From positions 1 to 38,190 of IMG/VR virus record IMGVR_UViG_3300044797_000025: a stretch of 38,190 bases of DNA; one strand, given 5' to 3'. Position numbers and translations under genes: made by a program. The stretch comes from a virus. Shown piece after piece: positions 1 to 38,190 of this stretch; position 1 is the stretch's first letter; every line of letters begins with the position of its first letter. The notes under the pieces are model-generated. The model worked only from the letters and a program-made list of their open reading frames with translations. It was not told the origin of the DNA and made no database searches.

Positions 1-59
1 GACGAATTTTAAAGCGGATGACGGAATACCATTCTAAATGGCAAACGGTCGAGGATTAA
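1..59 (+). CDS. C-terminal end of a gene cut by the window edge
   Basis: A frame open from the left edge reads RILKRMTEYHSKWQTVED and stops at TAA 57-59. An internal ATG lies at 18-20. The stop is six bases before the ATG of the next gene, as expected in this tightly packed block. The piece is too short to recognise. It could also be chance, because the next gene has an alternative in-frame ATG at 38. Confidence 0.25.
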   Translation, partial: RILKRMTEYHSKWQTVED

Positions 60-64
60 TTGAG

Positions 65-448
65 ATGCGAAAAGAAGGCTTCACCGTCGCTGAGTGCGAC
101 CGCCGTATGGGTCCGTTCGTTAAGGACCTGTACGGCTTTGGGGATGGGATGGGATACGACAAGTTGCACTTGAAGAGAAAAAGACTGGTTAACTTCTGCC
201 TTGAAGATTTACAGGCTCACATCAAAAAGTATTTAGAGGGGGGAGTAGACAAGACGACTGGTAAAGTTTTCGGACCTAATGAACATTTAGTTCATCTGCT
301 CGTTGAGGGTTTCGACCTCTATATTTACAGCTTCGTAAAACGGGGAGCGCGTGGAAAACGGAAGTTATGGGAATGCCGCAAATGGAAATACATACTCAGT
401 CCCACTGGTGTCGGTTCCTTTGAACAAGAGGAGGTTCCCAATGTTTAA
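65..448 (+). CDS. Hypothetical phage protein, 127 aa
   Basis: Unrecognised basic protein, MRKEGFTVAECDRRMG at its start, with a charged lysine-rich middle and an aromatic C-terminal half. I chose ATG 65 because GAGG at 51-54 gives a usable ribosome binding site. An in-frame ATG at 38 has no clear site and would add nine residues. The stop overlaps the ATG of the next gene by eight bases, so the two are probably translationally coupled. It is probably an accessory gene of the plus-strand block. No domain is visible and no function is proposed. Confidence 0.6.
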   Translation: MRKEGFTVAECDRRMGPFVKDLYGFGDGMGYDKLHLKRKRLVNFCLEDLQAHIKKYLEGGVDKTTGKVFGPNEHLVHLLVEGFDLYIYSFVKRGARGKRKLWECRKWKYILSPTGVGSFEQEEVPNV

Positions 449-704
449 GAAGATAGCCGTTCTCATCGTATTAAGTTCGTCGTTGTCGTTTGCTTGCGAC
501 AAGGGATGTGAGGAACATGAAGGCGTTTGCGCTTGCGAGGCTCCTACGGAACAAGCGACTCAAGCCGACAGCGCGGTGCCATCTGATGAAAAGCCGCCGC
601 GTAACCCCATTCCGGCCTATGAGCGCGGGGACGTGAAAGCCGACATGCCGCGCCCGGTCGCTGATAAAGCGCCGGATGATACCCAAGGCAAAAATGTGCA
701 ATAG
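441..704 (+). CDS. Small secreted protein with signal peptide, 87 aa
   Basis: The protein begins MFKKIAVLIVLSSSLSFAC, a lysine pair followed by a hydrophobic core and a Ser/Ala-Cys junction. This looks like a Sec signal peptide, perhaps a poor lipobox, since position -3 to the Cys is Ser rather than Leu. A Cys-rich patch follows (CDKGCEEHEGVCAC), then a proline- and charge-rich tail that looks disordered. The start at 441 is favoured over the longer frame from 351 because AGAGGAGG lies just upstream. The likely location is periplasm or outer membrane. The role is unknown; surface exclusion is possible but not shown. Confidence 0.6.
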   Translation: MFKKIAVLIVLSSSLSFACDKGCEEHEGVCACEAPTEQATQADSAVPSDEKPPRNPIPAYERGDVKADMPRPVADKAPDDTQGKNVQ

Positions 705-888
705 GCCATCCCAAGTCATCGCTGAGAAGGAAGGAACCGCTATATTCCAGAAAGGCAATGAGCCTGAGGAAATGTCTATGCCGATCTTGTGGAAGCCCTG
801 CGCGTGCGGGAATGGTTATGTAGGCCGATCACCAGGAAACACCATCTGGAGCGAAGCGAAAGAGATTAAACAAAAAGGAGAATTATGA
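694..888 (+). CDS. Hypothetical protein ending in IWSEAKEIK motif, 64 aa
   Basis: Start ATG 694 has AAGG at 685-688. It overlaps the previous stop, and its own TGA overlaps the next ATG at 885. The middle carries a CACGNGYVG segment. The C-terminus IWSEAKEIKQKGEL recurs almost exactly at 1601-1630, downstream of hexamer array A, with mostly synonymous base changes. The gene is therefore related to whatever the second copy belonged to. A start at 676 is possible. Function unknown. Confidence 0.5.
   Translation: MCNRPSQVIAEKEGTAIFQKGNEPEEMSMPILWKPCACGNGYVGRSPGNTIWSEAKEIKQKGEL
844..870 (+). repeat. Direct repeat encoding IWSEAKEIK, copy 1
   Basis: 27-base segment at the 3' end of the 694-888 gene. 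It matches 24 of 27 bases with 1601-1627. The three differences are two synonymous third positions and one Ile/Val change, so the shared peptide is better conserved than the DNA. Confidence 0.8.
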
Positions 889-1211
889 AAAATTCATTGA
901 TCGAAAAATTACTAGAAAAAGCCATTGAGTCAGATGATTGCGGAACCTCAAATGAAGGACCATTTGAAATTGGGAAAGCCTATCTCATTAGAACCGTTAC
1001 TTACCATCAAATCGGAATCTTAAAAGAAATTCAAGGTGATTTTTTAATATTCAAAGATGCTTCTTGGGTTGCGGATAGCGGTCGTTTCAGTGAATGTCTA
1101 TCGAAAGGAACATTTAACGAAATCGAATATGTCGGCCCAATGATGATAAATAAAACTGCAATCGTCGACGCATTCCCTTGGGAAAATAAGGTTCCTAAAG
1201 AGACGAAGTAA
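885..1211 (+). CDS. Hypothetical phage protein, small beta-rich type, 108 aa
   Basis: A strong AAGGAG site precedes ATG 885, which overlaps the previous stop as ATGA. After a helical N-terminus, residues about 28-100 read as short beta strands with GPFEIGKAYLIRTVTYHQIG and DASWVADSGRFSE. By eye this resembles the widespread small phage proteins with an AWVADTGRF-type motif (DUF6948-like). The resemblance is from memory and should be treated as a suggestion. The stop is directly followed by ATG 1212. Confidence 0.65.
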   Translation: MKNSLIEKLLEKAIESDDCGTSNEGPFEIGKAYLIRTVTYHQIGILKEIQGDFLIFKDASWVADSGRFSECLSKGTFNEIEYVGPMMINKTAIVDAFPWENKVPKETK

Positions 1212-1601
1212 ATGGCTACTGCAATTCTTGGGAACATAAATACATGGTGGAATAATCCTCTGTCGGGGTCGAGGTCGAGGTCGGGGTCGAGGTCGATGTC
1301 GATGTCGAGGTCGATGTCGGGGTCGTGGTCGGGATCGAGGTCGGGATCGAGGTCGAGGTCGAGGTCTGGTTCGATGTTGGGATCGTGGTCGAGGTCGATG
1401 TCGATGTCGATGTCGGTGTCGGTGTCGGGGTCGAGGTCGAGGTCGGGGTCGAGGTCGATGTCGATGTCGAGGTCGATGTCGGGATCGAGGTCGATGTCGA
1501 GGTCGTGGTCGGGGTCGGGGTTGATGTCGATGTCGATGTCGAGGTCGTGGTCGAGGTCGTGGTCGGGATCGAGGTCGAGGTCGATGTCTGGGTCGAAATG
1601 A
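1212..1601 (+). CDS. Reading frame through hexamer array A, Ser-X repeats, doubtful gene
   Basis: ATG 1212 directly follows the previous stop. The first 17 codons (MATAILGNINTWWNNPL) look like ordinary coding sequence. The rest is a serine-alternating low-complexity run (SRSRSGSMSMS) dictated by the GTCGNN array. It ends at TGA 1599-1601. No good ribosome binding site is seen. In the -1 frame the array reads Val-Glu/Asp/Gly and ends in IWSEAKEVKA at 1633, the tail of a related gene. Either this frame is not the real one, or a frameshift (in DNA or during translation) joins the two. Expression is uncertain. Confidence 0.3.
   Translation: MATAILGNINTWWNNPLSGSRSRSGSRSMSMSRSMSGSWSGSRSGSRSRSRSGSMLGSWSRSMSMSMSVSVSGSRSRSGSRSMSMSRSMSGSRSMSRSWSGSGLMSMSMSRSWSRSWSGSRSRSMSGSK
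1262..1597 (+). repeat. Hexamer array A, degenerate GTCGNN, about 56 units
   Basis: 336 bases in strict six-base phase. Most units are GTCGAG, GTCGGG, GTCGAT, GTCGTG or GTCGGT, with sparse substitutions such as GATCGA, GTCTGG and GTTCGA. The array is open in nearly all frames on both strands: Ser-X and Val-X on plus, Thr-X and Arg-Pro types on minus. About 110 bases (roughly 1319-1430) are near identical to part of array B (1921-2030). The 5' flank GTGGAATAATCCTCTGTCG recurs before array B with one change. Confidence 0.9.
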
Positions 1602-1627
1602 TCTGGAGCGAAGCCAAGGAGGTTAAA
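1601..1627 (+). repeat. Direct repeat encoding IWSEAKEVK, copy 2
   Basis: Directly follows array A and matches 844-870 at 24 of 27 bases. The encoding frame continues from the Val-X reading of the array and ends at TGA 1631-1633. The segment also carries the AAGGAGG site that serves the GTG start at 1630. Confidence 0.8.
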
Positions 1628-1629
1628 GC

Positions 1630-1818
1630 GTGAACGATCAAGATAAGCAGCGTCTCGCCCGCATCCGAATGGAAGTAATTAAGCATGGCATTGAGTTTCC
1701 TCATCATCCCAGCGAATGGAACGATGAGTTTTTGCTGAGGCTCATGGATAGCCTTTTGGAAAGAGTGGCCTATTTAGAGGGATGGATTGAAGGCGCGAAA
1801 GCGGCGGTGAAGAAATGA
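1630..1818 (+). CDS. Hypothetical helical protein between the arrays, 62 aa
   Basis: GTG 1630 has a strong AAGGAGG site eight bases upstream and overlaps a TGA as GTGA. The protein (NDQDKQRLARIRMEVIKHG at its start) is predicted mostly helical, charged and soluble, ending in a LERVAYLEGWIEGAKAAVKK helix. It resembles small phage proteins of unknown function. It has normal codon variety, unlike the arrays on either side, so it is a genuine gene sitting between two repeat blocks. Its stop lies inside the ATGACCCACACCAAGCG repeat that flanks array B. Confidence 0.7.
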   Translation: MNDQDKQRLARIRMEVIKHGIEFPHHPSEWNDEFLLRLMDSLLERVAYLEGWIEGAKAAVKK

Positions 1819-1831
1819 CCCACACCAAGCG
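1815..1831 (+). repeat. Direct repeat flanking array B, left copy
   Basis: ATGACCCACACCAAGCG. The right copy at 2103-2119 differs at one base (C to T). The pair brackets array B and suggests duplication or insertion of the bracketed block. Confidence 0.75.
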
Positions 1832-1845
1832 TGGAATAGTCCTCT

Positions 1846-2091
1846 GTCGAGGTCGGGGTTGAGGTCGGTGTCGAGGTCGAGGTCGATGTCGGGGTCGAGG
1901 TCGGGGTCGGGGTCGGGGTCGGGGTCGTGGTCGGGATCGAGGTCGGGATCGAGGTCGAGGTCGAGGTCTGGTTCGATGTTGGGATCGTGGTCGAGGTCGA
2001 TGTCGATGTCGATGTCGGTGTCGGTGTCGAGGTCGAGGTCGATGTCTGGGTCGAGGTCGATGTCGATGTCGAGGTCGGGATCGAGGTCGCA
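1846..2091 (+). repeat. Hexamer array B, degenerate GTCGNN, about 41 units
   Basis: 246 bases in strict six-base phase with the same unit types as array A. No ordinary gene is seen in it. The Ser-X frame (from TTG 1859 to TAA 2098) and several minus frames are open, with no convincing start. The 5' flank GTGGAATAGTCCTCTGTCG matches the flank of array A at 18 of 19 bases. A run of consecutive GTCGGG units at 1903-1924 gives a quadruplex-type G pattern. Confidence 0.9.
1903..1924 (+). other. Potential G-quadruplex in array B
   Basis: Four GGGG runs (1903-1906, 1909-1912, 1915-1918, 1921-1924) are separated by two-base TC loops on the plus strand. This fits the standard intramolecular quadruplex rule. 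Array A lacks four such runs in succession. Confidence 0.6.
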
Positions 2092-2102
2092 GAGATAATC
2101 GC

Positions 2103-2119
2103 ATGACCCACATCAAGCG
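2103..2119 (+). repeat. Direct repeat flanking array B, right copy
   Basis: ATGACCCACATCAAGCG, 16 of 17 identical to 1815-1831. The ribosome binding site of the 2135 gene follows directly. Confidence 0.75.
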
Positions 2120-2134
2120 GATCGGGAGGGTGAG

Positions 2135-2443
2135 ATGAGCGACAAGATGAATGAATATGCCGACCTAGTAGCTGAAAACGCCAAGCTGAAGGCGCAAGCC
2201 ATGCTCGATATGAAAGAGATTCAGGGATATATTGATGAGCGCTCTCGTTTTGAAGCCGCCCTAAATCTCGACAATGAGCGTCTTTACGAAGACCGCGACC
2301 GCTGGAAAGGGTTGTGCGAGAAGTTTTACGAGCGGATGAAATTAATCAATGGTCCTGATTCTAATTGTTGTGGAATTAATGCCGCTAACTGTCCGAATCA
2401 TGGACTGATTCGAGAATACGAAGCCGAGAGGGGGAAGGAATGA
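2135..2443 (+). CDS. Coiled-coil hypothetical protein, 102 aa
   Basis: GGGAGGGTGAG precedes ATG 2135. Residues about 1-70 form a long charged helix with heptad character (LVAENAKLKAQA and on). A short Cys-containing segment (NCCGINAANCPNHG, residues about 77-90) follows and may bind metal. The stop overlaps the next ATG as ATGA. Similar coiled-coil plus Cys/His-tail proteins are common in phage accessory blocks. Function unknown. Confidence 0.7.
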   Translation: MSDKMNEYADLVAENAKLKAQAMLDMKEIQGYIDERSRFEAALNLDNERLYEDRDRWKGLCEKFYERMKLINGPDSNCCGINAANCPNHGLIREYEAERGKE

Positions 2444-2595
2444 GCGCCATAGAAATCGAATTGCAAGCACTCGTGACGGAACGTGAAGGAATGATAGCCG
2501 CTAATGCTGATCGTGCTAGACACAACGAGGCGATGGCTTATACCGACGCGCAGTTCTTCGGGCTGGCCGACAAGATGCGGAGTTTAAAACAATGA
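2440..2595 (+). CDS. Small helical protein, 51 aa
   Basis: Reads MSAIEIELQALVTEREGMIA and on to MRSLKQ. ATG 2440 overlaps the previous TGA and its TGA 2593-2595 overlaps the next ATG 2592. This coupling on both sides makes it a likely real gene despite its size. It is predicted to be one long amphipathic helix. Function unknown. Confidence 0.6.
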   Translation: MSAIEIELQALVTEREGMIAANADRARHNEAMAYTDAQFFGLADKMRSLKQ

Positions 2596-2996
2596 CTCCT
2601 TCCAAGCCCTTAACGTCGCAGGAGCGGGCGGAGGAAATATGGCGAGAGTATCCATGTGATACCTCTGATCCGAAAGATCAGATTGCATTTACCGCCGCCC
2701 AAATCGACGAGGCGGTGCGAGAGGCAATGATGGATAGCAATAAATTATGCTGTTGCGAGGAATTGGACCCGGAATGCGTGTGTCGTGTAAAAGGGTTTGG
2801 ATTAGGCGTCTCTTCGCAACTACAGTTCACAGATTCTTGCTATCTGAAAGGCTTCTCCGCCGCGCGGGAGAAGGCGGCGGGGATTGCGAAGGCTTATCAG
2901 ACAAGAACAAGAGTCGAGGATTCCTATCAAGAGGGAAGGCATGATATGGCTGACATTATCGAAGAGGAAATCCGCGCGATGGAGGTAGACAAGTGA
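2592..2996 (+). CDS. Hypothetical phage protein with Cys-rich patch, 134 aa
   Basis: Residues about 1-48 resemble the helical head of many small phage proteins (SQERAEEIWREYP, FTAAQIDEAVREAM). A Cys patch follows (CCCEELDPECVC, about 52-63) and may bind zinc. The C-terminal half has a FSAAREKAAGIAKAY segment and an acidic tail. It overlaps both neighbours by four bases. No enzyme motif is seen. Confidence 0.7.
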   Translation: MTPSKPLTSQERAEEIWREYPCDTSDPKDQIAFTAAQIDEAVREAMMDSNKLCCCEELDPECVCRVKGFGLGVSSQLQFTDSCYLKGFSAAREKAAGIAKAYQTRTRVEDSYQEGRHDMADIIEEEIRAMEVDK

Positions 2997-3193
2997 CATT
3001 TTCCGACGATGATGTAAAGCGGCTGAAAGAAAATACGTCTGGAAATGAAATTATTCAGTCTTTGATCGAACGTCTGGGAAAAGCGGAAGCTGTATGTCAA
3101 TTCCATGACGAAGAAGCCAAGCGCAAGGATGCTAACCCTAATCGTCGCGACCTGCCGCTTCTTAAAAAATGGCGTGAGGTTTGCGGTAAATGA
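2993..3193 (+). CDS. Small hypothetical protein, 66 aa
   Basis: GTG 2993 overlaps the previous TGA as GTGA, and the TGA overlaps the next ATG 3190. Charged and mainly helical (SLIERLGKAEAVCQFHDEE), ending in a basic stretch. No recognisable domain. Confidence 0.6.
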   Translation: MTFSDDDVKRLKENTSGNEIIQSLIERLGKAEAVCQFHDEEAKRKDANPNRRDLPLLKKWREVCGK

Positions 3194-3699
3194 TTAAAGA
3201 ACTCTTCCTAGCATGTGCCCTAGCATTGCCATCCACCTTTTCAAATGAACCATTGACCCTAGGCGACATCAACACCGTCCGTATCCTCGCCAGGTTCTAC
3301 AGGATACCCCCTGTTTTCGCTGAAAAGAAGCGCCTATTAATGATCGGAGGGCCTGAAGCATGGCTAGATTCGTTTAGAGGCGTAGGACTTGAATCCTGGC
3401 GTATTACGCCCCATCCACAAGGCCGCTACGACATCATTTCGAGCGTGTTTGACCAGCCGATTGCTTATAACTCAATGGTGGTTATCATATCGCTCATTTC
3501 CGGCCCAACGAACCTATGGGGATCTATGGGCCTTTTATCGCAATGCCTCCATGCGCTCAAGCCCTATGGATACTTCTTATTCAATACGAGGAAGATGCCG
3601 AACGTCGAGAGGTTCCTGCTACGCCTGGGATACAGCAGTTTGCCGTTTAAGTGGCATGGACTGTCGATCTATTCAAAAATAATGAGAGCAGGAGCATGA
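3190..3699 (+). CDS. Possible degenerate methyltransferase-fold protein, 169 aa
   Basis: The N-terminus MIKELFLACALALPSTFS is hydrophobic and signal-like. Residues about 48-160 run in an order like a class I SAM-dependent methyltransferase: a motif I-like strand and loop (RLLMIGGPEAW), a central strand (YDIISSVF), then LHALKPYGYFLFNT, which matches the usual LKPGGYLLF strand. The normal GxGxG loop and acidic cofactor residues are absent, so it is probably not an active methyltransferase. Whether the hydrophobic start is a real signal is unclear. The call rests on pattern only. Confidence 0.6.
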   Translation: MIKELFLACALALPSTFSNEPLTLGDINTVRILARFYRIPPVFAEKKRLLMIGGPEAWLDSFRGVGLESWRITPHPQGRYDIISSVFDQPIAYNSMVVIISLISGPTNLWGSMGLLSQCLHALKPYGYFLFNTRKMPNVERFLLRLGYSSLPFKWHGLSIYSKIMRAGA

Positions 3700-3705
3700 C
3701 TGATA

Positions 3706-3918
3706 ATGGGACAAAGACAATTACCGACAAAGAAGCCGGGATACTGGGGAAAAGAAGCAGTTCTAAACAGACAATGGAAACATCCGAAATGTCATGTGAA
3801 GTGCCACGTTTTCAAGTCAATGACAGCCGTTGGAGACTGGTGCTACTGCCGAAGACGCAAGTTTCCAGGATGGATAGTTCCTGGGGACAGGGATCTTTAC
3901 TTCATTGAAGCGCGATAA
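3706..3918 (+). CDS. Cys/His-rich small protein, 70 aa
   Basis: Reads MGQRQLPTKKPGYWGKEAVL, then HPKCHVKCHVFKSM and WCYCRRRKFPGWIVPGD. The Cys/His spacing suggests metal binding. GGAG 3691-3694 lies 11 bases before ATG 3706. Another ATG at 3696 reads a different frame but sits too close to that site and encodes a less protein-like sequence. Function unknown. Confidence 0.55.
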   Translation: MGQRQLPTKKPGYWGKEAVLNRQWKHPKCHVKCHVFKSMTAVGDWCYCRRRKFPGWIVPGDRDLYFIEAR

Positions 3919-4051
3919 CGTCATCTTTGTTTCGAGTTTAATCTTAGTCCTTATTGCTTTTGTGCTTTTATTGAGAGGAAGCGTGATGGTGATGGAGCCG
4001 GAACAAACCCCAGAATATCAAAAACCCTGCTGTCGGGAAAGGATACCCTAA
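3905..4051 (+). CDS. Single-pass membrane microprotein, 48 aa
   Basis: TTG 3905 overlaps the end of the previous gene. The peptide has a short basic start (KRDN), one transmembrane segment (VIFVSSLILVLIAFVLLL, residues about 6-23) and a Pro/Cys-containing tail. The TAA shares its A with the next ATG. No good ribosome binding site is visible, so expression depends on coupling. Function unknown. Confidence 0.45.
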   Translation: MKRDNVIFVSSLILVLIAFVLLLRGSVMVMEPEQTPEYQKPCCRERIP

Positions 4052-4143
4052 TGAGTGAATTCATCGCCGCAATTCTTGTCATAGGAATAGTCGTGTTTGT
4101 CTTGTTTGTTATCCCTGGATGTTTTGACGACTACTTACCCTGA
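4051..4143 (+). CDS. Membrane microprotein, 30 aa
   Basis: AAGGA precedes ATG 4051. The peptide is MSEFIAAILVIGIVVFVLFV followed by a ten-residue tail with one Cys. It is essentially one transmembrane helix. It is the last gene of the left plus-strand block, and its stop overlaps the end of the convergent DUF1353 gene by 13 bases. Confidence 0.45.
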   Translation: MSEFIAAILVIGIVVFVLFVIPGCFDDYLP

Positions 4144-4502
4144 TTCGCTCGGTCTGCGTCAAAACTGATTTGACCGCCTACCACGACACCTTGATAGATG
4201 GCGTTTGCCTCAATCGAATCAACGTTTAGGCATTCCATTGCTTCCTTGAGTAAGGAATCACATTCGCTTTTAGGAAGTTGGGTATATCGGTACAGATAGT
4301 CATGCAGAAAAGCCGCCATCCAATACGTCCCGAAAGGCGGTATAAGACACCACAGTTCTCTTGGTGTTGATGCTCCGTCCGACAATGCCCCCGCTGGAAC
4401 CGTTATAACCGTACCGGAACGCGCTGTATAGCTAAACGATTCCAGCAGGACAAAGTTACGACCGTCGGACGTACTTACGTTTAGCGCATCAACGCTGAAC
4501 AA
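4131..4502 (-). CDS. DUF1353 family protein, 123 aa
   Basis: Residues about 33-75 match the DUF1353 pattern: VPAGALSDGASTPRELW, then FGTYWMAAFLHDYLYR. The family is common in phages near lysis and tail genes, and its biochemical role is not established. The start is TTG 4502 (no ATG upstream before a stop). It overlaps the end of the 41-residue membrane gene, which suggests coupling. It is the last gene of the long minus-strand transcript. The family call is firm; function is unknown. Confidence 0.85.
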   Translation of the reverse strand: MFSVDALNVSTSDGRNFVLLESFSYTARSGTVITVPAGALSDGASTPRELWCLIPPFGTYWMAAFLHDYLYRYTQLPKSECDSLLKEAMECLNVDSIEANAIYQGVVVGGQISFDADRANQGK

Positions 4503-4614
4503 GTTGATTGTCGGCCTGATGAACTTTCACAATATCCCGCGCCGTCCATCCCGCCAGAAGCGCAAACAACCCAACAAATACGAGCGCCACAACCACGAAT
4601 CCTGAGCGATTCAT
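4489..4614 (-). CDS. Single-pass membrane microprotein, 41 aa
   Basis: MNRSGFVVVALVFVGLFALL and on to a short polar tail (ARDIVKVHQADNQLVQR). It has one transmembrane helix near the N-terminus and a small soluble C-terminal part. ATG 4614 directly follows the TAA of the preceding gene. Its place beside the endolysin and spanin-like genes suggests a lysis accessory (small holin or regulator), which is inference only. Confidence 0.55.
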   Translation of the reverse strand: MNRSGFVVVALVFVGLFALLAGWTARDIVKVHQADNQLVQR

Positions 4615-5013
4615 TTAAGCCGCCGGAGGTGCAACAGGTGCCGGGATCAATGCCGCCAGATCATTCAAATCTGATTGAAGATCAACCAGAAGCGAAGAGA
4701 TGTCAGCATTCAATTTTACAGGGTCCGACTTATCAGCCGCCGCTTGTTTAAGGTCAGCAACGGTCTTCTGGAACTGCGGAAGGTCTGCCTGGATTTTCGA
4801 TACGGCTGTCAGTAGGTCCGTAAGGACCGTAGGCCCTTCTGTGAGTAGGGTAAGAACATTCATCTTGTGTTTCCTCCTTCTGTCAATTAGATGGCTAAGC
4901 TTCAGCCATCCTGCGAAGCGATCTACAATATCTTCCCAATGAACAAGAAGCTGAGTCAAGAATATCACAATCCCGGCGAGCTTGTGTCCTGTGTTTAGGA
5001 ACCAGCTAAGCAT
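4615..5013 (-). CDS. Membrane-anchored protein of the lysis cassette with internal start, 132 aa
   Basis: ATG 5013 shares its A with the endolysin TAA. Residues about 11-28 (KLAGIVIFLTQLLVHWED) form one hydrophobic segment, followed by a basic stretch (DRRRKHK). From residue 51 a helical, soluble part ends in an Ala/Pro tail. A strong AAGGAGG site (4873-4879) stands nine bases before an in-frame ATG at 4863, so an 82-residue form lacking the membrane segment is likely. The dual-start layout recalls holin/antiholin pairs, but the topology differs from known ones. It could instead be two genes joined in frame. Confidence 0.65.
   Translation of the reverse strand: MLSWFLNTGHKLAGIVIFLTQLLVHWEDIVDRFAGWLKLSHLIDRRRKHKMNVLTLLTEGPTVLTDLLTAVSKIQADLPQFQKTVADLKQAAADKSDPVKLNADISSLLVDLQSDLNDLAALIPAPVAPPAA
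4873..4879 (-). promoter_or_regulatory. Strong internal ribosome binding site
   Basis: AAGGAGG on the minus strand, nine bases upstream of the in-frame ATG at 4863 inside the 4615-5013 gene. It is better than the site of the full-length start and predicts a second, shorter product. Confidence 0.7.
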
Positions 5014-5360
5014 TACGTCCCAGCTTCCCACCAGACAACGTTCGGTGACAATGTCGGACTATCATCAGCATGTAAGTGAGCGGAATATACGCCGATTCTG
5101 TTAAACCCAGCTCCTAATAGCCCCTTAATCATCGCGTAACGCGTCTGGCTGTCGCTACAGGCTAAATCTACACCGTTTCCGGTCAGATGGGACGAATCAG
5201 GAACGGACTCTGGTAAAGCCGCGTTTTCGGCCACTGTACGCAGGCCGCAAGTGATGACAAATGGTACTTGAGCCATTCCACGAGCAATAGACAGTTTTTG
5301 GCATGTTGAGTCTTGAAGACCCGACACCTCTTCGTCGCTGAAGAACTGATATTTTCCCAT
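5013..5360 (-). CDS. Endolysin, M15-family peptidase (D,D/L,D type), 115 aa
   Basis: Compact peptidoglycan peptidase. Residues 57-66 (SHLTGNGVDL) give the His58-(x6)-Asp65 zinc motif of the M15 family, and 95-99 (HLHAD) gives the second His pair with Asp99. Length fits single-domain phage endolysins such as Peptidase_M15_3. It should cut peptide stems of peptidoglycan at host lysis. No signal peptide is seen, so it needs a holin to reach the wall. GGGAGGG precedes ATG 5360. Flanking membrane genes make this a lysis cassette. Confidence 0.9.
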   Translation of the reverse strand: MGKYQFFSDEEVSGLQDSTCQKLSIARGMAQVPFVITCGLRTVAENAALPESVPDSSHLTGNGVDLACSDSQTRYAMIKGLLGAGFNRIGVYSAHLHADDSPTLSPNVVWWEAGT

Positions 5361-5530
5361 TATCTTCCCTCCCTAGTCGTCATTTCGCTTGTTCCGCATT
5401 CTGGGCAAGTGTGACGGTACAACTGCTTATTATCGTCAGTCTTTCCCCATTTCTGAGCGTTCAAATAGTTTGTCCTACTTCTCGTTAAGCAATCGTGGCA
5501 CCGAAAAATGGTTTTCCATTGGTCGCTCAT
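5360..5530 (-). CDS. Small zinc-ribbon protein, 56 aa
   Basis: MSDQWKTIFRCHDCLTRSRT at the start and HTCPECGTSE near the end give two CxxC pairs 28 residues apart (11-14 and 42-45), a zinc-ribbon arrangement. ATG 5530 overlaps the previous TGA as ATGA, and its TAA overlaps the endolysin ATG by one base. Soluble and basic. Role unknown; it lies in the lysis cassette only by position. Confidence 0.65.
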   Translation of the reverse strand: MSDQWKTIFRCHDCLTRSRTNYLNAQKWGKTDDNKQLYRHTCPECGTSEMTTREGR

Positions 5531-5739
5531 CTTGTGTTTTTCTCGATTCGGTCAAGATCTTTTTTAATTCCAGAATACTCGGATTCGATGACAGCTATTT
5601 GTGTCGTGTGAATAGCCAGCTTTTCTTTGATGTCATCAAGCCCGGAATACTTCCAGAGAGTTCCCAGGAGTCCAATGATGGTGATGACGAGCGTGATGTC
5701 TTTTGTTCGGATGAGGTTTCGATCCACGAAGTCTTTCAT
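5527..5739 (-). CDS. Spanin-like (i-spanin/Rz-type) membrane protein, 70 aa
   Basis: Starts MKDFVDRNLIRTKDITLVIT. There is one transmembrane segment (ITLVITIIGLLGTLW, residues about 15-29), then a charged helix with coiled-coil character to the C-terminus. N-terminal membrane anchor plus periplasmic helix matches inner-membrane spanins, which fuse the membranes at lysis. AAAGGAG stands just before ATG 5739. No o-spanin lipoprotein is identified beside it. A holin role cannot be excluded. Confidence 0.6.
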   Translation of the reverse strand: MKDFVDRNLIRTKDITLVITIIGLLGTLWKYSGLDDIKEKLAIHTTQIAVIESEYSGIKKDLDRIEKNTR

Positions 5740-5749
5740 ATCTCCTTTG

Positions 5750-5914
5750 TCATTTTCGGAAGATGGCATAGATGCTAACCACAAGAGACGTTATAGAAAG
5801 CATCTGTGCGACAAGCGTATTAACGTTATTCTGCGCTAAATTCAAAGCTTTCTCAGCCGCTCTTATTTGTTCCTCTAGGCGGATTATTCTTTCTTTCATT
5901 TCTTCTTCGAGCAT
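5750..5914 (-). CDS. XhlA-like small membrane protein, 54 aa
   Basis: Starts MLEEEMKERIIRLEEQIRAA, a coiled coil to about residue 36, then one C-terminal transmembrane helix (MLSITSLVVSIYAIF). This order is that of the XhlA haemolysin/holin-accessory family. I chose ATG 5914, four bases after the stop of the previous gene, over the longer frame from 5953. It sits just ahead of the spanin-like gene, so it is a fair candidate for the holin or its partner. Confidence 0.65.
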   Translation of the reverse strand: MLEEEMKERIIRLEEQIRAAEKALNLAQNNVNTLVAQMLSITSLVVSIYAIFRK

Positions 5915-5918
5915 AGTC

Positions 5919-6296
5919 TTAGGGTAATTGCCCAGAATTGATCTGTGAAACAACCGCCGAAACTGCTTGCGCTTGTGTTATCGGACCAAGAGGAGTCGGC
6001 AAGAGAGCCCGAATCGAATTGATTTGATTAAGAAGCACAATCAAAATGGCCTGCTGAAGAACTGAGACGCTATCCGTTCCGCTCTGTAATGCCAGTCCTG
6101 CTTGAGCTTGTGAAGCCGCTAGAAGCTGAGCGGGAGTAGGAGGAATAGGGGCGCTTGCGATCAATCCGGCTGTGTAAGCATCCTGGGTGATAAATGTGCA
6201 AGTAAGTCCTTGCGCGGCGAGCATCGTTGTAATCTGCGCTTGTGTCATTCCCCCGAAAGAAACATAGGCCCCATCGGATCTTAGAGCGTAAATCAT
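5919..6296 (-). CDS. Hypothetical tail-region protein, 125 aa
   Basis: MIYALRSDGAYVSFGGMTQA at the start is a short beta segment. An Ala/Gln/Pro-rich helical part follows, with PIPPTPAQLLAASQAQAGLA in the middle. It lies directly after the second fibre gene and before the lysis genes, a position often taken by fibre-associated or chaperone proteins. No specific family is recognised. Confidence 0.65.
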   Translation of the reverse strand: MIYALRSDGAYVSFGGMTQAQITTMLAAQGLTCTFITQDAYTAGLIASAPIPPTPAQLLAASQAQAGLALQSGTDSVSVLQQAILIVLLNQINSIRALLPTPLGPITQAQAVSAVVSQINSGQLP

Positions 6297-7826
6297 TTAC
6301 CGAACCCTCCTAGCCGTAATTGATCCGGTATCTACTACGGGTGTTCCTGCAGAAAATACCGCTTTTACTTTTAGGTATATTGTTGTGCTGGCGGCAATGG
6401 ATACCCGAACATTTGCAATCACAATTTGTGTCTCTGCGGGTGTTGTGGAACTAGAAGAATTTAGAAGAAGCATTCTGTTGAAAGCATTAGCGCTTGTAAA
6501 GGAGTTCCCTGATTCGCCAGTCGACACATATAAAAGTTGTTCTGTCCATGTTGCTGTTCCTATCGAATAATTCACCATCCCAGTAACATTCCAATCACCA
6601 CTCGATAAAACAATCGAAGTTATATCTTGCCCCATATTTGTGGTTGTTATGTTGACAGATCCTACTGACGAGAAAACATATTCGCCAACATTCCCGGCAA
6701 GAGCGTTATCAGCCAAGGTTGACCCGACCACCCCATAAAGGCTGGTACTTGAAAATTGGATATTTTGACCATAGAGTGCGGGTCCATTCTGATAGAAAGT
6801 TGTTCCCGGCAGAATCGTGTTTGATGTATGAAGAACAACATATCCACCACTTCCTAAGATCGTCCGTGTTGAGATTGTGACGGCCAGGCTCGATATCGTC
6901 ACTTCTGAGACTTGGTTAGGAGAGAAAACCATGTTGCCGCCGCCGTTAGCAGTCGTCGCCGTCTCAATATCCATTTCGCCGCCGTTCCAAAAGTTCATGT
7001 TCTGCTGAGAACTCTGGTTCGACTGAACTTCGTTTGTTTGCGGCGATCCGTTATTGCCGATGACAAGAGATCCTAAATTAGCCCCATAGCGAGTTAGGTT
7101 GAGCGGTTTCTGATCCAATATCTGAAATTGCGTTGCTTGGTTTTGACTACCTACCGTGAATATCGGTTGACCGCCCGCGCCTGGGGCGCTTCCGCTGTAC
7201 ACAGTTAAAACTCCTGGAGACGGATCAGTGGTTCCGGCAAGGTTTGTTACGGTCATAGAGCTTTGAATGGTCATGCTGGAAGAGGTAACATAACTTAAAG
7301 CACCGCTAAGGGTTCCAGAATTATTGTATTGAATTTGACCTGAAGTTCCCCCTGCCCCAACGTTCGCAGAAGGCAAAATACCGCCAACAGAATTTGAGTT
7401 CGTAAGATTAACTGCCGCCCATGTCGGTATTTGACCAGCTCCACCCGATTGAAGAACGCCGCCAGATGCACCAATTGACCCAGAAATTGACCACGGCCCA
7501 TTCTGATAGAAAGTCGCTCCTGCAATGATGGTGTTTGAAGAAACTTGGATTGTACTTACCAAAACACCGAACTCATTTGTCCAAGTAAACGAGCCAGGAG
7601 AAACAATCCCGCTTCCGCTACCCCCACCAGAAGCACTTATCGTTACGCCTGACGACGTTGTGGATACGGTAATATTCGATCCCGCTCCTATACTTGTCGT
7701 TGAAAGAGCGGTTATATAATCAGGGTTCCCGGTAAACGGATTAAAGACGGTCTTGGTCTGCTCTGCGTAAGTACATGAGCAAAGAAAGACAATCAGGGGA
7801 ATTGATAGGTGGTTCTTAAAGACCAT
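6297..7826 (-). CDS. Fibre-like protein with signal peptide, 509 aa
   Basis: Starts at ATG 7826 with MVFKNHLSIPLIVFLCSCTY, a signal peptide with a lipobox-like Cys (FLCSC). A longer frame from 7934 lacks this logic and overlaps the previous gene. Then comes FNPFTGNPDYITAL and a Ser/Thr/Gly-rich beta region typical of phage fibres. It has an internal repeat (ATFYQNGP and TTFYQNGP) and a module at about residues 160-319 shared with the 835-residue protein (MNFWNGGEMDI). The C-terminal third looks like a compact beta domain. Likely a surface or tail-fibre protein. The signal is unusual for a virion part. Confidence 0.75.
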   Translation of the reverse strand: MVFKNHLSIPLIVFLCSCTYAEQTKTVFNPFTGNPDYITALSTTSIGAGSNITVSTTSSGVTISASGGGSGSGIVSPGSFTWTNEFGVLVSTIQVSSNTIIAGATFYQNGPWSISGSIGASGGVLQSGGAGQIPTWAAVNLTNSNSVGGILPSANVGAGGTSGQIQYNNSGTLSGALSYVTSSSMTIQSSMTVTNLAGTTDPSPGVLTVYSGSAPGAGGQPIFTVGSQNQATQFQILDQKPLNLTRYGANLGSLVIGNNGSPQTNEVQSNQSSQQNMNFWNGGEMDIETATTANGGGNMVFSPNQVSEVTISSLAVTISTRTILGSGGYVVLHTSNTILPGTTFYQNGPALYGQNIQFSSTSLYGVVGSTLADNALAGNVGEYVFSSVGSVNITTTNMGQDITSIVLSSGDWNVTGMVNYSIGTATWTEQLLYVSTGESGNSFTSANAFNRMLLLNSSSSTTPAETQIVIANVRVSIAASTTIYLKVKAVFSAGTPVVDTGSITARRVR

Positions 7827-8050
7827 ATAACCCCTGTGAGCGTGGAATAGTCGGACACCAGATTGTTTGTGTCGTAGCGATACGACGTAATGACCCAGCC
7901 AGGCGACGTTTGCGCCGTGTTCGGAGCCGCCCATCCCTGATACAAGATCCCGTTGTTTGGACCGCTGTTATCTAAAAGAACTTGCGGCGGTGTTCGGCCT
8001 AGTTCGTATTGAAGAAGCTTTTCAGGGACAGGTAGAATTATTCCGCTCAT
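7793..8050 (-). CDS. Small protein between hydrolase and fibre, 85 aa
   Basis: ATG 8050 overlaps the hydrolase TGA and the end overlaps the fibre start by 34 bases. MSGIILPVPEKLLQYELGRT opens it; the rest is beta-type (GWVITSYRYD). Its place suggests a fibre or spike accessory. No domain is recognised. Confidence 0.6.
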   Translation of the reverse strand: MSGIILPVPEKLLQYELGRTPPQVLLDNSGPNNGILYQGWAAPNTAQTSPGWVITSYRYDTNNLVSDYSTLTGVIWSLRTTYQFP

Positions 8051-10101
8051 TGGATTAGAACTCCTCCATTAACGGTCAGCGCTCCGTTAAACGTCGCGAG
8101 CGGGCCTGATCCTGAGATGATGGTCGCTAAATTCTGCCGCGCCGTTTCCCAGTCGCTTGGGTTAAGATCCCAGGGCCTACCGCCATAATGGTAAGTACAA
8201 TCCGCGCTCGTAAAACAGGTGATGTCCCACAATGCCTTCGGAACAAGCGTTTCGACAATAGCTGTTGTCGAGCTGGGATTAATGGCATAGGACGTTTTCA
8301 GATAATCGTAGTCGTTAATTGAGCGCCGAACAAGTTTTGCGCGAAGACTCATCACAGGCCCCAAGAATCCTAAGTTAGCCGCCGTGTAAGTCGATACCTC
8401 TGTCCCTGGATACATCCAGACGCCATCCCCATTCCCATAGTTATATCCGTAATGACCAAAACTCGCGCTTGTCGATGGGTAACTGTCATATCCGAAGGTC
8501 TTCGCTTGGTTCCATAAAGGGTTTTCAAAAGGCGTCTGATTGCCGGGGTTGTACCAGTTATCCGTTTGCCACTGAAAATGGCCCTGCACGCCTTTCACGT
8601 AGTCGGCCCAAACTCCTTCCCATGCTGATACGCCATCATCCTCAGTCGCATTTGGCGTCCCGTTTGTTGGGGGATGACCATTGTAGGCCCATCCCTGCGT
8701 CGATCCCGTTGTTTCATAAGCCGCCGCCGCGCTGATCCAGTTGGTCTGCGTGTATCCCGTTGGTCCGTACCAACCTGTCGAAGCAGGCATGTTGATATAT
8801 GGCGCAGTCGCAAGAGGAAGAACCCATTTGTTCGTCACCCAGGAATTGACCGTGTAACCTGAAGTCTGCGCCGCCGAAATCGTACTCATCCACGTTGACC
8901 ACTCGTTTGTAAGCGTGAGATTTGATGGTTCATCAGCTAAATAAACAAATGACCGCGTGCCTGGATAATTGTTTTTGAAGTAAGCGCCCCAACTTGACGT
9001 AGCAACGGAAAAGAGCGTCGAATTCGTTTGACTCCAATTCGGATTGAGTGTCCATTGGCCGTAGGTTCCGATTGAGTAAATGGATAAGCCAGTCCCGATC
9101 CCTGGTCCCTGATAACCGTAAGAGGACGTGAAAAGGTTTCCACTAAGCATCAGTTGGTATTTCGCTGACGGAAAGAAGCTGGTAGTCACATCCGGCTCAT
9201 CGCCTATCGGAATCATTCTGTGACGATGGAGAGCTTGATAGAAAGCCTCATCCGTTGACACACAAGCCGCTGTCGCACATCCAGCGCCATGCGCGATACC
9301 GTTCAGCCGATAATTGATGTTATCCTCATTTACGTCGGTGATATAGTTGTAGTTGGGTTGGTCTGGAAGCGTTCCGCTATAAACCGTGACATGGATAGGA
9401 ATAGCCGTCGAAAGCGTGACACCTTCGTAAACGTTCAATGTCCCAGAATAAAATCCAGCAGTAAGCGCTTTTCTTAAATATATATCAATCCATACCCCTT
9501 GACTGGTGCTGGCGGCGACAGGGAACGTTGTCTCACATTCTTCTGGTATAAGTGCGTCTGGAAAGAATTTGTTGGCGTCCGGGCGCGTAGACCAAAGGCA
9601 CGATCCGTTACAGATCCCGTCATTGTTTCCGTTCACCGTGTAAGGATTTTGGAACCGGGGGGGAACGTCTCGTTCTTCATAGGGTTGATACGGCCACTGG
9701 GTTTCAGACATCCCTTGAATCTGAACGTAAGTGGAAACGAAAACTTCCACATCTCTATTGGCGTAGTTCGTGACGGAAGCGCAAAGAACGTCAGTACTTG
9801 AAATGACGGAACCGCCAGGCCCGCTAATCGGGCTCAGTGACACGCTCACGCTCGACGCATTTGACGCGCCGCCCTGAAGCCAAAGCATTCCGCCAATCAT
9901 CTCATTGTGAAATCCGGCCATCTTAATGTTCGTACCGTCCCAGTTAGGAGAAATGGCGCAAGTCGAGCATGTCCCGTTCGGCCAGAGGTCTTGCTGAGAA
10001 ACTTTATACCCGCCGTTCCCGAACCACGCGCCGGAAAGGTTGACGTAACACTCGGCTTGAATAGGAAGAAGAACCCCAATAAAAATGATTGCCCATTTCA
10101 T
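8047..10101 (-). CDS. GH123/DUF4091-type glycoside hydrolase with signal peptide, 684 aa
   Basis: Sec signal peptide MKWAIIFIGVLLPIQAEC. Residues about 20-240 are a beta domain with the usual segment before the catalytic part (FFPDALIPEE, GVWIDIYLRKALTAGFYSG). The catalytic barrel carries FVYLADEPSN; Asp390-Glu391 match the adjacent Asp-Glu pair of GH123 N-acetyl-beta-galactosaminidases. Later hallmarks are FQWQTDNWYNPG, GDGVWMYPG and LRAKLVRRSINDYDYL. About ten cysteines, several paired, fit an exported protein. It sits among fibre genes, so it may be a spike or released enzyme cutting host surface glycan. Substrate is inferred from the family only. Confidence 0.75.
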   Translation of the reverse strand: MKWAIIFIGVLLPIQAECYVNLSGAWFGNGGYKVSQQDLWPNGTCSTCAISPNWDGTNIKMAGFHNEMIGGMLWLQGGASNASSVSVSLSPISGPGGSVISSTDVLCASVTNYANRDVEVFVSTYVQIQGMSETQWPYQPYEERDVPPRFQNPYTVNGNNDGICNGSCLWSTRPDANKFFPDALIPEECETTFPVAASTSQGVWIDIYLRKALTAGFYSGTLNVYEGVTLSTAIPIHVTVYSGTLPDQPNYNYITDVNEDNINYRLNGIAHGAGCATAACVSTDEAFYQALHRHRMIPIGDEPDVTTSFFPSAKYQLMLSGNLFTSSYGYQGPGIGTGLSIYSIGTYGQWTLNPNWSQTNSTLFSVATSSWGAYFKNNYPGTRSFVYLADEPSNLTLTNEWSTWMSTISAAQTSGYTVNSWVTNKWVLPLATAPYINMPASTGWYGPTGYTQTNWISAAAAYETTGSTQGWAYNGHPPTNGTPNATEDDGVSAWEGVWADYVKGVQGHFQWQTDNWYNPGNQTPFENPLWNQAKTFGYDSYPSTSASFGHYGYNYGNGDGVWMYPGTEVSTYTAANLGFLGPVMSLRAKLVRRSINDYDYLKTSYAINPSSTTAIVETLVPKALWDITCFTSADCTYHYGGRPWDLNPSDWETARQNLATIISGSGPLATFNGALTVNGGVLIQ

Positions 10102-12608
10102 TAATTACAGTACCAGGTTCCATTAAGACGTTTGGCGAACGCTCCGTTGCCTGATCCAGCGCAGACGCACGCCGCTGAAATAACGCCTACACAAGTGGCA
10201 GAAGTCGTGACGGTACAATCAGAACAATAGGCGATAGTTCCGTTCGCCGCATTTGGAAGCGTGGCGTTCGTGAAAGGAGAAAGCGTCACACCTGACGTAG
10301 ATATCGTTACCTCATTAACGGTCAGAGGCAAAAACACGATGTTCTTACCGCCACTGGAAGTTAAATCCGTCTGGATATCCATCTCGCCAGAATTCCAAAA
10401 GTTGATAAATTGATTGTTGGTTTGATCCGTGGTGATTTTCTGGTTGATGGTGTTGTTTAATTGTCCGACTTCCAAATGGCCTGACTGTGAACCGTAAGAG
10501 GTCATGCCAACAGCAGTCTGATCTTTAACGCTCAGTTGACCGGATTGATTCGCGCTTCCAACCATAAGAAGTGGTTGACCAGAATACGCCGCCCCACCAT
10601 AAACGTCAAGCACGCCAGGGGTACTATTCTGCGCCCCGTTGGTCGTTACCGACATCGAACTAGTTATGGTCATGCTGGAAGAGGTGACGAAGCTCTTAGC
10701 CCCGCCAAACGATCCGGCATTATCGTATTGGAGCTGACCTGTAGAGCCGCCAGGAGTGCCGCCACTTCCTGACCCACAAGCCGCGCCAGTATCGCCAAGC
10801 GTATAAGATCCCGTCCAATCAACACAGTGACCAGCCGTTACAGACGGGCCGCTTGAGGCAGTAACGGAATAAGTAGAGCCCGAAACTGTGAGAATAATAT
10901 TTCCGTTCCCAGCCCCATTAACCGTCATGCTCCCGACAGTAGCGCCATACGTCACGCCAAGACCGCCGGACCCAGAAACCGTGATGCTCGACGAGAAAGT
11001 ACGCATGTCCCCCTGAACCGCCGCCGCTGTCGCGACAACAGATCCTACGCCGGAAGCAGTCACGGCACCAGTTAGCGCAGTAATTCCGCCACCACCACCA
11101 CCGCCTGACGCAGATGAGATAGCAACCCAGCTTGTACTATTTGAGGCTGTCGATACGTATAAGGCGTTAAGCGTCGTATCATACCCCATGATTCCAGGCG
11201 TCGAGATAGAGATAGCGAACCGCTGGGTTGTTGTCCAACGCGGAGGAAGAAACCCTTTGTCGGTTGACCGAAGTTCAAGCTCTGCGTTCGCTTGCGGTTT
11301 TTCGTTTGTCGTGCATCCGAATTCGACGCAAGAGTTATCTAGGAATAGTCCTGATTGCTGTAGAGGGTCAACGACAAGAGCCGTATGCATGAGTCCATCC
11401 ACGCCGCCCATCACACGGAAAGCGCCAGGGATATCAGCCGGATCGCCCATCTGCACAAGAGCATCCCCACCGCGCTCGTTAAAGAGGGTCGTATTGCTAG
11501 GCGCAACCAGAAGGCCGCCTTGACTGGTTGTGTCGTTGTAAGTGCTGGAATAGACTTGATACCCACCCGTCCCAAATAGGGAATAACTTAGGTACTCAGG
11601 AGCATAACCAGTAATGCTTACCATCCCGTCGCCGCCGTAGCCAACAGGATTTGTGACAAAGGTATTTGCGGTAAATGCCCCACCAGGGACGTAGCTAAGG
11701 TTCGTCGTTCCTGCAAGAAGGCCGGCCGTAGTGCTTGCAAAAGGAACATCAAACTGTTGAAGGTTGCTCGTCGTTATAGAAGAAACGGTGATGACGCCCG
11801 TAGCATTAATCTGACCTGTTGAACTCATCACCAGAGGAAACGTTGCCGATGGCGTATTAGAAGGGAGCGTATAAACCGGATTTGAACTGGACGTATATGG
11901 GCTCCCTTGTATGAAAGTGTTTTTGCCATTGACGCTCTGTAATTCAAGTTGCGGAGAGACACCAGACCCGTCGACGTAATTGACGCTGAATACTGCCGGA
12001 CCTAAATCATTAAACACAAATGCCGGACCGGGAGAATTCGTTGGTCCCATTCCAGGGGAAGAGGTCGTAAAAACATCGAATTGACCATAGGTATAAAGAG
12101 CCGGAATACCAAGGATATCACTTGGCGTAAAAAGAGTGTTTGATTGTAGCGTCGGACCAGGAGGAAGAACAAGCGTTCCGGCAGTAAGCTGGCCCGTCAC
12201 GTTCTCGCTCGAAATCGTGACAGGAATTGAAATGGCGACGCTTGAACTGGTCGCATTAAACCCAGCTATCCCAGAAACAACGTTCGATGATCCCGTCTGC
12301 GAATAGGCCGCAATCTGGTTCTTCGGAGAAACCGTAATTGTCCCAGACGCTCCAGATCCACCGCCGCCAGCCCCGCATACCCCGCCTGTCCCCTGAATAC
12401 CGCCATTCACGCTTTCAAGGCATTGAACGCCAGTCACATACGTTAAACTTAGGCTTGTCGTTACCGTTCCAGTAGACGTATTGAACCCGCCGGATTGCGT
12501 TGCGCCCGTCGACAATTGGACGTAGGAGATGATCGGGCCTATAGACCACACTTGAGAGGCCAAAAATAATGAAAAGAATGTCTTGCTAAAGAGAGATTTA
12601 AGGTTCAC
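10101..12608 (-). CDS. Large fibre-like protein with signal peptide, 835 aa
   Basis: Starts at GTG 12608 (AAGGA upstream) with MNLKSLFSKTFFSLFLASQV, a probable signal peptide. The body is Ser/Thr/Gly-rich beta repeats. A TDKGFLPPRWTTTQRF segment is typical of phage fibre tips, and a module near FINFWNSGEMDI is shared with the 509-residue fibre. The C-terminus is Cys-rich (AYCSDCTVT, WYCN) like the small 25531 protein. Most likely a host-facing fibre. It stops against the hydrolase start, so the three genes are one unit. The export signal is odd for a virion protein. Confidence 0.75.
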   Translation of the reverse strand: MNLKSLFSKTFFSLFLASQVWSIGPIISYVQLSTGATQSGGFNTSTGTVTTSLSLTYVTGVQCLESVNGGIQGTGGVCGAGGGGSGASGTITVSPKNQIAAYSQTGSSNVVSGIAGFNATSSSVAISIPVTISSENVTGQLTAGTLVLPPGPTLQSNTLFTPSDILGIPALYTYGQFDVFTTSSPGMGPTNSPGPAFVFNDLGPAVFSVNYVDGSGVSPQLELQSVNGKNTFIQGSPYTSSSNPVYTLPSNTPSATFPLVMSSTGQINATGVITVSSITTSNLQQFDVPFASTTAGLLAGTTNLSYVPGGAFTANTFVTNPVGYGGDGMVSITGYAPEYLSYSLFGTGGYQVYSSTYNDTTSQGGLLVAPSNTTLFNERGGDALVQMGDPADIPGAFRVMGGVDGLMHTALVVDPLQQSGLFLDNSCVEFGCTTNEKPQANAELELRSTDKGFLPPRWTTTQRFAISISTPGIMGYDTTLNALYVSTASNSTSWVAISSASGGGGGGGITALTGAVTASGVGSVVATAAAVQGDMRTFSSSITVSGSGGLGVTYGATVGSMTVNGAGNGNIILTVSGSTYSVTASSGPSVTAGHCVDWTGSYTLGDTGAACGSGSGGTPGGSTGQLQYDNAGSFGGAKSFVTSSSMTITSSMSVTTNGAQNSTPGVLDVYGGAAYSGQPLLMVGSANQSGQLSVKDQTAVGMTSYGSQSGHLEVGQLNNTINQKITTDQTNNQFINFWNSGEMDIQTDLTSSGGKNIVFLPLTVNEVTISTSGVTLSPFTNATLPNAANGTIAYCSDCTVTTSATCVGVISAACVCAGSGNGAFAKRLNGTWYCN

Positions 12609-12617
12609 AATATCCTT

Positions 12618-12809
12618 ATGGTTGAACTCGCCGCTTTTATATTTTTGATCCCGTTTTTCATAGCCGCGTTAATGATCGGTGCGTATATCATTGTTTTTTT
12701 CGTCATGGCGATCTTTGCGATTATCTGTTCCCCGTTCGTCCTTGCTGAAAAATTAATCACCAAGGCTACCCCGTTGTTTCATAAGGTATTTAGACACCGC
12801 ATCGCTTAA
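12618..12809 (+). CDS. Possible opposite-strand membrane protein, 63 aa
   Basis: Plus-strand frame MVELAAFIFLIPFFIAALMI with two hydrophobic helices (residues about 3-25 and 24-42) and a basic tail. It fills most of the 144-base gap between two minus genes and overlaps the end of the internal virion gene by 57 bases. No ribosome binding site is seen. The minus strand here has only a weak 33-codon frame ending at the fibre GTG. It would be the only plus-strand gene inside the 31-kb minus block. Confidence 0.35.
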   Translation: MVELAAFIFLIPFFIAALMIGAYIIVFFVMAIFAIICSPFVLAEKLITKATPLFHKVFRHRIA

Positions 12810-13940
12810 TGCCGCCGGAGTCAATTTAGCCACACCTGTTACTGCCCCTTTCAAATTCCCAGCTAAGTTTTCGCCCTTTAGCATATCGTGTAAAGCCGCC
12901 GCCGCTTTAGCCGTCATTCGATACCCGCCACGGTCTGCCGCTTCCTGAATAACACGCGTACCAAGACCCCCACGACCACCAGCTTCCCGCAATTCTCCAC
13001 GATTCTGAAGATGTTCCAAAGGATGAAGTTTTGATTGATCGCCTAGGGCATCAACATATTGTTTAGCCTTTTCTGATCCAAGCTTCTGGGCAATATCCGT
13101 ATCGTTTTCGCGGCTTAAAATGTTAGCTACATCCGTCTCAGCATTTACGGGTTGATAAAGCTTATTTCCAGCTGCCGCCTTATTGATTGTCGTCGCCGCA
13201 TCAGCAAGGCTTGCATGAGTTGGATTAGGACCACCGATTTCCTTGATATCGTTCAGGGCTGTATCCACACCGCCTAATTCCTTTGATGCTGATCCTGACC
13301 CAAGATATTTATCAATCGCAGGATTTGAGACGATTTTTTTGATGATGTCAGGAGATGCCGGACCAGCTTCATTACGTAAAGCACCAACTGTCTTTCCTGA
13401 TTTTTCAAGAAGAGCGTCAAGCGCCTTCTCTCGGCCAATGCCTGTCGAGAAAACGTCTGATAATCCGTTATCTCTCGCATAACTTGCCGCCGCGTCTAGT
13501 GCTTCTCGTCCTCCGCGCCCCTTTGCCATCTGGCCGAGTTGGCCCATTGTCCCGCCGAGACTCTTTAAGGTTTGATTATTCGCAATTCTCTCAATAGATG
13601 GCGTAAGATTCTCAGTCGTAGGAATAGCATCCGCTACGGCTCCTCCTAATTTTGCTGGGAGCGCGGCAATGCCCTTCCCGATATCGTAAATACTGCCAGG
13701 AGCTTCAGCTAATCCCATCCCGGCACCAACAGTTTGCAAAGCCTCTCCTGCTTTTTGTATCGGCGGTTTCTCTGCACCAGCAGGAAATTCATCTGATACT
13801 TGTGGCTCTGGAAACCCACCAGGAGTTGTTCCTGTAACTCTTGGAAGAGTAGGCGGGGCTTGTGCCGGATTATCGAGGTAATCAAACTTCCCGCCATCAG
13901 AAGCTTGACTTGTCGGCGTATCAAGATATTCAAATGCCAT
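12753..13940 (-). CDS. Probable internal virion (ejection) protein, 395 aa
   Basis: The N-terminus carries two short copies of an F-[ED]-YLD motif (FEYLDTP, FDYLDNP) in a Pro-rich leader, a form often found at the start of phage injected proteins. The rest is helical and Ala/Gly-rich, with no catalytic motif. Its place between nozzle and fibre genes, next to three similar large proteins, is that of podovirus ejection proteins. The family call is by position and composition. Confidence 0.65.
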   Translation of the reverse strand: MAFEYLDTPTSQASDGGKFDYLDNPAQAPPTLPRVTGTTPGGFPEPQVSDEFPAGAEKPPIQKAGEALQTVGAGMGLAEAPGSIYDIGKGIAALPAKLGGAVADAIPTTENLTPSIERIANNQTLKSLGGTMGQLGQMAKGRGGREALDAAASYARDNGLSDVFSTGIGREKALDALLEKSGKTVGALRNEAGPASPDIIKKIVSNPAIDKYLGSGSASKELGGVDTALNDIKEIGGPNPTHASLADAATTINKAAAGNKLYQPVNAETDVANILSRENDTDIAQKLGSEKAKQYVDALGDQSKLHPLEHLQNRGELREAGGRGGLGTRVIQEAADRGGYRMTAKAAAALHDMLKGENLAGNLKGAVTGVAKLTPAALSDAVSKYLMKQRGSLGD

Positions 13941-14944
13941 TATTTAACCCTTGCTGGTCTGCCGCCAATCGTAATTAGTGTTCCTGCCGGAAGATTCGCC
14001 GCTTCTGCGTCCTGTTCACTATCAAAGGACTGAGGCTGTCCTGATTGTGAGATTTGACGCATCAAAGATTTTGTTTCCTGTGAAGGATGAATAGTATCCA
14101 TCAGCTTTTGTATAAAACTCCGACTTTCGAGAGCGCGAGCTGACCCTTGTGTCGTCTCTGCTTCACGTCCGGCAATATTTCCTTGTATTTGAGCCCGCTG
14201 ATTTTTTAAAGATTCATCCCTAAACTCAGCCGTATTCTGAATGTCAGCCATCGCTTTGTTGTATTCAGCGATGGACGAAAAATACTTCGCCAGGGCTTGT
14301 GGGTTTTGCGTCAGTTTCGTTAGCTGATCAGGCGACAATTCAGGGAACATTTTCTTAGCTAAAAGTTGAGTCGCTAAAGCCTCGGTAGAACCAAGAGGCG
14401 ATTTACTCGTCATTCCCTCAAGAGCCTGTTTTTCCTTTAGCCCCGTCTGCTGTTGCTCGTTGAGGCTCTTGCCTTGATTAGCCGCACGTTCAGCAATCTG
14501 ATTCTCTCGTTCCGTGTAATTCGCCAAATGACCTGGATTGCCTTTCCCTGAAACCTGAATAAGATCATCCCCAAGACCAGTCATACGACGCCCGAGATTC
14601 TCTTTCCAACCGCCCTGTTGCTGGGCAATCATGTTCATAACAGCCGCTTGCTGATCTGGACCGAACTTATCAACTTGTTTCTCCTGGCCTTGGATGTAGT
14701 TGTCTAATGTTCCTTGTGGAACACCTGGATGGCTGTCGGCTATCTTTGTATCGCCATCAGAACCGCTCATTGCGGCTCCTTGTCCTGATCCTGCTAAATC
14801 CGGCGGCGGCGTGGGAGGCGCTTGTACCGCCGGAGGGGCGGAAGGAGCCCCAATAGGTTGCTGTTTCATCTGCTGTGTAAGCCATTGATTAACTAAACTG
14901 TCTTGATCGGGAGCAACAGCCCCACCGTCGTCGTAATGTCTCAT
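13940..14944 (-). CDS. Probable internal virion protein, 334 aa
   Basis: MRHYDDGGAVAPDQDSLVNQ begins a Pro/Gln-rich leader. A long helical middle follows, with QQQ and charged stretches. The end DAEAANLPAGTLITIGGRPA is a small module that recurs in phage proteins. The stop shares a base with the next start. It is probably injected or lies inside the capsid; no enzyme motif is present. Confidence 0.6.
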   Translation of the reverse strand: MRHYDDGGAVAPDQDSLVNQWLTQQMKQQPIGAPSAPPAVQAPPTPPPDLAGSGQGAAMSGSDGDTKIADSHPGVPQGTLDNYIQGQEKQVDKFGPDQQAAVMNMIAQQQGGWKENLGRRMTGLGDDLIQVSGKGNPGHLANYTERENQIAERAANQGKSLNEQQQTGLKEKQALEGMTSKSPLGSTEALATQLLAKKMFPELSPDQLTKLTQNPQALAKYFSSIAEYNKAMADIQNTAEFRDESLKNQRAQIQGNIAGREAETTQGSARALESRSFIQKLMDTIHPSQETKSLMRQISQSGQPQSFDSEQDAEAANLPAGTLITIGGRPARVK

Positions 14945-16350
14945 GCGGCCTCCCTACGTTTTGAAAGAGCTTGCATTAACCCATGCAGATCATCGGGGTG
15001 CATTGGTTTAACAGGTTTTGGTTGCCTCAGAAGGCTTTGTACAAACGCTTTTGCCCTATCAGGAGCATTCGGAGCGGTTGTAACCGTTCTCGGCAAGACA
15101 ATCTCTTTCGGGGATAGTAATGCTTTCACCCGGTCATTGCGAAGTGAATCACCTTGGACTTGTGCCTTCCCTGGGACTTGGCCTCCGTCATCAGCCATAT
15201 AAGGCGGCGCGACATGGACACCGCCTTCAGGAGTCCTCGTAATCTGCGGTTTTGGACCTCCCTTAACGTATCCACCCTTGGCCGCTAAAGCAATAATTCC
15301 TTCTCCTGCCGCCGCACCGCCACCAGCAGATCCAGCCGCGGCACCACCAGCAGAACCAGATCCAAGCAATCCAGATAATGCACCAGCAGGGGCCGCACTT
15401 CCACCACCACCGCTACTAGACTGACCAGCCAAAGTAGTTCCAGCTGTTGTAGGCATAAAAGGTTGTGGAGCAAATAAATTTAAAGCGGCTCCATAGATCC
15501 CAAGATTCTGATTTCCTTGAGCTGTTGATTGATCAGCCTGTTGCTCACTTATCCCAGCTTCCGTATTAGCCTTCTGCATGGCGTTGTTATAAACCGTCTC
15601 TGGTACTTGCGCGTTTTGCTCCGTCCGAATATTCGCGTTTGCCGTATTTGTGTTCGCTACCGTTTGGGCCGTTTCGGTATTGTAAAGGTTCGCCGCCTGC
15701 TGATTAGCCGTATTCGCCAGGTTTACATTCGTTTGGTTCTCTGCGTTCCATTGGTCAATCGCGTTTTGGGCCGCCGCTTTGTTGGCTCCTTGCGTATATT
15801 CTTGGCTATTGATGTTTCCAGCCAATGTACCTGCACCAGACATGGCCGAAAGCGCGTTCTGCTCGGCCTGTCCTGCCGCTTGTGCGCTCGTTAAACTCGC
15901 GTTCTGGGCGTTCTGTCCCGCCGCCGCTTCCTCTTGCGCTGTTCCCATCAAGGAATTCGATTCCCCGCGCTGGGCCATCTGGTCCATAATAGACGCTTCT
16001 TGGCCTTGTTGGTTCGTGTTTGAAGTGTTTAACGCTCCTGTCAATTGTGCCTGCATCTCAGGAGTCATGCCGTTATCAGCCGCGACGTTCTGTAACTGAC
16101 TTAAAGCCGTCATTTCTCCTTCTGTCGTCGCAGGATCAACGTTTATGTTGTTGTAAGCGTTTGAACTTTGAAGCGCGGCGGTCGCTTGCGCTGGCGTCAT
16201 TACTCCGGCATCAACGTATTGCTGAAGTTGAGGTAAAGTAAGTTGGGCCGCTGTAGGGGCCTGAACCCCTGAAATATCGTTTAGTGCGGCTCCAAGATCC
16301 TCGTCTGCGTTCTGAGACTGGCCGCCTGTCAGTATGTCAAGAAGACTCAT
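14941..16350 (-). CDS. Probable internal virion protein, 469 aa
   Basis: Ala/Gln/Asn-rich helical protein, MSLLDILTGG at the start. A glycine-rich hinge lies around residues 310-350. The C-terminal part has DDGGQVPGKAQVQGDSLRND then KALLSPKEIVLPR, a motif known from podovirus ejection-type proteins. It ends RREAA and overlaps the next ATG by four bases. Confidence 0.7.
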   Translation of the reverse strand: MSLLDILTGGQSQNADEDLGAALNDISGVQAPTAAQLTLPQLQQYVDAGVMTPAQATAALQSSNAYNNINVDPATTEGEMTALSQLQNVAADNGMTPEMQAQLTGALNTSNTNQQGQEASIMDQMAQRGESNSLMGTAQEEAAAGQNAQNASLTSAQAAGQAEQNALSAMSGAGTLAGNINSQEYTQGANKAAAQNAIDQWNAENQTNVNLANTANQQAANLYNTETAQTVANTNTANANIRTEQNAQVPETVYNNAMQKANTEAGISEQQADQSTAQGNQNLGIYGAALNLFAPQPFMPTTAGTTLAGQSSSGGGGSAAPAGALSGLLGSGSAGGAAAGSAGGGAAAGEGIIALAAKGGYVKGGPKPQITRTPEGGVHVAPPYMADDGGQVPGKAQVQGDSLRNDRVKALLSPKEIVLPRTVTTAPNAPDRAKAFVQSLLRQPKPVKPMHPDDLHGLMQALSKRREAA

Positions 16351-16363
16351 TTATACCACCACC

Positions 16364-17824
16364 TTAGCTGTTAACAATATAGTCACTACCCTGTTTTGAA
16401 ATACCGCTTGGATCAACACCCTGCAAATAGGCCAGAAGCGTTTCGAGAGCTTTCGGATTGAAGTTGCTGTAATAATTCGGGATATTAGCAACACCTGAAT
16501 TAGCCAATAGCTGAGACTGCGCTGTTGGGTTTGTTCCTGCCGCTATATCTGCCTGAAGTTCGGCTGGAGAATTCCCGAATGCGCCCTTAGAAATTGCCCC
16601 ACTATTCGCGAGGTTGATGAAATTCTGCATGTTCGGAACATCCTGCTGATTAAATGTCGATGCCGTATTCCCAGCGGCCATTTCCTGCGCGACCGTTTGA
16701 GGATTAAGCGATGAAACGTTCGGAGCCTGATACGTTCCGGCCTGAGACGCATTTGCGTCTGTAAGTGCAGGGTTGTAAGCTGATCCCATCAACTGCTCCA
16801 AAGCGGAATTCTCCGCATAATCCTGGGGCGTCGCGACTTGCGCTTCGGTCGGCATCGCAATAGCCGATTGATTAAGAAGCGGCGCAACAATGTCGCCAGC
16901 CCCATACCCACCCTGACCTAAATAAGCCTGGTACGCCGCCTCAAGAGGATTCAGTTCTTGCTGATCTTGCCCAATCGTTGTGTTTGCCGCGTTCACTTGT
17001 CCTTCAGCGTTTGTAAGTTCGTTTCCGAGGGTGGTATTAAATGCGCCTTCAGTTCCCGTAATGGCCGTATTCGCGTCCGTTGCCGCCTGCTGTGCGGCTC
17101 CGGGGGCCGCTGACGCGACGGCATCTGCCGCCGTGACATCATTAGAAAGTTCTGTCGGTAACTGCGAAAAAGGAGTCGCCGCGTTAGAAATCTGCTGAAT
17201 AGCCGAAGGTGTTGTATCAAGAAGTGCCGTGTCTAAAAGCGCGTCACCTTGCGTTGAGTTTGGTTGAGCGCTTTGTAAATAGGTCTGCAAACCGGCCGGA
17301 GTGTTTAGAAGCGCCGCGTTCGCCGCGTCAGTCGTGACCTCATTGTTCAGGCCAGCATATCCGGTCGTTCCCTCAAAATTGGCCGGGCCAGTATAAGTGT
17401 CATTGATCTGACTCTGAAATGCCGCCGTGTTCCCAGGCGTCTGAACAAACTGGGCGGGATTGGCCGCCGCCGCTTGATCGACTTGCTGATTCTCAGGCGT
17501 AAACCCAGCCGCCACGTTTCCGAGAAATCCTGTCGTTCCTGCATTGATATCGTTCTGGACTTGTCCGTACTGGTTCGTTACGCCGCTAGAAATATTATTG
17601 GCTTCCTGATTAACCTGCGGCGCATTCGCTGACAAGTAGGCTTGAAGGTTCGTGAACGGTTGAGCCGACTGCTGTTGGTTTGCCGTTCCAGAAGGAGTCT
17701 TTGCGCCGCCAGGTCCAGCACCAGGCGCGGCGGATGTCGCGACAGGCTGATTGGCCGCCGCACCGCCAGGCGTTCCAGGCTGATTTTGATTCTGTACTTG
17801 TGTTGGATCGACGGTATAAGCCAT
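16364..17824 (-). CDS. Probable internal virion protein, Gln/Asn/Ala-rich, 486 aa
   Basis: Starts MAYTVDPTQVQNQNQPGTPG at ATG 17824, with GAGG upstream and the previous TAA sharing its A. A frame from 17917 overlaps that gene and is rejected. The protein is low-complexity and helical, rich in Ala, Asn, Gln and Thr, without charged catalytic motifs. Same position and style as its neighbours, so a DNA-ejection or core role is likely. Confidence 0.6.
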   Translation of the reverse strand: MAYTVDPTQVQNQNQPGTPGGAAANQPVATSAAPGAGPGGAKTPSGTANQQQSAQPFTNLQAYLSANAPQVNQEANNISSGVTNQYGQVQNDINAGTTGFLGNVAAGFTPENQQVDQAAAANPAQFVQTPGNTAAFQSQINDTYTGPANFEGTTGYAGLNNEVTTDAANAALLNTPAGLQTYLQSAQPNSTQGDALLDTALLDTTPSAIQQISNAATPFSQLPTELSNDVTAADAVASAAPGAAQQAATDANTAITGTEGAFNTTLGNELTNAEGQVNAANTTIGQDQQELNPLEAAYQAYLGQGGYGAGDIVAPLLNQSAIAMPTEAQVATPQDYAENSALEQLMGSAYNPALTDANASQAGTYQAPNVSSLNPQTVAQEMAAGNTASTFNQQDVPNMQNFINLANSGAISKGAFGNSPAELQADIAAGTNPTAQSQLLANSGVANIPNYYSNFNPKALETLLAYLQGVDPSGISKQGSDYIVNS

Positions 17825-18255
17825 TAACAAATCCTCACTGTGAGCGTATATGAAATTCCAGAAGTAAGCCCGTAAATGGCGATAATCTGGACCGTCCCGC
17901 CATTGCCAAACACCCAATCAAACGCGACAGCACTACCGATAGGCGTTACCGTGTTCGTATTCGCCACACACTGACAAAGAATCACGCCATTCGGTTTGCC
18001 GACGAACTTCTTCGGCGTGAATGTGAAGATGTCCTTTGAGAAAACGCCTGTACTCGTCAGCGTGAAGGAGTAGAATTCCTCGACGGTGTTCTCAGAAACG
18101 CTCACTCCTTGATTCAAGATATTGTAAACGGGCTGACTAAAGAGGTTGAACGTCTGAATGAAGTTCTGACGGAACCAATCGGGAGCCATAGCAAAATCGT
18201 CAGCGTAAATGCGCTGGATTGTCGGGAGATCCGATACGACAGTCACGTTAGCCAT
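17824..18255 (-). CDS. Tail base or fibre-linking protein, 143 aa
   Basis: Residues 1-70 (DLPTIQRIYADDFAMAPDW, then NILNQGVSVSENTVEEFYS) are followed by a beta domain with WVFGNGGTVQIIAIYGLTSG. This two-part small protein recurs in phage tail modules just after the nozzle. It probably sits on the tail hub. Overlaps the nozzle stop by one base. Confidence 0.6.
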   Translation of the reverse strand: MANVTVVSDLPTIQRIYADDFAMAPDWFRQNFIQTFNLFSQPVYNILNQGVSVSENTVEEFYSFTLTSTGVFSKDIFTFTPKKFVGKPNGVILCQCVANTNTVTPIGSAVAFDWVFGNGGTVQIIAIYGLTSGISYTLTVRIC

Positions 18256-20753
18256 TATCTGCTCCGCTCCCCGAAGATGTCGTAGAACGCATAGATACCC
18301 GACAGCTCCATATTCTCAAAAGCGTTCTGCATTGTGACTGAGATGTTCAGCCAATGCGCCATAAACGTATTCTTCGTCAAGAAAACGGGAATTCCTTGAA
18401 GAAACGCCGAGGAAACGCCGAATGGGACTGTCCCGAACGGGAATGTCCCCCATCCACCAGAAAACTTCGGAAGGAGCGTCACGTTCTCCTGCGTTTGGTA
18501 GAAATCCGTCGAGAATCCCACAACCGCTGTCGTAAATCCCGCTTGTCCGAACACAAATGATAGAACAGGCTGAAATTTCTTGATGAAGTTCGGATACCCA
18601 CACGTTAATGGGCAATACGTCAATGTCTGCTGAATCCCTTGAGCAATTATCGCCGCGCCATTCGTGTAAGGAAGCGCCAAAGCTGTCGTAACAGTCTTAG
18701 CGACTGGATTAATGTTTGTAATAACGCTCGCAAGCCCAACCTGACCGCCTGAGATGTTCTGACAGAGCGAATATCCTAAGACGGCATTGGTCACGCTCGT
18801 TAAAGTGACGATATTGCCAGTCACGCCAGTAATCGTGGCCGCCCATTGCCGATCCGCGTAATCCGTGATGTTGTAATTCTTGCGTTCCTGAAGAATCTGA
18901 TTGTCTGATCCGGCAAAGTAAAGGAGATTGTCGAAAGGATTCACGATCCCGCACGTAACAGACAGGTTCCATGTGGTAAAGGCCAATGTGATCCAGTTGT
19001 AGACGTACTGCTCAGTAGAAACCGTGTCAGACGAATTCGCGCCAAGGCAAAGAATGTAACGGCGCTGAGATTCGTATGAGATCCCGAAAGCCAGAGACGG
19101 GAAATTCGTATAGACGTTCGGAGCAGATAGCGTCAAAAGATCGCCTTCGACGTTTCGGCTCATAATCTGAGATCCCGATTCCGTAACGGAAATGATCCCT
19201 TGAGTCGTGTAAGAATAAACTGAATTGTTTAGCGTGACACCCGTATCATTTCCGTACTGAATGACCGTATTATCGAACGGCGAAACCGTGAGGTTATCCG
19301 GCGCGGTTCCGGTAATGCGAAACACGCCGCCTTTCGACTGGACAATCACCGCGTCACGGAGCGGATAGACTCGATAACCAGGCTGGTCTGCGCTCCCGAC
19401 AAAAAGAAGGTTCTCTACCGGGACCGCTTCCGGTTGATTAAGTTTCGATACGTAAAGACCATTAAGAACGATATTATTGCTGGAAATGTAAGAAGTACCG
19501 CTAACAGGAACCACAGGACTGAAAGCACCGCCACGAGAGGATATCGCAGAAAACGCCGCATGGCTTAAATTCCTCGCTTCAATGAGAATTTGACCAGGAA
19601 GTTGCCCAAACCCCGAGACGTAATAGGCATAAAATTCCGTGTTCCCAGGATCTTGATTGATGGCTCCCACCAAGTTCCGCGCTGTCGTGTCGATATTGAG
19701 CGCGACAGACCCGGAAGTCGAAACAGCAAAGAGTTGGGAGCCGTAAGAGTTTGCTATATTTCCTGTGTAAGTTCGCGTTGCTGTTCCCACAAGCGAAATC
19801 GTGTCGCCTATCTGAATCCCGTTCGGAGCGCCAGCGGATATGAGCGTGATGTAAAACTGCTGAATAGTCGAGCAGTTAAGATAAAACGTCATGCCCTGAA
19901 ACGTACAGATGTCGTAAGCTAACGGCGGCGGGTCGTTCGTCTGAAACTCGCCTTCCGCGCCAGGGCTCGTATAAAGGATTTCGCCTAGAAGCGTGTCGGG
20001 AGTAATGTCAGTGACACTCACCTGAAGCGCCGCTATCTGTCCTGCCGTCACTTGCGCTTGATACGAAAGCTGGTACGTATCCCCAGGAAGAATAGACAGG
20101 GAATTCGTCTGAGGGGCGCGGTAAACGCGGTAGAAGTACGCTGTCGTTACGTCGCCAGGGACCGTGAAGTTAACGACCGTGTTATCGGAAGTTCCACCGT
20201 TATTTGTCACCGTAACAGATTCCGACGGGTCGCCTTCAATCTCGTTTCCATTAGCGTCCGTATACACCCACGTAATCCGGTATGCTGTGATGCTGGACGC
20301 CGCCAGGAACCCGCTCCCAGCCCCAGCCAATGCCGCATTCACATCTAAAGCCTGAACACCGCCAGCCGCATAGGGGTTGTTCGTGATGGTGTCAATCTTG
20401 TAAATCCCGTTGTTAGTCGTAAAGTAAAAGTTCGAGTTGGCTTCCGTCCCGCGAATCTTGTCCCCCGTCGGAGGAGAGAACGTCCCGCCATACGTAGTCC
20501 ATACCCCCGCGCCCGTCGAATCGTAGGCCATGCTGGTTCCGTAATTGAGGAGAAGACGGTTTTGGAAAGCGAACATCTTATGGACGGTACTACCCAACAC
20601 GCTCCCGAACTGCTGGAACCCGCGTCTTGTTTCGGCAACGCCAGGTTTATCAATAACAATGTTCTGCGCGACCGTCATGGCACCCGGAGGAGCCTGGCCG
20701 ACCAGGTTCGTATAAGTAAAAAGGCCGATGTTTGCGAGCTGGACCGCTATCAT
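18255..20753 (-). CDS. Tail nozzle / gp10-like tail protein, 832 aa
   Basis: N-terminal GQAPPGAMTVAQNIVIDKPG then RRGFQQFG is the recognisable start of podovirus nozzle proteins (T7 gp12/P22 gp10 type). The body is beta-rich as in a propeller. An inserted domain near residues 310-420 (GIQIGDTISLVGTATRTYTG) resembles the beta domain in the 22366 protein. The C-terminus ends in IYAFYDIFGERSR. It would form the end of the short tail. Placed straight after the connector gene, as in other podoviruses. Confidence 0.8.
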   Translation of the reverse strand: MIAVQLANIGLFTYTNLVGQAPPGAMTVAQNIVIDKPGVAETRRGFQQFGSVLGSTVHKMFAFQNRLLLNYGTSMAYDSTGAGVWTTYGGTFSPPTGDKIRGTEANSNFYFTTNNGIYKIDTITNNPYAAGGVQALDVNAALAGAGSGFLAASSITAYRITWVYTDANGNEIEGDPSESVTVTNNGGTSDNTVVNFTVPGDVTTAYFYRVYRAPQTNSLSILPGDTYQLSYQAQVTAGQIAALQVSVTDITPDTLLGEILYTSPGAEGEFQTNDPPPLAYDICTFQGMTFYLNCSTIQQFYITLISAGAPNGIQIGDTISLVGTATRTYTGNIANSYGSQLFAVSTSGSVALNIDTTARNLVGAINQDPGNTEFYAYYVSGFGQLPGQILIEARNLSHAAFSAISSRGGAFSPVVPVSGTSYISSNNIVLNGLYVSKLNQPEAVPVENLLFVGSADQPGYRVYPLRDAVIVQSKGGVFRITGTAPDNLTVSPFDNTVIQYGNDTGVTLNNSVYSYTTQGIISVTESGSQIMSRNVEGDLLTLSAPNVYTNFPSLAFGISYESQRRYILCLGANSSDTVSTEQYVYNWITLAFTTWNLSVTCGIVNPFDNLLYFAGSDNQILQERKNYNITDYADRQWAATITGVTGNIVTLTSVTNAVLGYSLCQNISGGQVGLASVITNINPVAKTVTTALALPYTNGAAIIAQGIQQTLTYCPLTCGYPNFIKKFQPVLSFVFGQAGFTTAVVGFSTDFYQTQENVTLLPKFSGGWGTFPFGTVPFGVSSAFLQGIPVFLTKNTFMAHWLNISVTMQNAFENMELSGIYAFYDIFGERSR

Positions 20754-21691
20754 CGCATGAATGGGCTTCCGAAGTTCCAGAAAGACATCGGATTGTTTCG
20801 GTTCACGATTTTCTTTGTGCCGAGCTGGGACCGAGGAGTAATGAGGTTAATGAAATCCTGACGCATCTTGTCACGAATCTTTTCGTGTAATCCAAACCCT
20901 TGAGAGTCCCCCAATGACGCGCACATCTTGCAGATCCCGTCCTCAATCAAAAGACCAAAACCTTCATAAGGAATCTGAGGAATACAGCTCGTTGTCGTAG
21001 GACAAACCCACATACCGACAGCAATACCTGTCGGAACGGTCGTTAAAGTAACGCTGCTACCGCCAACCGCTGTCACGGTCGCCCCATCAACAATTGACGT
21101 GAATTGAGGGAAATTCTGGATGATATCAAAAAGCGTTGTCGTTCCCCACGTCGGATCGACGTTCGAGAGATTGACAACGTTCCCGACAATGCTAGTAATC
21201 TGACCGCAATTAGCCGACGACGTTAAATCGTTTGGGCGGCGGATTGGTTTCATTCGGAGCGTATATCCCGTCGCGTTCTGTGACTGTTGAGGATACGGGA
21301 CAATCTGATCGTTCTTCCAGTAGTATCCGAACGTATAAAGTGGGAGTTGGTATCCGAACGGAAATGTCGCTTTGATGTGAGCGGGCGAAAGCTGTTGTAA
21401 GTCGATCTCGTTTCCGGCGGTGTCAACGAACACCACGTCTCGAAGAATCCCGCCAGCCGCATTGCTCGGTATCGTGTAACTGGCAGCGCCCGTTACGGGT
21501 TGGTCGTAGGTCTTAACCCAGAACTCCTCCCGTACAGACGTAATGACAGGGATAATCAGGTCACGGAGAGAATCATCCATGAGTGAGATGATATCGTTCG
21601 TTTGAAACAACGCGTTTGAGTTGGGGTTGAGATAACGATTCTGGAACTTCGTTACGAGCTGGTCAACCGTATAGCCCGGCGCGGCAACCAC
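20750..21691 (-). CDS. Head-tail connector, P22 gp4-like, 313 aa
   Basis: GTG 21691. Residues about 10-140 match the usual pattern: NALFQTNDIISLMDDSLRDL, VREEFWVKTYD, SYTIPSNAAGGILRDVVFVD and YQLPLYTFGYYWKND. Later RMKPIRRPND is also typical. It binds the portal ring and receives the tail nozzle. A 90-residue beta insertion follows that segment and ends before GFGLLIEDGICKMCAS. The end NNPMSFWNFGSPFMR is also characteristic. Confidence 0.85.
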   Translation of the reverse strand: MVAAPGYTVDQLVTKFQNRYLNPNSNALFQTNDIISLMDDSLRDLIIPVITSVREEFWVKTYDQPVTGAASYTIPSNAAGGILRDVVFVDTAGNEIDLQQLSPAHIKATFPFGYQLPLYTFGYYWKNDQIVPYPQQSQNATGYTLRMKPIRRPNDLTSSANCGQITSIVGNVVNLSNVDPTWGTTTLFDIIQNFPQFTSIVDGATVTAVGGSSVTLTTVPTGIAVGMWVCPTTTSCIPQIPYEGFGLLIEDGICKMCASLGDSQGFGLHEKIRDKMRQDFINLITPRSQLGTKKIVNRNNPMSFWNFGSPFMR

Positions 21692-21694
21692 AAC

Positions 21695-22105
21695 CTACAC
21701 CATCTTTTTCTTGCGAAGAAACGGAGGAACACGCAAGTCGTCCGTCTCAGTAGGAGCAGGAGCCATCGGAACCTGACCGCCAGCGGCCATCGTTATAGCG
21801 TCCATGTCCTCGTCGCCTAACGCTCCGCTCTTAAATCCTTTGTGAGCGGGACATTCGCCTTTACATTCCAAGGCATCGTGATCGGCATCAAGCTGTTCTG
21901 CAGTCGTAGCGACTTCACCGCCGCCTGCCATCGGAACAGAATCGGCTGGTAAATCGCCAGCGCCCATCGCACCGCCTTCGTCACTGGAATCAGCGCCGGG
22001 AGAAACCGTGATCGTTATGGTTGCTCCACCGCCTTTATATTTATTGGATTCCATGTCATCCATGTCACCACTAATCTTGCTGAGTGCGTCCCCATGTAAA
22101 TCCAT
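21695..22105 (-). CDS. Small acidic head protein, 136 aa
   Basis: GGAGGATTT precedes ATG 22105. Low-complexity Gly/Ala/Asp-rich protein with a short beta segment (ATITITVSPG) and CKGECPAHKG. Located between decoration genes and connector, it is probably a head-associated protein. No known family is recognised. Confidence 0.6.
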   Translation of the reverse strand: MDLHGDALSKISGDMDDMESNKYKGGGATITITVSPGADSSDEGGAMGAGDLPADSVPMAGGGEVATTAEQLDADHDALECKGECPAHKGFKSGALGDEDMDAITMAAGGQVPMAPAPTETDDLRVPPFLRKKKMV

Positions 22106-22114
22106 AAATCCTCC

Positions 22115-22363
22115 TTAAGTAACCAATTCCGACGATATCTGGCCGTTGTACATCAGAACTCTATACGTGTGTCCGTTTACTGCGTCCGCTAAAATAATCC
22201 CCGCGCCTACCGTCGTAAGCGTAATGTCGCCAGTCCACCCTGCTAAACCGGACGCCAAGGCAACCAAGTAAAGCGTGAGGTTGCCTGTGTTCTGCGCCCA
22301 TCCAACGTCGTTGTACTGCGGGACATTGAACGGCGCTCCGTTATAAGTGACCGCAATAGACAC
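22115..22363 (-). CDS. Small beta-rich head protein, 82 aa
   Basis: GTG 22363; an ATG two bases upstream reads another frame. It starts SIAVTYNGAPFNVPQYNDVG and continues as short beta strands. It lies directly after the gene for the decoration-like protein, so a capsid accessory role is likely. No domain is identified. Confidence 0.55.
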   Translation of the reverse strand: MSIAVTYNGAPFNVPQYNDVGWAQNTGNLTLYLVALASGLAGWTGDITLTTVGAGIILADAVNGHTYRVLMYNGQISSELVT

Positions 22364-22365
22364 AT

Positions 22366-22950
22366 TTACAAACCGTGAGAAATATTTGATTGCGTCCCGT
22401 CAACTCCATTCACCGGAGAAGCCGCCGAAAGAGTGATGGTCCCGCCCGTTTGCGTGAACGTCATCAAATTCCCAAGCGTCCCAGGAATACGGCACGTAAT
22501 CGTAACGACAGCCGCCAGCGCCGTCGCGTAAACCTGATTTAACAGCGTGGTGTTCGCGTTGATGCAGGCCGCTAAATTGGCCGCCGCCGTTGCATTGGCG
22601 ACGCCTGCCGCCGCCGTAAATGTCGTTGTTCCGTTCCCAGTAGCAGAAGCCGTCAACGTCACGCCATTAATAACAATGGTGTTGGTCGCGACAACAGAGG
22701 CTAATGTCGCTGTAACAGACCCATTCACGCCATTGGTATTGATGTCGACGTTCGACCGGAACGCTCCTTGCGTGAAACTAGCAAACATTGAATCAATGCG
22801 CTGAAGCGTGAGAACGCTGTCTCTTGCAATAGCGTTTAAGTAAGCGACATGCTTCGTCGCGTTCGTGTAAACGATTAACCTGATAGGAACAATGTTCGCC
22901 GCTACAGGAAACGGCGGGACGGCATTGCCCGTACTGACTGGTGCTGTCAT
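22366..22950 (-). CDS. Head decoration-like protein with Ig-like domain, 194 aa
   Basis: AAAGGAG precedes ATG 22950. Residues about 90-185 read as a common phage surface domain (TIVINGVTLTASATGNGT, then AAANLAACINANTTLLNQ). A helical N-terminal part precedes it. The domain also appears inside the nozzle protein. Its place right after the capsid gene suggests capsid decoration. The family call is by pattern. Confidence 0.65.
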   Translation of the reverse strand: MTAPVSTGNAVPPFPVAANIVPIRLIVYTNATKHVAYLNAIARDSVLTLQRIDSMFASFTQGAFRSNVDINTNGVNGSVTATLASVVATNTIVINGVTLTASATGNGTTTFTAAAGVANATAAANLAACINANTTLLNQVYATALAAVVTITCRIPGTLGNLMTFTQTGGTITLSAASPVNGVDGTQSNISHGL

Positions 22951-22971
22951 AAAATCTCCTTTGATCTATCT

Positions 22972-22999
22972 GCCCGCCCCCTCAAAAAGCAGGGCGGGC
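22972..22999 (-). terminator. GC-rich hairpin after the capsid gene
   Basis: On the minus strand GCCCGCCC and GGGCGGGC form a perfect 8-bp stem around a 12-base loop. It lies between capsid stop and decoration-gene site. There is no U-run after it, so it may be a leaky terminator, an attenuator, or a 3' stabiliser of capsid mRNA. Confidence 0.6.
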
Positions 23000-23010
23000 C
23001 AGTCTTACTT

Positions 23011-24330
23011 TTACACGTTTGTTATGTTTTTGATAAACACGCTGTGAGCCGGAGCTTCAACGAAAATGGCTTCGTTCGCATAGGCCCTCAGTTCGTAAGC
23101 CGCATACGTCTGCGACTGCACGAAGAACTCGCCAGGCATCCCCGGAAGAGTCGATGTCACGTTCTCCACAGGACCAAGCCGAATGGTTTCTTCCTCTGGA
23201 ATAACCATCGCTTCGCCCTGATGCATAAAGATATGAGGAACAATCTCAATGATCCCGTTCGAGCTGAAGAATTCCAGTTTCTTGAATCCGTTGTCGGCCT
23301 TGTCCGACCCATAGCTGGAATCATACAGACGCGCTCCGGCTTGTTCATCCACGAGGTTCGCGAATGTCGTCGGGTTGATGGCAATAATGACTTTGCCTTC
23401 TAAGCCGCGATTAACACCGAGCGAAACAGCCGTTTGAATCTTTCCGAACGTTAGCTGAGTCGACTGGCAATCAAACACGTTCCCACCCCACAAAGAGTAG
23501 GTCGTTGCCGAGATGTTGAATACCGTCCCGGTCGTGTTATTTAAGATGCCTTTCAATCCAAGCATCGAATTACCGAACTGAGTGTTCCAGTAAATGTCCA
23601 ATGCCGTCGCAGACTGAGCCTGAAGAAGAGTCGTGTCAGCGGTTGATCCACTAACAGTCAGCGTACCACCGACAGTCGTTGAAACCGGAACCACGTTCAA
23701 TGAAACAATCGTGAATCCAGCCCCAGAACCTAACAAGACTCCAGCGTTGTAGAACTGGATGACGGCGTTTTCCATACCGGAGAAAATGGCCGCCGCCCAC
23801 GTCGCGTAAGAGATCGTTACCACAGTCGTTGTGGTAGAAGGCGATCCCGCCGTATTCGTGGTCTGTTGAGCCAAGCTGATACCCGCTGTGTTAGAACCAG
23901 TCAATAGACCGGATCCGTACAACAGATCAAGTTCCAGAAACTTCGATTCGGCTTTGAAGAGGTTCTTGACGATAAGAGCAGTCGCTTCCATGAAAGACTG
24001 TTTGCCGCCGTTCGCCGCTTTCGCCGCCGCGTCATAAGCAAGCAAATCTCGATGCGTGATCGCTGAACCTTGGATTTGCGCGTCCTGCATCTGAGAAGCA
24101 ATCGCGGTTGAAAGGGCCACTGCGCCCACGCCCCACGTCGCACCAGACGGATAGGACACCAAAACGGGCTGATGGTACTTGTTCCCTTCACGCTGTTCTT
24201 TGGAAACGAACGGAATACCTTTCAGGAATACATCTGATTCGGGGATTAAATCTTTGATCTTGTCTGCGTACACTTCTTTGTACAAGCCATTCAGCGTAAG
24301 CTGGGCTGTTTCAATAGAGCCTTGTGCCAT
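23011..24330 (-). CDS. Major capsid protein, HK97-type fold, 439 aa
   Basis: Position between scaffold and decoration genes plus typical segments support the call: QREGNKYHQPVLVSYPSGAT early, NLFKAESKFLELDLLYGSG in the spine-helix region, VIIAINPTTFANLVDEQAG later, and a C-terminal strand region (YELRAYANEAIFVE). A beta insertion lies around residues 170-235. AAGGAG lies upstream of ATG 24330. Forms the shell of the head; no maturation protease gene is seen. Confidence 0.9.
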   Translation of the reverse strand: MAQGSIETAQLTLNGLYKEVYADKIKDLIPESDVFLKGIPFVSKEQREGNKYHQPVLVSYPSGATWGVGAVALSTAIASQMQDAQIQGSAITHRDLLAYDAAAKAANGGKQSFMEATALIVKNLFKAESKFLELDLLYGSGLLTGSNTAGISLAQQTTNTAGSPSTTTTVVTISYATWAAAIFSGMENAVIQFYNAGVLLGSGAGFTIVSLNVVPVSTTVGGTLTVSGSTADTTLLQAQSATALDIYWNTQFGNSMLGLKGILNNTTGTVFNISATTYSLWGGNVFDCQSTQLTFGKIQTAVSLGVNRGLEGKVIIAINPTTFANLVDEQAGARLYDSSYGSDKADNGFKKLEFFSSNGIIEIVPHIFMHQGEAMVIPEEETIRLGPVENVTSTLPGMPGEFFVQSQTYAAYELRAYANEAIFVEAPAHSVFIKNITNV

Positions 24331-24454
24331 TGTCGTTCTCCTTTAGTTAGATTGGTTTCATGGTGAATCTCCTTTGTTCGGGATGTACGTACCTCGTAGG
24401 CCCGATTTCTTTCGTCATTGGCACAATAGGGTATTTAGACGTTGCCAGAAAGCC
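24331..24454 (-). promoter_or_regulatory. Leader before the capsid gene with a 4-codon frame
   Basis: Between scaffold end and capsid start. On the minus strand AAAGGAG precedes an ATG at 24361 that opens a four-codon frame MKPI ending TAA 24347-24349, nine bases before the AAGGAG of the capsid gene. No clear -10/-35 pair is found. It may tune or enhance ribosome loading on the capsid message. Confidence 0.4.
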
Positions 24455-25399
24455 CTATGCCGCGAACATACCGCGACCAACATTCTTCCAAAAATCTTTG
24501 TTTTCCTTTGTCGTCTTCTCCATCTTCGTTCCACGCTTGAACGGACGCTGTTCACCCACATCAACCTTGTCTTTTGGTTCAGGGTTCGCCTTCTTGAGCT
24601 TGTTCACCCAGGCCGTGTTAATCTTCTTTAGGACGGATTCGGGAAGAAGGTTCAGAAGTTCTTCAGCCGTTGCCTTATCCAGATTTGACATATACTCCGC
24701 CTGAAGCTCAGTCCGAACGGACTTGGTTGCCGCCGCGATGTCTGCAGGCTGTCCGGCTTTGCGCATCATCATCGCTTTGCGGGCAATGCGGGCAACCATC
24801 ATTTCCGTCTCAGGCAATCCTTCCGCTTTGATTCCCGCCCCGATCTTCACGCGGTAATCGTTCCAGATCTTGCGCGATTCAGCCGCAAGCTCATCAGCTT
24901 TCTGACGGTCTGCCGCTTTCTGCGCGTCTGTCTTGAAGCGGTTGTTCTCGCGCTCAAGTTCACGGAGACGGCGCTGTTCTTCCGTCAGTGTCGCTGGCTC
25001 AACCTCATTCTCATAGAGCCATTGCTTGACCGCATGAACCAGTTTTGGTTTGCGCGATTCAAGCATCGACTTCATTAAAGCCGCTTGCTTGTCTTCGTCG
25101 TATTTGAACTGAGGAGAATTCAAAAGCTCAACGAACTGCTGGGGATCGTCAACCTTGGCCGCGAAGTTGTTGAACGCCTTCTCGTACTTATCCGCGTCCG
25201 CTACGCGCTTTTCAAGACCTTCCGCTTTCTGAATGCGCTGGGCTAAGTCGCCCTCAGACCAATCCTTCCCATTGATCTTGAAGATCTGACCTGTTGGCTT
25301 AGCCCCTTCCTGAGCTTTTGCCGGTTCTGCTGTCTTTCCTGGTGCCGGTGCCGATGCGGCTGGTACTGCGGGCGCGGCTGGTGCCTGTACTTCTCCCAT
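24455..25399 (-). CDS. Scaffolding protein, 314 aa
   Basis: Ala/Pro-rich leader (MGEVQAPAAPAVPA) followed by long charged helices, with KAEGLEKRVADADKYEKAF and a C-terminal basic end (KRGTKMEKTTKENKDFW). This composition, and the gene order portal-scaffold-capsid, define the call. A strong terminator stands upstream, so it probably heads a separate transcript or depends on read-through. Confidence 0.8.
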   Translation of the reverse strand: MGEVQAPAAPAVPAASAPAPGKTAEPAKAQEGAKPTGQIFKINGKDWSEGDLAQRIQKAEGLEKRVADADKYEKAFNNFAAKVDDPQQFVELLNSPQFKYDEDKQAALMKSMLESRKPKLVHAVKQWLYENEVEPATLTEEQRRLRELERENNRFKTDAQKAADRQKADELAAESRKIWNDYRVKIGAGIKAEGLPETEMMVARIARKAMMMRKAGQPADIAAATKSVRTELQAEYMSNLDKATAEELLNLLPESVLKKINTAWVNKLKKANPEPKDKVDVGEQRPFKRGTKMEKTTKENKDFWKNVGRGMFAA

Positions 25400-25530
25400 G
25401 TGTTCCTCCCTTTACCCAAAAAAAGGCGGGACCAAGTGGTTTTATCCACTCAATCCCGCCTAGTTATCGGGTGTTTTCCGTAGTGCTAGGCACTCAAAGC
25501 GGTAATGAGCCGCAACCGGTTAAAATGAAT
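25400..25530 (-). promoter_or_regulatory. Structured intergenic region before scaffold gene
   Basis: 131 bases with three inverted repeats: the terminator (25418-25461), AGTGC-TAG-GCACT (25482-25494) and GCGG with CCGC around TAATGAG (25499-25513). It has no gene. A promoter for the scaffold/capsid message would be expected here, but no clear sigma-70 pair is seen. Confidence 0.5.
25418..25461 (-). terminator. Strong intrinsic terminator before scaffold gene
   Basis: Minus-strand stem AGGCGGGA/TCCCGCCT with a second inner stem (AGTGG/CCACT) and a run of seven T directly after. It ends transcription coming from the portal side after the two small secreted proteins. Confidence 0.85.
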
Positions 25531-25959
25531 CTAGTTACAGACTTGCTTGCCTTGCACTGTGCTGGACGAAGCCGCAATCCATTGATACGAATTCGCGCTA
25601 CCAGTCGAGAGACAAAGGAACGTGCTCTGACAGTTAGAACACATCACGATTTGACCAGTCGCGGCAGGAATGATCCCGCTCGCTCCCTCAATCTGAGACG
25701 ACGTCAAAGACGTTAATGCAAGAATCTGCTGGGAAGTCGCCGTGGTTGTGGCAGTAACAGTCGTGTTCGACCAGTTGAAAAGCGAACCATTCCCAACCAA
25801 GACACCGCCCGTAGTCGCAGGAATAGCTGTGCTGTTGGCCGGATACAGATACCCCGCAAACGTGTTCGTACTCGTCACAAGCGCGGGCGTGTAGTTCCCG
25901 TCAGCGCACAATAAAACCGGCAACATCAACATCCCGGCAACGGCAAGTAACTTTTTCAT
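25531..25959 (-). CDS. Small secreted protein, 142 aa
   Basis: MKKLLAVAGMLMLPVLLCAD is a clear signal peptide with a good AAAAGGAG site upstream. The mature part is Thr/Ser/Ala-rich and beta-type, ending in a Cys-containing module (GQIVMCSNCQSTFLC, QVCN) that resembles the C-terminus of the 835-residue fibre. It follows the portal by one gene. Position is structural, the signal is not; role unknown. Confidence 0.7.
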   Translation of the reverse strand: MKKLLAVAGMLMLPVLLCADGNYTPALVTSTNTFAGYLYPANSTAIPATTGGVLVGNGSLFNWSNTTVTATTTATSQQILALTSLTSSQIEGASGIIPAATGQIVMCSNCQSTFLCLSTGSANSYQWIAASSSTVQGKQVCN

Positions 25960-25975
25960 CTGTTTTCATCTCCTT

Positions 25976-26374
25976 TTATTTTTCTCGTAAGACTGAAATC
26001 GTCGGGGTAGTCGATGGCCCCGTTCCTAACTGTACGGCATACAACTGACCCCAGTACGGAACCGTAGGGCCGTCCGGCGACCACGGCTGACAAGAAGTCG
26101 ACGTTACGCAAGGCGGAATTAAAAATCCTCCACCGTTGCCGCTCGTCATTCCAACCGATACGGTTGAAATAAGAATCGAAAAAGAAGAGTTATTAACAAT
26201 CCAGGTTCGCGTGATGAATGAATCCTGCGTCAAGATCTGCGTCGGTGACGCCGTGTTCGTCGATAAATTCATGCTCTTTGTGTCAGACGTAAACATGTTC
26301 GATCCATCCGCAGGAATGTCCGCCCACGAACAAGACGCGATCAAAAGTGGCAAAATGCAAAGAAGTTTTTTCAT
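25976..26374 (-). CDS. Small secreted protein, 132 aa
   Basis: MKKLLCILPLLIASCSWADI is a signal peptide, with LIASC close to a lipobox, so it may be a lipoprotein. The mature part is beta-rich, with SSFSILISTVSVG and a Pro/Cys loop (IPPCVTSTSCQPW). ATG 26374 overlaps the portal TGA. It forms a pair with the 25531 gene. Function unknown. Confidence 0.7.
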   Translation of the reverse strand: MKKLLCILPLLIASCSWADIPADGSNMFTSDTKSMNLSTNTASPTQILTQDSFITRTWIVNNSSFSILISTVSVGMTSGNGGGFLIPPCVTSTSCQPWSPDGPTVPYWGQLYAVQLGTGPSTTPTISVLREK

Positions 26375-28398
26375 TGGACTCCTACAGGCTGTGGTGGATT
26401 GGCTGGCTGTGGAACACCAGCGGGCGGCGCGGAACCGTTCCCGTTCTGTGCAGGACGCGGCGGCATCGGAGGTTTCGCTCCCTGTTGCGGCGGCGGTGCG
26501 CCAGCGCCAGGCGCAGTCGGTGTCATAAACTTCTGGTGCTGATCTAAATGGTCTTTAAAAGCCGCCAGAACTTGAGGATTTTTTCGCGCTTCAAGGTTCG
26601 CAATTTTCGCCAGGTGCTCGGGGAAATGGAGAGTGTGTACATCGGCCCAGAGGACAGGAACTTTCTCGCCGCGCAAGAGCGATTCGTTTTCTTCTTTGAT
26701 GAGGTGCATTTCGGATTCAATGGCTTCAGTGGCAGGTTCGAGCGATCCGGTTTCAAGCACTTGTTCCATATCTCCAGGAGTTTTCAAAAGGCCCATGTCT
26801 TTATACCACTCGGCTATTTGCATCCTCCCAGAGATGGTCTGAGCGAGCGGGTTGCCGTACTTTACAACAATTCGATCAATCTTTTCAATATCTTTCTTTC
26901 CAAACGATTTCTGGTAGTACTTCTTGGTCGCCGTCTGAGACATGCCTTGCCGCGTCAGAGTCTTCGGTTGTCCCTGTTCATCCTGTCCCATATCAGGAAA
27001 ACCGAAATCCTGCAAGTTGTAAATTATTTGCGTCGCCACTTGCTCGGCAAGACGCACGTAAGCTTGCTGAGTATCCGAATTAAATGTGATCGAGTTCGAC
27101 GACATCAAGGCAAGGGCGGCCCCAGAAACTTGGCCTTTGAGAACGAGGTCGGGATTGCCTCGTACCACTTCGTTGACTCCCATGACCGTCCCCATATTTT
27201 GAATAGTTTTATCAATGAAGGTAAAGGTTTCCTGCGGAGATGAGGTGAGTTGCAAGGCCGACGGTTTGCCCGCTTCGCCAAGACTTGAATCGTATTCAAT
27301 GAGGTTAAGCCCTCCATACAAGTTCTCCCATGAAATGCTCGACCCCTTCGGAATCAAAACGTTTTGAATCGCGAACGTCAGTTCATTCGTAAGAACTGCG
27401 CTTGTAAGACGATCCACCATTTCCTGCATCGGAAGAGCGTCAAACCCACGGCAGTACCCGAACGGCGATCCCCACAACTCCCGCGACGCCATGCGAAACA
27501 CAGGAATGTCCGCATTGCGATAGGGGTTCTTCCCATCAGCAAGAATCACATGGTCGTCAATAAAAACAAGAAGTCGCCCCGTCGCAAGCGCAGAACTTTT
27601 CTTGTGAATGAAATAGTAAACAGGCAGAATATCGTTTTCGTCCGTCAGCGAATACGTCAACTGCGTGTCGCCTAACGCGCCCGCTGTCGAGAGTGAAACG
27701 ATTTCTTTCGCCCACGCCGGATACCGCTTGGCCACATCAAACTTGTTTTCCCACCGCCGCAAAATGAGCCATTGCTTACGCGAGGCATCCGCTAAATTGA
27801 CATCAATGATAATGTCAAACGGCGTCCATACCTCTATCTCGTTATCGCCTTCATTGATCGAGATTTCCCCGTTCTCGTCATCGTAGTCCGTCGCTAATGT
27901 TCGTCCCAATTCCTTGTTCCACAAGACAGAGACGTATGATTCTCCGAACACCGATGACATTTCGGTACATAGCCGGAGCTTTCCACCGAGATCCACTTTA
28001 ACATCATTGGAGTAGACGAAGAGAATCCCTTTGGCTTGCTTGATCTGGTCTTGCGCTTGCGCGTCTGAGACGGTCGCTTGGGGTTCATAAGCTATCTTCT
28101 GTTGACACACCATATTCACCGTATGCGTAATCAAATTCCCGTAATGGTTGATGTAGGTGTTCGACAGTTCTCCCTCCTGTCCACTATGAAATATCGCGCC
28201 CTTCAAAATGAATCCTTGGAAATACTTGAAGTAGGAATTGCGGTAGATGTTGATGCGGCCCGTCCGGTTCATTTCGAGGAAGTAGGTGTCGATCTGCTCA
28301 ATGCACCGCGAGACGCACTTGTCGGCTTCCTGATTGGCGAAATATTCCTGCCGCTTCGGATCTAACGTCTGGTTGGTTTCGACGTAGCGGCTACTCAT
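26371..28398 (-). CDS. Portal protein, 675 aa
   Basis: Start ATG 28398 overlaps the previous gene as ATGA. Length and segments fit P22-type portals: early helices (FANQEADKCVSRCIEQIDTY), IEVWTPFDIIIDVNLADA, PVFRMASRELWGSPFGYCRG and VMGVNEVVRGNPDLVLKGQV. The last 60 residues are a Pro/Gly/Ala-rich tail. Forms the dodecameric DNA entry ring and binds terminase and connector. Confidence 0.85.
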   Translation of the reverse strand: MSSRYVETNQTLDPKRQEYFANQEADKCVSRCIEQIDTYFLEMNRTGRINIYRNSYFKYFQGFILKGAIFHSGQEGELSNTYINHYGNLITHTVNMVCQQKIAYEPQATVSDAQAQDQIKQAKGILFVYSNDVKVDLGGKLRLCTEMSSVFGESYVSVLWNKELGRTLATDYDDENGEISINEGDNEIEVWTPFDIIIDVNLADASRKQWLILRRWENKFDVAKRYPAWAKEIVSLSTAGALGDTQLTYSLTDENDILPVYYFIHKKSSALATGRLLVFIDDHVILADGKNPYRNADIPVFRMASRELWGSPFGYCRGFDALPMQEMVDRLTSAVLTNELTFAIQNVLIPKGSSISWENLYGGLNLIEYDSSLGEAGKPSALQLTSSPQETFTFIDKTIQNMGTVMGVNEVVRGNPDLVLKGQVSGAALALMSSNSITFNSDTQQAYVRLAEQVATQIIYNLQDFGFPDMGQDEQGQPKTLTRQGMSQTATKKYYQKSFGKKDIEKIDRIVVKYGNPLAQTISGRMQIAEWYKDMGLLKTPGDMEQVLETGSLEPATEAIESEMHLIKEENESLLRGEKVPVLWADVHTLHFPEHLAKIANLEARKNPQVLAAFKDHLDQHQKFMTPTAPGAGAPPPQQGAKPPMPPRPAQNGNGSAPPAGVPQPANPPQPVGVQ

Positions 28399-28559
28399 CT
28401 GGAAAGTTCCACCATCTCGGAATCAATGGGATTGTGCGTGTACCTACCGGAAAAAACGATCTGAGTCTTAACATCATCCCTTAGAAGTTTTCGCAATGCT
28501 TCCATTGCCGTCTCAGAATCATCTACATCAAAAGCCACAACGATAGAATATTTTCTCAT
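28395..28559 (-). CDS. Small hypothetical protein, 54 aa
   Basis: MRKYSIVVAFDVDDSETAME opens an alpha/beta-type protein, ending in SRYTHNP-like residues then EMVELSR. ATGA overlaps on both sides (with the 28556 gene and the portal) make it very likely real. No family recognised. Confidence 0.65.
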   Translation of the reverse strand: MRKYSIVVAFDVDDSETAMEALRKLLRDDVKTQIVFSGRYTHNPIDSEMVELSR

Positions 28560-28882
28560 CGCTTCCACGGCTCGGACGTGCTGAGGACAGGCTTATTCGT
28601 CGTGCGCGTCATCACGGCCATCACGGATTTAAGTTTGTTCATGTCGTCTTTGACTTCCCGAAGATCCTTGTCGAACGCTCGGGCCCCCGTCTCAAAAGCC
28701 GTCAGTTTCTGCAAGATCTGGTCCACCCGCATCTGCAAGGACGCCATCTCACCGTCAAGCCGAGCATAGGCTTGAAGACTCTTCATAACCTCTTCGGCAG
28801 AAATCTTTTCAGGGAACCGCGAGTCGAGCCAATGACCAATCCGTGATACTATTCCCAAAATAACCTCCAGATAAACTTCCAT
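28556..28882 (-). CDS. Coiled-coil head-region protein, 108 aa
   Basis: Helical throughout: MEVYLEVILGIVSRIGHWLD, then a long coiled coil from about residue 40 to 92 (EMASLQMRVDQILQKLTAFE). It overlaps the 28849 gene by 34 bases. Sits just ahead of the portal, so a packaging or head accessory role is possible. Confidence 0.6.
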   Translation of the reverse strand: MEVYLEVILGIVSRIGHWLDSRFPEKISAEEVMKSLQAYARLDGEMASLQMRVDQILQKLTAFETGARAFDKDLREVKDDMNKLKSVMAVMTRTTNKPVLSTSEPWKR

Positions 28883-29100
28883 TTGTTCTTCGCGAAGTAT
28901 CCGCGAAAGAACTTGTCAAACGCCGGATCACCGGAAAGAATCACCGCGTCACGCGGGTCAAGGCCATACAGCCACGTCTGGAAATCCTTGAATGAAAACG
29001 CCGCCATCGAATCCGCGTCCATGGGCCATCGGTGCTGAAGAATCCGCTTCTCATGGTCCGTCAAAATACGGAGCGGAATGATTTCACTAATGCTCGGCAT
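28849..29100 (-). CDS. Hypothetical protein, 83 aa
   Basis: MPSISEIIPLRILTDHEKRI start; contains DPRDAVILSGDPAFDKFFRG and a basic aromatic C-terminus (KWKFIWRLFWE). Overlaps the 29087 gene by 14 bases. No known domain. Confidence 0.6.
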   Translation of the reverse strand: MPSISEIIPLRILTDHEKRILQHRWPMDADSMAAFSFKDFQTWLYGLDPRDAVILSGDPAFDKFFRGYFAKNKWKFIWRLFWE

Positions 29101-29449
29101 TGCGCCCTCGTCTCCACACCCGTTCTTCCGACGTGGAGAATCCCTTCTCTAACGGAACCGTCCGTCGCTCCGGCTTAATCATCATGATCGGTTCCCGCAC
29201 CGTCGTGTCAAGGACAATCGGTAATCCTAGAAACATATCGTGCTGATCGTGTTTGGCATATTCCATCGTCCCTCCAACTTCCGACCGAAGCGCAAAGCGA
29301 AGACCAGGTGACAACAGAATCTTCCACGGCTGATACCCGCGCATCTTCATGCGCTGAATGAGCACGCGAATCTGGTTGGCAAGCGAACCCACCACGAACC
29401 GTTGTGGATCGTGTTTAACAAACGTCCCGATGTCAGGAAGGCTTGACAT
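29087..29449 (-). CDS. Hypothetical phage protein, 120 aa
   Basis: ATG 29449 with GAGG upstream starts MSSLPDIGTFVKHDPQRFVV. A frame from 29506 is longer but overlaps the zinc protein. The core ILLSPGLRFALRSEVGG and LGLPIVLDTTVREPIMM looks like a small mixed fold found in phage head modules. Basic C-terminus. Role unknown. Confidence 0.65.
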   Translation of the reverse strand: MSSLPDIGTFVKHDPQRFVVGSLANQIRVLIQRMKMRGYQPWKILLSPGLRFALRSEVGGTMEYAKHDQHDMFLGLPIVLDTTVREPIMMIKPERRTVPLEKGFSTSEERVWRRGRNAEH

Positions 29450-29597
29450 TCTCAATCCTCTCATCTTTCGCCGGAACAATGTCCTTTGTCGCTTGCGTGT
29501 ATTCACCAGACTGCGCCAACCGTGTCGCCTGGTGGTTGTTCTGGTGCGAATGAAAGTCCCGCATCGTCACTTTAACCCCGCACGTCACACACGTCAC
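29433..29597 (-). CDS. Small Cys/His protein, 54 aa
   Basis: GTG 29597 opens VTCVTCGVKV then FHSHQNNHQA. The C-x2-C plus His cluster looks like a small zinc-binding unit. It nearly touches the previous stop and overlaps the next start by 17 bases. The ribosome site is weak, so coupling is assumed. Confidence 0.5.
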   Translation of the reverse strand: MTCVTCGVKVTMRDFHSHQNNHQATRLAQSGEYTQATKDIVPAKDERIENVKPS

Positions 29598-29598
29598 G

Positions 29599-29931
29599 CT
29601 ACTGCCCGCACTTCAAGATCTCGTTACGCGCCAGGTTAATCATCAACTGTTTCGTGTTGGCGTCCGTGATGACCTCAATTGACCCGTCAGATCGCATCTT
29701 GGATAACTCCCAAAGCCCCGTAAATGACCCTACGCGAAGCCGACGCACCATGAGGACTAAATCTGGCTGACCGTCATACTTCACGCGTCCTGGGTCATCC
29801 TGGGCGGCTAGAGGCGGGTCTAGGGGCTCGTTGTAAACGTCAACGGGCATAGACCTGTTGATCTTCTTGGCCGCTCGCGCTTTCGCCATTCGTTCCCGCG
29901 CCGCCTGTCTCTTGGCTTCGTCCCAGGCCAT
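29599..29931 (-). CDS. Hypothetical protein with basic helical start, 110 aa
   Basis: MAWDEAKRQAARERMAKARA is a basic helix, then a Pro/Asp-rich linker and a C-terminal mixed part (LVLMVRRLRVGSFTGLWELS). It shares one base with the 29931 gene. Possibly DNA-associated; no family recognised. Confidence 0.6.
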   Translation of the reverse strand: MAWDEAKRQAARERMAKARAAKKINRSMPVDVYNEPLDPPLAAQDDPGRVKYDGQPDLVLMVRRLRVGSFTGLWELSKMRSDGSIEVITDANTKQLMINLARNEILKCGQ

Positions 29932-30206
29932 TACGCGACTCCCATCGGGACCGTCGAGCGATTAATCACAGGCGGTTTCGGCGCATGGGCTTTGGCTTGC
30001 TCTGCTTCAATCACTTCCTTCGGCAACCGGCTCACGAGGTCATCGTGAATGTTGCGAAGAATGTCCATGCAATGAAACATCGCCTTGCCAAACCGGAGCG
30101 GGAACTTCTCGCCTTCCAAAGCGTATCCCATCATCTCCACCGCCTTCACCGTGTCGAGCGCATCCTGAATGTCTTTGGCTTCTACAATCGGTTCTCTACC
30201 GTCCAT
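29931..30206 (-). CDS. Hypothetical helical protein, 91 aa
   Basis: ATG 30206 has GGGAGGAAAG upstream and starts MDGREPIVEAKDIQDALDTV. The frame from 30221 would add five residues without a better site. Helical, with FGKAMFHCMDILRNIHDDLV. Near terminase, so possibly a head accessory. No known domain. Confidence 0.6.
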   Translation of the reverse strand: MDGREPIVEAKDIQDALDTVKAVEMMGYALEGEKFPLRFGKAMFHCMDILRNIHDDLVSRLPKEVIEAEQAKAHAPKPPVINRSTVPMGVA

Positions 30207-30549
30207 GTGCTTTCCTCCCATGCTCTTGTTTCGGGCCTCTTGCCAAGTTTTCGCTTGGGCCTCCCGTCGACTTTGAAATAACTTTCGTTGCCAAGCCTTT
30301 GCCTTTGATGTTCGTCGCGTAAAACCTTCCTTTCGACGGAGCCTGCATCATCTGCTGAACCGTCATCGGATACACCATGAAATGAACGTACTCATCCCCG
30401 CGCTTGGTCGTCACCGTCAGTTGAAACAACGCCGGATCATACTTGATCTTGGCAATCCACGACGAATCGCCTATCGGTTCCTCGATCTTGCCTAATCCTG
30501 ACGATGAGGCCGTCGGCAGTAACGACGCTAACTGATTGACCGTCGCCAT
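30196..30549 (-). CDS. KTSC-domain protein, 117 aa
   Basis: Residues about 28-85 match the KTSC domain: SSWIAKIKYDP, then LTVTTKRGDEYVHFMVYPMT and APSKGRFYATNIKG. The domain is small, beta-rich and common beside DNA-handling phage genes; its function is not settled. The last 30 residues are basic and disordered. Shares one base with the terminase stop. Confidence 0.85.
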   Translation of the reverse strand: MATVNQLASLLPTASSSGLGKIEEPIGDSSWIAKIKYDPALFQLTVTTKRGDEYVHFMVYPMTVQQMMQAPSKGRFYATNIKGKGLATKVISKSTGGPSENLARGPKQEHGRKAHGR

Positions 30550-32042
30550 CAGTTCTTCCAGTGTGGCTTACGCCAATCGTCCGTTGTGCGTTTCGGCAAA
30601 GGAAGCTTGATCGCTTGACGCAGAACTTTGTAGTTATCCGACTCCGGCGGTTTAGCGTTCGGGATGTTATGCGTGTCGACGGACATCCCATACATCGCCG
30701 GAATCGGGTTCGTGATCGTGTCGATGTTGCGAATCAAGTAACAGAGCGCCGCAAGACCGTCGAAGTGGCCATACACCGCCGAGCGCGAAAACTCTTTCTT
30801 CTGTTTGTCCCAAATCCCGTTCGCTAAACATCCAATCAAATGAGAACACGCCGGATTGACAAGAAGTCGTTTACTGTTGATCCACATCCGCACTTCGTTG
30901 ACCATCGCGAAAAGTTCGTCTTTGGTCGTCGGAACAAACGGCAAGCCGTGAATGCCCGATAGATCCTGCAGGACGATCAAGTTGTTGTTGTCGCCGATGC
31001 GCCGGTAAACCTTCTCAAAACCAATCTGCTTTTCCGTCATCTTGATCGCCGCCGCTAACAGGTCCGTCCTCACTTCCTCGTTCTTAAGCACCGTCTCGTC
31101 CTCCACCACCAGACAAGCACGGCGAAAGTCGTAGTAAGCATATAGATTGACGGTGAAATCACGCACGCCTGTGTCAAGAGCGTTGTACTTGTGATAAAAC
31201 TCAAAAAACTTGTCGTGCGCAAGACACTGCACATACTCTTGTCTCCATTCGGGAATGATGAGTCGGCTCTGGTCGACAATCCACTTACACTCCATCTCGC
31301 GCTGCCACGCCACTTCACCGCCCGGCATCGCTTCCATTCGCCCGCGCATCTCGTCGCGTTTGGATTCGGGAATGTCGGAATGATAAATGTCCCGCACTTC
31401 CAGACACCCGACGGACTTGGCGCGTTCGTAGTACGCTTTCACCGGATGATTCGGAATCTCCGGCGGCGTCGTCATAATAACAATTCGCGGTTTGGATTTC
31501 GTGCGGATGAACATCGGCAGGAGAATGTTCTGAATGACGTGATCGAGCGGATACGAATCCTCTTCGTCACCGAAAAACCCGGCTTCGTCAATCAGCACGT
31601 CCGTCACGTTATGAATCCCGCGCGCGTTCTCGATGTGACCGCCCTGCGCCGCCAGAAGATAGGTGCGCATATTCGTCGATTTGAATTCGTAAAAGCTGTC
31701 TTGGCTGTCGTAGCGCGGCTGGTAGTCAGGCGGGCAATCCTGCAGGAGAGTGTCGAACGCGGGCTTCACGATTGTGCGTAGTTTCTTGAGAGTCGAGCTG
31801 ATAATGAGTTGGTTGCAATCGCGCTCTCGACGGCTTTTCTCAAGCAGATAAGTACATCCTGTAAATGTTTTACCGAATCCACGATGACAAATAATGACGA
31901 AGGGTTCCTCCGCCACGGCCCGATGCAAAGCGTCGTAAACTTCACGCTGGACGGGTTCCAGTTTGTACCGAAGAAGACCCACTTGCCATGAGAGTTGGAT
32001 CGCCTGATCTTGCTCGCTCTTCGTCAGTGAAGTTGTGGGCAT
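30549..32042 (-). CDS. Terminase large subunit, 497 aa
   Basis: Packaging motor ATPase and nuclease. Walker A HRGFGKT (53-59), Walker B VLIDEA (149-154), coupling MTTPPE (190-195) and a Q-type motif before Walker A (LEPVQREVYDAL). The nuclease part begins near ALDTGVRDFTV (Asp290) and ends near YGHFDGLAALCYLI (Asp428). ATG 32042 lacks a clear ribosome site and overlaps the small-subunit gene by 101 bases; a GTG at 31982 is another candidate start. Confidence 0.92.
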   Translation of the reverse strand: MPTTSLTKSEQDQAIQLSWQVGLLRYKLEPVQREVYDALHRAVAEEPFVIICHRGFGKTFTGCTYLLEKSRRERDCNQLIISSTLKKLRTIVKPAFDTLLQDCPPDYQPRYDSQDSFYEFKSTNMRTYLLAAQGGHIENARGIHNVTDVLIDEAGFFGDEEDSYPLDHVIQNILLPMFIRTKSKPRIVIMTTPPEIPNHPVKAYYERAKSVGCLEVRDIYHSDIPESKRDEMRGRMEAMPGGEVAWQREMECKWIVDQSRLIIPEWRQEYVQCLAHDKFFEFYHKYNALDTGVRDFTVNLYAYYDFRRACLVVEDETVLKNEEVRTDLLAAAIKMTEKQIGFEKVYRRIGDNNNLIVLQDLSGIHGLPFVPTTKDELFAMVNEVRMWINSKRLLVNPACSHLIGCLANGIWDKQKKEFSRSAVYGHFDGLAALCYLIRNIDTITNPIPAMYGMSVDTHNIPNAKPPESDNYKVLRQAIKLPLPKRTTDDWRKPHWKN

Positions 32043-32295
32043 AAATGAGTTTTAACACCGCCTGTTCATTGATGACATTTTGCAAGACCGGAATGATGTT
32101 TTCGGAATTAAGATCAGATGGTTTTCCGAGCCAATACGCCAACCAAAGTTGGGTGGCATGAAGAGACACCTTCGGAAGTTTTGATTGGCGCATCCAGAAA
32201 AGAAGGCGAGCAACGGCTTCGGGTCCATGCTCTTTAAATCGGATATCCACCTTCGGACGGCCTGACGGGTTTCCGCTAATACCTTTGGTAAACAT
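31942..32295 (-). CDS. Probable terminase small subunit, DUF5681-like, 117 aa
   Basis: FTKGISGNPSGRPK at the start matches the GNPxGRPK leader of DUF5681-like proteins often placed before large terminases. The middle is helical and the C-terminus is Ser/Gly-rich. No helix-turn-helix is obvious, so the small-subunit role rests on position and leader. Confidence 0.65.
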   Translation of the reverse strand: MFTKGISGNPSGRPKVDIRFKEHGPEAVARLLFWMRQSKLPKVSLHATQLWLAYWLGKPSDLNSENIIPVLQNVINEQAVLKLIYAHNFTDEERARSGDPTLMASGSSSVQTGTRPA

Positions 32296-32316
32296 TTGCT
32301 ATGAGCGAAGTCTAAA

Positions 32317-32499
32317 TCACTTGCGCCGAAAAGTCAAGTCCAAAGATTTCTCCAGCGCCGATTGTTTCATCACAATCGCTTGGCGAAAACCCCTGGTTTT
32401 GTAGCCCTTCACATGCTTCTTGCCCGCGTGCGCCGCCAAGCATTTCCGGCACATCGGGAACCGCGCCTTCGTGATCGTCCCGCCCCAGGAATTCTTCAT
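32317..32499 (-). CDS. Small Cys/His basic protein, 60 aa
   Basis: ATG 32499 overlaps the previous TGA as ATGA. MKNSWGGTITKARFPMCRKC then AAHAGKKH gives a possible C-C-H-H metal site, followed by a basic tail. A TTG start at 32523 is less likely. Function unknown. Confidence 0.6.
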   Translation of the reverse strand: MKNSWGGTITKARFPMCRKCLAAHAGKKHVKGYKTRGFRQAIVMKQSALEKSLDLTFRRK

Positions 32500-32777
32500 G
32501 GCAACTTCAAGAAAGCAAGACAAATCGCCATCGGCGCGGTGTGGGCGGATGCTTCATATGAATCAGGCGATCCGCGAAAGCTCGTATTTTCAAACACGCA
32601 AACCCATTCTTCTTTCAGTCTATACAATTCAAACCATTTATCTTTACGGCAGACAGATTCCACAACCTCCCACGCCGCCGCGATGGAAGTACAATAAGGC
32701 AACGGATAATCAGCTTGAATTTTTCCGCTTGGCCCCAACTTCACGGCCACGGCTTCGTTGATCTCAGAGTCCGTCAT
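32496..32777 (-). CDS. Phage ABA-sandwich-domain protein, 93 aa
   Basis: ATG 32777 is favoured over 32783 because AGAGG then has proper spacing and the start overlaps a TGA. The segment DYPLPYCTSIAAAWEVVESV with the C-terminal TAPMAICLAFLKL matches the phage ABA sandwich family (ending usually APMAICRAAL). Its role is unknown; such genes are common in early regions. Confidence 0.75.
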   Translation of the reverse strand: MTDSEINEAVAVKLGPSGKIQADYPLPYCTSIAAAWEVVESVCRKDKWFELYRLKEEWVCVFENTSFRGSPDSYEASAHTAPMAICLAFLKLP

Positions 32778-32848
32778 TTCCATCCTCTTAAATTAACCCA
32801 TGTAATAAGAAAAGTTACGAGCAGAATAATTCTTTCAATCCGAGTCAC
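32774..32848 (-). CDS. Membrane microprotein, 24 aa
   Basis: GTG 32848 after GGGGGGAAGA. One transmembrane helix (IERIILLVTFLITWV) with a short basic end. It overlaps the preceding stop and the next start (ATGA). Very short, but both junctions fit coupled translation. Confidence 0.4.
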   Translation of the reverse strand: MTRIERIILLVTFLITWVNLRGWK

Positions 32849-33101
32849 TCTTCCCCCCTTCCAATTCGGCGGCTTGTATGCTTTTAACCATACAGCACAT
32901 GGGGCAATTATCTCCCCGCATATCAGGATAAGGCATCGCTTCACAACGTGGAAGAACTTTAATTGCCGAGCTGATTGCGTCTATCATTTTATCCCGTTGC
33001 ATCAAAATTGACTTTAAAAGAGAGATTTTCACAGACAACCATCCTGCTTGATTTGTGCATTCGGCAATCTGTAACTCTAAGCGTGTTATTTCAGATATCA
33101 T
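32835..33101 (-). CDS. Coiled-coil Cys-containing protein, 88 aa
   Basis: ATG 33101 with CAGGAG seven to eight bases upstream starts MISEITRLELQIAECTNQAG. A helical first half with heptads, then RCEAMPYPDMRGDNCPMCCM, a possible metal site. A frame from 33125 lacks a good site. Function unknown. Confidence 0.6.
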   Translation of the reverse strand: MISEITRLELQIAECTNQAGWLSVKISLLKSILMQRDKMIDAISSAIKVLPRCEAMPYPDMRGDNCPMCCMVKSIQAAELEGGKSDSD

Positions 33102-33139
33102 CTTCTTGCTCCTGAGTGTCCGCAATTTTTACAAGCTCG

Positions 33140-33199
33140 CTATACACCGTCAACCGGGTGGCGGGGTATTGACCATTTACTCATTTCGAGGTCGGTCAT
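33140..33199 (-). CDS. Possible 19-aa frame in the gene-poor gap
   Basis: MTDLEMSKWSIPRHPVDGV, its ATG overlapping the 22-aa membrane gene's TGA. Another tiny frame (33091-33147, 18 codons from GTG) follows. They fill the 33102-33263 gap as a chain of overlaps, but none is supported beyond that. Confidence 0.2.
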   Translation of the reverse strand: MTDLEMSKWSIPRHPVDGV

Positions 33200-33264
33200 A
33201 AATCGCACAAAACAGCTAACAATGTGAATACGCCCAGCAAAATGACTTTAATCCAATAGGTCAT
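33196..33264 (-). CDS. Membrane microprotein, 22 aa
   Basis: MTYWIKVILLGVFTLLAVLC plus two residues: one transmembrane helix. Its ATG overlaps the stop of the 33264 gene (TGATG), and its TGA overlaps the next ATG. Confidence 0.4.
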   Translation of the reverse strand: MTYWIKVILLGVFTLLAVLCDL

Positions 33265-33542
33265 CACGCCGCCCCCCGCGCGGATAAGAGCAACAGCACC
33301 AACGGCGCTATAACACACCCAAACGTCACGGCATGAGCGTTATAGTTCTCATCGGCAAACCTCTCCCAATCATGCAGATCGCCTAACGGATGCTCGCCAT
33401 TCACATCAAACGGTTCGTCGCCCACGCGATTGATTTCCTTTGCCTCATACTTCGTTTCCCATTGCTGTCGCCATTTCCAATACAACAAATCCATCCGCTG
33501 TAAATCGTCGTCCGTCACGGGGTCAGTTTTCAGGCTGAACAT
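33264..33542 (-). CDS. Tail-anchored hypothetical protein, 92 aa
   Basis: ATG 33542 with GAGGTG upstream starts MFSLKTDPVTDDDLQRMDLL. Charged helical body and a C-terminal hydrophobic segment (FGCVIAPLVLLLLSA). A longer frame from 33683 overlaps the replication gene deeply and is rejected. Function unknown. Confidence 0.6.
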   Translation of the reverse strand: MFSLKTDPVTDDDLQRMDLLYWKWRQQWETKYEAKEINRVGDEPFDVNGEHPLGDLHDWERFADENYNAHAVTFGCVIAPLVLLLLSARGAA

Positions 33543-34275
33543 CCGGCACACCTCGAAGCCTTGCAAATATCTCCCTCTCAGCTTTGGATCTAATTGCATC
33601 TCGTCCTCTTTGGCTCTCAAGCTCTTGCGCTCGCTTTCGTTCAGCAGCCTGTTGGTCAATGCTCTTGCTGCGTATGGCTCCATTGGTTTGGTCCCCCATG
33701 ATTTGTTTGTAAATATCCTCCTGCATCTTGAAACTGAGCTGAAACTTCTTTAACCCCATTGCAATCGCCGCCATGCCGTTTTGCCGCTGGCTCGCCGTTT
33801 GCCGTTGCCAAAAATCCACAAAAAAAGAAAGCGCCTCTTCTTCTTTTCTTTGTTCTCTTTGTTGTATTTGTTCTAACTGTGTTGATGACGTGTTAGGCAT
33901 TTGTTGTTCATTTGTGCCCCCGCGTGTTACCTTACGTGTTGGTATTTCTTGATAGTCATTGTATTTTAGAATCGTTATTTGTGTTATCCTACCTGTTACT
34001 GCGCGTGTTAGAAATTGCATGTTGCTAAGATTCAGGAGCGCAGTCCGAACGCTTTGAGACGATAATCTTGAAGCCATTTCTAGGTTTTTAAACGTCGTGA
34101 CAAAGGACCCACGTGGTATCAATTGTGATTTATGTGTTGATTTATTGAACCATTGTTGATCTTGCCAGTTTGCCATAAACAGACATGTAACCATGAGCCT
34201 AAGCGTTTGATCTGTGGCTGTCCATATGTCACTAGCCATTAATTTTCGGTGTAAACAGATGAATCCGTCACGCAA
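33523..34275 (-). CDS. Replication-initiator-like winged-helix protein, 250 aa
   Basis: TTG 34275 has AGGAGGT upstream; the longer frame from 34449 runs back through the methyltransferase and is rejected. Residues about 1-110 match the phage replication-protein head: GFICLHRKLMASDIWTATDQ, LIPRGSFVTTFKNLEMAS, SVRTALLNLSNMQFL and LKYNDYQ. This wing-helix domain binds origins and loads helicase in phage O- or DnaD-like systems. The rest is charged helix. The helicase or loader is not seen here. Confidence 0.7.
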   Translation of the reverse strand: MRDGFICLHRKLMASDIWTATDQTLRLMVTCLFMANWQDQQWFNKSTHKSQLIPRGSFVTTFKNLEMASRLSSQSVRTALLNLSNMQFLTRAVTGRITQITILKYNDYQEIPTRKVTRGGTNEQQMPNTSSTQLEQIQQREQRKEEEALSFFVDFWQRQTASQRQNGMAAIAMGLKKFQLSFKMQEDIYKQIMGDQTNGAIRSKSIDQQAAERKRAQELESQRGRDAIRSKAEREIFARLRGVPDVQPEN

Positions 34276-34873
34276 GTGGAAGTACCTCCTGACGTAGTCT
34301 CTTAACCGCAATCTCGCAGTACTTTTCTTCAATCTCAATGCCGATAGCTTTACGGCCCAGGTCTTTAGCGGCGCGCAGGGTGGTGCCGGAGCCCATGAAG
34401 GGGTCGAGGATGGTTCCTGTGGTTCGAGATTCTTGAATGCTCCAGACAATTAATTCAAGAGGCTTTTCTGTAGGGTGTCCGAAATTGTTTCTTCCGACTG
34501 GAGCAGAGAAGCATTGAATAGGTCTATCAGCACTCGTCCAAGCCAATTCGCATTGGCCCATTGTTGGCACAGCATTTAGTTTATTCCAGACGAACCAACA
34601 GCGACTAGGAGGAAGTGGGAAATAATTTCCTCCCCATACAACAATCGAATTTGCGCTCTTCATCATAAATGTCAAATCGGGAGCGTCTACGTCCCATTCG
34701 TTTCCGTTACAAAGTAACGTCCAATGTCCTTGACCTTTACCCCCTTTCATTACTCTGCCAATTCCATAAGGGGGATCAGTCAATATCAAATCTACTTTGT
34801 CCAGGGTAGGAAGGATATCTCTACAATCCCCATGATAGATCGTAATGCCGGGTTCTTCGTAGTAGGGTTTCAT
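34268..34873 (-). CDS. DNA methyltransferase (N6-adenine or N4-cytosine), 201 aa
   Basis: Two hallmark motifs in beta-class order: TDPPYG (32-37) and DPFMGSGTT (157-165), with HPTEKPLELI (133-142) between them, as in the N6_N4_Mtase family. ATG 34873 overlaps the previous stop. Target sequence cannot be read. It may protect phage DNA or mark it for packaging. The first eight residues (MKPYYEEP) are repeated at the start of the preceding 61-aa frame. Confidence 0.9.
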   Translation of the reverse strand: MKPYYEEPGITIYHGDCRDILPTLDKVDLILTDPPYGIGRVMKGGKGQGHWTLLCNGNEWDVDAPDLTFMMKSANSIVVWGGNYFPLPPSRCWFVWNKLNAVPTMGQCELAWTSADRPIQCFSAPVGRNNFGHPTEKPLELIVWSIQESRTTGTILDPFMGSGTTLRAAKDLGRKAIGIEIEEKYCEIAVKRLRQEVLPLA

Positions 34874-35055
34874 TTCCTAGAAATAGCTTCTTGTTCACAA
34901 ACTTTTATTGAAGCTCTCCATAGAAGGTCTAAAGCGATGCGCCGTTTTATCCAAGGGATTCGTGTTTTAAAAAAAAGCCTATCGTGGGTTGTGACGATTC
35001 GGTACCAAAGGGATGGTCCGTTATAGATAGGAGGTTCTTCGTAATATGGTTTCAA
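34870..35055 (-). CDS. 61-aa protein sharing its start with the methyltransferase
   Basis: Begins MKPYYEEPPIYNGPSLWYRI. The first eight residues equal those of the next gene, at differing codons. The rest is basic and unlike a methyltransferase. Its TGA overlaps the methyltransferase ATG. It may be a degenerate partial copy or a small gene that captured a start. Confidence 0.5.
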   Translation of the reverse strand: MKPYYEEPPIYNGPSLWYRIVTTHDRLFFKTRIPWIKRRIALDLLWRASIKVCEQEAISRK

Positions 35056-35059
35056 GGCG

Positions 35060-35224
35060 CTACGCCGCCTGAGGTGGAGTGATCATAGCCTTCGCTGCAT
35101 CCTTAATCTTCTTCTTGAGAGCGTTGTGATACGCGTCCCTGCATTTCATCGAGCAGTACTTCGCCCAATAGACTCGACTCTTTCGTTCAATCCCGCAATG
35201 AGCACAATAATATGTTTTTTCCAT
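35060..35224 (-). CDS. Small zinc-ribbon protein, 54 aa
   Basis: ATG 35224 starts MEKTYYCAHCGIERKSRVYW and goes on to YCSMKCRDAYHN. The CxxC and CxxxC pairs fit a zinc ribbon. AAGGG is very close to the ATG. It is the first gene of the minus-strand transcript from the divergent control region. Confidence 0.6.
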   Translation of the reverse strand: MEKTYYCAHCGIERKSRVYWAKYCSMKCRDAYHNALKKKIKDAAKAMITPPQAA

Positions 35225-35247
35225 ACCCTTATAGTACCACAAACACC

Positions 35248-35276
35248 ATCATGTGTCTATAGGTCTTTAGGCTCAA
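35248..35276 (-). promoter_or_regulatory. Candidate minus-strand promoter
   Basis: TTGAGC and CATGAT separated by 17 bases on the minus strand, in front of the minus operon. Both are imperfect matches to the sigma-70 pattern. Confidence 0.4.
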
Positions 35277-35300
35277 AACACAATTATGTTAAAATAGTTC

Positions 35301-35329
35301 TTGACACCTGATACTTGATCGTGTAAGCT
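35301..35329 (+). promoter_or_regulatory. Candidate plus-strand promoter
   Basis: A perfect TTGACA (35301-35306), 17-base spacer and a weak TAAGCT (35324-35329). The expected start of RNA is close to base 35336, the ATG itself, which would give a leaderless or nearly leaderless message. Confidence 0.5.
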
Positions 35330-35335
35330 ATAGGC

Positions 35336-35449
35336 ATGAAAGAAATTAAGCGCCCCGCATGGATCATCAAGATGTACTGGATGGAACAAATCGTGATCGA
35401 AGAGACGGCGGAGATGCTTGATCCGATCTACTTAAAGCAGGCGGCATGA
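35336..35449 (+). CDS. Small hypothetical protein, 37 aa
   Basis: MKEIKRPAWIIKMYWMEQIV then a helical tail. First plus gene after the control region; its TGA overlaps the next ATG. No domain. Confidence 0.55.
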   Translation: MKEIKRPAWIIKMYWMEQIVIEETAEMLDPIYLKQAA

Positions 35450-35763
35450 AAACTCAATCACACACGCCGTTGCCGTGGAAATATACTCCAGATTCAAAGG
35501 AAAAAGATGGATTATGGGATGTTATTGTAGGAGCTAACGGAGAACAAGTTATTTATGGCATAGCCTACGAAGGTTGTTCTTTTGAAAATGAAGAAGCAGA
35601 CGCCGCCTTCATCGTCCGCGCGGTTAATGCTCATGAGGAATTGCTTCAAATGCTTCATGTTTTCATCGACCAAATTGACGGCGATATTATGGCTACGCAG
35701 TTTTTTGATTCAACATTTGTAAATAAGGCTAAGCAAGCCATCGCCGAAGCGGAGGGCCGATAA
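35446..35763 (+). CDS. Phage protein of the HTPLPW type, 105 aa
   Basis: HTPLPWKYTP at the start and ADAAFIVRAVNAHEELLQML are recognisable marks of a widespread family of phage early proteins of unknown function. Compact alpha/beta layout. ATGA overlap with the preceding gene. Confidence 0.8.
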   Translation: MKTQSHTPLPWKYTPDSKEKDGLWDVIVGANGEQVIYGIAYEGCSFENEEADAAFIVRAVNAHEELLQMLHVFIDQIDGDIMATQFFDSTFVNKAKQAIAEAEGR

Positions 35764-35764
35764 C

Positions 35765-35899
35765 ATGACGGCTAAACAGATTTGGCAGTGGTTGGCAGAA
35801 GCGTTGGAGGCTAAACACCTATTAAAGAAGCATCACCCATTACTGTATCAATGCTGTTGCTCCGAATGCCAATGGGCTGATAAAGAAATGCTTCGATGA
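35765..35899 (+). CDS. Small Cys/His protein, 44 aa
   Basis: MTAKQIWQWLAEALEAKHLL then KKHHPLLYQCCCSECQW. Cys and His clusters suggest metal binding. TGA overlaps the next ATG. Confidence 0.5.
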   Translation: MTAKQIWQWLAEALEAKHLLKKHHPLLYQCCCSECQWADKEMLR

Positions 35900-36036
35900 A
35901 CGACCACCTAGACGCTTGGAACAAACTGCGCGACGAGATGGAACGGCAAGACAAGCACCCAATGGATTTAGCAATAGCGCGAATGCGCTTTGAGGTTGCA
36001 TCAGCCCTCTACTGGGCAAAGGAGATCCGCAAATGA
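35896..36036 (+). CDS. Small helical protein, 46 aa
   Basis: MNDHLDAWNKLRDEMERQDK then an amphipathic helix to AKEIRK. ATGA overlaps on both sides. Function unknown. Confidence 0.5.
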   Translation: MNDHLDAWNKLRDEMERQDKHPMDLAIARMRFEVASALYWAKEIRK

Positions 36037-36221
36037 ATAACGATGACACCTACGGATCAACAATACGCGAGCACATGAAAAAGTCCATGAGCCAGCCATT
36101 CCAGTCGCTTAATCGCCGTAAGCCTCACTCTGACAAATGGGCGTGGGTGACGTTGGCGATTATTGCCATGACGATTGCAATTCCTGTCGCTCACACGATT
36201 TACCTGGCGACGCACCGATGA
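36033..36221 (+). CDS. Tail-anchored membrane protein, 62 aa
   Basis: A polar basic N-terminal 34 residues then one transmembrane segment (WVTLAIIAMTIAIPVAHTIY) at the C-terminus. ATG 36033 overlaps the previous TGA. Function unknown. Confidence 0.55.
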   Translation: MNNDDTYGSTIREHMKKSMSQPFQSLNRRKPHSDKWAWVTLAIIAMTIAIPVAHTIYLATHR

Positions 36222-36346
36222 TTATTCATTGCCCGATCTGCGGCAAAGAGGATGGTGTGACGCATGGCGATCAGCTTTGGAAGGATACAGTCTGTGAGGA
36301 TTGTAAGAAATGGCTGGAAGAACAGGAGAAATCAAATGCCGCCTAA
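36218..36346 (+). CDS. Small zinc-ribbon protein, 42 aa
   Basis: MIIHCPICGKEDGVTHGDQL then CEDCKKWLEE: two CxxC pairs, a minimal zinc ribbon. ATGA overlap with the membrane gene. A frame from 36137 is longer but unsupported. Confidence 0.6.
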   Translation: MIIHCPICGKEDGVTHGDQLWKDTVCEDCKKWLEEQEKSNAA

Positions 36347-36449
36347 ACTCGATTTAGAAGTGGATGCCGTAATAGAACTTGAAATCGACCATTGGATCGA
36401 GAAGAAACAGCGCGAAGAACAACTGGAATTGATTGAGGAAGAATTATGA
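36336..36449 (+). CDS. Small acidic helical protein, 37 aa
   Basis: AGGAG stands about eight bases before ATG 36336. MPPKLDLEVDAVIELEIDHW then EEQLELIEEEL. Strongly acidic helix; overlaps neighbours. Function unknown. Confidence 0.5.
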   Translation: MPPKLDLEVDAVIELEIDHWIEKKQREEQLELIEEEL

Positions 36450-36937
36450 ACATCCTCGACAACGAATTGGTGCTGAAGTATTTCAAATGTAAGTGCTATA
36501 TGCCGTTTGACAACATACGAAAAAAACATGGGCCAAATATGGTAGATGAATGCAAAGCATTGAAAATTCTGACCGCCATGCAACAGCCCATCCGAAAAGG
36601 GGAAAAGTATTTATATATCGGAGCAATTGGTGGAATTGTAGAGGCTGAAGCAGTCGCCGATGATAACGGTCCTCATACTAATATGCTTCGCCTCCCCGAC
36701 GAGTTTCAGAAGCAGGAGAAAAATGCCGAGGATTTCCCAGATTGTAAGAAAGAAGAAATAACGTGGCAGGGAGAATTCCAAGGGAAAAAGATTATCATGA
36801 CCGCACACCATGTGATCTGGTTGGAAGAAAAGCCCGCGCTGGCGAGGAAAGAGAATAAAATTAATACAAATTGTGTATGCATCTGTCATGTTCAGGGCTA
36901 TGGTGGTAATTGTCCTCAATGTTCCGCTAACCACTAA
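36446..36937 (+). CDS. Hypothetical protein with C-terminal Cys cluster, 163 aa
   Basis: MNILDNELVLKYFKCKCYMP begins it; a middle part with GEKYLYIGAIGGIVEA is beta-type, and the end CVCICHVQGYGGNCPQCSAN is a likely metal-binding finger. Base composition is AT-richer than the late genes. Domain not recognised. Confidence 0.65.
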   Translation: MNILDNELVLKYFKCKCYMPFDNIRKKHGPNMVDECKALKILTAMQQPIRKGEKYLYIGAIGGIVEAEAVADDNGPHTNMLRLPDEFQKQEKNAEDFPDCKKEEITWQGEFQGKKIIMTAHHVIWLEEKPALARKENKINTNCVCICHVQGYGGNCPQCSANH

Positions 36938-36979
36938 TTTTAAATAAGCCGCGAGGCTATAAAGCGCAAAGGAGACACC

Positions 36980-37864
36980 ATGGTACTAAAAGGACGTAAG
37001 CCGGAACTGATCGCGTCGCCAAAAATAAAGATGTGTATATTCGGAAGTTATAAGACTTGGAAAACACGATTCGCACTTCAATGGCCTTCGACATATTACA
37101 TTGACGTTGAATCTGGCGCTAAATTGCCTTTGTATAAACAAGACTTAATAAAAAACGGAGGGATCTATTTTGGTCCAGAAGATGGAGCGCAAGATTTTAG
37201 TTTAGTTCTTACAGAAGTCCGAAACCTTCTCACAACAAAGCATGACAGAAAAACCCTAGTCATTGACTCTGTTTCAGAATTGGAAGGGGTCAGTATTGCC
37301 AAAGAAGAAGAACGGCTTGACGATGCAAAAAAAGAAGCAAAGTTTGGGGCTCAAAAGAAGCCAGCCATTAAAAGCATGAGAAGATTATTTAACTACATTC
37401 GATCCATTGACATGAATGTGATTCTTTTGGCACATGCCAAAGATCAATGGGAAGGAGTTGGCGAAGATCGAAAACCAACAGGTAAAACTTATGATGGGTG
37501 GGATAAGATCGGCCACAAAATTGATCTTCTTTGTGAATCAAAGCTTGTTGATGGTCAAGGTCAAATGGTTGTTAAGGGGAGCCGATACGAAGCATTCCCA
37601 ATAGGCCGTACAATCCCAATGGATTATTCCGTATTTAGCCAAATGTACGGAAAAGAAATAATTGAAAAGCCAGTAGTACCTATAGTTCCATCAACACCCG
37701 AACAAGTCGCAGAAATTGCAAGACTTATCGGACTTCTGAAAATATCAGAAGAAGAATCTGATAAATGGCTTGCCAAAGCCGAAGCAGAAGAGATTGAAGA
37801 TTTATCACAAGAACATGCGGAAAAAATACTGTCATTTTTAAATGACAAAGTGAGAGGTAAATAA
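36980..37864 (+). CDS. Sak4-like RecA-fold ATPase (AAA_24), 294 aa
   Basis: AAAGGAGACACC precedes ATG 36980. P-loop FGSYKTWKTRFAL (21-33), a Walker B TLVIDS (92-97) and a third strand NVILLAH (146-152), in the order of the AAA_24 family of phage recombinases (Sak4). The glycine before the P-loop Lys is Trp28-like (KTWKT), a departure from GKT that is seen in part of the family as I recall. Promotes strand annealing or exchange during replication. The next gene is its likely partner. Confidence 0.75.
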   Translation: MVLKGRKPELIASPKIKMCIFGSYKTWKTRFALQWPSTYYIDVESGAKLPLYKQDLIKNGGIYFGPEDGAQDFSLVLTEVRNLLTTKHDRKTLVIDSVSELEGVSIAKEEERLDDAKKEAKFGAQKKPAIKSMRRLFNYIRSIDMNVILLAHAKDQWEGVGEDRKPTGKTYDGWDKIGHKIDLLCESKLVDGQGQMVVKGSRYEAFPIGRTIPMDYSVFSQMYGKEIIEKPVVPIVPSTPEQVAEIARLIGLLKISEEESDKWLAKAEAEEIEDLSQEHAEKILSFLNDKVRGK

Positions 37865-37866
37865 CA

Positions 37867-38190
37867 ATGAGCTTAGAAGAAACAGATACGACGGGATTTG
37901 AAAAAAAACCTATTCCGGGCGGTGAAGATACATTTAAGGTGCTAAGTGTTAATCGTGTGGAGAAGGTTAAAGGGCTTTACGAATGGCAATTAGAAAATTC
38001 TAAAGGCGATGATTACCAGCACAATATGTTCGCCAATGAAATGGGTGATTTGCTTCGTATTTTAGGATGCAATGAGACAAGCAAAAATAAGTTCTCTTGG
38101 GATACTGTCGCCGTCGAAGACAGGACATTTAAAGCTACGGTATCTCATGTTCCAGATAAAAAAGATGCCAATATCATTCGTCAAAAAATG
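37867..38190 (+). CDS. Probable ssDNA-binding partner (DUF669-like), truncated by the window
   Basis: ATG 37867 lies two bases after the recombinase stop. MSLEETDTTGFEKKPIPGGE then DTFKVLSVNRVEKVKGLYEW and DLLRILGCNE look like the single-strand-binding protein found beside Sak4 in phages (DUF669-type). At least 108 codons are present and the frame runs off the right edge. The family link is by pattern and by neighbour. Confidence 0.65.
   Translation, partial: MSLEETDTTGFEKKPIPGGEDTFKVLSVNRVEKVKGLYEWQLENSKGDDYQHNMFANEMGDLLRILGCNETSKNKFSWDTVAVEDRTFKATVSHVPDKKDANIIRQKM

Follow-up and report, generated by a model that had tools for sequence, protein, structure and literature searches.

A predicted GH123-superfamily glycoside hydrolase encoded among the fibre genes of three unrelated tailed phages

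The gene and its surroundings

The window analysed here, i.e., the whole 38,190-base stretch of a virus record, carries at positions 8047-10101 one intact open reading frame whose 684-aa product, P0001, is assigned below to the GH123 superfamily from profile, alignment and predicted fold. The coordinates are exactly those of the initial annotation, which gave no strand; the gene is on the minus strand, as are all other features of the window described here unless indicated otherwise. The FVYLADEP motif with its D390-E391 pair and the SINDYDYL motif (residues 594-601), both of which had been singled out in the annotation, are found in P0001 where it had placed them. The signal peptide that it had proposed is also plausible: the protein starts with a Sec-type N-terminus, MKWAIIFIGVLLPIQAE (mean KD 2.6 over 12 residues), in which K2 is followed by the hydrophobic stretch AIIFIGVLLPI and a QA-E cleavage-like site, and by hydropathy and composition residues ~1-17 (10051-10101) make up a putative Sec signal peptide. 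The homologue from another viral contig, L019, has a signal-peptide-like start in alignment with P0001. Several cysteines are present, as had been remarked, and two of them, C629 and C635, are common to the nearest phage homologue. The protein ends in a tail (residues 665-684, GPLATFNGALTVNGGVLIQ; 8050-8109) that is delimited by alignments and low model confidence and is missing from the closest cellular relatives.

The neighbourhood bears out the description of the locus as a phage fibre locus. Fibre-like ORFs flank the gene, the terminase (phrog_2, 4e-22) and the portal (phrog_156, 4e-10) are encoded on the same strand, and an M15-type peptidase, a probable endolysin (5013-5360; PF08291 above cut-off and phrog_894 endolysin), is encoded downstream. 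The start codon of the P0001 gene overlaps by one base (TAATG) the stop codon of the upstream gene, which encodes the 835-aa fibre-like protein 1 (10101-12608). Fibre-like protein 2 (6297-7826), read from an internal ATG (MVFKNHLS...), has a signal-like start and has in common with fibre-like protein 1 a 159-aa segment at 41%.

Several further observations concern the window as a whole. Several consecutive fibre-like ORFs, both in the window (6297-12608) and in L019 (657-9989), have signal-peptide-like starts, most of them with a mean hydropathy above 2 and many with AxA. Such starts are odd in proteins that should assemble in the cytoplasm. Two small ORFs with signal-peptide-like starts are located directly after the portal gene (25531-25959 and 25976-26374, minus strand), and two such ORFs follow the portal gene in the related phage contigs L005 (11645-12082 and 12274-12702) and L003 (13424-13825 and 13829-14989); secreted proteins inside a head-gene operon, directly after the portal, are unusual. 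A low-complexity ORF on the plus strand (1212-1601) is built nearly entirely from repeated Ser, Arg, Met and Gly (SRSGSRSMSMS...). An 8-kb contig from another dataset, L002 (IMGVR_UViG_3300044680_000103), encodes a terminase identical to that of the window over its full length and a portal identical across the 404 residues present, and, judging by these sequences, the two records are probably the same virus sampled twice.

Assignment to the GH123 superfamily

Searched alone, P0001 stays below the curated cut-offs of the Pfam GH123 models: residues 182-225 match GH123_N_2 (PF22680) at 20.9 bits (cut-off 27), and GH123_cat (PF13320) is not matched. PHROGs gave no match for P0001 alone, and NCBIfam no meaningful one. 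A PDB sequence search brought up NgaCa (8k2f) and BvGH123 (5l7v) at E ~1e-3 with the regions in the right order, and between the segment NGDGVWMYPG...SLRAKLVRRSINDYDYL of P0001 and the segments of NgaCa and NgaAt aligned to it the identity is 46-47%. It is from these aligned segments that the DUF4091 signature, NGDGVWMYPG...GPVMSLRAKLVRRSINDYDYL (residues 557-601; 8299-8433), is recognized, and, like the region that joins the two domains in the superfamily, it has YPG and then an Arg (NGDGVWMYPG and SLR, as aligned with NgaCa and NgaAt).

The profile search that the initial annotation had called for came out favourably through homologues. A two-row alignment of P0001 and an NgaCa fragment was used as a seed and found L019 among viral contigs; a three-row alignment, run against genomes of bacteria and archaea, yielded 59 relatives, and GH123_cat is matched at E<=0.01 by 33 of the 36 members that were aligned. 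Run against the PDB, the profile of the 36-member alignment retrieves NgaCa (7e-46), NgaDssm (8e-25), BvGH123 (6e-16), NgaAt (3e-15) and CpNga123 (about 1e-5 to 2e-5). P0001 itself scores E 3e-126 against a profile of 34 cellular homologues, a value that expresses common ancestry and not an independent discovery rate, since these homologues were collected starting from P0001; the same profile matches none of 500 shuffles of P0001 nor its reversed sequence. By sequence comparison, then, the match of P0001 to the cellular homologues is not a chance one.

The predicted catalytic pair D390-E391 (8929-8934) is invariant in all 36 aligned sequences, and so are W204, Y387, Y473 and W511 and, within the DUF4091 signature, G558, G560, Y564-P565-G566, R592 and D597. 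Nine residues are strictly conserved across the GH123 superfamily (PMC11087588), and P0001 matches all nine (D182, W204, D390, E391, Y473, G507, W511, Y564 and R587), with the correspondence drawn from the order and spacing of the motifs and from the alignment with NgaCa, not from superposition.

A structure of P0001 was predicted by AlphaFold2 with the homologue alignment as input (pLDDT 86, pTM 0.89), and the model contains the TIM barrel for which such a prediction had been proposed as a check. The two-domain fold, a beta-sandwich followed by a barrel, is predicted with high confidence. The N-terminal beta-sandwich of GH123_N type (residues 22-244; 9370-10038) is seen in the strands of the model, in the sub-cut-off PF22680 match and in homologues that pass PF19543, and the (beta/alpha)8 barrel (residues 252-510; 8572-9348) has eight alternating strands and helices with pLDDT mostly 80-98. 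Barrel strand 4 (residues 383-390 in the model) ends at D390-E391, at its C-terminal end; from this position and from homologous structures the pair would be placed in the cleft. The DUF4091 part follows the barrel.

The best 22 Foldseek matches of the model in the PDB are all chains of the GH123 superfamily, down to E 5e-20, with NgaCa at the top (E 8e-30, target TM 0.74); the first match outside GH123 has E 4e-7 and TM 0.30. Among the matches listed from predicted viral structures (BFVD), the query TM for the P0001 model is at most 0.24. Sialidase, beta-helix tailspike and GH18, GH20 or GH5 folds were considered and dropped, the PDB fold matches beyond GH123 being at TM <=0.3. The GH123/DUF4091 assignment made in the initial annotation is thus supported both by profile search and by the predicted fold.

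The enzyme in other phages

The L019 enzyme is a full-length homologue, 38-39% identical to P0001 over ~660 residues, that scores 23 against GH123_N (PF19543; cut-off 22). Its contig of 48.8 kb encodes a terminase, a tail sheath, baseplate J, a collar-type fibre, an endolysin, RecT and an integrase, by which gene content it is a contractile-tail temperate phage, and the enzyme gene comes after fibre-like ORFs bearing signal peptides and before the M15 endolysin. The third contig with the enzyme, L084, is a 27.6-kb fragment of a phage of another virion type, with genes for a coat protein of the P22 type and for a head-closure protein. Its enzyme of 712 aa, encoded by a gene that overlaps a short fibre-like ORF at the latter's stop codon, starts MAWYTQGGKVVIGPGGQIF..., has no signal peptide and passes both PF19543 (28.1 vs 22) and PF22680 (27.9 vs 27). 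In the barrel loop after the strand-5 region it has an insert with a phrog_5073 tail-fibre match (1e-4) and a match to CBM_5_12 that is below the cut-off (1e-3), so that, by sequence, the protein looks like a chimera of a cellular enzyme and a phage fibre module. The barrel insert, ~60 residues (L084 6010-6240), is also 59% identical over 39 aa to part of a phage stabilization protein (MW202722.1), at E 0.1.

The three phages have different core genes: the terminase and portal of the window find the related contigs L002, L003 and L005, whereas L019 was not found by the portal search nor the L084 fragment by the terminase search. When the window and L019 are compared in the proteins of their fibre regions, the enzyme alone is clearly homologous, and the M15 peptidases match weakly. 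These sequence comparisons show three unrelated phages to have the same predicted enzyme in their fibre regions.

Further searches for viral copies gave negative results. Single-sequence searches with P0001 found no relatives in viral contigs, genome contigs, phage records or plasmid records, and three phage queries and then one with a cellular relative found no homologue in 50,697 phage records, a negative that is bounded by the collections and sensitivities searched and is no proof of absence. A DNA pattern of the canonical GI[DE]DY[DE]Y motif had 13 viral matches, none of them GH123; most belong to one helicase-like protein family and the rest are chance matches. A search with the window portal through 388 Verrucomicrobiota and 396 Acidobacteriota genomes revealed no convincing prophage, and among open-access papers we found none on a phage GH123.

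Cellular relatives and origin

In the phylogenetic tree P0001 and the L019 enzyme are sisters (100/100) within a well-supported clade, the cellular members of which come from Chloroflexota, Planctomycetota, Verrucomicrobiota, Acidobacteriota, Myxococcota, Pseudomonadota and an archaeal bin. The L084 enzyme belongs to the same clade, apart from the other two in the best tree, and a single origin of the three phage genes is not rejected (AU test p 0.16). The branch of P0001 is long, 1.3-1.4 changes per column. One cellular relative (L024) lies inside an exopolysaccharide cluster with a UDP-sugar dehydrogenase, an MBOAT protein, an initiating sugar transferase and a GT4 enzyme, two others (L023 and L025) adjoin glycosyltransferases, and L021 is located among sulfatase-like genes, named from sequence and not profiled. 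L020, which is surrounded by unrelated housekeeping genes, including a SecA-like gene, counts against the function proposed below.

Proposed function

The Group 1 enzymes of the superfamily have a cleft that is open past the -2 subsite and release oligosaccharides, and long repeating exopolysaccharides were suggested as their targets; no activity was seen on chondroitin sulfates or on the tested GA1 and Gb5 oligosaccharides, and their natural substrate is not established (PMC11087588), which counts against the function proposed here. Because the nearest solved structure to P0001 is the Group 1 enzyme NgaCa and not a classical monosaccharide-releasing GH123, endo-type action fits P0001 better than removal of terminal GalNAc. 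The exopolysaccharide link of Group 1, together with the placement of the gene in the fibre region, leads us to regard P0001 as probably a phage endo-type, substrate-assisted hydrolase of the GH123 superfamily that depolymerises a HexNAc-containing glycan of the host surface.

By analogy with the chemistry of the superfamily (PMC11087588), cleavage would be retaining and assisted by the 2-acetamido group of the substrate. The HexNAc, probably GalNAc, would be beta-linked, and D390 would position its 2-acetamido group for attack on C1, giving an oxazolinium intermediate, with E391 as the acid/base and the sugar held by W511 and Y473. The genomic context suggests that the bonds cut would be inside a HexNAc-containing exopolysaccharide or capsule of the host, which may let particles reach the host surface or progeny escape slime.

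How the enzyme is deployed may differ between the phages. The putative signal peptide argues against simple cytoplasmic assembly of P0001 onto virions, and on P0001 and the L019 enzyme it suggests export by the infected cell, as for some endolysins; in the window phage, where the enzyme would be made with the fibres, such export is the likelier deployment. The copy in L084, which has no signal and carries a fibre/CBM-like module, may instead be associated with the virion.

The same enzyme with the same chemistry could alternatively be exported to alter the host and not to aid entry: by trimming a surface glycan, it would block further adsorption or free progeny from receptor debris during infection or, in the L019 phage, lysogeny. 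We find this unlikely. The putative signal peptides on P0001 and the L019 enzyme, the signal-like starts of several neighbouring fibre-like ORFs and the integrase of the L019 phage are all in its favour, but the P0001 gene lies within a late virion operon and is coupled to a fibre gene, and the L084 copy has a fibre-type insert and no signal peptide. It is very improbable that the gene is an auxiliary metabolic gene that makes environmental GalNAc glycans available to infected cells as food, since although the closest cellular relatives are secreted and one of them (L021) is in a sulfatase-rich locus, the phage genes occupy the fibre region in three phages, with no adjacent genes for sugar uptake or catabolism. 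A catalytically dead GH123 fold serving as a glycan-binding fibre accessory, as the long branch of P0001 and its lack of a GH123_cat match could suggest, is hardly credible given that P0001 keeps every catalytic and substrate-contact residue of the superfamily.

Returning to the depolymerisation of the host coat, a wider and tentative reading, which we consider rather unlikely, is that phages have in the GH123-type enzymes a class of exopolysaccharide depolymerases that has gone unrecognised, acquired from the exopolysaccharide clusters of bacteria and dispersed over tailed phages unrelated to one another, the enzyme in some of these phages being Sec-exported together with the accompanying fibre-like proteins. 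The exported glycan-cutting set would then work outside the infected cell, either instead of joining the particle or before doing so.

What is found here is a known superfamily in a new setting, a GH123-type enzyme common to at least three phage types. Its occurrence in three unrelated tailed phages would add a fold and a chemistry, the substrate-assisted cleavage of beta-HexNAc bonds, and the Group 1 enzymes gain a testable hypothesis about their natural substrate, namely bacterial exopolysaccharides. The phage enzymes may also be possible tools for cutting GalNAc-rich biofilm matrices.

Comparison with known enzymes

The known polysaccharide-cutting enzymes of phages are mostly beta-helix tailspikes, lyases and sialidases, and phage depolymerases and tailspikes comprise beta-helix hydrolases as well as beta-helix lyases and endosialidases. 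P0001 resembles these depolymerases and tailspikes in that its gene is in the fibre region and a host surface glycan is its expected target, and differs from them in its predicted TIM-barrel GH123 fold, which is neither a beta-helix nor a sialidase. For the export of a phage enzyme by a signal peptide there is a precedent in Lys44 of phage fOg44, a Sec-exported endolysin (PMC6116005). The target of Lys44 is peptidoglycan, whereas the window virus has a separate M15 endolysin gene beside that of P0001.

With the classical GH123 enzymes BvGH123 and CpNga123 (PDB 5l7r and 5fqe) P0001 has the superfamily and the catalytic pair in common, but in these enzymes the site has the form of a pocket and GalNAc is released as a single sugar (PMC11087588), and P0001 is nearer to the open-cleft Group 1. 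Its best match by both profile and fold is NgaCa (PDB 8k2f/8k2g; PMC11087588), a beta-N-acetylgalactosaminidase of Group 1 from Cohnella abietis that releases oligosaccharides. With NgaCa it has in common the predicted two-domain fold, a DE pair where strand 4 ends and the DUF4091 signature. Unlike NgaCa, to which it is ~17% identical, P0001 is encoded by a phage, has longer loops (684 vs 516 aa) and carries a putative signal peptide and a C-terminal tail.
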